DNA of 39,895 nt, taken from the NCBI GenBank assembly GCA_028280735.1, contig JANQLH010000468.1, positions 1 through 39,895 of the forward strand. The letters are read 5' to 3'. A program made the translations under genes and the position numbers. Within the stretch, counting starts at the first letter, position 1; the number at the start of each line of letters is the position of its first letter. The notes beneath the pieces are model-generated. The model had not been told where the DNA came from, did no database searches, and saw only the letters and a list, made by a program, of their open reading frames with translations. The stretch is from SAR324 cluster bacterium. GTDB lineage: Bacteria; SAR324; XYD2-FULL-50-16. Below are positions 1 through 39,895 of the stretch, piece by piece.

Positions 1-267
1 GGCTTCAATACCGTCTATTTTTGGCATTTGAAGATCCATTAGCAGAAGGTTATAGCATGATACCTTGACAGCTTCCAGTGCTTCACCGCCATCTTCCACG
101 ATAACCGGCTCATACCCCAATTTTCTCAGCATCTTCTCAATCAGTTTTTGATTTAGGACGTTGTCTTCAGCAATCAATATCTGCATGGGAAACTGACGTG
201 CAAACTCCTGATTTAATTCAGATATATCTGATTCGGCTAAAGGCTGTCTTTCCATCATTATTTCCAT
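1..267 (-). CDS. Response regulator receiver domain protein, 3' end outside window
   Basis: The translation reads into a two-component receiver domain. There is an acidic pair in the motif ILIAEDN, followed by the helix that precedes the phosphorylated Asp in LLLMDLQMP, and the window edge cuts the gene just after IDGIEA. Possible ATG starts lie at 267, 258 and 255; the frame is open upstream only to a TGA near 379, so no kinase domain is attached on the 5' side. The stretch before the receiver (LNQEFARQFPMQILIAEDN) looks like the linker that joins the HATPase or first receiver to the last receiver in hybrid histidine kinases. The gene may therefore be a free-standing regulator derived from a hybrid kinase, or a 5'-truncated remnant. 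What follows the receiver is not visible. Confidence 0.8.
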   Translation of the reverse strand, partial: MEIMMERQPLAESDISELNQEFARQFPMQILIAEDNVLNQKLIEKMLRKLGYEPVIVEDGGEALEAVKVSCYNLLLMDLQMPKIDGIEA

Positions 268-606
268 CACCACAATTAGCTCAATCGTGACCAGGTTAAT
301 AAGCGCCCGCTGGTACAAAACAAGATTAGTTGCCGGTGTTTTTATGGTTATAGATCCTGCGCAATAGATTCAATATATATGTTAACCGATTATTGAGTAT
401 ACATCTATCTAATTGTGCTTTTATTTCAATATATCCTGTCGTTTAAAAAGTGAATATCCGTCTTACCGATAGCTGGTAAAGACTGCCAGTATCGAGCTTT
501 AGGTTTTCAAAACTAACGGGAGCCCCCTTGTGAATTGAGATTGGGTGTAAAATCGTCGAAAGCGGATTTTCGTTTATCCGGATTGGGCGGTATGCGGTTT
601 CACAAG
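268..606. other. Intergenic stretch without recognised gene
   Basis: This stretch lies between the 3' end of lpxA and the start of the receiver gene. It is AT-rich in its left half, which should hold the receiver gene's promoter. No gene, RNA gene, convincing terminator or repeat was recognised. Confidence 0.5.
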
Positions 607-1380
607 TTATTTGGAAATAATTCCCCGCTTGGTTTCAGAAACAAAATCAATAAACCTGTCTAATATGGGTCCGGGTTTTATTTCTGTTTTTAATAACTCC
701 AGGGCCTTTTTGGGAACCATTCCGCTGGTGAAATAGATGTTGTAGATTTTCTGAATCTCTTCGATTCCGACCTTGTCGAACCCATTCCTCTCCAGGCCGA
801 TTAAGTTTAATCCCAGTAATTGTGCACGAGTGCCTGTGCACATCATGTAGGGTGGTACATCCTGATAGGCAACGCTGTACCCACCAAGCATAGCAAAATC
901 TCCAATCCGGGTAAATTGATGAAATCCGGATAGACCGCCCGTCACAACACTGGAGCCGATTTGTACATGGCCGCCAAGGGTAGTGTTGTTGGCAAGCATG
1001 CAGTTATCACCAACACTGGTGTCATGGGCAAGATGCACACTCACAAAGAGCTGGTTATTATCCCCCACTTTGGTTATACCTGTACCGCCATGAGTTCCCC
1101 GGTGGATAGATACGTATTCCCGAATTTCGTTGTCATTTCCAATTTCTACCAATGTCGGTTCATTTCTATGATGTTTGTCTTGTGCGGAAAGTCCGATTGA
1201 TGTGTAGGGGCCTATGGAATTGCGCTGACCAATCGTTGTTTTGCCTTTGATTGTGACATGATTTTCAACCAGCGTATCGTCACCTATTTTTACATCCGGG
1301 CCGATAACGGAGTAGGGACCTATGGAGACGTCCGCTCCTATTTCAGCTTTGGAATCAACAATGGCTGTTTCGTGAATCAT
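607..1380 (-). CDS. lpxA: UDP-N-acetylglucosamine acyltransferase (LpxA)
   Basis: This enzyme transfers a 3-hydroxyacyl chain from acyl carrier protein to UDP-GlcNAc, the first step of lipid A synthesis, in the cytoplasm. The 257-residue length fits the family (E. coli 262). The N-terminal two thirds are hexapeptide repeats forming the left-handed beta helix, interrupted by the usual loop around SAQDKHHRNEPT. The motif VHLAHD gives His116 and His119, matching E. coli His122 and the catalytic base His125. The second Gly of LGGYS (Gly167) matches the acyl-chain ruler Gly173 of E. coli, which would permit a long hydroxyacyl chain (inference). E. coli His191 aligns with Arg185. AAGGA stands 7 bases before the ATG. 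The usual partners lpxD, fabZ and lpxB are not adjacent, so the gene appears to be alone. Confidence 0.95.
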   Translation of the reverse strand: MIHETAIVDSKAEIGADVSIGPYSVIGPDVKIGDDTLVENHVTIKGKTTIGQRNSIGPYTSIGLSAQDKHHRNEPTLVEIGNDNEIREYVSIHRGTHGGTGITKVGDNNQLFVSVHLAHDTSVGDNCMLANNTTLGGHVQIGSSVVTGGLSGFHQFTRIGDFAMLGGYSVAYQDVPPYMMCTGTRAQLLGLNLIGLERNGFDKVGIEEIQKIYNIYFTSGMVPKKALELLKTEIKPGPILDRFIDFVSETKRGIISK

Positions 1381-1575
1381 AAAACTATCCTTGCGTTTTT
1401 ATAACCTGATCTTCCTCAAGGGAACCGAAAATCGAAAGTGACACGCGTTTATGGTGTCATCAAACGCTAATTCTTTGCAACTGGTAATTATTGGGAGGAA
1501 AAGGGAGGAAATGAACGATAAAGACCAATGGTTATCCGAAATGAAAACAAACTCACTATTTTGGACAATTGTTTC

Positions 1576-1848
1576 TTATTTAATTTTCTTGTTTTCGCCT
1601 GCTTCGCCACAAACCATTAACGCTACTTCCGATTCGGAATCTGCATGAACAATTCTTCCGATATAGGGAGCAAGTACTTTATACTTGCCTTTGTCAATGA
1701 TTTTAACACTGATTGACCGACCTGATGATCCTTCACACCTGAAGTAATGGTTGCCCTTCTCATCAATCTTGACAAATTGCAACGCATAAGTATTCAACCC
1801 GTATATAAGGAAGCAGATAAATAGTAAACCAATTGCTGTTTTTTTCAT
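1576..1848 (-). CDS. Small exported protein of unknown function
   Basis: I do not recognise this 90-residue protein. It begins with MKKTAIG and a hydrophobic stretch (LLFICFLIYGL) ending near TYA, which looks like a Sec signal peptide. The mature part is about 65 residues with a Cys pair (Cys in FRCEG and in MVCGEAG) that could form a disulfide in the periplasm. It is short, basic at the C terminus and has no repeats. A TTG codon three codons upstream (1857) is an alternative start; neither has a clear Shine-Dalgarno. It lies downstream of another small hypothetical gene on the same strand, 72 bases away. Confidence 0.5.
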   Translation of the reverse strand: MKKTAIGLLFICFLIYGLNTYALQFVKIDEKGNHYFRCEGSSGRSISVKIIDKGKYKVLAPYIGRIVHADSESEVALMVCGEAGENKKIK

Positions 1849-1920
1849 GTTTTTCAAGTGATTGTAGTGTTAAGGAAGTTTAATTGTTTGGATAAAGCCT
1901 GTTAGATAAGTCGGTTAAGC

Positions 1921-2454
1921 TTAAGACATCTTATTGGTCGGAGTCAAACCCTTCAGACTTTTCTGCCTGAGTTCAAGCAAATGCTGAATCTCTAATAATC
2001 CTTTTCGGTAGCGGATGTCATTCACTTCGCGTATATCCTCAAATAAAGTACGTATCCTTTCTTCCAAAAACTCATCGTTCATTTCGTTCTTGCTGCGCAA
2101 CCTTGACTTACTGAAATGCATCCCAAAACCCGGCTCCTTTTCGACCAGCCTTAAAACCGATTGAATCTGCCGACCTTTGGCAATACTTGAAGAGGACACA
2201 ACGGTTTTCTTTTGTTCTTCCATATCTTCGGCAAGCCTGACCTCAGAATATGGCGGTGCTTGTTCCGCTACAGCAGTCGGGGATGCTTTGTTAACAACCA
2301 TCAAAAAGATTACAAGAAAAAGGAAAAGCAAGGCTGCTGCCAGGAATCGCCCGGGCAAAATACAAAAAAACGCACAAAGCAGCGAAAGGAAAAAATGTCG
2401 TTTAAACAATCGCAATAGTCGAATTTTCGTCGGTTGAGTTGTCTCTTGAATCAT
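1921..2454 (-). CDS. Membrane-anchored hypothetical protein
   Basis: The family of this 177-residue protein is unknown. After a basic N-terminal segment (about residues 1-20) there is a long hydrophobic stretch at roughly 21-52, enough for one long or two short membrane helices. A charged region follows that is predicted to be helical (residues about 85-170, rich in Glu, Arg and Lys), ending in heptad-like LLEIQHLLELRQKSL. The tail would sit in the cytoplasm if the positive-inside rule holds. An AGGGG stands 7 bases before the ATG. It sits between the hybrid kinase gene and the small exported protein gene; no functional link is visible. Confidence 0.55.
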   Translation of the reverse strand: MIQETTQPTKIRLLRLFKRHFFLSLLCAFFCILPGRFLAAALLFLFLVIFLMVVNKASPTAVAEQAPPYSEVRLAEDMEEQKKTVVSSSSIAKGRQIQSVLRLVEKEPGFGMHFSKSRLRSKNEMNDEFLEERIRTLFEDIREVNDIRYRKGLLEIQHLLELRQKSLKGLTPTNKMS

Positions 2455-2751
2455 GGCTATACCCCTAATTTTTCAGAGTCAGACCGTAAAACGAACCTGT
2501 TATAGCTAAAAAATGCAATTTTTGGAGACTTTTAACACTTGGAGTGAATTGGTGAGGATAAGTTTCTAATTTTCCAGAACCATTTTTTACCTGTCTTGGA
2601 AATCCAGAAAAACGCCGGGTTGATTTTAACCGTATGATGAACCGGCGGGGAAATCGCAATATAGTTTGATAACCAGGGAACCATGATTAAATTTCTATGA
2701 CAAAATCAGCTGTTTATCCACGTTGTTAACATTTTTGTCGGATCAAACAGC
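2455..2751. other. Intergenic region with no supported gene
   Basis: This spacer lies between the hybrid kinase stop and the small membrane protein start. A 64-codon minus-strand frame is present but has no ribosome binding site, is basic throughout and resembles no known protein, so I left it out. It probably holds the promoter of the downstream membrane protein gene. Confidence 0.4.
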
Positions 2752-5700
2752 TTATTCCATAACCTTACTTCCTAATTGCTTTTCAAGTTCTCTATGCAAT
2801 ACGCTGCGATCGATCGGTTTTGATACATATCCGTTCATACCGGCATCAAAGCATTTTTGTTTATCGCCTACCATGGCATGGGCAGTCATTGCGATAATGG
2901 GAATATCGTGATTGATCTTGCCAGACTTATTACCCCGAATTAGTTCAGTCGCCTCTAATCCTCCCATTTCAGGCATCTGTAGATCCATTAAGACAATATC
3001 ATAGTTTTTCATCTGTAAAGCATTGATTGCCTCTTTTCCGTTTTCAACAATATCAATGCGATAGCCCATTTTTTCTAAAACTTTGTAGGCCAATTTCTGA
3101 TTTACCTTGTTATCTTCGGCTAGCAGAATATGGTGCTTTTTTGCTTTTGATTCTTCGAGCGAAAACCTGGTGATCAACCGTGATTTCTTTTTTGATTGCT
3201 TTTCTTCTGCTCGATACATTTTGGCTGTCGACAGGCAATCAAACAATTGAGACTGACTGATAGGCTTGGATAGAAACGCGTCAAAACCTATTTCTCTCGC
3301 TCGTGAAGCATCGCCTTTATGTCCGAAAGAGGTAAGCATTACCAAGATTACCCGATCATATTTCGAATCTGCCCGTATCGAGTCTCCGAGGGCTTCACCG
3401 TTCATGTCCGGCAACTGACTTTCAATGATTACAATATCAATGGGACGATCTTCAGAAAATGATTGTTCCAATAAATTCAGTGCCAAAGGTCCGTTATCGG
3501 CAGCTGTATAACGACAACCCCAGGTTCTGAGGTAGCCTTCAATAGTTTCCTGATGAGCCTTTTGGTCATCAACTACCAAAACCCGGTTACCCTTGATATC
3601 TCCAACTGTATCATCCGTAGAATCATCATGTTGTGACAGCTTCTCAAAGGAGGATGTAAAACTAAAGGTAGACCCGATACCCGGTTCACTCTCAATTTCC
3701 AACTCTCCTCCCATTAACTCGACCAGTTGTCTTGAAATAGCCAATCCGAGTCCTGTACCTCCGAATTTCCTGGTGACTGAAGCGTCAACCTGGGTAAAGG
3801 ATTCGAATAATTTAGTTTGATCTTGTGCAGAGATACCTATGCCTGTATCGCTAACATCAAACCTGATATGAGCATGTGTTTTGGTTTCTTTTTCAAGACC
3901 GAGTTTAATGATAACTTCTCCTTCCCCGGTGAATTTTATAGCGTTTCCGCACAGATTAAGAATGACTTGCCTTAACCTTCCGGGATCACCCCTTAATTTG
4001 GATGGAACATCAAAATCCACCATGAGGGCGAACTCCAATCCTTTTTCTTCGGCTTTTATTCTCAATAACCCGGCAGTCTCTTCAATAGCTGCCCTTAAGT
4101 CAAAATCGATGTTTTCAAATTCCAGTTTACCCGCTTCAATCTTGGAGAAATCCAGAATATCATTGATGATAACCAAGAGGGATTCAGCACTGTTTTGAAC
4201 GGTCTTCGCGTAGTCGTATTGATCTCCATTGAGGTTTGTTTCCATTAACAGACCGGTCATCCCAATGATGCCATTCATTGGTGTTCTGATTTCATGGCTC
4301 ATGTTTGCCAGAAAGTGGCTTTTGGCCAAATTTGCTTCAGCTGCTTCTTTTGCAAGCCTGTCGGAATTTTGAATGGAATGTCTGAGTTGTTGGATGACAT
4401 TATTGAGTTCCGCAGTTCTGTCTTCGACTTTTCTTTCCAGCTTTTCGTTCAATACGGTCAAGGCCCGGTTACTTTCATTTAATTCCCTGGATTTGATTTG
4501 CAGCCTGTTCGTGAGGTTCTCAACAGAAAGCAATGATTTGGAAAAACGCACGGAAATCAAATAAGCTTGGGCAAATATAAAAACCATCAATCCGAAAGGC
4601 ACATATAGACCAAGTTTTAGCAGTTCCAAACCATGTAAAACGTCGTTTATCACCGTTAAAAACAAGACAATAAACCCCAGCATAAATATGACGGCTCCCT
4701 CTCGTTTTCTGCGAGTAGCCACAATCAAAACATATAATACGTAGATGCATATAATGATCGTCACTATCTGGTAAGAAACGGTAAAGTTGGTAAAAAGAGA
4801 AACTGGAAGCAACAAGACACTTGAGGAGTAAAGAAAACTTAAACCAATGGTAAATTTAACGACCGCTTGTTTGAGTTCTTCTGGAAAAAGCGAACGGAGA
4901 TAAATCAAAAAAACCGGTATTGCAACATAGAAAGAAAGAAAATCCAGAATGACAATTTGACTAAAGGATATATTCGGAACCAAATGGCTTAAAAAATAAT
5001 TGCCCTGAACGATAATACGAATGGATATGATTAGACAGAGTAAACCAAAATAAATAGGGGTTCTTTCTTTTTTTCGGTTTTTTGCCAGGCTTAAATGATA
5101 AAGCCCCATAATCACCAGACCGCCAAAAATGAAAAAATCCAAGGCTATGTCTGTCTCGAGTTCCCTGACTAGGGTTTTTTCAGTACCAATTTGAAGCGCA
5201 GCTGTCGGTCCACCTGATATGTGCCGAAAGCTTGCTATGTGAAGAACAACTTCAATAATCGGATCACTGGTTTCGAAGCCGACAACATGAGGATAAAATC
5301 TTGGAAACGTTGTTTCGGCATTCTTTCCCGGTGTCCCGGATGAACTCAGCAGATTGCCGTTCAGGTAGATATGCGAAGCTGTGTAGATTTCCCCGATCCG
5401 TAAGGCCAAACGTTCATTCGTTTCTTTTACCAGAATTTTCAACCGATAGCTCGCAAAACCTCTTTTCGGCAATGCCACTCCCTCCCAAACGAATCCGTTC
5501 CAGACCCCGGGGACTTGGATGAAATCAGAACTCCGAGTCACACCTGTTGTAAACCCATTACCGGGTGTAACAAACTGTTTCCAATAAAATTCCCATTCTC
5601 CGGAAAGATTAACCGGACCTTCTTCTGCAAAGTCCCAGTGCCTGAGATCAATAATCCCCTGTTGAACCTTGGGTGCATATTTATTCGGAGAGTTGCTTGA

Positions 5701-5760
5701 ACATCCAAAAAGCAACACCGAAAGGACAATAAAAAAAGTATGTTTTAAAAAAGATTTCAC
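2752..5760 (-). CDS. 7TMR-DISM hybrid sensor histidine kinase with two receiver domains
   Basis: The start is GTG at 5760, because GAGG stands 5 bases upstream and the product then opens with a lipoprotein-type signal ([10 protein letters not shown], lipobox LLFGC, Cys20). An upstream TTG at 5808 has no such site. Domain order in the 1002-residue product: periplasmic jelly-roll 7TMR-DISM extracellular domain (about 35-200), seven membrane helices (about 205-405), coiled coil, HisKA with phospho-accepting His489 in SHEIRTP, HATPase (N box [10 protein letters not shown] boxes DTGIGI and GGTGLGL), receiver 1 (about 725-845) and receiver 2 (about 877-995). Receiver 2 has Asp926 in LMDLQMP. Receiver 1 keeps the acidic pair and the Lys of FLSKPI but has Glu780 where the phosphorylated Asp should be. 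It probably senses an envelope ligand, possibly a carbohydrate, and relays by phosphotransfer. No cognate output gene is adjacent. Confidence 0.93.
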
Positions 5761-6037
5761 TAAATCCTCAAGCAACACGTTGTTCTTTTTTAGATTATTG
5801 ATCCGCAAAAAAATCTGTCTATGAAATCCATAATATCATTAAATTAGAATGAAGTGTATTTCTTTCTCCTTGAGTTGGGAAATCACTTCACCTTGAGTGG
5901 TCTTATGAAATGTTTGGGTTTATCAAAGCACTGTTTACCCCCCTGGAAATTCAGTTAGTTAGATTGAAACGATTTTTATAGCATCAGGTTTGCATTACCC
6001 AGGCTTATAATCGCTGATCTTTTATCTACCTTATTTT

Positions 6038-6853
6038 ATGTCCCAATCAATTTTTCGTTGTTTCAGTACCTTACTTCTGGTTTTTGTTTTAATTACAGCC
6101 TTTTCGGCTTTTCAAAGAGCATTTGCGCAGATTGAAGGGATAACCCTGCGCTCACCTCCCATGACCCATGCATTTATCGAATCCGGGGATCTGCTGCTGG
6201 GAATCGGTTTAACCAGCACAAAAGTGGAAAATCCGGGGTACCAGGTATCCGGAGTGATTCCGGAGAGTGTCATCACAACCGAACGGTTTGGGTTTCTGGC
6301 CATAGGACTGACAGACGGACTAGCTATTGGGGTCAGTAGCAATCCCACAGAAATTAACATTGAGGGAAAAAACGCTGACACAAACAATGAGGTAGACACC
6401 AAGTTAAACAGTAGCAGAACTTATTACTATATTATCCCCACCCTGTACAAATGGGAAAAAAGCAGAATTGCCCTGGTCTGGGGAAAAGGTAGTGCCGTGG
6501 TAGAGGAAAACAAAGAATTACAAAGAGAGAGGGACGAATACACAATCGGAACAACCGGATTATTCGGGGAGTTTTACCTCACCGATTCTTTTTCTCTTGT
6601 CCCCTGGTTATCGTGGCCATATTTGTTATTCGATATCAACCCGCCCTCCATAAATGAAGTACAAACACCTGATTACGGCATTGACGGCATTTTCCACATT
6701 GGGGAGGCAAAATTGTCTTTATCTTTGATCTTCCAAGCTTTAGACACGGTAGATAAAACTGCGACTGATGAGGAATTAGTAAAAGAAGACTCAAACGAGG
6801 AAAATGAGACCAATCAGGAGAGTTATTCTATTTCTTTATCGTTTGTATTTTAA
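6038..6853 (+). CDS. Putative outer-membrane beta-barrel protein
   Basis: This 271-residue protein has a signal peptide (hydrophobic core about residues 9-25, cleavage near AFA-QIEG). The mature part is rich in alternating polar and hydrophobic stretches, aromatic residues at strand ends (RTYYYIIPTLYKW, LVPWLSWPYLLF) and a C-terminal strand SYSISLSFVF. A terminal Phe is the usual BAM recognition signature of outer-membrane proteins. An acidic insert (about 240-258, many Glu and Asn) precedes the last strand and may be a surface loop. The family is not recognised and the ligand is unknown. No good Shine-Dalgarno precedes the ATG. The gene is divergent from the hybrid kinase and converges on the isochorismatase gene with only 7 bases between them. 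Confidence 0.6.
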   Translation: MSQSIFRCFSTLLLVFVLITAFSAFQRAFAQIEGITLRSPPMTHAFIESGDLLLGIGLTSTKVENPGYQVSGVIPESVITTERFGFLAIGLTDGLAIGVSSNPTEINIEGKNADTNNEVDTKLNSSRTYYYIIPTLYKWEKSRIALVWGKGSAVVEENKELQRERDEYTIGTTGLFGEFYLTDSFSLVPWLSWPYLLFDINPPSINEVQTPDYGIDGIFHIGEAKLSLSLIFQALDTVDKTATDEELVKEDSNEENETNQESYSISLSFVF

Positions 6854-6860
6854 GCTTTCT

Positions 6861-7400
6861 CTACTTCACGATCTTAATTATTTCTTTAAAAACCGGCCCT
6901 TCCGCTTTTTTCAGCATTTCAAACAGCGCCATTTCCACACTTGACATCAAGGCACCGGCAGCTCTCAGGTTTTCCAAGGCTAGTAACTTGTTTTCCTTTG
7001 TACGGGAAGAAATAGCATCTGTAATAATGGTTACCTGGTAATCCTTTTTCAGTAAATCCAAGGCAGTCTGGTAGACACAAACATGAGCCTCAATTCCCAC
7101 AAGCATGACCTGGTTTTTGGATTCCCTATCAAGTTGTCTTAGAAATTCCTGATCACCAAGGCAGCTAAAAGTCGATTTGGCAACTTTTGACTGATTCGTC
7201 AGCAAATCAGCAACAACCGGAATCGTTTCTCCCAATCCTTTTGGATTTTGTTCCACCCAGATAATCGGGATCTCCAATGCCCGGGCCCCTTTAATCATTT
7301 TGACAAGAGCTTCAAACAACGTCTCTTTTTCGTACATTTGATGAGCAAGGTTTCCCTGAACATCGATCAAAATCAAAATTGAATTTTCCTTGGTTAGCAT
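6861..7400 (-). CDS. Isochorismatase-family cysteine hydrolase
   Basis: This 179-residue protein has the complete catalytic triad of the family: Asp13 in LIDVQGN, Lys75 in SKVAKSTF and Cys108 in GIEAHVCVYQT, with the conserved turn before the cysteine. Family members hydrolyse amides (nicotinamide, carbamoyl groups) or the isochorismate enol ether. The short single-domain form resembles the YcaC/nicotinamidase-related group, so the substrate cannot be named. The fold is a cytoplasmic Rossmann-like alpha/beta domain. It follows a membrane protein gene on the same strand with a 36-base gap and may be co-transcribed. nadA lies nearby but on the other strand, so a link to NAD metabolism is only suggestive. 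Confidence 0.88.
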   Translation of the reverse strand: MLTKENSILILIDVQGNLAHQMYEKETLFEALVKMIKGARALEIPIIWVEQNPKGLGETIPVVADLLTNQSKVAKSTFSCLGDQEFLRQLDRESKNQVMLVGIEAHVCVYQTALDLLKKDYQVTIITDAISSRTKENKLLALENLRAAGALMSSVEMALFEMLKKAEGPVFKEIIKIVK

Positions 7401-7436
7401 ATCAAAATATCTAAAACTGTTATTCTTACAATCTGA

Positions 7437-7934
7437 TCATTCTTTTTCTTTTTCGATTGATAGAAGAGGTACGCCGGATATGGTTTTATCGATGACAATT
7501 TCCTGTAAGTTCGCCAGTTTTTTCAATCGCTCTGAAGTTTCAAAGGTTAATGTTTCTATTAATTTGATATTTTTTTTCGAAACTTTACCACTTTCTTCAG
7601 CTTCAATACTCAGCAATTGTATCTGGTTCAAATAGTTATTCACAATATCCAGTACATTGTTCATAGTTGCCTTCAAAACCGCTATTTCCTTGTCTTTGAT
7701 AATTGAAATTGTTTTTCGTTTCAGCAGTATCAATCGAAAGTCAATTACCAATCCCAGGGACAACAAAAACACGACTAAAAAAAACTCATCAATTTCATAT
7801 GCCTCCAACACTTCAAAAAATACGACAATATATTCAAACACTTCAATCCTATCGGTAAGGGTAAGAAAAAGAATCGAAATGCTTATTACAAATAAAACAG
7901 CGGTGAATTTGTAATCTTTTATAATAGTAACCAT
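7437..7934 (-). CDS. Membrane protein with histidine-kinase-like helical domain, no ATPase domain
   Basis: This 165-residue protein has two membrane helices (about 10-28 and 47-66), a charged linker, and then a helical pair (about 78-155). That region includes VLKATMNNVLDIVNNYLNQIQLLSIE, written here only as its key pattern: N-N-x-L-x-I-V-N-N-x-L-N-x-L-x-L. The pattern resembles the dimerisation helices of sensor kinases, but there is no phospho-accepting His at the expected place and no HATPase domain. I recall similar proteins only as uncharacterised. It may act as a membrane-anchored dimerisation or scaffold protein (inference). It precedes the isochorismatase-family gene by 36 bases. Confidence 0.55.
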   Translation of the reverse strand: MVTIIKDYKFTAVLFVISISILFLTLTDRIEVFEYIVVFFEVLEAYEIDEFFLVVFLLSLGLVIDFRLILLKRKTISIIKDKEIAVLKATMNNVLDIVNNYLNQIQLLSIEAEESGKVSKKNIKLIETLTFETSERLKKLANLQEIVIDKTISGVPLLSIEKEKE

Positions 7935-8248
7935 GATAACGACTAATTTGATTTGTTTTTTCAGCCTACACCTCCTAACAACAACTTATCGGACACTGTA
8001 ACCGGATACGAAAACATTAACAACGGGAAGAGCACGCTTTTTTTCTTTTCTCGTATCAAGGACCAGGGAACAACAGGCAACCGGCATATTTTTTTACAAT
8101 TGGACACAGCCTCTAAGGACTTTTTTTTAGCTCTTTGGCTTTAATGACTATTATCAATACCCAAATCCAAAAAACACGCTAAGAACAAGATTACAACATT
8201 TTACATTTCATCATTCAGCAGTATCAATTCCTACCCATACCCCAAATA
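7935..8248. other. Divergent intergenic region upstream of nadA
   Basis: This region lies between the divergent membrane protein gene and nadA. It is AT-rich and probably carries both promoters. A 63-codon plus-strand frame runs through part of it but has no start signal or recognisable product. I see no clear riboswitch or operator. Confidence 0.4.
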
Positions 8249-9187
8249 ATGGACAATCAAAGTTTATCCACTGAAATTGAAGAATTAAAACGTCAAAAAA
8301 GAGCGGTCGTTCTTGCTCACAACTACCAATTACCTGAAATTCAGGATATCGCGGACTATGTAGGCGATTCGCTGGGCCTTTCCCAAATTGCTGCCAAAAC
8401 AGATGCTGAGCTAATCGTTTTTTGCGGTGTCAACTTTATGGCTGAAACGGCGTCGATCATCTCTCCGGATAAAAAGGTTATCATTCCGGACGATCAGGCA
8501 GGCTGCTCACTCGCTGAGTCGATCACGGTTGAGCAATTAAAGGAATGGAAGAATGCCCATCCCGGCGCGGTTGTTGTTACCTATGTCAATTCAACTGCGG
8601 AGGTTAAAGCAGAAACCGACTATTGTTGTACCTCTTCAAATGCCGTTAAAGTCATTCAGGCAATACCCGAAGAGAAGGAAATCCTGTTTGCACCTGATAT
8701 GTATTTGGGAGCCTATGTGCAGGTTGTAACCGGCCGAAAACTAACGCTGTGGAATGGATGTTGTCATATCCATGAAAAAATAGGGGAAGTCGAAATTAGT
8801 GATATCCGTGCAAAACATCCTGATGCAGAGGTGGTCATCCATCCGGAATGTGGATGTTCAACCACGTGTATGCTGGATTCAACCCAAAATCCTGATTGCA
8901 ATTATAAAATATTTTCAACCGAAGGAATGCTGAATTATGTAACGGAATCACCGGCAAAAGAATTCCTGATCGCCACGGAAGTTGGGATTCTGCATCGCAT
9001 GAAACAAAACAACCCGGGGAAAGACTTTTACCCGGTTTATAAAGAAGCAGTGTGTGAGTATATGAAACTGGTAAGCTTGGAAAAACTTCGAAATGCCATC
9101 AGAGATGAGCAGGTTGAAGTCAAAGTACCGGTTGCACTTGCTGAAAGGGCACGTATCCCGATCGAAAGAATGCTTTCCATAGTATAA
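8249..9187 (+). CDS. nadA: Quinolinate synthase (NadA)
   Basis: This enzyme condenses iminoaspartate with dihydroxyacetone phosphate to make quinolinate for NAD synthesis, using an oxygen-sensitive [4Fe-4S] cluster in the cytoplasm. The 312-residue length matches the compact form (about 300 residues), which has three tandem similar domains. The three cluster ligands are visible: Cys86 in DDQAGCSLA, Cys172 in WNGCCHIH (second Cys of the pair, the G-x-C-x-x-H position) and Cys269 in AVCEYMKLVSLEKL. Substrate motifs AHNYQLPEIQD, GVNFMAETA and APDMYLG are present. nadB and nadC are not next to it. The ATG at 8249 aligns with the family N terminus, but no clear Shine-Dalgarno is seen. A GC-rich hairpin follows the stop. 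Confidence 0.97.
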   Translation: MDNQSLSTEIEELKRQKRAVVLAHNYQLPEIQDIADYVGDSLGLSQIAAKTDAELIVFCGVNFMAETASIISPDKKVIIPDDQAGCSLAESITVEQLKEWKNAHPGAVVVTYVNSTAEVKAETDYCCTSSNAVKVIQAIPEEKEILFAPDMYLGAYVQVVTGRKLTLWNGCCHIHEKIGEVEISDIRAKHPDAEVVIHPECGCSTTCMLDSTQNPDCNYKIFSTEGMLNYVTESPAKEFLIATEVGILHRMKQNNPGKDFYPVYKEAVCEYMKLVSLEKLRNAIRDEQVEVKVPVALAERARIPIERMLSIV

Positions 9188-9193
9188 CTGATT

Positions 9194-9213
9194 GCTTCCC
9201 CACCCGGGGGAGC
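9194..9213 (+). terminator. GC-rich hairpin after nadA, possible terminator
   Basis: An 8-bp stem (GCTTCCCC with GGGGGAGC, one G-U pair) encloses a four-base loop 7 bases after the nadA stop. The downstream T content is low (TTAACCT), so this may be a weak or factor-assisted terminator. Confidence 0.45.
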
Positions 9214-9315
9214 TTAACCTGCCTTCCGCATCCGGCTCCATCAACTCTCGAATTATTACCTTAAGTCAAGTCTCCGGTAGATCAACAATCATTTTGCTTA
9301 AGACCTTATTATTAC

Positions 9316-9345
9316 TTGAAAGTGTTTGATTAATTGATGTATAAT
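9316..9345 (+). promoter_or_regulatory. Candidate sigma-70-type promoter of the GAF/PAS kinase gene
   Basis: TTGAAA at 9316-9321 and a consensus TATAAT at 9340-9345 are separated by 18 bases. They lie about 80 bases upstream of the kinase ATG in an otherwise non-coding spacer. Confidence 0.5.
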
Positions 9346-9427
9346 CCTTATCAACGCGCTTTTTTTACCAGGTCTGTCCTGAAACCATCATTAATCACTA
9401 AACCTTTCGTACTGTATCTCCGGTGTT

Positions 9428-12187
9428 ATGCAATCTGATTTGGTCACCCAAACCCTCTACCAAATCTCCAGTGCGGTAAACTCAGCTGGCGACCTGAACC
9501 ACCTCTATCAGAAAATTCATCAATCCCTCAGTAATATCATTGATGTAACAAACTTTTACATCGCCTTGTACGAACCTCACGAAGAGGTTATTCACTTTCC
9601 CTATTTTATCGACGAGCTATCAAAGATAACATCCGGATTCAAGTATTCTGCGGTGGAACGGCCGGGATCACTCACGTCATTGGTTATTCAAAAAGGTGAA
9701 CCTGTTTTTCTAAAAGAACAAAACATCAAGGATTATGTTGCAGAAACCGCATCAATACCCTCGGGACCAATCAGTAAAGCCTGGATTGGTGTTCCGTTAA
9801 AAATAAACCAGTCGGTCATTGGAATCATTGCAGTCCAAAGCTATACAAATCCGGACTGTTACGATGATAATGACCTGCAGTTACTATCCATGGTTTCAGA
9901 TCAGATAGCCATAGCCATCGATAGAAAAAAAAGTCTCAAACGATTCCAAAATCTGCTGGAAAACATTCACGACATTGTCTATACAACTAATTCGATTGGA
10001 AAAATCACTTACCTCAGCCCTGCTGTAACTGCTCTTACCGGCTATTTGCCGGATGAAGTCATAAACACGTTTCGCTGGAATCATGACGGTACCCGGGAAG
10101 CTACTTTTAACGCCCTGATACACCCAAGCCACCAGCAGAAAATCGAAACGCTTATCAATGATTCCGTTGAAAAGCATTCTTCGTTTGAGTGTGAATACAG
10201 GCTGCTCAAAAAAGATGGTACCTCGCTCTGGGTGTACGACAGGGGACAATTCTTCAAAGACGATATGGATAACGTATATCTTGAAGGAATCATCACAAAT
10301 ATCCAGGAACGAAAGCGGGCTGAAGAAATAAACCTTGTACTTTATGAAATTTCCAATGCAATAAATGTAACCCACGATTTGGATGAGCTTTATAAAACCA
10401 TCCATGAAGCGTTAAAAACGGTAATCAATGTGGAACGTTTTGCCATCCTTTTATTCGATAAACAGATGGATCGCATGACAGTCTCATTCTCAACCGAAGC
10501 TGTCGGTGTAGAGTTCCCAAAAATGGTTGAAAGCTCAAGTACCTCAGCGTCACTGGCAGCGGAAGTCATCAGACATGGCAAAGCGATAATTTTTGATAAA
10601 AAAGAAATGATTCAATTCGCCAGGAATCGCGGAGCAGCTGTGCCTGGAACACCGACGGAATCCTGGTTGGGTGTACCCTTAAGTGTAAAAGGGGAAATCA
10701 TCGGAGCCATGCTGACCGAAACCTTCGATGCAACAAAAGCTTATACGACAGAGGATATTGAATGCTTTACTTCGGTTTCTGAACAGATTGCCATCGCGAT
10801 TGAGAGAAAACTCAATGAGGAGCAGATCAAAATCCGTGAGAGAGTCATAACCTCATTGTATAAGATCTCAAACTCAATCCACACAACCAAAAGCCTGAAA
10901 CAGCTGTATCAATCGATTCATGAAGCCCTATCCGATATCATCGAGGTCCAGCATATTGCAATTTCATTGTACGACAGAGACAGGGATGTAATTGAGTTTC
11001 AATATACTTCTGACAATGTAGAGGAAACGATCCAAACACCTATTAAAAACGCCAGTGCCAGCGGCTCGCTGACATATAATATAATACATGAAGAAAAATC
11101 AATTTTAATGACCAACCTGGATGAACAACTGATTCAAAAGGATCAAATCAGCCTGGCCTCGGACGTAGCATATCCAAAATGTTGGCTGGGAGTTCCCTTG
11201 AAAGGTAAAGACAAGATCCTTGGTGGAATTATTGTCCAAAGTTATTCTGATCCTTATTGCTACAATGAAAAGGACGTAGCCCTGCTGGAATCAGTATCCG
11301 AACAGATCGCCTTTGCAATTGAATATAAAGAATCCGAATCCAACCTGGTATCAGCACAAGCGGAATTACTGGAAAAAGCACACAAGGCTGGTATGGCGGA
11401 TATAGCTTCCGACACGCTTCACAATCTTGGCAACCTTTTAAATAGTGCAAAAATCTCCAATGAATCAATCCAGAATGCCCTGCAATATTCTGATATTGCG
11501 AGTTTTTCGAAAGCAATTCTACTGTTGAAAAAGAATATCGATCGATTACCCGAATTTATCTCCTCAGATCCAAACGGAATCAAATTAATGATTTACCTGG
11601 TTGGAATCGAACAATCTTTAAAATCCGAATTCAAACATATAGACGATCACACCCGACGACTCACGGAAAAGATCGAATTGATGATCAATGTTATCCGCAC
11701 CCAACAAAATTACGTATATGAAGAGTTCATGGAGGAGAACTGTCTGATTGAGGAAGTGGTCGACAAACTTTTAGGAATGCATGAGGAGACGTTTAAAAGC
11801 ATGGGAGTCAGTGTTGTCAAAGACTATGAACAAGTCCCAAAAATCGTGGTCCAGAAGTCGAAACTTGAGTTTATCATAATGAACATCCTCAACAACGCCA
11901 AAGACAGCATGGAACGTAACACCAGTATGAATAAAGCCCTCCGGGTTTCTTTGGATCAGGATGCTGATTATATTTATTTACGCTTTAAAGACGATGGGGA
12001 AGGTATTGCCCGGGAAAACCTGCAGAAGATCTTCTCACACGGATTCACAACCAAACCACATGGCCACGGTTTCGGCCTGCACAACGCAGCCAACTTTCTC
12101 TCCGATATGAGAGGCAAAATATGGGCCGAATCGGAAGGTCAAGGCAGGGGAGCCACCTTCATTGTAGGTCTCCGGAAAAAAACCTGA
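9428..12187 (+). CDS. Cytoplasmic histidine kinase with GAF-PAS-GAF-GAF sensor array
   Basis: This 919-residue protein has no membrane segment or signal peptide. Domain order: GAF (about 5-165), PAS with its C-terminal motif (about 170-300), GAF (about 302-460), GAF (about 472-632), short coiled coil, phospho-accepting region with His665 in DTLHNLGNLLNS, and HATPase (N box in NILNNAKDSM, G boxes KDDGEGIA and HGHGFGLH). The three GAF domains are clearly related copies, each opening with LYxIS-N and containing W-x-G-V-P-L, so they arose by internal duplication. The H box with LHNxGNxLN is the type seen in kinases that lack a classic HisKA. No response regulator is adjacent, so it is an orphan kinase. 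The ligand is unknown; GAF and PAS domains often bind small molecules or redox cofactors. Confidence 0.92.
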   Translation: MQSDLVTQTLYQISSAVNSAGDLNHLYQKIHQSLSNIIDVTNFYIALYEPHEEVIHFPYFIDELSKITSGFKYSAVERPGSLTSLVIQKGEPVFLKEQNIKDYVAETASIPSGPISKAWIGVPLKINQSVIGIIAVQSYTNPDCYDDNDLQLLSMVSDQIAIAIDRKKSLKRFQNLLENIHDIVYTTNSIGKITYLSPAVTALTGYLPDEVINTFRWNHDGTREATFNALIHPSHQQKIETLINDSVEKHSSFECEYRLLKKDGTSLWVYDRGQFFKDDMDNVYLEGIITNIQERKRAEEINLVLYEISNAINVTHDLDELYKTIHEALKTVINVERFAILLFDKQMDRMTVSFSTEAVGVEFPKMVESSSTSASLAAEVIRHGKAIIFDKKEMIQFARNRGAAVPGTPTESWLGVPLSVKGEIIGAMLTETFDATKAYTTEDIECFTSVSEQIAIAIERKLNEEQIKIRERVITSLYKISNSIHTTKSLKQLYQSIHEALSDIIEVQHIAISLYDRDRDVIEFQYTSDNVEETIQTPIKNASASGSLTYNIIHEEKSILMTNLDEQLIQKDQISLASDVAYPKCWLGVPLKGKDKILGGIIVQSYSDPYCYNEKDVALLESVSEQIAFAIEYKESESNLVSAQAELLEKAHKAGMADIASDTLHNLGNLLNSAKISNESIQNALQYSDIASFSKAILLLKKNIDRLPEFISSDPNGIKLMIYLVGIEQSLKSEFKHIDDHTRRLTEKIELMINVIRTQQNYVYEEFMEENCLIEEVVDKLLGMHEETFKSMGVSVVKDYEQVPKIVVQKSKLEFIIMNILNNAKDSMERNTSMNKALRVSLDQDADYIYLRFKDDGEGIARENLQKIFSHGFTTKPHGHGFGLHNAANFLSDMRGKIWAESEGQGRGATFIVGLRKKT

Positions 12188-12292
12188 TTCAATGGTTTCA
12201 CAATCTTGCCCGAAGAATCCATGGAAAGTGGCAGGTAATACCTCTGTCACAAATTGTCATTCAACCCGGGACACATGCGCACCCCACAATTA

Positions 12293-13276
12293 TCAAGGAA
12301 TGAGCTTGTTTTCTTTAAGAAAGCTCAGGGTTGTTTCCTCAACAAAGGTTGTAGTGGTGTGTCCAACGATGTCACCGGCCAGAACATGTTTGCTTGGATT
12401 GTTTTCGTTTTGAACCGGCACCAGTTTTTTTACCCCGGAACCGATCAACGCATACTTTTCCTTGATTTTTGGTACACTGACAACGGTATCCAGTTGCGAA
12501 TAAAATATTAAAACAGGCTTTTGCAGCTTGGAAAGATCAAAAGAGTCAACATGGTCTACAAGGGCCATTAAATGAGCACTACTTGATAGTGCCGGGGAAG
12601 TCATCCAGTAGATTCCTTGGTCTTCATTCAGGGGCTCCCACGGATGAAAAGCGTTTCCCGTTGCAACCTCCAACAATTTAATTCCCCATGGCCACAGCAA
12701 CAGTCTAGCGGAGCTTTCTGCCGGATGGTAGTTCGGTGATATAAAGATCAATGCTTGTAATTCGGACACCTGCTGAGTCATCACCAACCAGGTAGCCAAC
12801 GTCGCTCCTGTCGAAGTTCCGATAATTATTACTTTCTCGCCGATGGCTTTTCCGATTTCCCAAGCCTCTATTGTATCCTGTAGCCAACTATTCGCTGTGG
12901 CTTTGGCAAACTCCTCCTTGGTTTCGCCATGACCCGCTAATCGCGTGTAAAACACATTCGCAGTCAGCGAATTTGCTATGTTTTCAGTCAAAGGATGTGT
13001 TTCCATCAGAGTGGCCGAGTATCCATGGAGATAAACAATTGACAATTTCGTCTTCTTTTTTACCGTCGGATTAAACCAGACGATCTTTTTTGCGACATCA
13101 GGAGCGGTTAAAAGAAAGTCTTGCTCCTTGTCTGATAAATAGGCGTCTAAATCGTCCGGCAGGCTGACGGGTTTAATTGCGGTATCGATGGTGACTTTAG
13201 GTCCCGTCAAAACAAGCACCATTAGCACCGCAGCAAGTGCAAACAAACCGGTTAAAAGAAGTTTTGGCAAAATCAA
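12293..13276 (-). CDS. Membrane-anchored alpha/beta-fold hydrolase
   Basis: This is a serine hydrolase of about 327 residues. A hydrophobic N-terminal segment (about 4-24) is a signal anchor or signal peptide, so the enzyme probably faces the periplasm. The fold signature is complete: oxyanion motif VYLHGYSAT (about 81-89), nucleophile elbow GTSTG with Ser155, Asp263 in SQLDTVVS and His297 in SKHVL. The substrate is not evident; lysophospholipase or esterase roles are common in such proteins. The start is TTG in both likely positions, 13276 or 13270; the latter is better spaced from a GGGGG tract. It converges with the GAF/PAS kinase gene, with no strong terminator between them. Confidence 0.85.
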   Translation of the reverse strand: MILPKLLLTGLFALAAVLMVLVLTGPKVTIDTAIKPVSLPDDLDAYLSDKEQDFLLTAPDVAKKIVWFNPTVKKKTKLSIVYLHGYSATLMETHPLTENIANSLTANVFYTRLAGHGETKEEFAKATANSWLQDTIEAWEIGKAIGEKVIIIGTSTGATLATWLVMTQQVSELQALIFISPNYHPAESSARLLLWPWGIKLLEVATGNAFHPWEPLNEDQGIYWMTSPALSSSAHLMALVDHVDSFDLSKLQKPVLIFYSQLDTVVSVPKIKEKYALIGSGVKKLVPVQNENNPSKHVLAGDIVGHTTTTFVEETTLSFLKENKLIP

Positions 13277-13410
13277 CCCCCTGTCAACAAATTAAGCTGG
13301 TCTGACAAGTTTAAATCCGTCTTCAACAACAGGACAAAGGTAAATAAGGAAAGTTTCAAGCGGTTATAGCGTATGGTAAGAGTAAATGCAATGAAGATAC
13401 TTTAATCAAG

Positions 13411-13791
13411 TCAGCTTTTGTTTAACCATTCTTCGGCTTCTTTCAGAGATTCAAATACCGCCAATTCAGTGTCTGAGTCTAGATAATACTCTTTAAAAAG
13501 AGATACGGTTCCGTAATTTAAGGCATTTTCGGAAACCAGTGCAACCCGCGGTTTACCAATTCTTCCTTTAGATATTCTTTCAATTTGAATTGAGAGTTCT
13601 TCGACCATTTCTCCGTCGATTTCTGACAGATTAGCATGGGTAAGATCATAAATCCCCTTCATTCCGGGAGTATACTCCTTATGATTGATAACGGCATCAA
13701 CAGCATCCTTTACTTCATCTATCGTTAGAATTTCAAAAAAACTGGTGGTAACAATATCTGTTTTGTGATTGAATTCGACCTTAGTTCTCAT
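13411..13791 (-). CDS. Small STAS/SpoIIAA-like domain protein
   Basis: This is a 126-residue soluble protein. The order of predicted elements is a strand near the N terminus (TKVEFNHKTDIVTTSFF), a helix (TIDEVKDAVDAVINH), a strand ending in GIYDLTHAN, a long helix (GEMVEELSIQIERISK), a strand (PRVALVSEN) and a final helix (ESLKEAEEWL). This suits the SpoIIAA-like/STAS alpha-beta fold. Proteins of this kind are usually annotated only as hypothetical and may bind partners or regulate. No Ser/Thr phosphorylation motif of true anti-anti-sigma factors is clear. It is monocistronic with no clear Shine-Dalgarno. Confidence 0.55.
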   Translation of the reverse strand: MRTKVEFNHKTDIVTTSFFEILTIDEVKDAVDAVINHKEYTPGMKGIYDLTHANLSEIDGEMVEELSIQIERISKGRIGKPRVALVSENALNYGTVSLFKEYYLDSDTELAVFESLKEAEEWLNKS

Positions 13792-14341
13792 TAGTTTGCC
13801 ACTATTTGTAATTATTGCTGATACAAAAAACTATATATAAAAAAAACCTTTTTCGCGTTTTTTCCTTCTTTTAAGCTATTGAAATTAAATATGTAAAATA
13901 GATAAATCTGTTGCAAAATCAATCCCAATCTGTTAAAAAGCTTGGTTTGTTCTTCTTATCAATTCAATGACGATCGGAACCTGAAAAAAACAAAACGCCT
14001 TGAATATCAATTCACTTCATTTTTTCCTGAATTGATCTCTGTTACCTTTAATTGTCTCATAGATACCACAAAAACAATAGCTCACATTCCAGCTAACCAT
14101 GTTCAGGAACGGCATGAATCTTCAAGGCCCTTACTTTAATATACTTGCAGAATAATTCTTATTCAGATTTATTTATTGTCAAGGAATCCTTACACAGGGC
14201 AAGTGTGCTTCTGACTTTTGCCGTTAAGGCCTGAAGGTAATCCGGTGTAATCCGCACCAAACTTTTAAAAAACCGTTGCTTCAATGTTGAGGGCTTCCGG
14301 CAGGTTATTGCCTGTAATTCTAATTCCTTTAGTTCAATGAA

Positions 14342-14423
14342 GACGGCAGGTTAATCTTTACGCTGAATGCTTGTATCCGACAGGAGGATAGACAGGGGTT
14401 ATGTGATTTTCCGTTCAGGTATC
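14342..14423 (+). repeat. Dispersed repeat, copy A (right half only)
   Basis: This segment aligns by eye with 29446-29526. Both begin GACGGCAGGTT and share a GCTGAATGC core, a CGGATAG or AGGATAG block and a right end whose reverse complement reads CTGAA-C/T-G. It is 82 bases against 81 in copy B. The left half seen in copy B was not found here. Confidence 0.55.
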
Positions 14424-14465
14424 AGCTAACGGAACCTTAGCACTTGGCTTGACATACCGACAACT

Positions 14466-14491
14466 CTTTCAGGCCCCGTAAAGCCTGAAAG
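14466..14491. repeat. 9-bp inverted repeat downstream of the flavoprotein gene
   Basis: CTTTCAGGC and GCCTGAAAG are perfect inverse copies around an 8-base loop, 35 bases after the stop of the minus-strand reductase gene. No T-tract follows on either strand, so a terminator role is uncertain. Confidence 0.45.
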
Positions 14492-14526
14492 GGTGTTAAT
14501 TGACTGAAAGATTAAAATACGCTTGT

Positions 14527-15165
14527 TTAAAAATAGATTTCGGTAAAGAGATGATCACGAGAGACACCTTTACTTTGCAATATCTCAAATGATTCATAAA
14601 TCATGTCTGAGCTTCCACATAAATAAAAATAGCTATTTAAATCAATTTCATTCTCTCGAATATAATCAGTCACTCTACCATTAAAATGTCCGTTAATACT
14701 ACCTGTCAGACATTCTACATGTCTGTTTGGGTCAAACGATTTTTTACCATAGAGCTGTGCAGTTTCACGTACGCCATGCAAAATCTTGTAGTCCAGCCCC
14801 GGATAGCTTGTTACGAAGCTATGAAAAGGCGCAATTCCGGTTCCGGTAGCAATCAAAACAAATTTGGCATCCCTTTTCTCTTGCGGAATCGTAAAGGTTC
14901 CCAGTGGACCCTCAACATCCAGCTCCTCTCCGATTTGAGATCGATGCAAAGCGCCGGATACATCTCCGCCATCCACATCCTTAATCAGCAATTCAAGGAA
15001 CCCTGCGTCTGCTGATGAATAGATGCTGTATTCGCGTTTTTCATCCAGACCCGGTTTGCTGACCAGAAGATACTGCCCCGGTTCAAAATCCAACCCGTTT
15101 CGCTCCATGCGCAGTTCAAAGACGGAATCACTATAATTTTTAATCCCAATGATTTTATGTTTCAT
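14527..15165 (-). CDS. Ferredoxin-NAD(P)H reductase-like flavoprotein
   Basis: This is a 212-residue FNR-superfamily oxidoreductase without an iron-sulfur domain. Residues 1-95 form the FAD barrel with the flavin motif REYSIYS (44-50). Residues 100-212 form the nucleotide domain with GTGIAPF (108-114), LCGSSDM and the C-terminal TEIYF, whose aromatic residues stack on the flavin. It would move electrons between NAD(P)H and a small carrier such as ferredoxin or flavodoxin in the cytoplasm. It is 39 bases downstream of lipA on the same strand and is likely co-transcribed, which suggests a role in supplying reductant for radical-SAM chemistry (inference). The start has only a weak GAG upstream. 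Confidence 0.85.
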   Translation of the reverse strand: MKHKIIGIKNYSDSVFELRMERNGLDFEPGQYLLVSKPGLDEKREYSIYSSADAGFLELLIKDVDGGDVSGALHRSQIGEELDVEGPLGTFTIPQEKRDAKFVLIATGTGIAPFHSFVTSYPGLDYKILHGVRETAQLYGKKSFDPNRHVECLTGSINGHFNGRVTDYIRENEIDLNSYFYLCGSSDMIYESFEILQSKGVSRDHLFTEIYF

Positions 15166-15204
15166 AGATTGAACTCAGTTAATAAAAAATAAAGAAAGGT
15201 TTTT

Positions 15205-16110
15205 TCAATTCGCAGTAATGGCTTCTTGATTTAAATAGCCTTGATACTGGTCATCAGCGTGGTAAGAAGATCGAACAAAAGGCCCTGACTCGCAATGAAC
15301 AAATCCCATTTCCAAAGCTATTTTCCTGAATTCTTTGAACTCTTCAGGATGCCAGTATTTTTTTACGGAAGCATGTCCCTTGGTGGGTTGAAGGTATTGG
15401 CCGATATTAATCATATCGACACCATGGTCTCTAAGATCCTCAATAGTCTCAATAATCTCATCCTTTTTTTCTCCCAGGCCTATCATGATGCTTGATTTTG
15501 TGACCGAATCACGACGAATCTCCTTAGCCATTTGTAAAACCTCAAGGGATCGGTCGTAATTTGAATTGGATCGGATGAGAGGAGTCAAGCGGCGAACCGT
15601 TTCCACATTGTGGCTGAATATTTCAGGCTTGGTGTCTACAACTTTTTTGATGGCATCCCTTTTTCCTTGAAAGTCGGATGTCAGGACTTCAATGGAGCAT
15701 CCCGGAACCAGATTTTGAACAGCCAGGACTGTTTCTGCCACAATGCCGGCTCCTCCATCCGGCAGATCATCACGGTTCACCATGGTAATATGAACATGTT
15801 TTAAATCCATTTTTTTGACTGCTTCAGCCACCCTGATTGGTTCCTGAAGGTCAACAGCAGTTGGCATTCCGGTTTTAACCGCACAAAAACGACATCGCCT
15901 TGTGCAGATATCACCGAGAATCATAAAACTGGCAGTGCGATGGGTTCCCCAGCATTCAGATTGATTAGGGCAACGAGCTTCTTCACAAACCGTATGCAAC
16001 TCTTCAGATTTCACCAATCCTTTCAGAAAGCTGAAGTTCTTGCCCGATGGCGGCCGAATTCTTAACCAGTCAGGTTTGCGAAGCTTCGTGGTATCATCAT
16101 CCCGATTCAT
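15205..16110 (-). CDS. lipA: Lipoyl synthase (LipA)
   Basis: This radical-SAM enzyme inserts two sulfurs into protein-bound octanoyl groups to make the lipoyl cofactor of pyruvate and 2-oxoglutarate dehydrogenases and the glycine cleavage system. The 301-residue length is typical. The auxiliary cluster ligands are Cys42, Cys47 and Cys53 (VCEEARCPNQSEC). The radical-SAM cluster ligands are Cys69, Cys73 and Cys76 (CTRRCRFC). The C-terminal RSSYHA (about 280-285) provides the serine that ligates the auxiliary cluster. AAGGAG stands 6 bases before the ATG. lipB is not adjacent. The next gene downstream is the FNR-like flavoprotein. Confidence 0.97.
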   Translation of the reverse strand: MNRDDDTTKLRKPDWLRIRPPSGKNFSFLKGLVKSEELHTVCEEARCPNQSECWGTHRTASFMILGDICTRRCRFCAVKTGMPTAVDLQEPIRVAEAVKKMDLKHVHITMVNRDDLPDGGAGIVAETVLAVQNLVPGCSIEVLTSDFQGKRDAIKKVVDTKPEIFSHNVETVRRLTPLIRSNSNYDRSLEVLQMAKEIRRDSVTKSSIMIGLGEKKDEIIETIEDLRDHGVDMINIGQYLQPTKGHASVKKYWHPEEFKEFRKIALEMGFVHCESGPFVRSSYHADDQYQGYLNQEAITAN

Positions 16111-16146
16111 TATGTACTCCTTTAAACTGCCTACCCTCCTTTCCTG

Positions 16147-18630
16147 TTAAAGGTTAATTTTATCAATCCCCTGGTCCGTGTGTAAAGCAGAGGATTCCAA
16201 AAGCCGATTTCCGGAGTCTGAAATTGACTGGATTAGACGTGAATCACTATCGATTGAATTGGTTTGATTGTGAATTTTATGGGTGGAACGATCATCAAGA
16301 TTAAATTTGGCAACCATCGATTTTAACAGCTTGGCTTGATTATCCAATACCGCGCTGGAAGAAGCTGATTCTTCGGCTGCTGCCGCATTGTCTTGAACAA
16401 GACCGTTTAATTCAGTCAGGCCGTCATTAATCTGTTGTGTGCCAAGAGCCTGTTCACGACTGGCAACTTCAATGGTTTCTATCAGTTCATTGATCGAAGA
16501 CGATCCTTCAATAATATCAGTAACAGAATCTGCTGTTTCATTGGCTCTCGATACACCTTTTTCAATTGTCGAGATGGAGTTCAAAACCATACTGTTGGTT
16601 TCTTTGGAGGCCTGGGCACTGCGTTGAGCCAAGCTTCTCACTTCTTCCGCTACTACCGCAAACCCTTTGCCCTTTTCTCCGGCTCGGGCAGCTTCAACAG
16701 CAGCATTAATAGACAAGACGCTGGTTTGAAAAGCGATTTCATCTATGGTTTTCACAATAGCGGATATTTGTTCTGCGGTCCTGTTAATATCCTTCATAGC
16801 ACTTAGCATTCCCGCCATTTGTGTTTTTATCTTTTCCGCCTTGGTTTTGGAGTTGACTGAAACATCCTTGACGGAACTGGCATTGTTCAGGTTACTGTCC
16901 GATTGCCGCTTTAACTGCTCCATGGAGGAACTAATCTCTTCCAACGATGCTGCTTGTTGACTGGCGCCCACAGCCAGATTCTGACTGGTTGTAGATATCT
17001 GGTTTGAGCCTGATGCAAGCTCTTCCGCCGCAGAATTCACATCAAAAAGCAATTCGTTTAAACTTTCGACCATTCTGACCAAAGCACAACCCAAGCGATC
17101 TCGATCAGACACGGTTCCAATCTGCAGTGCAAGGTTTCCCCGGGCAATTTCCTCAACCTGAAACGCTTTGGTTTTTAACGAATTAATCATCGTTTGTAAG
17201 GTATGCCCAAGCATGTCTTTTTCCGATGCCAAAACCACATCGGAGGACAAATCACCCTCAGCAATCCGCGCTGTTATATCCGCTTTTTCTTTTAAGGAAT
17301 CGATCATCTTTTGCATCGCTTTCAATAATTTGCCGATTTCATCCTGATGTTGATTAATAATCCGGACCGAAAGATCTCCCTTTGAGATCTGTTCGGCAAT
17401 TTCACTCCCGCTTTCTATCGGACGGGATATTGTACGAGCAACCAGTAATAACGCCAACAAAGCCAAAAATGAAATGACAGCCACAATGGCAATAATTCTA
17501 AAAATAAGCCCAAATATCTGACTGTTCACAGCGGCACGCCGTTCTGAAATCTGTCTTTCAATTTCATCCAAAAACAATTCAGTCCCGATGATCCAGTTAA
17601 ATGGTTCAAATACCCGAAAATAGGCCAGTTTTGTATGCTCTCTTTCTTCTCCATTTTCCGTAATTTTCGGCCAGGTGTATTCCAAATAACCGCTTTGATC
17701 TGTTTTGACCCGATCCACCATCGTTAAATAAACATTGAATCTCTCTTCACCAATCCTGTTGAACTTGGGATCATCCAGCACCTTGCCTTCCAACTCCTTG
17801 TTCAGAGGATGCATTACCATGCTGGGAATTGGAGATTGAGTATCATTAATCCAGAAAAAGCCATTTCCCTGGTCATAGCGCATATTGCCTATATCGGTCT
17901 TGGTCTTGACAATGGCATCTTTCAAAGCGTCATCAACGTAGATTCCGGTACCTATGATCCAGTTCCATTCCGGGACTCTGCGGACATAGGAGAGTTTTGG
18001 CTGATTCACCTTGGTACCGCCCTTTCCGGGTTTGGGCCAGACATAATCCACATAACCCTCTTCACTTGATTCTGTGACATCAACAAAGGCAGCGGTCAGG
18101 TTTCTGTTTGTTCCAAGGGCAACATTATACTTGGGATGATCCATTAATGTTCCCTCCAGAGCAGGGGCAATAGGATGCATGATGATCATAGGCAGGGGTT
18201 TTCCTATGTCATTAATCCATAAATAGCCACTGCCATTGTCGTAACGCATCTTTCTAATCTGTTCTGCAACCTGTTTTTTTGCACGCTCTGTACTGATTTT
18301 TCCGGCTTTTACACGCTGTTGGGCATCCCTTACAAATGAAACCGCAACAGACACAACATTTTTCATTCTTTTTCCGTAACGTGCCGTTAAATACTCTTTA
18401 TTAGTCGCTGCCGTATAATTGGAAGCGATTGTTTCATAAGCAATATCCACATAGTCTTTGAGATTTTCCCGAACTTCCTGCTTGGCCTGAATCCGATAAT
18501 CATTTAGTTCCCTGCCTGCATTGTTTTTCATGGTGATGACCACAAACAAAGTAATTAACGTTACACAGGAAAGCATGATGGTGAACGAGCTAAAGATGAT
18601 TTTCCAGCGAATTTTGGTTCTAATGAACAT
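16147..18630 (-). CDS. Methyl-accepting chemotaxis protein with double Cache_2 sensor
   Basis: This is an 827-residue chemoreceptor. A first membrane helix (about 11-33) is followed by a periplasmic region with two related Cache_2 modules. Each module has a GxxWIND motif (about 135-141 and 257-263), an MHP motif and an NWIIGTG/E motif (about 223-229 and 345-351). A second membrane helix lies at about 373-398. Three successive HAMP-like segments follow (about 399-450, 453-487, 490-523), then the signalling domain with the conserved hairpin tip (EIAFQTSVLSINAAVEAARA). Cache_2 receptors usually bind small organic acids or amines. No C-terminal CheR-docking pentapeptide is seen. GGAG lies 7 bases before the ATG. 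No che genes are nearby. Confidence 0.93.
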   Translation of the reverse strand: MFIRTKIRWKIIFSSFTIMLSCVTLITLFVVITMKNNAGRELNDYRIQAKQEVRENLKDYVDIAYETIASNYTAATNKEYLTARYGKRMKNVVSVAVSFVRDAQQRVKAGKISTERAKKQVAEQIRKMRYDNGSGYLWINDIGKPLPMIIMHPIAPALEGTLMDHPKYNVALGTNRNLTAAFVDVTESSEEGYVDYVWPKPGKGGTKVNQPKLSYVRRVPEWNWIIGTGIYVDDALKDAIVKTKTDIGNMRYDQGNGFFWINDTQSPIPSMVMHPLNKELEGKVLDDPKFNRIGEERFNVYLTMVDRVKTDQSGYLEYTWPKITENGEEREHTKLAYFRVFEPFNWIIGTELFLDEIERQISERRAAVNSQIFGLIFRIIAIVAVISFLALLALLLVARTISRPIESGSEIAEQISKGDLSVRIINQHQDEIGKLLKAMQKMIDSLKEKADITARIAEGDLSSDVVLASEKDMLGHTLQTMINSLKTKAFQVEEIARGNLALQIGTVSDRDRLGCALVRMVESLNELLFDVNSAAEELASGSNQISTTSQNLAVGASQQAASLEEISSSMEQLKRQSDSNLNNASSVKDVSVNSKTKAEKIKTQMAGMLSAMKDINRTAEQISAIVKTIDEIAFQTSVLSINAAVEAARAGEKGKGFAVVAEEVRSLAQRSAQASKETNSMVLNSISTIEKGVSRANETADSVTDIIEGSSSINELIETIEVASREQALGTQQINDGLTELNGLVQDNAAAAEESASSSAVLDNQAKLLKSMVAKFNLDDRSTHKIHNQTNSIDSDSRLIQSISDSGNRLLESSALHTDQGIDKINL

Positions 18631-19206
18631 GACACACTCCGTAAATTAACTTAGGCAAACCATGGTTTAGTCCAGCAACACGGAATTAGATTGCCTTCAT
18701 TCTACAGGAAATTCAGCTAATTTACAGATAAAAATAAATCGCCGGAACACGATAGAAGCTCGTGTATATCGTTGAGGATCGATAAATCGGGGTTGGGAAA
18801 ACTCTCAAAAGAATTGTCGCTTGAAACACTACAAGGTAATTTCTCATATTTTTCCCAAGCGATTTTAGAAAAACCGAAGGACAACACGGTCGACTCACCT
18901 GCTCAAGCCCTGTACCAAACAATTTATTTCTTACAGGAGCCCCATCCTCCGGTAAAACTAAAGCAACAAGAAAATCATCAAGGGATTAATCCTCCAGCCA
19001 ACAGTTTTTTCAAAGCCGCAACGACCTGCCTGACCTGATCCTCCAAAAATTTTCTACACTGCCGACCTAAAAAGTGTTACCTTTAGCCAGCTTCATTTTT
19101 ATTAATGATAACATCAAATTGGGGTTACAAAGCCTTTGATTCTCCATTTATTGGACCTTAACAACCCTACGATAAAACATTCATTTTTTTCTTGACTAAT
19201 TTCAAT
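18631..19206. other. Intergenic region between divergent chemoreceptor and Rrf2 genes
   Basis: No supported gene was found. An 88-codon plus-strand frame starting at 18772 lacks a ribosome binding site and homology I can recognise, so it is left out. The right end (TTGACT at 19192) leads into the Rrf2 operator. Confidence 0.45.
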
Positions 19207-19245
19207 ATAAGATAAATAAGATAATTATAGTCTTATTAATCTTAT
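19192..19245 (+). promoter_or_regulatory. Rrf2 gene promoter with a 15-bp palindromic operator
   Basis: A 15-base arm at 19207-19221 (ATAAGATAAATAAGA) is repeated in inverse at 19231-19245 with one mismatch and a 9-base spacer. The palindrome lies directly downstream of a TTGACT box (19192-19197) and 23 bases before the start codon, so a bound repressor would cover the promoter. Rrf2-family regulators such as CymR, NsrR and IscR bind AT-rich palindromes of this size, so autoregulation is likely (inference). Confidence 0.65.
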
Positions 19246-19268
19246 TAAGACGTTTTTGGAGATTTTAG

Positions 19269-19706
19269 ATGCGACTGACTCGGGCTGGTGAGTACGCCAT
19301 AAGGTGTATCAGCTATCTTTCGAAAAAAGGATTGGGGGTGAGCATTTCCAAACAGGAAATTGCTGAACAAGGGGAAATACCGCCTAGTTTCCTGGCAAAG
19401 ATAGCGCAGGATTTAAGCAAGGGTGGGTTAATCGAAATCCAGCAGGGTGCCAAAGGCGGTTATCGTCTCTTGAAAGCCCCTGAGGATATCACTCTCCTGG
19501 AAGTGGTAGAGATTATGATAGGCAGAATCTATCTTAACGATTGTGTAGGAAGACCGGCCAGTTGCCCTTCCAGTCCTCGCTGCCTTGTCCACAAGGTTTG
19601 GGATAATGCCAGCGAAGAATTGAGAACTAATCTGGCCAAGGCTAATTTCGCACAATTGAGTCAAGAGAATTATTGTCTTCCACATGGTCCAATGCTTGAT
19701 AATTAG
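19269..19706 (+). CDS. Rrf2-family Fe-S transcriptional regulator
   Basis: This 145-residue DNA-binding protein has the Rrf2 winged helix at the N terminus (RLTRAGEYAIRCISYLS, then the recognition region IPPSFLAKIAQDLSKGGLI and the wing QQGAKGGYRL). Cys92, Cys99 and Cys105 (spacing C-x6-C-x5-C) are placed like the cluster ligands of IscR and NsrR, so it should sense redox, oxygen or nitric oxide through a [2Fe-2S] or [4Fe-4S] cluster. GGAG stands 7 bases before the ATG. It lies upstream of cydAB on the same strand, with a 354-base leader between. Control of cytochrome bd and of itself is the obvious hypothesis. Confidence 0.92.
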   Translation: MRLTRAGEYAIRCISYLSKKGLGVSISKQEIAEQGEIPPSFLAKIAQDLSKGGLIEIQQGAKGGYRLLKAPEDITLLEVVEIMIGRIYLNDCVGRPASCPSSPRCLVHKVWDNASEELRTNLAKANFAQLSQENYCLPHGPMLDN

Positions 19707-20060
19707 AGTAAATTCTACCTTAATCGGTGAACAGGCATTTAACCTGGTAATTTATTCTGAAGAAACTCTCAAGTATCTTATTCTTTATATGGGGATGGTT
19801 TCATGGGCATGACGGCAGGAAAAAGTTAAAGGAAACGTTTTTATTAAGCCTTTTTTATGCTTGGCGTTTTAAAGGTGCATTTTCCCCAAGTTTTCTGAAT
19901 ACCAATTTTGCAATTGAAGCAGAACGTGGAGATCACGTGATGGACCAGCTTATCAGATCGGTTCTTTAGAGTACGGATCAATAAGCTGAAACAACAGAAT
20001 CCCAAACAATGTTGCCGATTTTGGGGCAGCTTTTTTTAGGACTAAACCTGGAGGTTAATT
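19707..20060 (+). promoter_or_regulatory. cydA leader region
   Basis: No gene is seen. The region contains a 10-base palindrome ATCACGTGAT (about 19932-19941), a hairpin built from CAGCTTAT (19946-19953) and ATAAGCTG (19981-19988), and a terminator-like structure ending in seven Ts. The ribosome site CTGGAGG precedes the cydA ATG. The same leader may end the Rrf2 transcript or attenuate read-through into cydAB. Confidence 0.5.
20011..20037 (+). terminator. Intrinsic terminator or attenuator just before cydA
   Basis: GTTGCC (20011-20016) pairs with GGCAGC (20025-20030), with one G-U pair and an 8-base loop, and seven Ts follow at 20031-20037. An outer alternative pairs AAGCTG (19983-19988) with CAGCTT (20027-20032), with CCCAAA (20001-20006) pairing TTTGGG (20020-20025) inside. 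It lies 23 bases before the cydA start, on the same strand. Confidence 0.55.
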
Positions 20061-21596
20061 ATGGTTGAGATTGATCTAAGCATGGTAAACTGGGCTCGTG
20101 CCCAATTTGCCTTAACGGCGATGTATCATTGGTTGTTTGTGCCGTTGACGCTGGGACTCTCGTTTTTGTGTGCTTTTTTCGAATCGATTTACGTTAAAAC
20201 CGGAAAAGAAGAATGGAAGTCAATTACCAAATTCTGGATGACATTGTTCGCAATTAACTTCGCAGTTGGGGTTGCCACAGGAATCATTCTGGAATTTGAA
20301 TTCGGAACAAACTGGTCGAATTACTCCTGGATGGTAGGAGATATCTTTGGAGCACCGTTGGCTATTGAAGGTATTTTTGCATTCTTTATAGAAGCGACCT
20401 TCTTTGCCGTTATGTTTTTTGGTTGGGATAGGGTTTCAAAAAAGTTCCATCTGTTTTCAACATGGATGGTTGCAATCGGGGCAAACCTTTCAGCAGTTTG
20501 GATTCTTGTAGCCAATGCCTGGATGCAGAATCCGGTAGGCATGAAGTTCAACCTGGATAAAACCCGGTTTGAGATGTTCAACTTTGCTGACGTCGTGTTT
20601 AACCCGGTGGCTGTTTCCAAGTTTACCCATACTTCAAGTTCCGGATTTCTTTTTGCTTCACTGTTCGTAATCACGGTCTCCTCTTGGTATTTAATCAAAG
20701 GCAGACACATCGAAATGGCAAAAAAATCAATTGTGGTCGCATCAGTATTTGGATTGATCTCGTCAGGATATGTAATCTGGACAGGAGATCGTTCCGCATA
20801 CGATGTCGCACAACAACAACCCATGAAACTGGCTGCCATGGAGGGCCTCTACGAAGGCGAGCGCTCTGCAAGTGTTAGTGTTTTCGGAATTTTAAACAGC
20901 AATAAACAGCCGGGAGATGACCAAGACCCGTTCCATTTAAACATTAAAGTGCCATTCGTACTTTCCTATCTGGCAAATCGCTCCTTTGATTCTTTTGTTC
21001 CGGGAGTGGACGATTTGCTTTATGGAAACGCTGCCGAATCCGTAGAAGGAGTTGAAAGCAAAATTGCCATCGGAAAAAAAGCTTTAGAAGATCTGGCTGT
21101 CTATAAACAGGCCAAGAAGGACAAGGATGAAGATCTGGCCCAACAAGCCATGGCAAGCTTCAGAGAAGGAGAAAAATACCTGGGTTACGGTTATCTGGAC
21201 ACCCCTGAAGAAGCCGTACCAAATGTTGCGATCACTTTTTACGCCTTCCGTGTCATGTTCATACTCGGGTCTGCGTTTCCAATTATCTTCCTGCTCTTCC
21301 TCTTTTTCACCATGAAAGGGACCATTACCAAGCAGAGATGGTTACTGCCCATCGGACTTTTCTCCGTGTTTTTTGGGATGCTTGCCTCTCAGGCAGGTTG
21401 GATTGTCGCGGAACTCGGAAGACAGCCCTGGGCCATTCAGGACTTCCTACCGGTGAATGTTGCTACAACAAACCTTTCAGCTTCCAACGTTCAAATTACA
21501 TTTGCCTTGTTTTTCATTGTATTTACAGTTCTGCTCATCGCTGAGATCAAGATCATGCTCAAGCAAATTTCAATCGGACCGGAGGGCTCAAAATGA
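20061..21596 (+). CDS. cydA: Cytochrome bd oxidase subunit I (CydA)
   Basis: This is the catalytic subunit of the high-affinity quinol oxidase that reduces oxygen to water in the inner membrane. The 511 residues form about nine membrane helices. Heme ligands are His190 (heme b558, SKFTHTSS), Met399 (VMFILG) and His23 (AMYHWLFVPL). The acidic pair near the heme site is Glu103 and Glu111. The quinol loop starts at GDRSAYDVAQQQPMKLAAMEG (first 20 residues only are needed to recognise it), and ELGRQPW (451-457) is the family signature. The loop between helices contains a long, Lys- and Glu-rich insert (about 320-385) before the Met ligand. GGAGG stands before the ATG. The stop overlaps the cydB start (ATGA). 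Confidence 0.97.
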   Translation: MVEIDLSMVNWARAQFALTAMYHWLFVPLTLGLSFLCAFFESIYVKTGKEEWKSITKFWMTLFAINFAVGVATGIILEFEFGTNWSNYSWMVGDIFGAPLAIEGIFAFFIEATFFAVMFFGWDRVSKKFHLFSTWMVAIGANLSAVWILVANAWMQNPVGMKFNLDKTRFEMFNFADVVFNPVAVSKFTHTSSSGFLFASLFVITVSSWYLIKGRHIEMAKKSIVVASVFGLISSGYVIWTGDRSAYDVAQQQPMKLAAMEGLYEGERSASVSVFGILNSNKQPGDDQDPFHLNIKVPFVLSYLANRSFDSFVPGVDDLLYGNAAESVEGVESKIAIGKKALEDLAVYKQAKKDKDEDLAQQAMASFREGEKYLGYGYLDTPEEAVPNVAITFYAFRVMFILGSAFPIIFLLFLFFTMKGTITKQRWLLPIGLFSVFFGMLASQAGWIVAELGRQPWAIQDFLPVNVATTNLSASNVQITFALFFIVFTVLLIAEIKIMLKQISIGPEGSK

Positions 21597-22741
21597 TAGG
21601 ATCACTGGATTATTCAACACTTCAACTACTTTGGTGGTTTCTATGTTCTGTCGTAGGAGCCTTGTTTTTATTCCTTAACCTGGTACAGGGCGGACAAACA
21701 TTGTTATGGCAAGTTGCAAAGACTGATGTGGAAAGCTCCCTGGTAATCAATTCCCTGGGAAGAAAATGGGAACTGCCCTTCACAACCTTGGTACTATTCG
21801 GCGGTGCCCTGTTTGCTGCTTTTCCAAAGTTCTATGCCACTAGTTTTGGCGGTGCCTACTGGGTTTGGATTCTGATTTTGTTTTCTTTTGTCATTCAGGC
21901 AGTCAGTTACGAATACCGGAAAAAACCAGATAACTTCCTGGGCGCAAAGACCTACGAGCTTTTTCTGCTCTTAAACGGTGCGGTAGGTATCTTGTTGATT
22001 GGTGTGGCAGTCGGAACCTTTTATACCGGTTCCAATTTTACGCTTAACGACTACAACCAGGTAACCTGGGATTATACACTGGGTGGAATCAACTTAAGAG
22101 GTCTGGAAGCAGCCTTTTCCCTGTTCAATCTTTCCCTGGGTATCTTCCTGGTGTTTAATGCCCGCGTATTGGGTGCCTTGTACCTGTTAAACAGTATCGA
22201 TTTTTCCAATACTCCCGATCTGGAAGCAAGATTGAGAAAAGCAATCTTAACCAACTTCCTAATCTCGCTGCCATTCCTGCTCTATTTCCTGGTATCAGTC
22301 TTAGTGATGGACGGTTTCGGCTTCGATACGGAAGGTATTGTTTCCATAGTTGAATACAAGTATCTTGGAAACCTGTTGGCGGTGCCCGCACTATTGATAT
22401 TTTTGCTGGCGGGAGTGATTTTGGTTATAACCGGTGTTTATTTTACGAAATTTAAAAACAGCTATCGAGGAATCTGGCCATACGGACTCGGAACGGTGCT
22501 GGTCGGACTCACTGTTCTTTGCCTTCCGGCATTCAACAACACATCTTTTTATCCTTCCAAGCTGGATTTGCAATCAAGCCTGACCATCTATAACGCTTCA
22601 TCCAGTCATTTTACCTTGACGACCATGACATATGTCTCCCTGGGTATTCCATTTGTCCTGGCGTACATTGCTTATGTCTGGCGGCAAATGGATTCCAAAA
22701 AGTTGACATCCGATGAAGTAACTAAAGGCAAGGCTTATTAA
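21593..22741 (+). CDS. cydB: Cytochrome bd oxidase subunit II (CydB)
   Basis: This integral membrane partner of CydA has 382 residues, close to the E. coli 379, with about eight or nine membrane helices. The N terminus has WWFLCSVVGALFLFLNLVQGG, a variant of the usual opening in which the conserved Gly-Gln-Gly-type turn follows helix 1 (first 20 residues shown). A later helix pair contains LFNLSLGIFLVFNARVLGA. Its ATG overlaps the cydA stop by four bases, giving translational coupling and equal subunit supply. A further small membrane gene starts 10 bases after its stop. cydDC, the usual maturation transporter, is not present in the window. Confidence 0.95.
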   Translation: MIGSLDYSTLQLLWWFLCSVVGALFLFLNLVQGGQTLLWQVAKTDVESSLVINSLGRKWELPFTTLVLFGGALFAAFPKFYATSFGGAYWVWILILFSFVIQAVSYEYRKKPDNFLGAKTYELFLLLNGAVGILLIGVAVGTFYTGSNFTLNDYNQVTWDYTLGGINLRGLEAAFSLFNLSLGIFLVFNARVLGALYLLNSIDFSNTPDLEARLRKAILTNFLISLPFLLYFLVSVLVMDGFGFDTEGIVSIVEYKYLGNLLAVPALLIFLLAGVILVITGVYFTKFKNSYRGIWPYGLGTVLVGLTVLCLPAFNNTSFYPSKLDLQSSLTIYNASSSHFTLTTMTYVSLGIPFVLAYIAYVWRQMDSKKLTSDEVTKGKAY

Positions 22742-22751
22742 AGGAGAAAAT

Positions 22752-22844
22752 ATGGATGCTATATTATTAATTCTATATCTGGCAGTCGTGGTCGTTTCCT
22801 ATAAAGGTGCGGTAATCCTGCTGGATAAATCTGATTTATTGTAG
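22752..22844 (+). CDS. 30-residue single-helix protein, candidate small subunit of cytochrome bd
   Basis: A short reading frame starts 10 bases after cydB, with AGGAG five bases before its ATG, the best ribosome site in the operon. The product begins MDAILLILYLAVVVVSYKG and ends DKSDLL. It is one membrane helix of about 17-20 residues, with a Lys at position 18 and a charged tail. It occupies the position of cydX in proteobacteria (or cydS in Gram-positives), whose products of 30-40 residues stabilise the heme sites, but the sequence does not match the CydX pattern MWYFAWILG. It is followed 7 bases later by a GC hairpin, so it lies at the operon end. Confidence 0.65.
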   Translation: MDAILLILYLAVVVVSYKGAVILLDKSDLL

Positions 22845-22851
22845 AAAGAGA

Positions 22852-22877
22852 ATCCCCCGCCGCAAGAGGCGGGGGAT
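22852..22877 (+). terminator. Strong GC hairpin ending the cyd operon
   Basis: A perfect 10-bp stem (ATCCCCCGCC with GGCGGGGGAT) and six-base loop sit 7 bases after the small subunit stop. There is no T-run on the plus strand. The structure separates two convergent operons, so a terminator or 3'-end stabiliser is likely. Confidence 0.6.
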
Positions 22878-22988
22878 CAAACCTTTGGAATAACCCTCGC
22901 ACGGATTAGCGAAACTCGCAGTAAACAACCTGAATAGCGTTCCAAGCAAAGCTGTTCAAACACTTGTGAGACCTGAACCTGCCCCGCT

Positions 22989-23600
22989 TTACTTCCTTGG
23001 CAACCGGTCGGTGATTTCCGGCAAATCTTTAAGCATCTCTTTCGCCCAAGGCGGTAAGCTCTTTTGCATCTTCACATAGCTACCTTTTTGTACCCGGGCA
23101 ATTTGTTTGAAAGGATCACTGTGTGATGAATTATCCAACAACCTGGCTTCATCGACTAAGGTAAGGATTTTGGTGACGTAACGTATGGTCCGTGGGATGC
23201 GAGTATGGATTTTTTCAGCAGGGACATCATGCCCGCCTTCACTCACTCGTTGTAGGACACGAGCCTGGTTAAGGCCAGTGGATTCAAGATGGATGTAAAC
23301 CAGAATAATTTTATAACCCAAGGCTTTGGCATTAGCGACAAAGTCTATCTTGGACACATGTGAAAAAACAGTCTCAAAACAGAAAGAAGCACCTTGTTGG
23401 ATCAGCTGTTCCCTCAGTTTTTCTGCTAAGTTGGCTGCATCGTAGCTCACGGTTTCCGGATGTTCAGGATTGATTGCCGCGGCTATGATGTCTGCATTAA
23501 TAAACTTCATTCCACGTTTTTTAAGAAAATCGCGGTAAAACGTAGATTTACCGGCTCCATTGCCGCCGGCGAGCAGCCAAAGCTGCTTTGTTTGTGTCAT
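22989..23600 (-). CDS. Zeta-type toxin (P-loop kinase)
   Basis: This is a 203-residue P-loop phosphotransferase. Its Walker A is GGNGAGKST (12-20). It also has the zeta-family residues NADIIA (Asp37), FETVFSH (Glu76, Thr77) and an Arg-rich helix after GGHDVPAEKI with HTRIPRTIRYV. Family toxins phosphorylate UDP-N-acetylglucosamine and block wall synthesis, but single-domain relatives of this short type have unproven substrates. Its start overlaps the antitoxin stop by four bases (ATGA), the arrangement of a toxin-antitoxin pair. A GTG or other start is not needed. It converges with cytochrome bd genes, ending 144 bases after the small subunit. Confidence 0.82.
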   Translation of the reverse strand: MTQTKQLWLLAGGNGAGKSTFYRDFLKKRGMKFINADIIAAAINPEHPETVSYDAANLAEKLREQLIQQGASFCFETVFSHVSKIDFVANAKALGYKIILVYIHLESTGLNQARVLQRVSEGGHDVPAEKIHTRIPRTIRYVTKILTLVDEARLLDNSSHSDPFKQIARVQKGSYVKMQKSLPPWAKEMLKDLPEITDRLPRK

Positions 23601-23995
23601 GTCGCGGCCGTAAATTCACCGTTTTTAAACTTGCCGGTTAACCTGGTGCCTTCGATAGAATCCACTTTATCTATCAAACCCGGTCGAGACGAACTTGCTT
23701 CGTAATAAACGGAAGCCTCCGTTACTTTATCAGACAGCGTTCCCTCGGCTCTCCCTGCTTCCAGGTCACCAAACACGTCTTCAGAATCAACGGGAACAGA
23801 ATCCAGTGATTCTACTTTCAATCTTTTGAAACCTTGAATCACGGCAAAAACATCAGAAATATCCAGAATGTTTTCCACGGTTTTTCCCAGTTCCGCCCAA
23901 AATTCAATCTGCTTCGGAACAGAACGTTTTTGTATGGTTGCCTCTCTTTCCGCGGCTGCAACCAAAGCCGGATTTAATCGCATGGGGCTGGCCAT
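23597..23995 (-). CDS. ParD-like antitoxin
   Basis: This 132-residue protein fits the ParD-like antitoxin family. The N-terminal 55 residues are a short ribbon-helix-helix-like unit (MRLNPALVAAAEREATIQK, then QIEFWAELGKTVENIL). The rest is an acidic, flexible tail (about 60-132) that could wrap and inhibit the toxin. AAGGA lies 7 bases before the ATG. The TGA overlaps the toxin ATG, giving coupled translation with the antitoxin first. The pair is likely autoregulated through repeats in the promoter. The acidic tail is longer than in standard ParD proteins (about 80 residues). Confidence 0.8.
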   Translation of the reverse strand: MASPMRLNPALVAAAEREATIQKRSVPKQIEFWAELGKTVENILDISDVFAVIQGFKRLKVESLDSVPVDSEDVFGDLEAGRAEGTLSDKVTEASVYYEASSSRPGLIDKVDSIEGTRLTGKFKNGEFTAAT

Positions 23996-24031
23996 ATTAA
24001 GATCCTTTATTATTTGCTGCTTTTTGCTACA

Positions 24032-24060
24032 ATATTAGCTTACCGCTACAAATATGTCAA
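24032..24060 (-). promoter_or_regulatory. Promoter of the toxin-antitoxin operon
   Basis: On the minus strand a consensus TTGACA (24060-24055) and TAATAT (24037-24032) are exactly 17 bases apart. GTAGC occurs twice between the two boxes and just beyond the -10, and GCTA..TAGC forms an inverted repeat overlapping the -10, so the antitoxin could bind there (inference). The predicted start is about 30 bases before the ATG. Confidence 0.65.
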
Positions 24061-24109
24061 TTTGCTGCATAGTCTCGGACGATGTTTTGCAGCGATTGTC
24101 GTTTCGCCT

Positions 24110-24132
24110 GATGGGCAACACAGTTGCCCATC
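24110..24132. repeat. Palindromic hairpin, GC variant
   Basis: GATGGGCAAC and GTTGCCCATC flank a 3-base loop (perfect 10-bp stem). It differs from the two later hairpins by a compensated T-A to C-G change and sits in the opposite orientation, as shown by the CTAC flank. Confidence 0.7.
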
Positions 24133-24226
24133 CTACACGGTGACATATTGTCAACATACTAAATGGGCTCTGACCGAATTGCAAAAAGTGCTGGGGAAAC
24201 CGGCGCAGCTTGCTCCACTCCCAAAG

Positions 24227-24305
24227 AATAATCAATAATCAATTGATAATATTAAATTATTAATCATTGAAACAGGTAGGATGGGTAACTTGTTACCCAT
24301 CAATT
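24227..24305 (+). repeat. 79-bp direct repeat, copy 1
   Basis: This repeat consists of an AT-rich part (AATAATCAATAATCAATTGA and on) and a hairpin GATGGGTAAC-TT-GTTACCCATC at 24280-24301. It is nearly identical to copy 2; the differences by eye are confined to 4 or 5 bases before CAGGTAG. Confidence 0.8.
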
Positions 24306-24337
24306 CAATACTGGCAGCCTGCTTATCTTTCAAAGTC

Positions 24338-24416
24338 AATAATCAATAATCAATTGATAATATTAAATTATTAATCATTTACTCAGGTAGGATGGGTAAC
24401 TTGTTACCCATCAATT
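24338..24416 (+). repeat. 79-bp direct repeat, copy 2
   Basis: This is the second copy, 111 bases after the first, with its hairpin at 24391-24412. Both lie between the toxin-antitoxin promoter and the 3' end of the porin gene. The hairpins could end the porin transcript, but they have no T-tract. Confidence 0.8.
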
Positions 24417-24436
24417 TGATCCCTGGCCGTTAAACA

Positions 24437-25639
24437 CTAATTATCCAAATTATAACTCACAGCCAGGCTAAACGAATAGGTTTCGCGGATGGAATCATGA
24501 ACTTTCGTGGGATTATCCGGATCAGACTGAATTTTACCTCTCCCGTAGCCGCCCACGGCACCAACGGTAATCATGGTCGGACCATTAAAAATTGAATAAC
24601 CGAGTGACAACCCGTACATATCTATCTTTTCGGCATTTGTGGTTGAGGAATCCGGTTCTTCACGACTGTCAAAATTGGTAAATACTCCCGCCCTGATAAC
24701 GTTTTGTTCGTTCAGAAAATGTTCCACACCGAAAGAAATATTAAGCACATTGATACGGTCATCTTCATTGAGAAGGTAATAGTCAATATCAGACGTCACC
24801 ATAGTATATGCAGATGGAAACCAGGCCCAACCAAAGGTAATCTCAAGGGGCATTTTCCGGTAATTGTTAGTGGTATCTGTGGAGTAGGTAATTTTTGTGT
24901 CTGATGAATCCTTTTCATTAACCTGAACTTCCTCGGCAGAATGGGACAAAAACGTCCGTTTCAAAACCAGTGCTAATGACCACTCATCAGCCGGTGCGTA
25001 CATGAATCCTGTTCTAAAATGCAGGCCGAATTCATCGCCCCGGGTGTTATCAAATCTCCAGTCAGCGGACGCATCACCGGTATTGGTCAAGCGATTCAGC
25101 TGGGAGTCGTATTGCCGTTGATAGGCATACATAGTGATCCCCCAGGAAAGCTTTTCCGTCAGGAATGTAGCGTAAGTAGGGCCGTATTTATAGGTTCTGT
25201 CATCACTTCTTCTGTTAATCACAACGTTGTTATCGAATTCCTGATCCTGATGAAGCTCGGTGGAGTCATCAATCACATAGGAGATGCCGATCACGGAATC
25301 CCCGACACGTTTCATGTAACCGGCAAAATTTATTAAATAGCGCCAGCCTTCCATCAACTGGGATTCATTACCCACCGATTTTTGATAATCGTTATAGACG
25401 AAGTTGGTGGCATTGGAAATTCCAACCATGGACTGCTTCGCCCCATATACGAGTCCGGCAGGATTGTAGTAAGCACCGGAAGCATCATCGGCCACAGCGG
25501 AGTAGGCTCCAGCGAGGTTTGCTCCCCTGTCACCCACCAACAGTTCTTTGTAATGATAGATATCCGCTTTGATCTCGTTTGCCGTCAACAAACCTAAGCA
25601 AAAAAAACCAATGATCATTCTTTTAGTGAGTTTTCTCAT
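24437..25639 (-). CDS. OmpP1/FadL-like outer-membrane protein
   Basis: This is an outer-membrane barrel protein of 400 residues if it starts at ATG 25639, giving a clean signal peptide (MRKLTKRMIIGFFCLGLL, cleavage near IKA-DIYH). Start codons upstream would lie deep inside the preceding gene. The N terminus of the mature part carries the FadL-like plug motif GANLAGAYSAVADDASGAYYNPAG (19 residues of it suffice: GANLAGAYSAVADDASGAY). Many alternating strands follow (LSWGITMYAYQRQY, SLALVLKRTF, MPLEITFGWAW), and the last strand is SFSLAVSYNLDN. It probably imports hydrophobic molecules. The start overlaps the end of the M48 gene by 17 bases. It is the last gene of an apparent four-gene run. Confidence 0.8.
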   Translation of the reverse strand: MRKLTKRMIIGFFCLGLLTANEIKADIYHYKELLVGDRGANLAGAYSAVADDASGAYYNPAGLVYGAKQSMVGISNATNFVYNDYQKSVGNESQLMEGWRYLINFAGYMKRVGDSVIGISYVIDDSTELHQDQEFDNNVVINRRSDDRTYKYGPTYATFLTEKLSWGITMYAYQRQYDSQLNRLTNTGDASADWRFDNTRGDEFGLHFRTGFMYAPADEWSLALVLKRTFLSHSAEEVQVNEKDSSDTKITYSTDTTNNYRKMPLEITFGWAWFPSAYTMVTSDIDYYLLNEDDRINVLNISFGVEHFLNEQNVIRAGVFTNFDSREEPDSSTTNAEKIDMYGLSLGYSIFNGPTMITVGAVGGYGRGKIQSDPDNPTKVHDSIRETYSFSLAVSYNLDN

Positions 25640-26438
25640 GGAATCTTTTTTGATGTTTTCTGCCATAAAACGTTTTGGTAGAGAGTTTTCCGGCTTCGGC
25701 TTCAATTTGTCTGATCCGATCCGCCAGAGGCGGATGAGTTTTAGAGATTACCTCTCGCCGATTTTGGTATGTTTTGTTGTCTATCTTTTCTAAAAACCGG
25801 ACATAACTTTTCCAGTCGTAATTCAAAGCGATCATGATCTTAATCGCTTCCAGATCGGATTCTGTTTCAAACTTTTTTTCAACACCGATTTCAAAAAGCA
25901 GATCGGCTGCTTCATCCAGCAGTTTATCCAACATGGCAGCCCCTGAAACAGCACCGCCACCGGCTGCTACTCCAAGACTGGATAAAAAGGCATTGGATTG
26001 CCCTCTCAGGTTTATCTTTTTAACAATATGCCGATTGTTGATATGGGATATTTCATGGGCAATTACCCCAACGAGTTGTGCCTCGTTTTCCATCAATTGA
26101 ATCGCGCCACGGGTTATAAAAATATAACCCCCGGGGATGGCATAAGCATTGATTTCAGGAGAATCCAACACGGCAAACTTAAAATTGAGATCAGATCGGC
26201 CCATTTGACTAGCCAACGCTGTGCCGATGATACTGACATAATCCGATACCTTGTCATTATCCCAGGTTTTTATTTGTCCAAGAATTCTTGCCGCCAGGTT
26301 TCTGCCAAACCTGATTTCAGCAATGGTGTCATCTTCGGTATATTTGATCGCCGTTTTGTTAGCCCTGGCCCGACCAGCATAGACCGGACTTGCCAACAGT
26401 ATTACCAGAATGAATACTACGAATCTATTCACCTTCAT
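25623..26438 (-). CDS. M48-family metallopeptidase, exported
   Basis: This zinc endopeptidase is probably periplasmic. The signal peptide is MKVNRFVVFILVILLASPVYA, with the cut before GRARA (21 residues, only the first 20 needed). The active site is VIAHEISHINNRH, with ligands His128 and His132, catalytic Glu129, and a downstream Glu in FETESDLEAI. The C-terminal region ends with ISKTHPPLADRIRQIE, typical of M48 enzymes acting on membrane or outer-membrane proteins (BepA/LoiP group). It starts at ATG 26438, inside the last codons of the SH3 gene, or at the GTG six bases later. It overlaps the porin gene. A proteolytic role in envelope quality control is inferred. Confidence 0.88.
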   Translation of the reverse strand: MKVNRFVVFILVILLASPVYAGRARANKTAIKYTEDDTIAEIRFGRNLAARILGQIKTWDNDKVSDYVSIIGTALASQMGRSDLNFKFAVLDSPEINAYAIPGGYIFITRGAIQLMENEAQLVGVIAHEISHINNRHIVKKINLRGQSNAFLSSLGVAAGGGAVSGAAMLDKLLDEAADLLFEIGVEKKFETESDLEAIKIMIALNYDWKSYVRFLEKIDNKTYQNRREVISKTHPPLADRIRQIEAEAGKLSTKTFYGRKHQKRFHEKTH

Positions 26439-26907
26439 TAATAAAATCAATCGCTTCGTTAACATCGACTTCTACTCCTTCCATTTTTGCCAGTGCAATA
26501 AAATCAGGTCCTTCTTTAATTTCCAGTTTATCCTTGCCGGAATCCATCAACCCCCTCGCAGCAGCCGCGCTGGTAAACGTTGAAGCTCTTTTTCTGGCTT
26601 TGGATGTAATATCCACCTTTTTCTTAAACAAGGATACCCGTTTTTTGGGTTTGTTTTTTGAAAGTCCCAGTTTGTTCACCCAACCTTCCCGATTGCCGAA
26701 TTTTATCTTCACCCAATTTTTCCGCGTATTGAGTTTTTCAACCTCATTTCCCCGCTTTAACGTCAGCAGCTTTTGTGAACGATGATCCGGCTCCGACATT
26801 AATTTGATCTTATAACTCCTCACATACAAAGTATCAGCTAAGATAGAACCGACAGGCCACAGCATTATCATCGCCAGTCCCGTGAAAAAGCATGTTTTTA
26901 ATTTCAT
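26425..26907 (-). CDS. Exported SH3-domain protein
   Basis: This 160-residue protein starts at ATG 26907, with GAGAGG five bases upstream; an earlier start at 26934 lacks a site. The signal peptide is MKLKTCFFTGLAMIMLWPVG, ending near ADTL. Residues about 25-85 form a bacterial SH3 domain (LYVRSYKIKLMSEPDHRSQK, then GNEVEKLNTRKNWVKIKFG and REGWVNKLGL). The basic linker and a C-terminal helical segment follow. SH3 domains of this sort bind peptidoglycan or proteins. It is the second gene of the run: cyclase, SH3, M48, FadL-like. It overlaps the M48 gene start by 14 bases. Confidence 0.8.
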   Translation of the reverse strand: MKLKTCFFTGLAMIMLWPVGSILADTLYVRSYKIKLMSEPDHRSQKLLTLKRGNEVEKLNTRKNWVKIKFGNREGWVNKLGLSKNKPKKRVSLFKKKVDITSKARKRASTFTSAAAARGLMDSGKDKLEIKEGPDFIALAKMEGVEVDVNEAIDFINEGE

Positions 26908-26995
26908 AGTTACCTCTCTTTCTAATCCAACCAATCGATCCGCTCAGATACTTCCAAAAAAAAAGTATTCCTTCTATCCCATTATAAACAATTTC

Positions 26996-29185
26996 CTATT
27001 TCGATGTGTATACATAACAGCCGTCCCAGCTTTCCGGTGGTGATTCCGATTTGAACTCCCGTATTCTTTTAATGAATATACCAGCAACGGAATCATTTTT
27101 ATTGACCTCCAACACCTGTTGATAAGCATCTTCAGCAACTGCCCAGTCTTTATTCAGATAGGCGTTAAAACCTTTGTTTGTCAGTTGTGCGATTCTCTCG
27201 AACAGTCTCCTTTCTTCAACGTTTGTGTCAGGATTGGTCAATGGTTCGTAAATCATTGCCGGTTCGGTTTTACCTTTAACCCGCACCCTGTCAATCGTAC
27301 GGCAGACAAATGTTTCATCAAGCATCTCATGGGCGGATTCCGTGATTAAAATCGAACAACCATATTTTTTGGTCAGTCCTTCAATCCGTGAAGCAAGGTT
27401 TACATTATCACCGATTACCGTGTAATCCAGACGTTTAGTGGATCCAATATTTCCGACTATCACCGGACCCGTATTTAATCCCACACCAATTTTTATTTCC
27501 GGAAAATCATTCGTTTTAAAGTGTTGATTGATGACTTTTAATTGATCAATCATTTCCAGGGCACAGGAAACAGATTGTCGAGCATGATTTTTCATTGCAA
27601 TGGGAGCACCCCAGAAGGCCATCACGGCATCACCTATAAACTTATCCAAAGTTCCCTTGTATTTAAAAACCAGCTCCACCATTTCATGCAGATAATAGTT
27701 AAGCATCTCCACAACTTTTCCGGATTCAAGTGATTCTGAAATAGAGGTAAAGCCGCGAATATCGGAAAAGAGAATCGTCAATTGTTTGGTTTCTCCAATT
27801 TCCGCTGTCAGGGATTTCGACTCCATCACTTCCGAAAGCACACTGGGACTCAAATATTGTGAAAACATTCGCTTGGTTTTCAATCTTTCGCTGCCTTCGG
27901 TAAAGGCCATATAAATAAAAGAAGCTGCATATACCGACAGCATGCCTCCAATGACCGGAAAGACAATTGCCAACCAAACTTGGAAGGAGCTGAATAAATA
28001 GTAAGCAATCAAGACATATGAGAACGTGATTACCAGTGGAATAGTGCTTTTAAACCAGATTTTAATGTCACTCGTGATGATCCATGCGATCAGGAAAGCT
28101 ATTAGAACGGAAACAATGATTTCGACGAATAGAGGCGGTTTGGCTATGAAATCATTTTCCAGAACATTGCTGATAATAGAAGCATGTAAGAAGACACCCG
28201 GAAAATTTGGACCATACGGAGTTGGTTTAAGGTCTTCTACGCCAACGGCACTGGCTCCTACCAATACGATCTTGTCCCTGAACATATCCGGATCAATGAT
28301 CAAATCTTCGAAATTACCTTGGTCAATCTGCTGGATGGTTGCAAAAACTCCCCCGATGGATAAAGTCCGGAACTCGTTTTTGGGATTGATAAGAAAATCG
28401 CCGTTATCCTGCAAGGGAATAAGTGTTTGTCCCCAATTAATTGAGTTATCCGTTATACTAATTTCATTTTCCGGTTGTTGATGGATAAGTGCAGCAAGAG
28501 AAAGCACAGGGAACATTCGGCCCTGATAAGTTCTTATAAGTTTGGTCCGTCTAAAGACACCGTCATTATCCGGCAGGAACTCGACAACACCGATTCCGGC
28601 AGTGTTTTCGTAAAGCTCTGCCAAAGGCAGGTAGTAGTTGTTGTTTCCTGATTCGAAAAGTTCTGCGGAACCGTTTGCTTTTAATGAAAACCTTTCCACA
28701 AACAGCTCAGGTAATTGTCTGCCCAAAACACTGTCCCTTGGGTCCCTCATCGGTTCGTGCAATAACTGAACTGCGTGGATGGCATGTCCCATCTCCATGC
28801 TGCTGGTTACCAGATCAATATCATCCGGTCCCAACTCACCGTTCTCATCCCTGGGAATCTGCGGTTCAGTAAAAAGAATATCATAAAGTACCGCCTTGAC
28901 GCCTTGTTCAGCCAGAAAAAGATTCAACTCCGCGTACAATGTCCTCGGCCACGGCCATCGACCAACCAGTGGATTCATCGATTCCAGGGAAGCTTCATCT
29001 ATCAATACAATCACTATGTCTTCATGACCGGTTTTTTGTCCTTCCCGATACTGAACCCTCATATCAAAGGTCTTTTGTTCAAGGAAGGCCAGGCCCCCTA
29101 TTTGCTCGACAAACAGCAATATAGCCACACAAACAAGTGATATGATAAGCGAAACAACGAAGCGTTTTCGGGTTTTTACCTTCAT
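26996..29185 (-). CDS. CHASE2-domain class III adenylate cyclase
   Basis: This 729-residue membrane cyclase has an N-terminal helix (about 10-26), a CHASE2 sensor outside the membrane (about 35-345, with the RWPWPR and GASAVG motifs), three membrane helices (about 352-425), a linker (RMFSQYLSP) and a class III catalytic domain (about 463-650). The metal-binding Asp475 (FSDIRGF) and Asp519 (FIGDAVMAF) are intact. Lys515 and Thr589 (DYTVIGD) form the Lys-Thr pair of class IIIb adenylate cyclases, and Asn596 and Arg600 (NLASR) complete the site. A TPR-like tail follows (about 660-710). It should make cAMP in response to an outside signal. It is first in the four-gene run, with 88 bases before the SH3 gene. 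Confidence 0.93.
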   Translation of the reverse strand: MKVKTRKRFVVSLIISLVCVAILLFVEQIGGLAFLEQKTFDMRVQYREGQKTGHEDIVIVLIDEASLESMNPLVGRWPWPRTLYAELNLFLAEQGVKAVLYDILFTEPQIPRDENGELGPDDIDLVTSSMEMGHAIHAVQLLHEPMRDPRDSVLGRQLPELFVERFSLKANGSAELFESGNNNYYLPLAELYENTAGIGVVEFLPDNDGVFRRTKLIRTYQGRMFPVLSLAALIHQQPENEISITDNSINWGQTLIPLQDNGDFLINPKNEFRTLSIGGVFATIQQIDQGNFEDLIIDPDMFRDKIVLVGASAVGVEDLKPTPYGPNFPGVFLHASIISNVLENDFIAKPPLFVEIIVSVLIAFLIAWIITSDIKIWFKSTIPLVITFSYVLIAYYLFSSFQVWLAIVFPVIGGMLSVYAASFIYMAFTEGSERLKTKRMFSQYLSPSVLSEVMESKSLTAEIGETKQLTILFSDIRGFTSISESLESGKVVEMLNYYLHEMVELVFKYKGTLDKFIGDAVMAFWGAPIAMKNHARQSVSCALEMIDQLKVINQHFKTNDFPEIKIGVGLNTGPVIVGNIGSTKRLDYTVIGDNVNLASRIEGLTKKYGCSILITESAHEMLDETFVCRTIDRVRVKGKTEPAMIYEPLTNPDTNVEERRLFERIAQLTNKGFNAYLNKDWAVAEDAYQQVLEVNKNDSVAGIFIKRIREFKSESPPESWDGCYVYTSK

Positions 29186-29295
29186 AATTGGGCCAGACCT
29201 GGACTTGTGTCAGATTAATCAGCTTGGTTTCAATTATATAACAATCTACCACAAACAAACAATAAACAATTAAGATATGATCCTTAGTTCAGTTA

Positions 29296-29526
29296 GTGCC
29301 TGAACGAAAACCAGTTTAAACCCTACCGGTAAAAACATTAAGAGCAGCTTGGCGCTGCGAAGTTTAGCACCTTCAGCATTAAGCGATCAGCTCTCAGCCA
29401 GTTTTTGTTCGATTTTTCAATGCCCTATGCTGATTGCTGAAAGCTGACGGCAGGTTCATCTTCAAGCTGAATGCCGGTATCTGGGACAAGGCCGGATAGC
29501 GATATAGCGATTTTTCATTCAGACAC
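29296..29526 (+). repeat. Dispersed repeat, copy B (full length, MITE-like)
   Basis: This 231-base element has inverted ends: the left reads GTGCCTGAACGAAAACC and the reverse complement of the right reads GTGTCTGAATGAAAAATC, 13 of the first 15 bases equal. The left half resembles 38288-38420 and the right half resembles 14342-14423. No reading frame or transposase is inside. Confidence 0.6.
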
Positions 29527-29569
29527 TGGTTTTAAACTATTGGATTATTCACGAATTTTAAAAACCTGT

Positions 29570-29598
29570 TTGACCTCAAAATTGCGATAAAATAAAAT
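29570..29598 (+). promoter_or_regulatory. ilvB promoter
   Basis: TTGACC (29570-29575) and TAAAAT (29593-29598) are spaced 17 bases apart, giving a predicted start near 29605 and a leader of about 60 bases. That leader is too short to encode a branched-chain attenuator peptide of the usual type. Confidence 0.6.
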
Positions 29599-29663
29599 AG
29601 AACGCCATACTTTTAAAAATAAATGAAGCAATAAAGCTTACAATTTAAAGGAAAAAGTAAAAA

Positions 29664-31403
29664 ATGAAAGGCACTGAATTGGTACTTAAAGCGTTGCTGG
29701 ATAATGGTATAACCTATGTTTTCGGATATACCGGCGGTGCTATTATGCCGGTTTTCGATGAAATGGAGAAACAGAAGATTTTCTCCTTTATCATGTCTCG
29801 ACATGAGCAAGGCGCTGCTTTTATGGCCCAGGGACTGTCGCGAGCTTCACTATCTACGGCAAATCCAAAGGTGGGCGTCTGCATGGCTACTTCCGGTCCC
29901 GGGGCAATGAACCTGGTCACCGGAATTGCCGATGCCTTGATGGATTCCGTTCCCGTACTGGCAATCACCGGTCAGGTGCCAACTTCAGTTATTGCAACCG
30001 ACGCTTTTCAGGAAAGTGATGTCGTCGGTGTCATGATGCCCCTAACCAAGCAAAGCTATATGCCACTTGCTGCGGAAGACATTGAAGAGACTATCCATGA
30101 GGCATTGTATGTTGCCAAAACGGGCAGAGGCGGACCGGTAGTCGTGGATATACCCAAAGATATTCAGGCACAGGAAACCAATGGCGATTACTGTTTCGAT
30201 GTCACCTCATATGAACCTGCCCTGCCTGGTTTTAAGTATTCACCGGAACCGGATCTTGATTTGTTGAAAAAGGCGGTAGTGATGATTAACCGCAGTGAAC
30301 GACCTGTCATTCTTTGTGGACACGGCATAATTAACAGCAATGCCGGCCGGAATCTGCAATTGTTCGCTGAAAAAACCAATATACCCGTCGGATTTACCCT
30401 ACACGGACTTTCAGCTATCCCGGCAGATCATCCATTAAGCCTCGGAATGGTCGGCATGCATGGCAGTGTGGAAGCAAACCGGGCATTGCTTAACTGTGAC
30501 CTGATGATCTCTTTTGGAATGCGCTTCGATGACAGGGTAACCGGCAATTTGAAAAAGTTCGGAGTCAATGCGGATGTTATCCATATTGAGATTGATCCTT
30601 CAGAAATTGACAAAAACGTTGCTACATCCCTGGCCATCAATGCAGACGCCAACAAGGTTCTAAAACACCTGGCGATCGATCCTGAATGCCTTACGAAACC
30701 CCGGAGAGCCTGGTTTGAGCAGATAGATATGTTTCGAGCAGAACTGGCGGAGGCAACTCAAAATGAGATCAAAAAAGGTGTCGGCAGGGAAGGCCAGTTG
30801 CTAATGAAGAATATTGTGACCAAATTGTCGGAGGTTACCAAGGGTAAAGACATTATCGTGTCCGATGTCGGCCAGCACCAGATGATACTGGCCCGGTTCT
30901 ATAATTTCCAGACATTTAACAGCTGGTTCAACTCAGGCGGAGCCGGGACCATGGGTTGTGCCTTACCAATGTCTGTAGGAGTTAAGTTGGCCAGACCTGA
31001 TGAGCGCGTTTGGACTATCAGCGGTGACGGCGGATTCCAAATGAACATTCAGGAGCTGGGTGCCATCATGGAACACGAAATCGATATAAAAATTCTGCTC
31101 TTTAACAATGGATACCTGGGAATGGTTAGGCAATGGCAGACCATGTTTTATGATGGAAGATTCGCAGGAACCCCTATGAAAAATCCGGATTTTGGAGCGA
31201 TTGCCGGTGCTTATGGCATTCCGCATTTAAAAGTATCCACTTCTGATCAAATTGTTGAAGCTCTTGAAATCGCAGCTGCACACAAAGGTACCTATATGGT
31301 GGAATTTCTTTGCGATCCAAGCGAGATTGTATTACCAATGGTTCCTGCCGGCGGTGGCATTACGGATATGATTGTTTCCCTGGATCAAAAAAATAATGCT
31401 TGA
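29664..31403 (+). CDS. ilvB: Acetolactate synthase large subunit
   Basis: This thiamine-diphosphate enzyme joins two pyruvates (or pyruvate and 2-oxobutyrate) to start valine, leucine and isoleucine synthesis. The 579 residues cover all three domains: the pyrimidine-binding domain with catalytic Glu48 in SRHEQGA, the FAD-binding middle domain (about 190-330), and the pyrophosphate-binding domain with GDGGFQMN and the downstream NNGYLGMVRQWQ. FGYTGGAIMPVFDE at the N terminus is the family opening. The isozyme class (ilvB, ilvI or ilvG) cannot be settled. AAGGA precedes the ATG at a somewhat long spacing. The small subunit gene follows with a 15-base shift. Confidence 0.97.
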   Translation: MKGTELVLKALLDNGITYVFGYTGGAIMPVFDEMEKQKIFSFIMSRHEQGAAFMAQGLSRASLSTANPKVGVCMATSGPGAMNLVTGIADALMDSVPVLAITGQVPTSVIATDAFQESDVVGVMMPLTKQSYMPLAAEDIEETIHEALYVAKTGRGGPVVVDIPKDIQAQETNGDYCFDVTSYEPALPGFKYSPEPDLDLLKKAVVMINRSERPVILCGHGIINSNAGRNLQLFAEKTNIPVGFTLHGLSAIPADHPLSLGMVGMHGSVEANRALLNCDLMISFGMRFDDRVTGNLKKFGVNADVIHIEIDPSEIDKNVATSLAINADANKVLKHLAIDPECLTKPRRAWFEQIDMFRAELAEATQNEIKKGVGREGQLLMKNIVTKLSEVTKGKDIIVSDVGQHQMILARFYNFQTFNSWFNSGGAGTMGCALPMSVGVKLARPDERVWTISGDGGFQMNIQELGAIMEHEIDIKILLFNNGYLGMVRQWQTMFYDGRFAGTPMKNPDFGAIAGAYGIPHLKVSTSDQIVEALEIAAAHKGTYMVEFLCDPSEIVLPMVPAGGGITDMIVSLDQKNNA

Positions 31404-31414
31404 GGAATAAAGCA

Positions 31415-31903
31415 ATGACAAAACTGAATTCGAAAAAGCGACGAGCCATCACCGTGTTCGTTCACGACAGACCCGGAGTACTCAACAAAATATCGATGCT
31501 GATCCGCCATAAAATGTACAATGTGGAAACACTCACTGTAAGTGCTACCGTTCAAAGAGGTTATAGTCGGATTACTCTGACACTTTATGAGAATGATGAC
31601 AGAAAATCCCGTCAAGTAATCAGTCAACTCGAGAAAATGACGGAAGTTATTTCGGCGAGGGAGCTGGATGCGGCCCGGAGTTTTTGGCGTGAAGTAGCTT
31701 TAATAAAATTTGAAGCCAATGATGAGCAATTTGATTCTCTAATAGATAAATACAATTTTGAAGTTTTGGACAGGCAAGATGAAGAAGTTTATATAGTTCA
31801 ACTCGCTTCTATCTCAAAAAAGATCGATGACCTCTTGTCAGAGCTTGGCAGGGACAAAGTTATTGATGTTGCTCGCTCCGGTTTTACGGCGTTGGAGCGA
31901 TAG
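31415..31903 (+). CDS. ilvN: Acetolactate synthase small subunit
   Basis: This regulatory subunit of IlvB mediates valine feedback. The 162 residues begin at ATG 31415, with GAGG nine bases upstream (a TTG at 31400 is less likely because it overlaps the ilvB stop). An ACT domain spans about residues 8-82 (ITVFVHDRPGVLNKISMLI and VETLTV), followed by the C-terminal domain (about 88-160) with FEVLDRQDEEVYIVQL. The size is that of IlvH-type subunits (about 160-165), not the 96-residue E. coli IlvN. ilvC is not in the window; transcription converges on aroC. Confidence 0.95.
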   Translation: MTKLNSKKRRAITVFVHDRPGVLNKISMLIRHKMYNVETLTVSATVQRGYSRITLTLYENDDRKSRQVISQLEKMTEVISARELDAARSFWREVALIKFEANDEQFDSLIDKYNFEVLDRQDEEVYIVQLASISKKIDDLLSELGRDKVIDVARSGFTALER

Positions 31904-31998
31904 CATGCCAGGGATTCCGGTGTTACTATCCATTAGAGTGTCAATGAGTGTTAGACAAGCCTTGGTAGATTTATAACAGCCGGATTCACCGGGAACAA

Positions 31999-33075
31999 TT
32001 ACCTGGTTCTTTGTCGCATCAGGCAATCAGCCAGAACTAAAGCGGCCATACTTTCAACAATAGGAACGGCGCGAGCAACAATACAGGGATCGTGCCGACC
32101 TTTAGCCTCCAGGGTAGTCTCGTTTCCTTCAAAATCTGTAGTTTGTTGTTGTTGGCCGATAGTCGCGGGTGGTTTGAAGGCAACTTTAAAGAAGACCGGC
32201 TCACCATTGGAAATACCGCCTTGGACTCCCCCGCTATTATTTGTCTTGGTACCTAGCCTTTCACCTTTTTTTATAAATGGATCGTTATGTTCGGATCCTT
32301 TCATTCGGGTTCCCTCAAATCCGGAACCGATCTCAAATCCTTTGGAAGCGGGAATAGAAAGCATTGCCTGCGCTAACAAGGCTTCCAGCTTTTGAAATAT
32401 CGGTTCGCCCAGACCTACGGGAACATTTCTGCAAACGCAGCTGACCGTTCCTCCGAGAGAATCTTTCTCTTCCTTGGTTTTTTTTATTAACTCAATCATT
32501 CTGTCAGCCGAGGCCTGATCCGGACAGCGAATGATATTTCGGTCCACCTCCCGCCGATTTAAAGAGAGTAGATCAGGTTGCCGAGAATCGATATGAGAGA
32601 CTGAACTAACCCAGGACACTATTTCGACATTGAATGCTTCTCGCAATATCTTTTCCGCTATTGCTCCTCCACAAACCCGACCAATAGTTTCTCGAGCAGA
32701 TGACCGACCACCGCCACTGGATGAGCGGATACCGTACTTCATTTGATAGGTATAATCGGCATGGGAAGGTCTGGGTATATTCGCCATTTCCGAATAATCT
32801 CCGGGCCTTTGATCTTCGTTGGGAACGAACAGTGATATTGGAGTTCCCAGGGTTTTTCCGTTTTCCGTACCGGATTGAATCACTACCTGGTCCTTTTCCT
32901 TACGTTCTGTTGAAACAGCACTTTGCCCCGGTCTCCTTCGATCAAGTTGGGCTTGGATATCGGCCTCGGAAAGTTCCAATCCGGGAGGGCAACCGTCAAC
33001 AACTGCTCCAACGCCTTTACAATGAGATTCACCAAATGTTGTTACCCTGAATATATTACCAAATGTGCTTGACAT
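31999..33075 (-). CDS. aroC: Chorismate synthase
   Basis: This enzyme removes phosphate from EPSP to give chorismate, with reduced FMN as cofactor, at the end of the shikimate pathway. The 358 residues match the family, with [19 protein letters not shown] (His18), [37 protein letters not shown] and the C-terminal [16 protein letters not shown]. In most bacteria the middle motif reads KYGxRDxRGGG, whereas [11 protein letters not shown] is the form seen in fungal and plant enzymes. The difference is confined to a loop near the flavin and does not affect the call. The ATG has no clear Shine-Dalgarno. No other aro gene is adjacent. Confidence 0.97.
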
Positions 33076-33409
33076 GATTTTTTTTTAATAAATTATTGAT
33101 TGTTTAACTAACGGTCTCCTTACCCGTCACCCTGTCCGGGTTTCCTGCAGTTTCTTAAAGGTATGTTAACTCTTCTCATTTAGCTTTGCTATGGCTTAAA
33201 CATTGTTTTCGCCAAATAAATATCTAAGAATGTCTGACCTTTTTACATTGCCGCTCTGCTCCTCCACGATGACAACAGGAGCCTGTACCAAACTAAGCTG
33301 TGACACTGTTATTTAAGTTACCCTCAAACTGCGGAAAGTCATCCTCATTTGCAGTCGTTTCCGGATCATTTGCTGATTCCATCCGGTACTCTAACAACAG
33401 ATGATTTTT
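33076..33409. other. Intergenic region between aroC and the glutathione genes
   Basis: These 334 bases lie downstream of the ATP-grasp gene and upstream of aroC, both on the minus strand. They should contain the aroC promoter. I see no gene, repeat or convincing hairpin. Confidence 0.45.
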
Positions 33410-34417
33410 TTAAAATCCCAATAGATCCAAGATATGGACTTCCGCACGACGATTTACACCTTGATGGGGGTATCCGTGGATGTGAATGGCAGGATTGAAA
33501 TTCAGTTCGATTACACTATAGACCTCATGAAGTGTATTCATAACAGGATTAGAAATAGAGCCTGCAATAATGATGTCTGCACCGCAAATTCTGGCTCCCA
33601 CGGCTTGTGCCGATTTTATTGCGATTTCTTTGAACACCGGTGACATGTCATCGGTATAGTCTATGCTGTCACCCCCGGTGCTGATATTGGAATTCTTCCG
33701 CAGGTAAACTACCTCTCCGTTTTTTGGAATAGTGTTGAAGTCTTTCCCCTGTTGTTTGAGAAATGTTTTTTCAACGGTTCCAAGCTGAACCTGTTCCAGC
33801 GGCTTTTTGTAACCAATACCTCTTAAAGGATTGTTGTTTTTTGATTCAACCAGTTCCGAAATAGTATTTGTACCGTTTCCCGTCACATTGGCCGCAATCC
33901 TCTGCAAAACTCCAATTACCTTGTTATCAATTATTAAAAATCGGTACTCTTTGCCATCGATAAACTCTTCCGCGATGATTGAATGATCAAATTCGAATGC
34001 CTCATCCACGGCATCCCGGTATACCTTTGTTGAACTGAGTGATTTGATGATAGTGATTCCGATTCCAAAATTGGTACTTTTTGGTTTGATGACAATATCC
34101 TGTCCTGCCAGTTCGTTATAAGTGTCCATGGCATCTTGAACCGTATCGAACACATATCCGGCCGGAACCTGTATTCCGCTATTCTCAAGAATCGATTTTG
34201 TTACAGCCTTATTCTCCATGATTAAAGGAGCCATGTAGTTATCTGCCGAGGTGCGCGTGGCTTGTTTGATGTACTCGGTTTTTCCGTTTTTGGTTAACTG
34301 CAGAAAATTGTCCTTTTTATCGAGGACTTTAACCGTAACGTTCCGATTTTCTGCTTCGGCAATCAACAGTTGCGTGGACAACTCCAAATCATTAAAATGT
34401 GATGCTGGCAAATCCAT
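33410..34417 (-). CDS. ATP-grasp glutathione synthetase, matching the C-terminal half of GshF
   Basis: The start is ATG 34417, with GGGAGGAG five bases upstream. The 335-residue product closely resembles the C-terminal ATP-grasp half of bifunctional GshF: ELSTQLLIAEA near the N terminus, VIKPKSTNFGIGITI (nucleotide site), EEFIDGKEYRFLIID, RIAANVTGNGTNTI, LRKNSNISTGGDSIDYT and the metal-binding ELNFNPAIHIH. It should ligate glycine to gamma-glutamylcysteine using ATP. It is unlike the E. coli GshB family. Its gene follows gshA by 28 bases and is presumably in the same operon, so the two gene products together do what GshF does in one chain. A role in making cyanophycin-like polymers is much less likely. 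Confidence 0.85.
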   Translation of the reverse strand: MDLPASHFNDLELSTQLLIAEAENRNVTVKVLDKKDNFLQLTKNGKTEYIKQATRTSADNYMAPLIMENKAVTKSILENSGIQVPAGYVFDTVQDAMDTYNELAGQDIVIKPKSTNFGIGITIIKSLSSTKVYRDAVDEAFEFDHSIIAEEFIDGKEYRFLIIDNKVIGVLQRIAANVTGNGTNTISELVESKNNNPLRGIGYKKPLEQVQLGTVEKTFLKQQGKDFNTIPKNGEVVYLRKNSNISTGGDSIDYTDDMSPVFKEIAIKSAQAVGARICGADIIIAGSISNPVMNTLHEVYSVIELNFNPAIHIHGYPHQGVNRRAEVHILDLLGF

Positions 34418-34445
34418 ATATGCTCCTCCCTTTCTTCCCAAATAC

Positions 34446-35927
34446 TCAAGACGCCATCATTGTTTTTTCAGGTTGTGCCCTGCCGTGTTGCTTCGCCTTA
34501 TTTAAACCAAATGTTTCGTGGTTTTGGTTTGAAGCATCAATTTCCGCAACAATGCGTGCCGAGGGTAATTGAGCCAAATCCCTCAGTTTTGAATATTGGG
34601 CCTCGACGCTGCTTGTAAAATCGCCTTTACCTCCGGCTTCATCCAACATGTCTGCTATTTCAAATAATTTCGAAAACAACTCTTCACCCCAGTTTTGTAT
34701 CGTTACCTTTTTATTTGAATGGGTTCGAAGTTTCAGTTTTTCGTTTCTGCCATATAAAGCGGTTAACTGGGCGTTATCGTTAAATCTTTCCAGATCTTCA
34801 CGAGTCAGATCTCTACAGCTTTCAAACGTGCAAAACAGAATAAAAACATGAGTAAAATAGAGTTGGTTGAGACCTATACCAGGAGTTTCATAGGGATCCA
34901 GATCAAACGTCCTGATCTCGATATAATCGATTCCCTTTTGCTCCAGCGCATCCAACATGATTTGCCCCTTTTCTAACTGTTGCTTAAACCTGACCGGCGC
35001 GTAATATTCATTTTCGATCTGCAACAGATTGTCGTTTAACTGCACCTGCTTACCCTGTTGATAGATTCCGAGTCGATTATAGGTATCCACTTTTGTTGTT
35101 AATGCTTCTCTCAGTTGGGAAATGTAAGTACCCAGGGAGTTGTACGAAACATTCAACTGGTTTTGAAAACTATTTTCATAACCAAAGCGACTCATACGGA
35201 GCGAGGTAGCATGTTTGACCGGATCATTAAAGGTAACACGACAACCGGCTTTATCGCACATCAAGGCATTTCGCTTGAGAAAAGTACCCATGTAATCGTC
35301 CGTACCCATTGGGGAGGCTCCGAACAAATAAATCATCAACCAGCGATACCCCAGGAAATTCTTGACAAGATTTAAATAAACTTCATCCCTAAAATGCCGA
35401 ACACCAAGTGTCCCGCTAAAACGATCGTATAAGGTTTCAAGAAAACCGCTGCCAAAGGAAAAATTATAGTGAATACCGGAGATCATTTGCATGCGTTTGC
35501 CATATCTCAAAGCGAGACCGGATCGATAGATTTCCTTCGCTCTTCCTTCCGGAGAGTCATCGTAACTCGCAATAGGAATCAATTCATCCGGTGGTAACGC
35601 TCCCGGCATACTTAATGGCCAGAACAACTCGTTACCCATGGATTGAGAAGCCCCTGAGTGCAGCTCTGACAAGAAACGATGGGTTGCTTCTATGTCCCCA
35701 AAGGCGGGTGTAATTAGTTCCACCTGGCTTTCAGAAAAATCAACAGTTATCTGCTGATTGTTGATTTTATCTCCAAAGGATTCAGGATGGGGAGTAAGCG
35801 CCAGGTCTCCGGTCGGGGTGATTCGCAGGGATTCTTTTTCCAATCCCCATTTACCTTCTAAAAGCTGACTGTTTAAACCTTTGTTGGAAAACAGTTCCAT
35901 TATTGATGAAAAATCCCATCTCGCCAT
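34446..35927 (-). CDS. gshA: Glutamate-cysteine ligase (GshA), class I
   Basis: This enzyme forms gamma-glutamylcysteine from glutamate and cysteine with ATP, the committed step of glutathione synthesis. The 493 residues fit the proteobacterial class I enzyme (about 518 in E. coli) and its relatives fused in GshF. Motifs include GKWGLEKESLRI near the N terminus (ATP and metal site), ISGIHYNFSF, LFGASPMGTDD and IEIRTFDLDPYETPGI. The C terminus (QHGRAQPEKTMMAS) is short and ends just before the separate ATP-grasp gene. GGAGG lies 8 bases before the ATG. The ArsR-type gene lies 71 bases upstream on the same strand. Confidence 0.92.
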   Translation of the reverse strand: MARWDFSSIMELFSNKGLNSQLLEGKWGLEKESLRITPTGDLALTPHPESFGDKINNQQITVDFSESQVELITPAFGDIEATHRFLSELHSGASQSMGNELFWPLSMPGALPPDELIPIASYDDSPEGRAKEIYRSGLALRYGKRMQMISGIHYNFSFGSGFLETLYDRFSGTLGVRHFRDEVYLNLVKNFLGYRWLMIYLFGASPMGTDDYMGTFLKRNALMCDKAGCRVTFNDPVKHATSLRMSRFGYENSFQNQLNVSYNSLGTYISQLREALTTKVDTYNRLGIYQQGKQVQLNDNLLQIENEYYAPVRFKQQLEKGQIMLDALEQKGIDYIEIRTFDLDPYETPGIGLNQLYFTHVFILFCTFESCRDLTREDLERFNDNAQLTALYGRNEKLKLRTHSNKKVTIQNWGEELFSKLFEIADMLDEAGGKGDFTSSVEAQYSKLRDLAQLPSARIVAEIDASNQNHETFGLNKAKQHGRAQPEKTMMAS

Positions 35928-35998
35928 GGTGTTCCCTCCCGAGACCTAAAAAAAGTTTTATTTTTCGATTATCTTCAAACCACCGGTTTAAAAACAGA

Positions 35999-36295
35999 TT
36001 AGACAAAGTTTTTGATTAGTTCGATTGCTTCTTCATTAATCTTGCACGACATGGTTTTTCCCTCGCGAGTGCAGCTTATTAACCCGGCATTTTGCAACTC
36101 TTTCATATGGTGGGAGATCGTCGAACGAGAAATCGACATGCAATCACATGCCTTGGTGAATGCCTTTTCAATACCACTACAACACGCCAGGTCTTCACCG
36201 GCAGACATGTTGTTTATCTGCCATTCGTACAAATACTTAAACAATTTCAATCGTTGCTCATTGGAAAGAGCTTTGAATATTTTTGTCAGTTCCAT
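35999..36295 (-). CDS. ArsR-family regulator, cysteine-rich
   Basis: This 98-residue winged-helix repressor opens with the ArsR signature FKALSNEQRLKLFKYLYEW and has the recognition helix SRSTISHHMKELQNAGLI. It holds six cysteines (Cys38, 39, 50, 52, 75, 84) and an adjacent His pair (His62, His63). Cys38, Cys39, Cys50 and Cys52 flank the DNA-binding helices, so metal binding or thiol oxidation could control binding. It lies upstream of gshA and the ATP-grasp gene on the same strand, so regulation of glutathione synthesis by metal or thiol stress is the natural inference. The start codon has no Shine-Dalgarno and may be leaderless. The start region carries a palindrome that can be its operator. 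Confidence 0.82.
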   Translation of the reverse strand: MELTKIFKALSNEQRLKLFKYLYEWQINNMSAGEDLACCSGIEKAFTKACDCMSISRSTISHHMKELQNAGLISCTREGKTMSCKINEEAIELIKNFV

Positions 36296-36317
36296 AGTTC
36301 TATAACTATCGAACTAT
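36294..36317. promoter_or_regulatory. Candidate ArsR operator, three half-sites
   Basis: ATAGTTC (36294-36300) and GAACTAT (36311-36317) are a perfect 7-bp inverted repeat with a 10-base spacer, and ATAGTT (36294-36299) and AACTAT (36304-36309) give a nested repeat with a 4-base spacer. The palindrome overlaps the start codon of the regulator and the divergent spacer towards the small exported gene. Confidence 0.5.
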
Positions 36318-36492
36318 TATTGAAACGTCAATCCTTTGATACATGTTCAAGTATTTAAAATATTGCTATCAAGGGTGATGTTGAAAACAAGAACTCCCGG
36401 GTCGTTTCGTCTTTTATTTATCGGGCAGTTACATTAGAGTACAAGGCAAGCAAAATCGGAAGGTTTCTTAAAAAAAAAGCTGCAGAAATCCC

Positions 36493-36981
36493 ATGAAAAC
36501 ACCAGTAGTCTTCCTGTTAAGCATATTGTTTGGATTGTTTTTATCCTCTTTGCTGACGGCAGATAAAAGCCGATACACCCCCAATGATCGTACTTTGATC
36601 ACTGTTTCTCCGGAAGCTGCCGGAATGGAGTTTCAAAAGCTGAGGAAAATAAAAGGGCACTTCTCCGGTGGAAAATGGTTAGATTCAGTAGACAGTTGGA
36701 TGGGGCGTAAACACCGGTTGATGTTATATTTACAGAAAGAATTGACTTCACGAAAAGCCCGGAAGGACACAATCACGGAAATTATGGGAACTCCCGACTA
36801 CACTTTGCAAGGTGACAATCCACAAGCTTCGGAATTTTTTCTCGGTATTTTATCCGATGAACTGAAAGGATCAGACAATGAAATACTTATCTATAAGTGG
36901 CGGGGCAGTCACGATTTTATGTATTTGGTACTAAGGGAAGATCGCCTGATAAAAAGCGATTGGTGGATGGCAATGGAATAA
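36493..36981 (+). CDS. Exported protein with a BamE/SmpA-like C-terminal domain
   Basis: This is a 162-residue product with a hydrophobic signal peptide (about residues 4-22). The mature part has a helix (FQKLRKIKGHFSGGKW), a stretch beginning RKARKDTITEIMGTPDYTL that is like the opening of BamE-type domains, and a final pair of strands (NEILIYKWRG, FMYLVLREDRLIKSDWW). No lipobox Cys is present, so it would be soluble in the periplasm or signal-anchored. The function is unknown. It is divergent from the ArsR gene and converges with the TrpX-like gene. Confidence 0.5.
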   Translation: MKTPVVFLLSILFGLFLSSLLTADKSRYTPNDRTLITVSPEAAGMEFQKLRKIKGHFSGGKWLDSVDSWMGRKHRLMLYLQKELTSRKARKDTITEIMGTPDYTLQGDNPQASEFFLGILSDELKGSDNEILIYKWRGSHDFMYLVLREDRLIKSDWWMAME

Positions 36982-37046
36982 TCAATAAGCTCCCCGTAGT
37001 AATAGATACCTACTGCTGTTTTGTTGTTTCCCCCAACGTTCTTCCA

Positions 37047-38168
37047 CTACTCATAGATTTCAGTCGCAACCCCAATGATACTTTGGGGCATGTTAAATCC
37101 GACATGCTTGATCGTTTTCATGTTGACGGCAATATCCAGGGGATCTTCAAAAACCATGTTTAACAGAACCGGTTCCCTGCCATTTAAAATCTCGCCGAAC
37201 TTTCCGGCATTGTATTTGCCCAATTGTTTATATCCGGAATCGCTGGATATGCTTAACATAAGACCCTTTTTTACAAGTCGGGACCCAACCATGGAGAATG
37301 ACGGGATTCTTTCTTGTCTGAATATTTCGGCGATTTCTGTCTCAATCCTATCCAAACAGGTCAGCGCGGTCACATAAACCGCATCTGATGATCCGGAAAG
37401 TTGAGTGAAACATTGACGACAGGTTTCATCTGCTTTTTCAGTATTTGTCGTGGTATCTAATACTTCACATAACACAAGCTCGAACCCTCTTTCCGCAGCA
37501 ACAGTCCTTGCATCTTTAACGGCGGAATATATGAGGCCCTCTGGTGTGTCTTCATAAGCAATACCCATTGTTTTAAACCCTACAATACGATGAAACATCG
37601 AGATCTGGCGAGTATAACGGTTTGGATCAATCCTGGCGGTAACATGTCGAAATCCCGAGTTTTTTACCGATTTGATAATACCCGCTCTTAGGGGATCAGA
37701 TGTAGAGAGTACCATCACCGGAACCGAATGTTTATTGTTAGCCAGGTCAAGCCCGGCCCAGGTTCCCATGGCAATGACCAAATCAAGCTTTTTGGCAACA
37801 AGTTTTTTCATCAGTTCATCAACAATCAACTTTCGCCTTTGTACATCCCATCCCGCAGAATATGCGTCTTCTTTTGAAAACGATAAATAAGGACTGTTAG
37901 TTTTTTCCAGCCAATCCCAATAAGGCATGGGCAGTTCTTCGGTCAATTTCGGAAAGCCATCATCATTTATCCAACCGTCATCAACAAGGCATTCAACAAG
38001 CGTTCTCATTGTGTCTGTATAATCCGTGTAAGGTCCGCCCTCGTAATACCCAATCCTCCATTTTTTTCCATCGTTGAGTATTGGAATGGGCTCTCCCCGG
38101 AGAGTTGGACTAAACATCAAGAGGGTAACTACCAGCAGCATAACAGCTCCACCTATTGTTTTACCCAT
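37047..38168 (-). CDS. ABC-type substrate-binding protein (TrpX family, ABC_sub_bind)
   Basis: This is a 373-residue periplasmic binding protein. The signal peptide spans about residues 1-25 (GGAVMLLVVTLLMFSPTLRG). The core has two alpha-beta lobes with RIGYYEGGPYTDY at the N terminus, LDLVIAMGTWAGLDLANN, PVMVLSTSDPLRAGI and GIAYEDTPEGLIY, which fit the ABC_sub_bind family that binds aromatic amino acids or nucleosides. A single Cys cluster near the middle (CEVLDTTTNTEKADETCRQC) might form a disulfide. CAGGAG lies 7 bases before the ATG. No permease or ATPase is adjacent, so the partner proteins are elsewhere or absent. Confidence 0.85.
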   Translation of the reverse strand: MGKTIGGAVMLLVVTLLMFSPTLRGEPIPILNDGKKWRIGYYEGGPYTDYTDTMRTLVECLVDDGWINDDGFPKLTEELPMPYWDWLEKTNSPYLSFSKEDAYSAGWDVQRRKLIVDELMKKLVAKKLDLVIAMGTWAGLDLANNKHSVPVMVLSTSDPLRAGIIKSVKNSGFRHVTARIDPNRYTRQISMFHRIVGFKTMGIAYEDTPEGLIYSAVKDARTVAAERGFELVLCEVLDTTTNTEKADETCRQCFTQLSGSSDAVYVTALTCLDRIETEIAEIFRQERIPSFSMVGSRLVKKGLMLSISSDSGYKQLGKYNAGKFGEILNGREPVLLNMVFEDPLDIAVNMKTIKHVGFNMPQSIIGVATEIYE

Positions 38169-38287
38169 GGTTTGACTCCTGATTATTGATTGCTCTTTGT
38201 TTGACGGATCATGACGGTAAGCAGCTATATAAAAAGAATGTAATCACATTTTTACCCATTATGTGAATTCTTTGTTTTTATTATTTT

Positions 38288-38420
38288 GTGCTTGAAAGAA
38301 AACCAGTTTAAACCATACCAATAAAAGCTTTAAAACCAGCTTAGCGCTTCGAAATTCAGTGTTTTCAGCTATCAGCTCTCAGCCGGATTTTGCTTGTCTT
38401 TGCAATGCTTTAAGCTGAAA
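38288..38420 (+). repeat. Dispersed repeat, copy C (left half)
   Basis: This copy begins GTGCTTGAAAGAAAACCAG and contains TTTAAACC, CAGCTTAGCGCT and ATCAGCTCTCAGCC, all in the order found at 29296-29445. The matching right end with inverted terminus was not found. Confidence 0.6.
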
Positions 38421-38562
38421 AAGGCAACAGTCATGCTGATGATAAGTGATTGCGGTTCCGCAAACCAGGGTAAAGGAATTGGCTGGAAAGGAACTATCCC
38501 GGTGTCCTGTCGGTCAACCCGGGATTAAGTGGTTTAATCAATGAAGTTATGGTGTTTGCGGT

Positions 38563-38634
38563 TATGGTTTTGACTGGGACCGCTTGGATGCGTTTGTTTT
38601 ATTTCCGCTTGCAAGTGCTTGTGTCAAAACCATA
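38563..38634. repeat. 12-bp perfect inverted repeat around a 48-base loop
   Basis: TATGGTTTTGAC at 38563-38574 is repeated in inverse as GTCAAAACCATA at 38623-38634. The loop includes the palindrome CTTGCAAG. It lies 52 bases after the stop of the minus-strand activase-related gene and has no T-tract. Confidence 0.55.
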
Positions 38635-38685
38635 TCAGCCGGTTAGGGTGGTTGGTGGGACAAAAAAGCAAATCCGCCGCCGACG

Positions 38686-39895
38686 TTAGTTCTTTATAAT
38701 CTGGCGGCTGAAACTTGTGCGTTCGTGTCCTTCTTTTTCGATTAGTTCCTGGTTATCCGTATCCTGTCTGAATCTTAGGACATTGAGCATAAAAATCTCC
38801 AAACTGTTAATGATGTTTGGAGGCAGAATATTACCGTCTATTTCGACTGACATCACGGGAAACCGGTTATCTCTTGCCCAGGGTGTGATTAAGCCCTCAA
38901 TCACTCGCCCAATCAAACAGGCAAAAGGTGATATATTCACGATCCCCGAGTAATCCTGGTACATTGCAGTAGCAGCTACTCCACTGGATACGGAGATTTC
39001 GGAATGCAGCTCTTCGTTGACAAAGAGCGTGTTGGCATTGCTCATGATTTCTTCCATATCGTGCGGAGCCGTTGGCAACAGGTTTGTCTTTTCAAGTATT
39101 TTTCGCACCTTGTTTTCAACCTTGTGCTTCCATGTTGCTTCAATATTCCAGGTAATCAACTCTTTAAACTCATCTGAAAACGGCCTCTTATACCAGGGAT
39201 GTAGAGCAAGTTTCTTTTTCAGTTCATGCTTGCGAGTGTGATCGCAGTAGTAAAACCATTCAATCACCGGGGCAACCTTGGCGATGATTCCACGCTGGCT
39301 GAATAGTCGGATCAGCTCATCGACGGCGAAATCATCACGCCGCACGTAGATTTCTCCGACAATCAGAACCTTCGGCGTATCTTCCATTTTCTGCTTTAGC
39401 GGAATCTTGCGCACTTCATCCGCAACATGCTCTAACGCCGAACCTAAATCAGCCTTTTCTTCACTGGCGACCTTGACGAGATCCTGCCATAAATCATCAT
39501 ACTTCAACATGGCATACTCGGGATCTTCGGCGCAGGCTCGCAGTGAGGTTTCGATATCTTTCATGTAGTCCGCAATCACCGCCCCCCACCATACCTTTTT
39601 ACTTACTCCCGGTCCTAATTCCATATAGGAGTTATCGGAGCTGAGGGTCAGGATTAGGGCGTTTTCAATTTCCAGATCCTTAAACAGGTTTTCGTAAAAG
39701 ATATAATACTGCCCTGTACGGCAGGGACCTGTCGTGATTGGAACGAAAACCATGTAAATGGTATCCTTGTCATATTTTTCCGAAGCAAAGTACTTCAAGG
39801 TAGATCCAAGCACCAATTGCGATGGCAGGCACTCCTTACCGGACATGTAATTTCGAGCCAATTGCAGTGTATATACATCGGGAAGCGGCATCGCT
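38686..39895 (-). CDS. 2-hydroxyacyl-CoA dehydratase activase-related protein, C-terminal part, 5' end outside window
   Basis: The visible 401 residues match the C-terminal portion of the long acyl-CoA dehydratase activase-related proteins (DUF2229 family), with GKECLPSQLVLG, FVPITTGPCRTGQYYIFY, LTLSSDNSYMELGPG and, later, VLIVGEIYVRRDDFAVDEL and NISPFACLIGRVIEGL. The full-length family is about 1,400 residues with two ASKHA ATPase domains at the N terminus, so the ATG at 39891 is probably internal. Cysteines in KECLP and GPCRT could bind an iron-sulfur cluster, as in 2-hydroxyglutaryl-CoA dehydratase (inference). The natural substrate of these proteins is unknown. The C-terminal tail (DTDNQELIEKEGHERTSFS) is charged. 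Confidence 0.8.
   Translation of the reverse strand, partial: AMPLPDVYTLQLARNYMSGKECLPSQLVLGSTLKYFASEKYDKDTIYMVFVPITTGPCRTGQYYIFYENLFKDLEIENALILTLSSDNSYMELGPGVSKKVWWGAVIADYMKDIETSLRACAEDPEYAMLKYDDLWQDLVKVASEEKADLGSALEHVADEVRKIPLKQKMEDTPKVLIVGEIYVRRDDFAVDELIRLFSQRGIIAKVAPVIEWFYYCDHTRKHELKKKLALHPWYKRPFSDEFKELITWNIEATWKHKVENKVRKILEKTNLLPTAPHDMEEIMSNANTLFVNEELHSEISVSSGVAATAMYQDYSGIVNISPFACLIGRVIEGLITPWARDNRFPVMSVEIDGNILPPNIINSLEIFMLNVLRFRQDTDNQELIEKEGHERTSFSRQIIKN

Follow-up and report, generated by a model that had tools for sequence, protein, structure and literature searches.

Gene Organization of the Locus

The window analyzed here is a stretch of 39,895 nucleotides from a SAR324 cluster bacterium (contig JANQLH010000468.1). 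Three co-directional genes with intact open reading frames follow one another on its minus strand: arsR (35999..36295), encoding a 98-residue repressor of the ArsR/SmtB family; gshA (34446..35927), encoding a stand-alone glutamate-cysteine ligase of 493 residues, the length of the proteobacterial enzyme; and a gene for an unfused ATP-grasp ligase of the type found in the C-terminal half of GshF (33410..34417), predicted to be a glutathione synthetase. A 71-bp gap separates arsR from gshA, which has a ribosome-binding site of its own. The open reading frame of the ATP-grasp gene (33410-34441) opens with TTG, but the ATG at 34417, preceded by the Shine-Dalgarno sequence GGGAGGA, is the likely start and gives a protein of 335 residues. 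Counted from this ATG, the gene begins 28 bp after gshA, as a first-pass annotation of the same DNA had stated, and the regulator indeed carries the six cysteines reported there (C38, C39, C50, C52, C75, and C84).

With a stop codon, the 28-bp gap, and separate Shine-Dalgarno sequences, GshA and the ATP-grasp ligase are separate polypeptides, as they are in a relative of the same genus (genome G002). A frameshifted or broken gshF gene was ruled out on the grounds that neither gene is interrupted, that the ATP-grasp gene is preceded by a Shine-Dalgarno sequence of its own, and that the 64%-identical copy in G002 also consists of two genes. Elsewhere in the window, we noticed two small overlapping genes resembling a zeta-toxin-type kinase and its partner (22989-23995) and, by eye, an Rrf2-like regulator gene upstream of two genes resembling cytochrome bd oxidase subunits (19269-22741).

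Two Enzymes for Glutathione Biosynthesis

In profile searches, the ATP-grasp protein matched positions 427-751 of the 756 in NF002688, the GshF model, with 458 bits and the ATP-grasp_6 family (PF18419) with 78 bits, and no stand-alone GshB model appeared among its profile matches. The nearest solved structures were those of GshF (3ln6, E 5e-88, and 3ln7), followed by cyanophycin synthetases. An alignment revealed that the protein keeps the many columns that are invariant across the C-domains of fused GshF. Together with the phylogeny described below, these matches confirm the earlier assignment of the protein to the GshF C-terminal type rather than to GshB.

GshA contains the Glu_cys_ligase domain (PF04262, 433 bits) with catalytic motifs like those of the E. 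coli enzyme when aligned to 1v4g. It scored 387 bits against the proteobacterial GshA model TIGR01434, just under the cut-off of 393, and 345 bits against the N-terminal part of NF002688, and is thus closer to proteobacterial GshA. The junction between the two genes coincides with the domain junction of GshF (NF002688 418/427). The genome of the window, which is 88% complete, contains a single copy of gshA and nothing above the PF02955 cut-off for GshB. The gshA-ATP-grasp pair is therefore the only glutathione route seen in this genome. Judging from their families, the two enzymes would make glutathione by forming gamma-glutamylcysteine (GshA) and then adding glycine (the ATP-grasp ligase).

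A Conserved Candidate Operator Overlaps the arsR Promoter

An 18-bp palindrome, GTTCGATnnTTATnGAAC, overlaps the −10 region of the arsR promoter; a single base separates its end from the arsR ATG. This candidate operator (O1, GTTCGATAGTTATAGAAC, 36297..36314, minus strand) is accompanied by the −35 element TTGACG (36326..36331, minus strand), which reads TTGACA in the related loci L018, L037, L047, L126, and L128. O1 is identical in sequence and position in the window and in L018 from the G002 genome. Five clostridial loci carry it at the same place with 0-3 mismatches, and L034 from Marinimicrobiota carries a weak form. Overall, in seven of the eight loci, O1 stands at the same distance from the arsR start codon and overlaps TTGACA/G promoters. 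Another copy occupies the gap that follows arsR. In L047 and L128 it is perfect, and elsewhere it has 1-4 mismatches; in the window, this degenerate second candidate operator (O2, GTTTGAAGATAATCGAAA, 35963..35980, minus strand) has four mismatches and sits in the arsR-gshA gap.

At one mismatch or fewer, the operator had no match in 76 control loci (779 kb), and O1 is the single exact match in its own genome. A wider ArsR regulon was considered and rejected: with up to two mismatches, the genome contained 19 sites against 11 in the reversed control (palindromes being counted twice), which is not clearly more. The lone site with one mismatch lies inside a polyketide-synthase-like coding frame and was attributed to chance.

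Non-coding DNA that is conserved between phyla in register with a promoter is the strongest evidence that ArsR controls both itself and the operon. The conserved candidate operator and the gene linkage described below make control by ArsR, in an autoregulated unit, likely, and to this extent they uphold the glutathione operon under ArsR control that had been proposed at first reading. The arsR message may be leaderless, given how near the predicted transcription start lies to the ATG.

The ArsR Sensor and Its Presumable Signal

The regulator belongs to a distinct ArsR subfamily and scores just above the cut-offs of the family models (25.8 against 22 for PF01022, 27.7 against 27 for PF12840, and 55.6 against 55 for NF033788). 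In an alignment of eight orthologues, C50 and C84 are invariant, C52 is present in seven of the eight, and C38/C39 and C75 vary. This placement matches none of the As(III) site types 1-3 described previously, represented by Cys32/34/37 in R773, Cys95/96/102 in AfArsR, and Cys15/16/55 in CgArsR (PMC11868830). The AlphaFold model (pLDDT 56) was too weak for placing the cysteines or for a fold search.

The neighboring genes offer further indications. In L126, acr3 (436 bits, cut-off 283) lies directly upstream and ends 41 bp before arsR. The order in L072 is arsR-arsC-like-gshA-ATP-grasp; the ArsR of this locus is of the canonical CxC kind, and the arsC-like protein matches arsenate reductase models below their cut-offs. 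No recognized arsenic gene adjoins the operon at either of the two SAR324 loci. Another contig of the window's genome (C119, L143) bears a putative ars locus composed of genes for a permease, a thioredoxin-like protein, Acr3, and an arsC-like phosphatase. From the neighboring genes and the cysteines, we infer that arsenic is the likeliest signal.

Distribution of the Three-Gene Cassette

The full arsR-gshA-ATP-grasp order was found in seven genomes from three phyla, including the window. Besides the window, it occurs in G002 (L018/L029), in L034 (Marinimicrobiota/Neomarinimicrobiota), and in L037, L047, L126, and L127 (Clostridia). Since the same order recurs at all these loci, the three genes are linked beyond chance, and the survey of other genomes suggested in the first-pass annotation has thus found the linkage in relatives. 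Among 52 SAR324 genomes, the ATP-grasp gene is present in two, both from the window's genus (two of the three genomes of the genus), and the genes flanking the operon differ between the window and G002. The differing flanks and the restriction to two SAR324 genomes suggest acquisition or movement as a cassette.

In L034 and L037, genes for an ABC ATPase and an ABC-2 permease come after the three genes, and in L047, an ATPase gene follows before the contig ends. The same ArsR subfamily heads such an ABC ATPase and ABC-2 permease pair (2609-4729) in L128, with two perfect operators and without any gsh gene. This arrangement suggests that the ABC-2 exporter pair and the gsh genes serve one response. 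Few genomes have the ArsR subfamily: it was found in 4 of 391 genomes from the class to which the L047 genome belongs and in 1 of 245 in the phylum of the L034 genome. Among 395 genomes from the phylum of a Desulfuromonadaceae genome, two had it, neither beside gsh genes; the ArsR relatives there (L155, 2250-2555, and L156, ~1696-2031) head other genes, and a perfect palindrome, GTTCGAGAATTCTCGAAC, follows arsR in L156. Carriage of this ArsR on plasmids was ruled out, the best matches reaching at most 39% identity.

Together with that of the window, we collected 19 unfused ATP-grasp proteins of the GshF C-terminal type. The Acetobacterium group (L033, L035, L039, L067, L069, and L147-L151) presents an orphan gene for such a protein together with a fused GshF elsewhere.

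Neighborhoods of Fused GshF

We inspected the flanks of 72 fused GshF loci. The set consists mostly of the loci closest to the query rather than of randomly drawn ones, and all counts refer to the fetched flanks. Genes of ars type were found beside 33 of the 72; an ArsR match was present at 28 loci, acr3, arsB, arsC, or arsP at 15, and a MATE gene at 56. In these 56 loci, gshF directly follows the MATE gene, often in the order arsR-MATE-gshF (L044, L054, L064, L080, L055, L108, and others), and some of the latter also have acr3, arsB, arsC, or arsP in the vicinity. Export of glutathione-metalloid conjugates may be the role of the MATE protein next to fused GshF. In L027 (Paenibacillus crassostreae pPC02), what appears to be a decayed gshF lies beside fghA; the annotation of this region lists only several short hypothetical proteins.

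Phylogeny of the Two Halves

In the tree of the C-terminal halves (62 rows), the 19 unfused proteins form one clade (support 100/99), grouping with the C-domains of GshF and not with GshB. The backbone among the fused proteins is unresolved in this tree, and constraining the fused proteins to monophyly gave a slightly higher likelihood (p-AU 0.55). In the tree of the N-terminal halves (56 rows, rooted on proteobacterial GshA), the fused N-halves form a clade of their own (100/100) that excludes all 11 unfused GshA proteins, and a single clade of unfused GshA was not rejected (p-AU 0.40). The roots of both trees rest on distant outgroups.

The alignment of the N-terminal halves contains a 22-column segment (TTKVDTYNRLGIYQQGKQVQL in the window) that every unfused and every proteobacterial GshA protein shown contains and that has less than 15% occupancy in the fused group. 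Likewise, the GshF structures 3ln7 and 3ln6 lack this segment, and 1v4g and 3nzt contain it.

Proposed Mechanism and Alternative Explanations

We consider it fairly probable that the three genes form a self-regulated operon for glutathione biosynthesis with an arsenite-like inducer, in which the enzymes represent an unfused lineage sister to fused GshF. In the resting cell, ArsR would sit on the palindrome over its own promoter and on the second site before gshA, keeping the operon repressed, as the position and conservation of the operators imply. A thiophilic ligand would then bind C50 and C84, together with C52 and perhaps C38/C39, the most likely candidate being arsenite or another soft metalloid or metal like it. 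ArsR would thereupon leave the DNA, and the operon would be transcribed. The glutathione produced by the two enzymes could buffer the metalloid for export via the Acr3 encoded elsewhere in the genome or, in some relatives, via the ABC-2 pair of the operon. Such an arrangement suggests glutathione synthesis on demand, as a defense against arsenic-like poisons. Only tentatively do we extend this reading to propose, as a rather doubtful possibility, that the cassette is the surviving unfused ancestor of GshF and that ArsR-controlled, arsenic-induced synthesis was the original setting of GshF-type enzymes, which spread among anaerobes with a dedicated exporter of glutathione-metalloid conjugates (ABC-2 here, MATE with the fused enzyme).

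The pair could also have arisen by fission of a fused gshF gene, with the two halves then becoming independent. The rooted C-half tree, which places the unfused proteins inside the fused ones with backbone support below 80, and the position of the gene gap at the GshF domain junction are both consistent with such an origin. However, the likelihood rises slightly when the fused C-halves are held together, and the fused N-halves form a clade without the unfused ones. With the 22-residue segment of proteobacterial GshA retained and a position outside the GshF clade, GshA is no remnant of a broken GshF; fission of any sampled GshF, all of which are segment-less, would require the segment to have been regained. 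The comparison of sequences hence favors the unfused pair as a sister or precursor lineage of fused GshF over a late fission product, and we regard fission as unlikely, even if an early event in a fused ancestor still carrying the segment is possible. The first-pass annotation had described a split GshF, either ancestor or fission product; the unfused pair stands, whereas "split" probably names the wrong direction, as GshA keeps features lost in the sampled GshF proteins.

The nature of the signal and the fate of gamma-glutamylcysteine might be read differently as well. Redox-sensing relatives of ArsR exist whose cysteines form disulfides or become alkylated, and the operon could belong to a general circuit for thiol, electrophile, or redox stress in which glutathione answers oxidative or aldehyde stress. 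The clustered cysteines, some of them vicinal (C38/C39), could sense oxidation, no arsenic gene adjoins the SAR324 loci, and some fused GshF loci (L026) adjoin genes for glutathione-dependent formaldehyde metabolism. Nevertheless, it is the vicinal pair and C75 that vary while C50 and C84 are invariant, and the adjacency of acr3 and arsC-like genes in L126 and L072, along with the frequency of arsenic genes around fused GshF, makes us hold this circuit to be somewhat unlikely. Acetobacterium and related genomes contain orphan copies of the ATP-grasp gene without gshA neighbors, in five cases in a genome that also has a separate fused GshF, which indicates that members of the unfused family can exist apart from gshA. 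The enzyme might accordingly have been repurposed to join another acceptor to gamma-glutamylcysteine, or to make another peptide, yielding a glutathione analogue. This seems improbable given the retained invariant columns of GshF C-domains, the linkage to gshA, and a genome with no other glutathione synthetase above the cut-off. As for ArsR being a chance neighbor of an independently transcribed gshA, which the 71-bp gap and the ribosome-binding site of gshA could accommodate, the conservation of gene order and operators in three phyla, with a second operator in that very gap, rules it out as a highly improbable coincidence. The operon with an arsenite-like inducer thus continues to be the reading that we prefer.

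Relation to Known Systems

GshF, an enzyme in wide use, has the appearance of a gene fusion, and to our knowledge, few unfused counterparts have been described. The ATP-grasp protein of the window is 45-54% identical to the C-domains of GshF/GshAB (NF002688, TIGR01435; 3ln6, 3ln7), with the same two reactions expected and the same junction point, but the window has two genes, a GshA with the 22-residue segment that is nearer to proteobacterial GshA, and an ArsR and operator of its own. The proteobacterial route of GshA (TIGR01434; 1v4g) and GshB shares with the window the length, segment, and catalytic motifs of GshA; it differs in the second enzyme, which in the window is an ATP-grasp ligase of the GshF C-terminal type, with PF02955 absent above its cut-off.

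Pairs of unfused GshF-C and GshA are already known from methanogens: in Methanobacterium, a stand-alone GshF-C-like protein occurs in synteny with a GshA-like gene, according to a review (PMC7278568). This pair resembles that of the window in having an unfused GshF-C-like ligase beside gshA. It is archaeal, the passage on it mentions no ArsR or operator, and the likeness is one of description only. In the literature within the scope of our search, mainly freely accessible papers, we found no description of the ArsR-headed form, the operator, or a wider link between GshF and arsenic.

The operon and the neighborhoods reported here tie GshF-type glutathione synthesis to arsenic resistance loci. 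With a well-supported unfused clade and a GshA that has a segment lost in the sampled GshF proteins, the order of events (neighboring genes, fusion, deletion) becomes testable, and the conserved operator can serve as it stands as a portable sensor with which to seek the inducers of glutathione synthesis in uncultured bacteria.

The ars operons headed by ArsR proteins of types 1-3 or with atypical As(III) sites (PMC11868830) are likewise autoregulated and have a cysteine-rich sensor. In the window, the cysteines are placed differently, and the predicted output of the operon is glutathione rather than an efflux pump or a reductase. The arsR-MATE-gshF loci of Clostridium, Paenibacillus, and Bacteroidota resemble the window in placing ArsR beside GshF-type synthesis, sometimes with acr3, arsB, or arsC. 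They differ in that their GshF is fused, their ArsR has the canonical CxC motif, and their exporter is of the MATE rather than the ABC-2 type; nor is the operator common to both.
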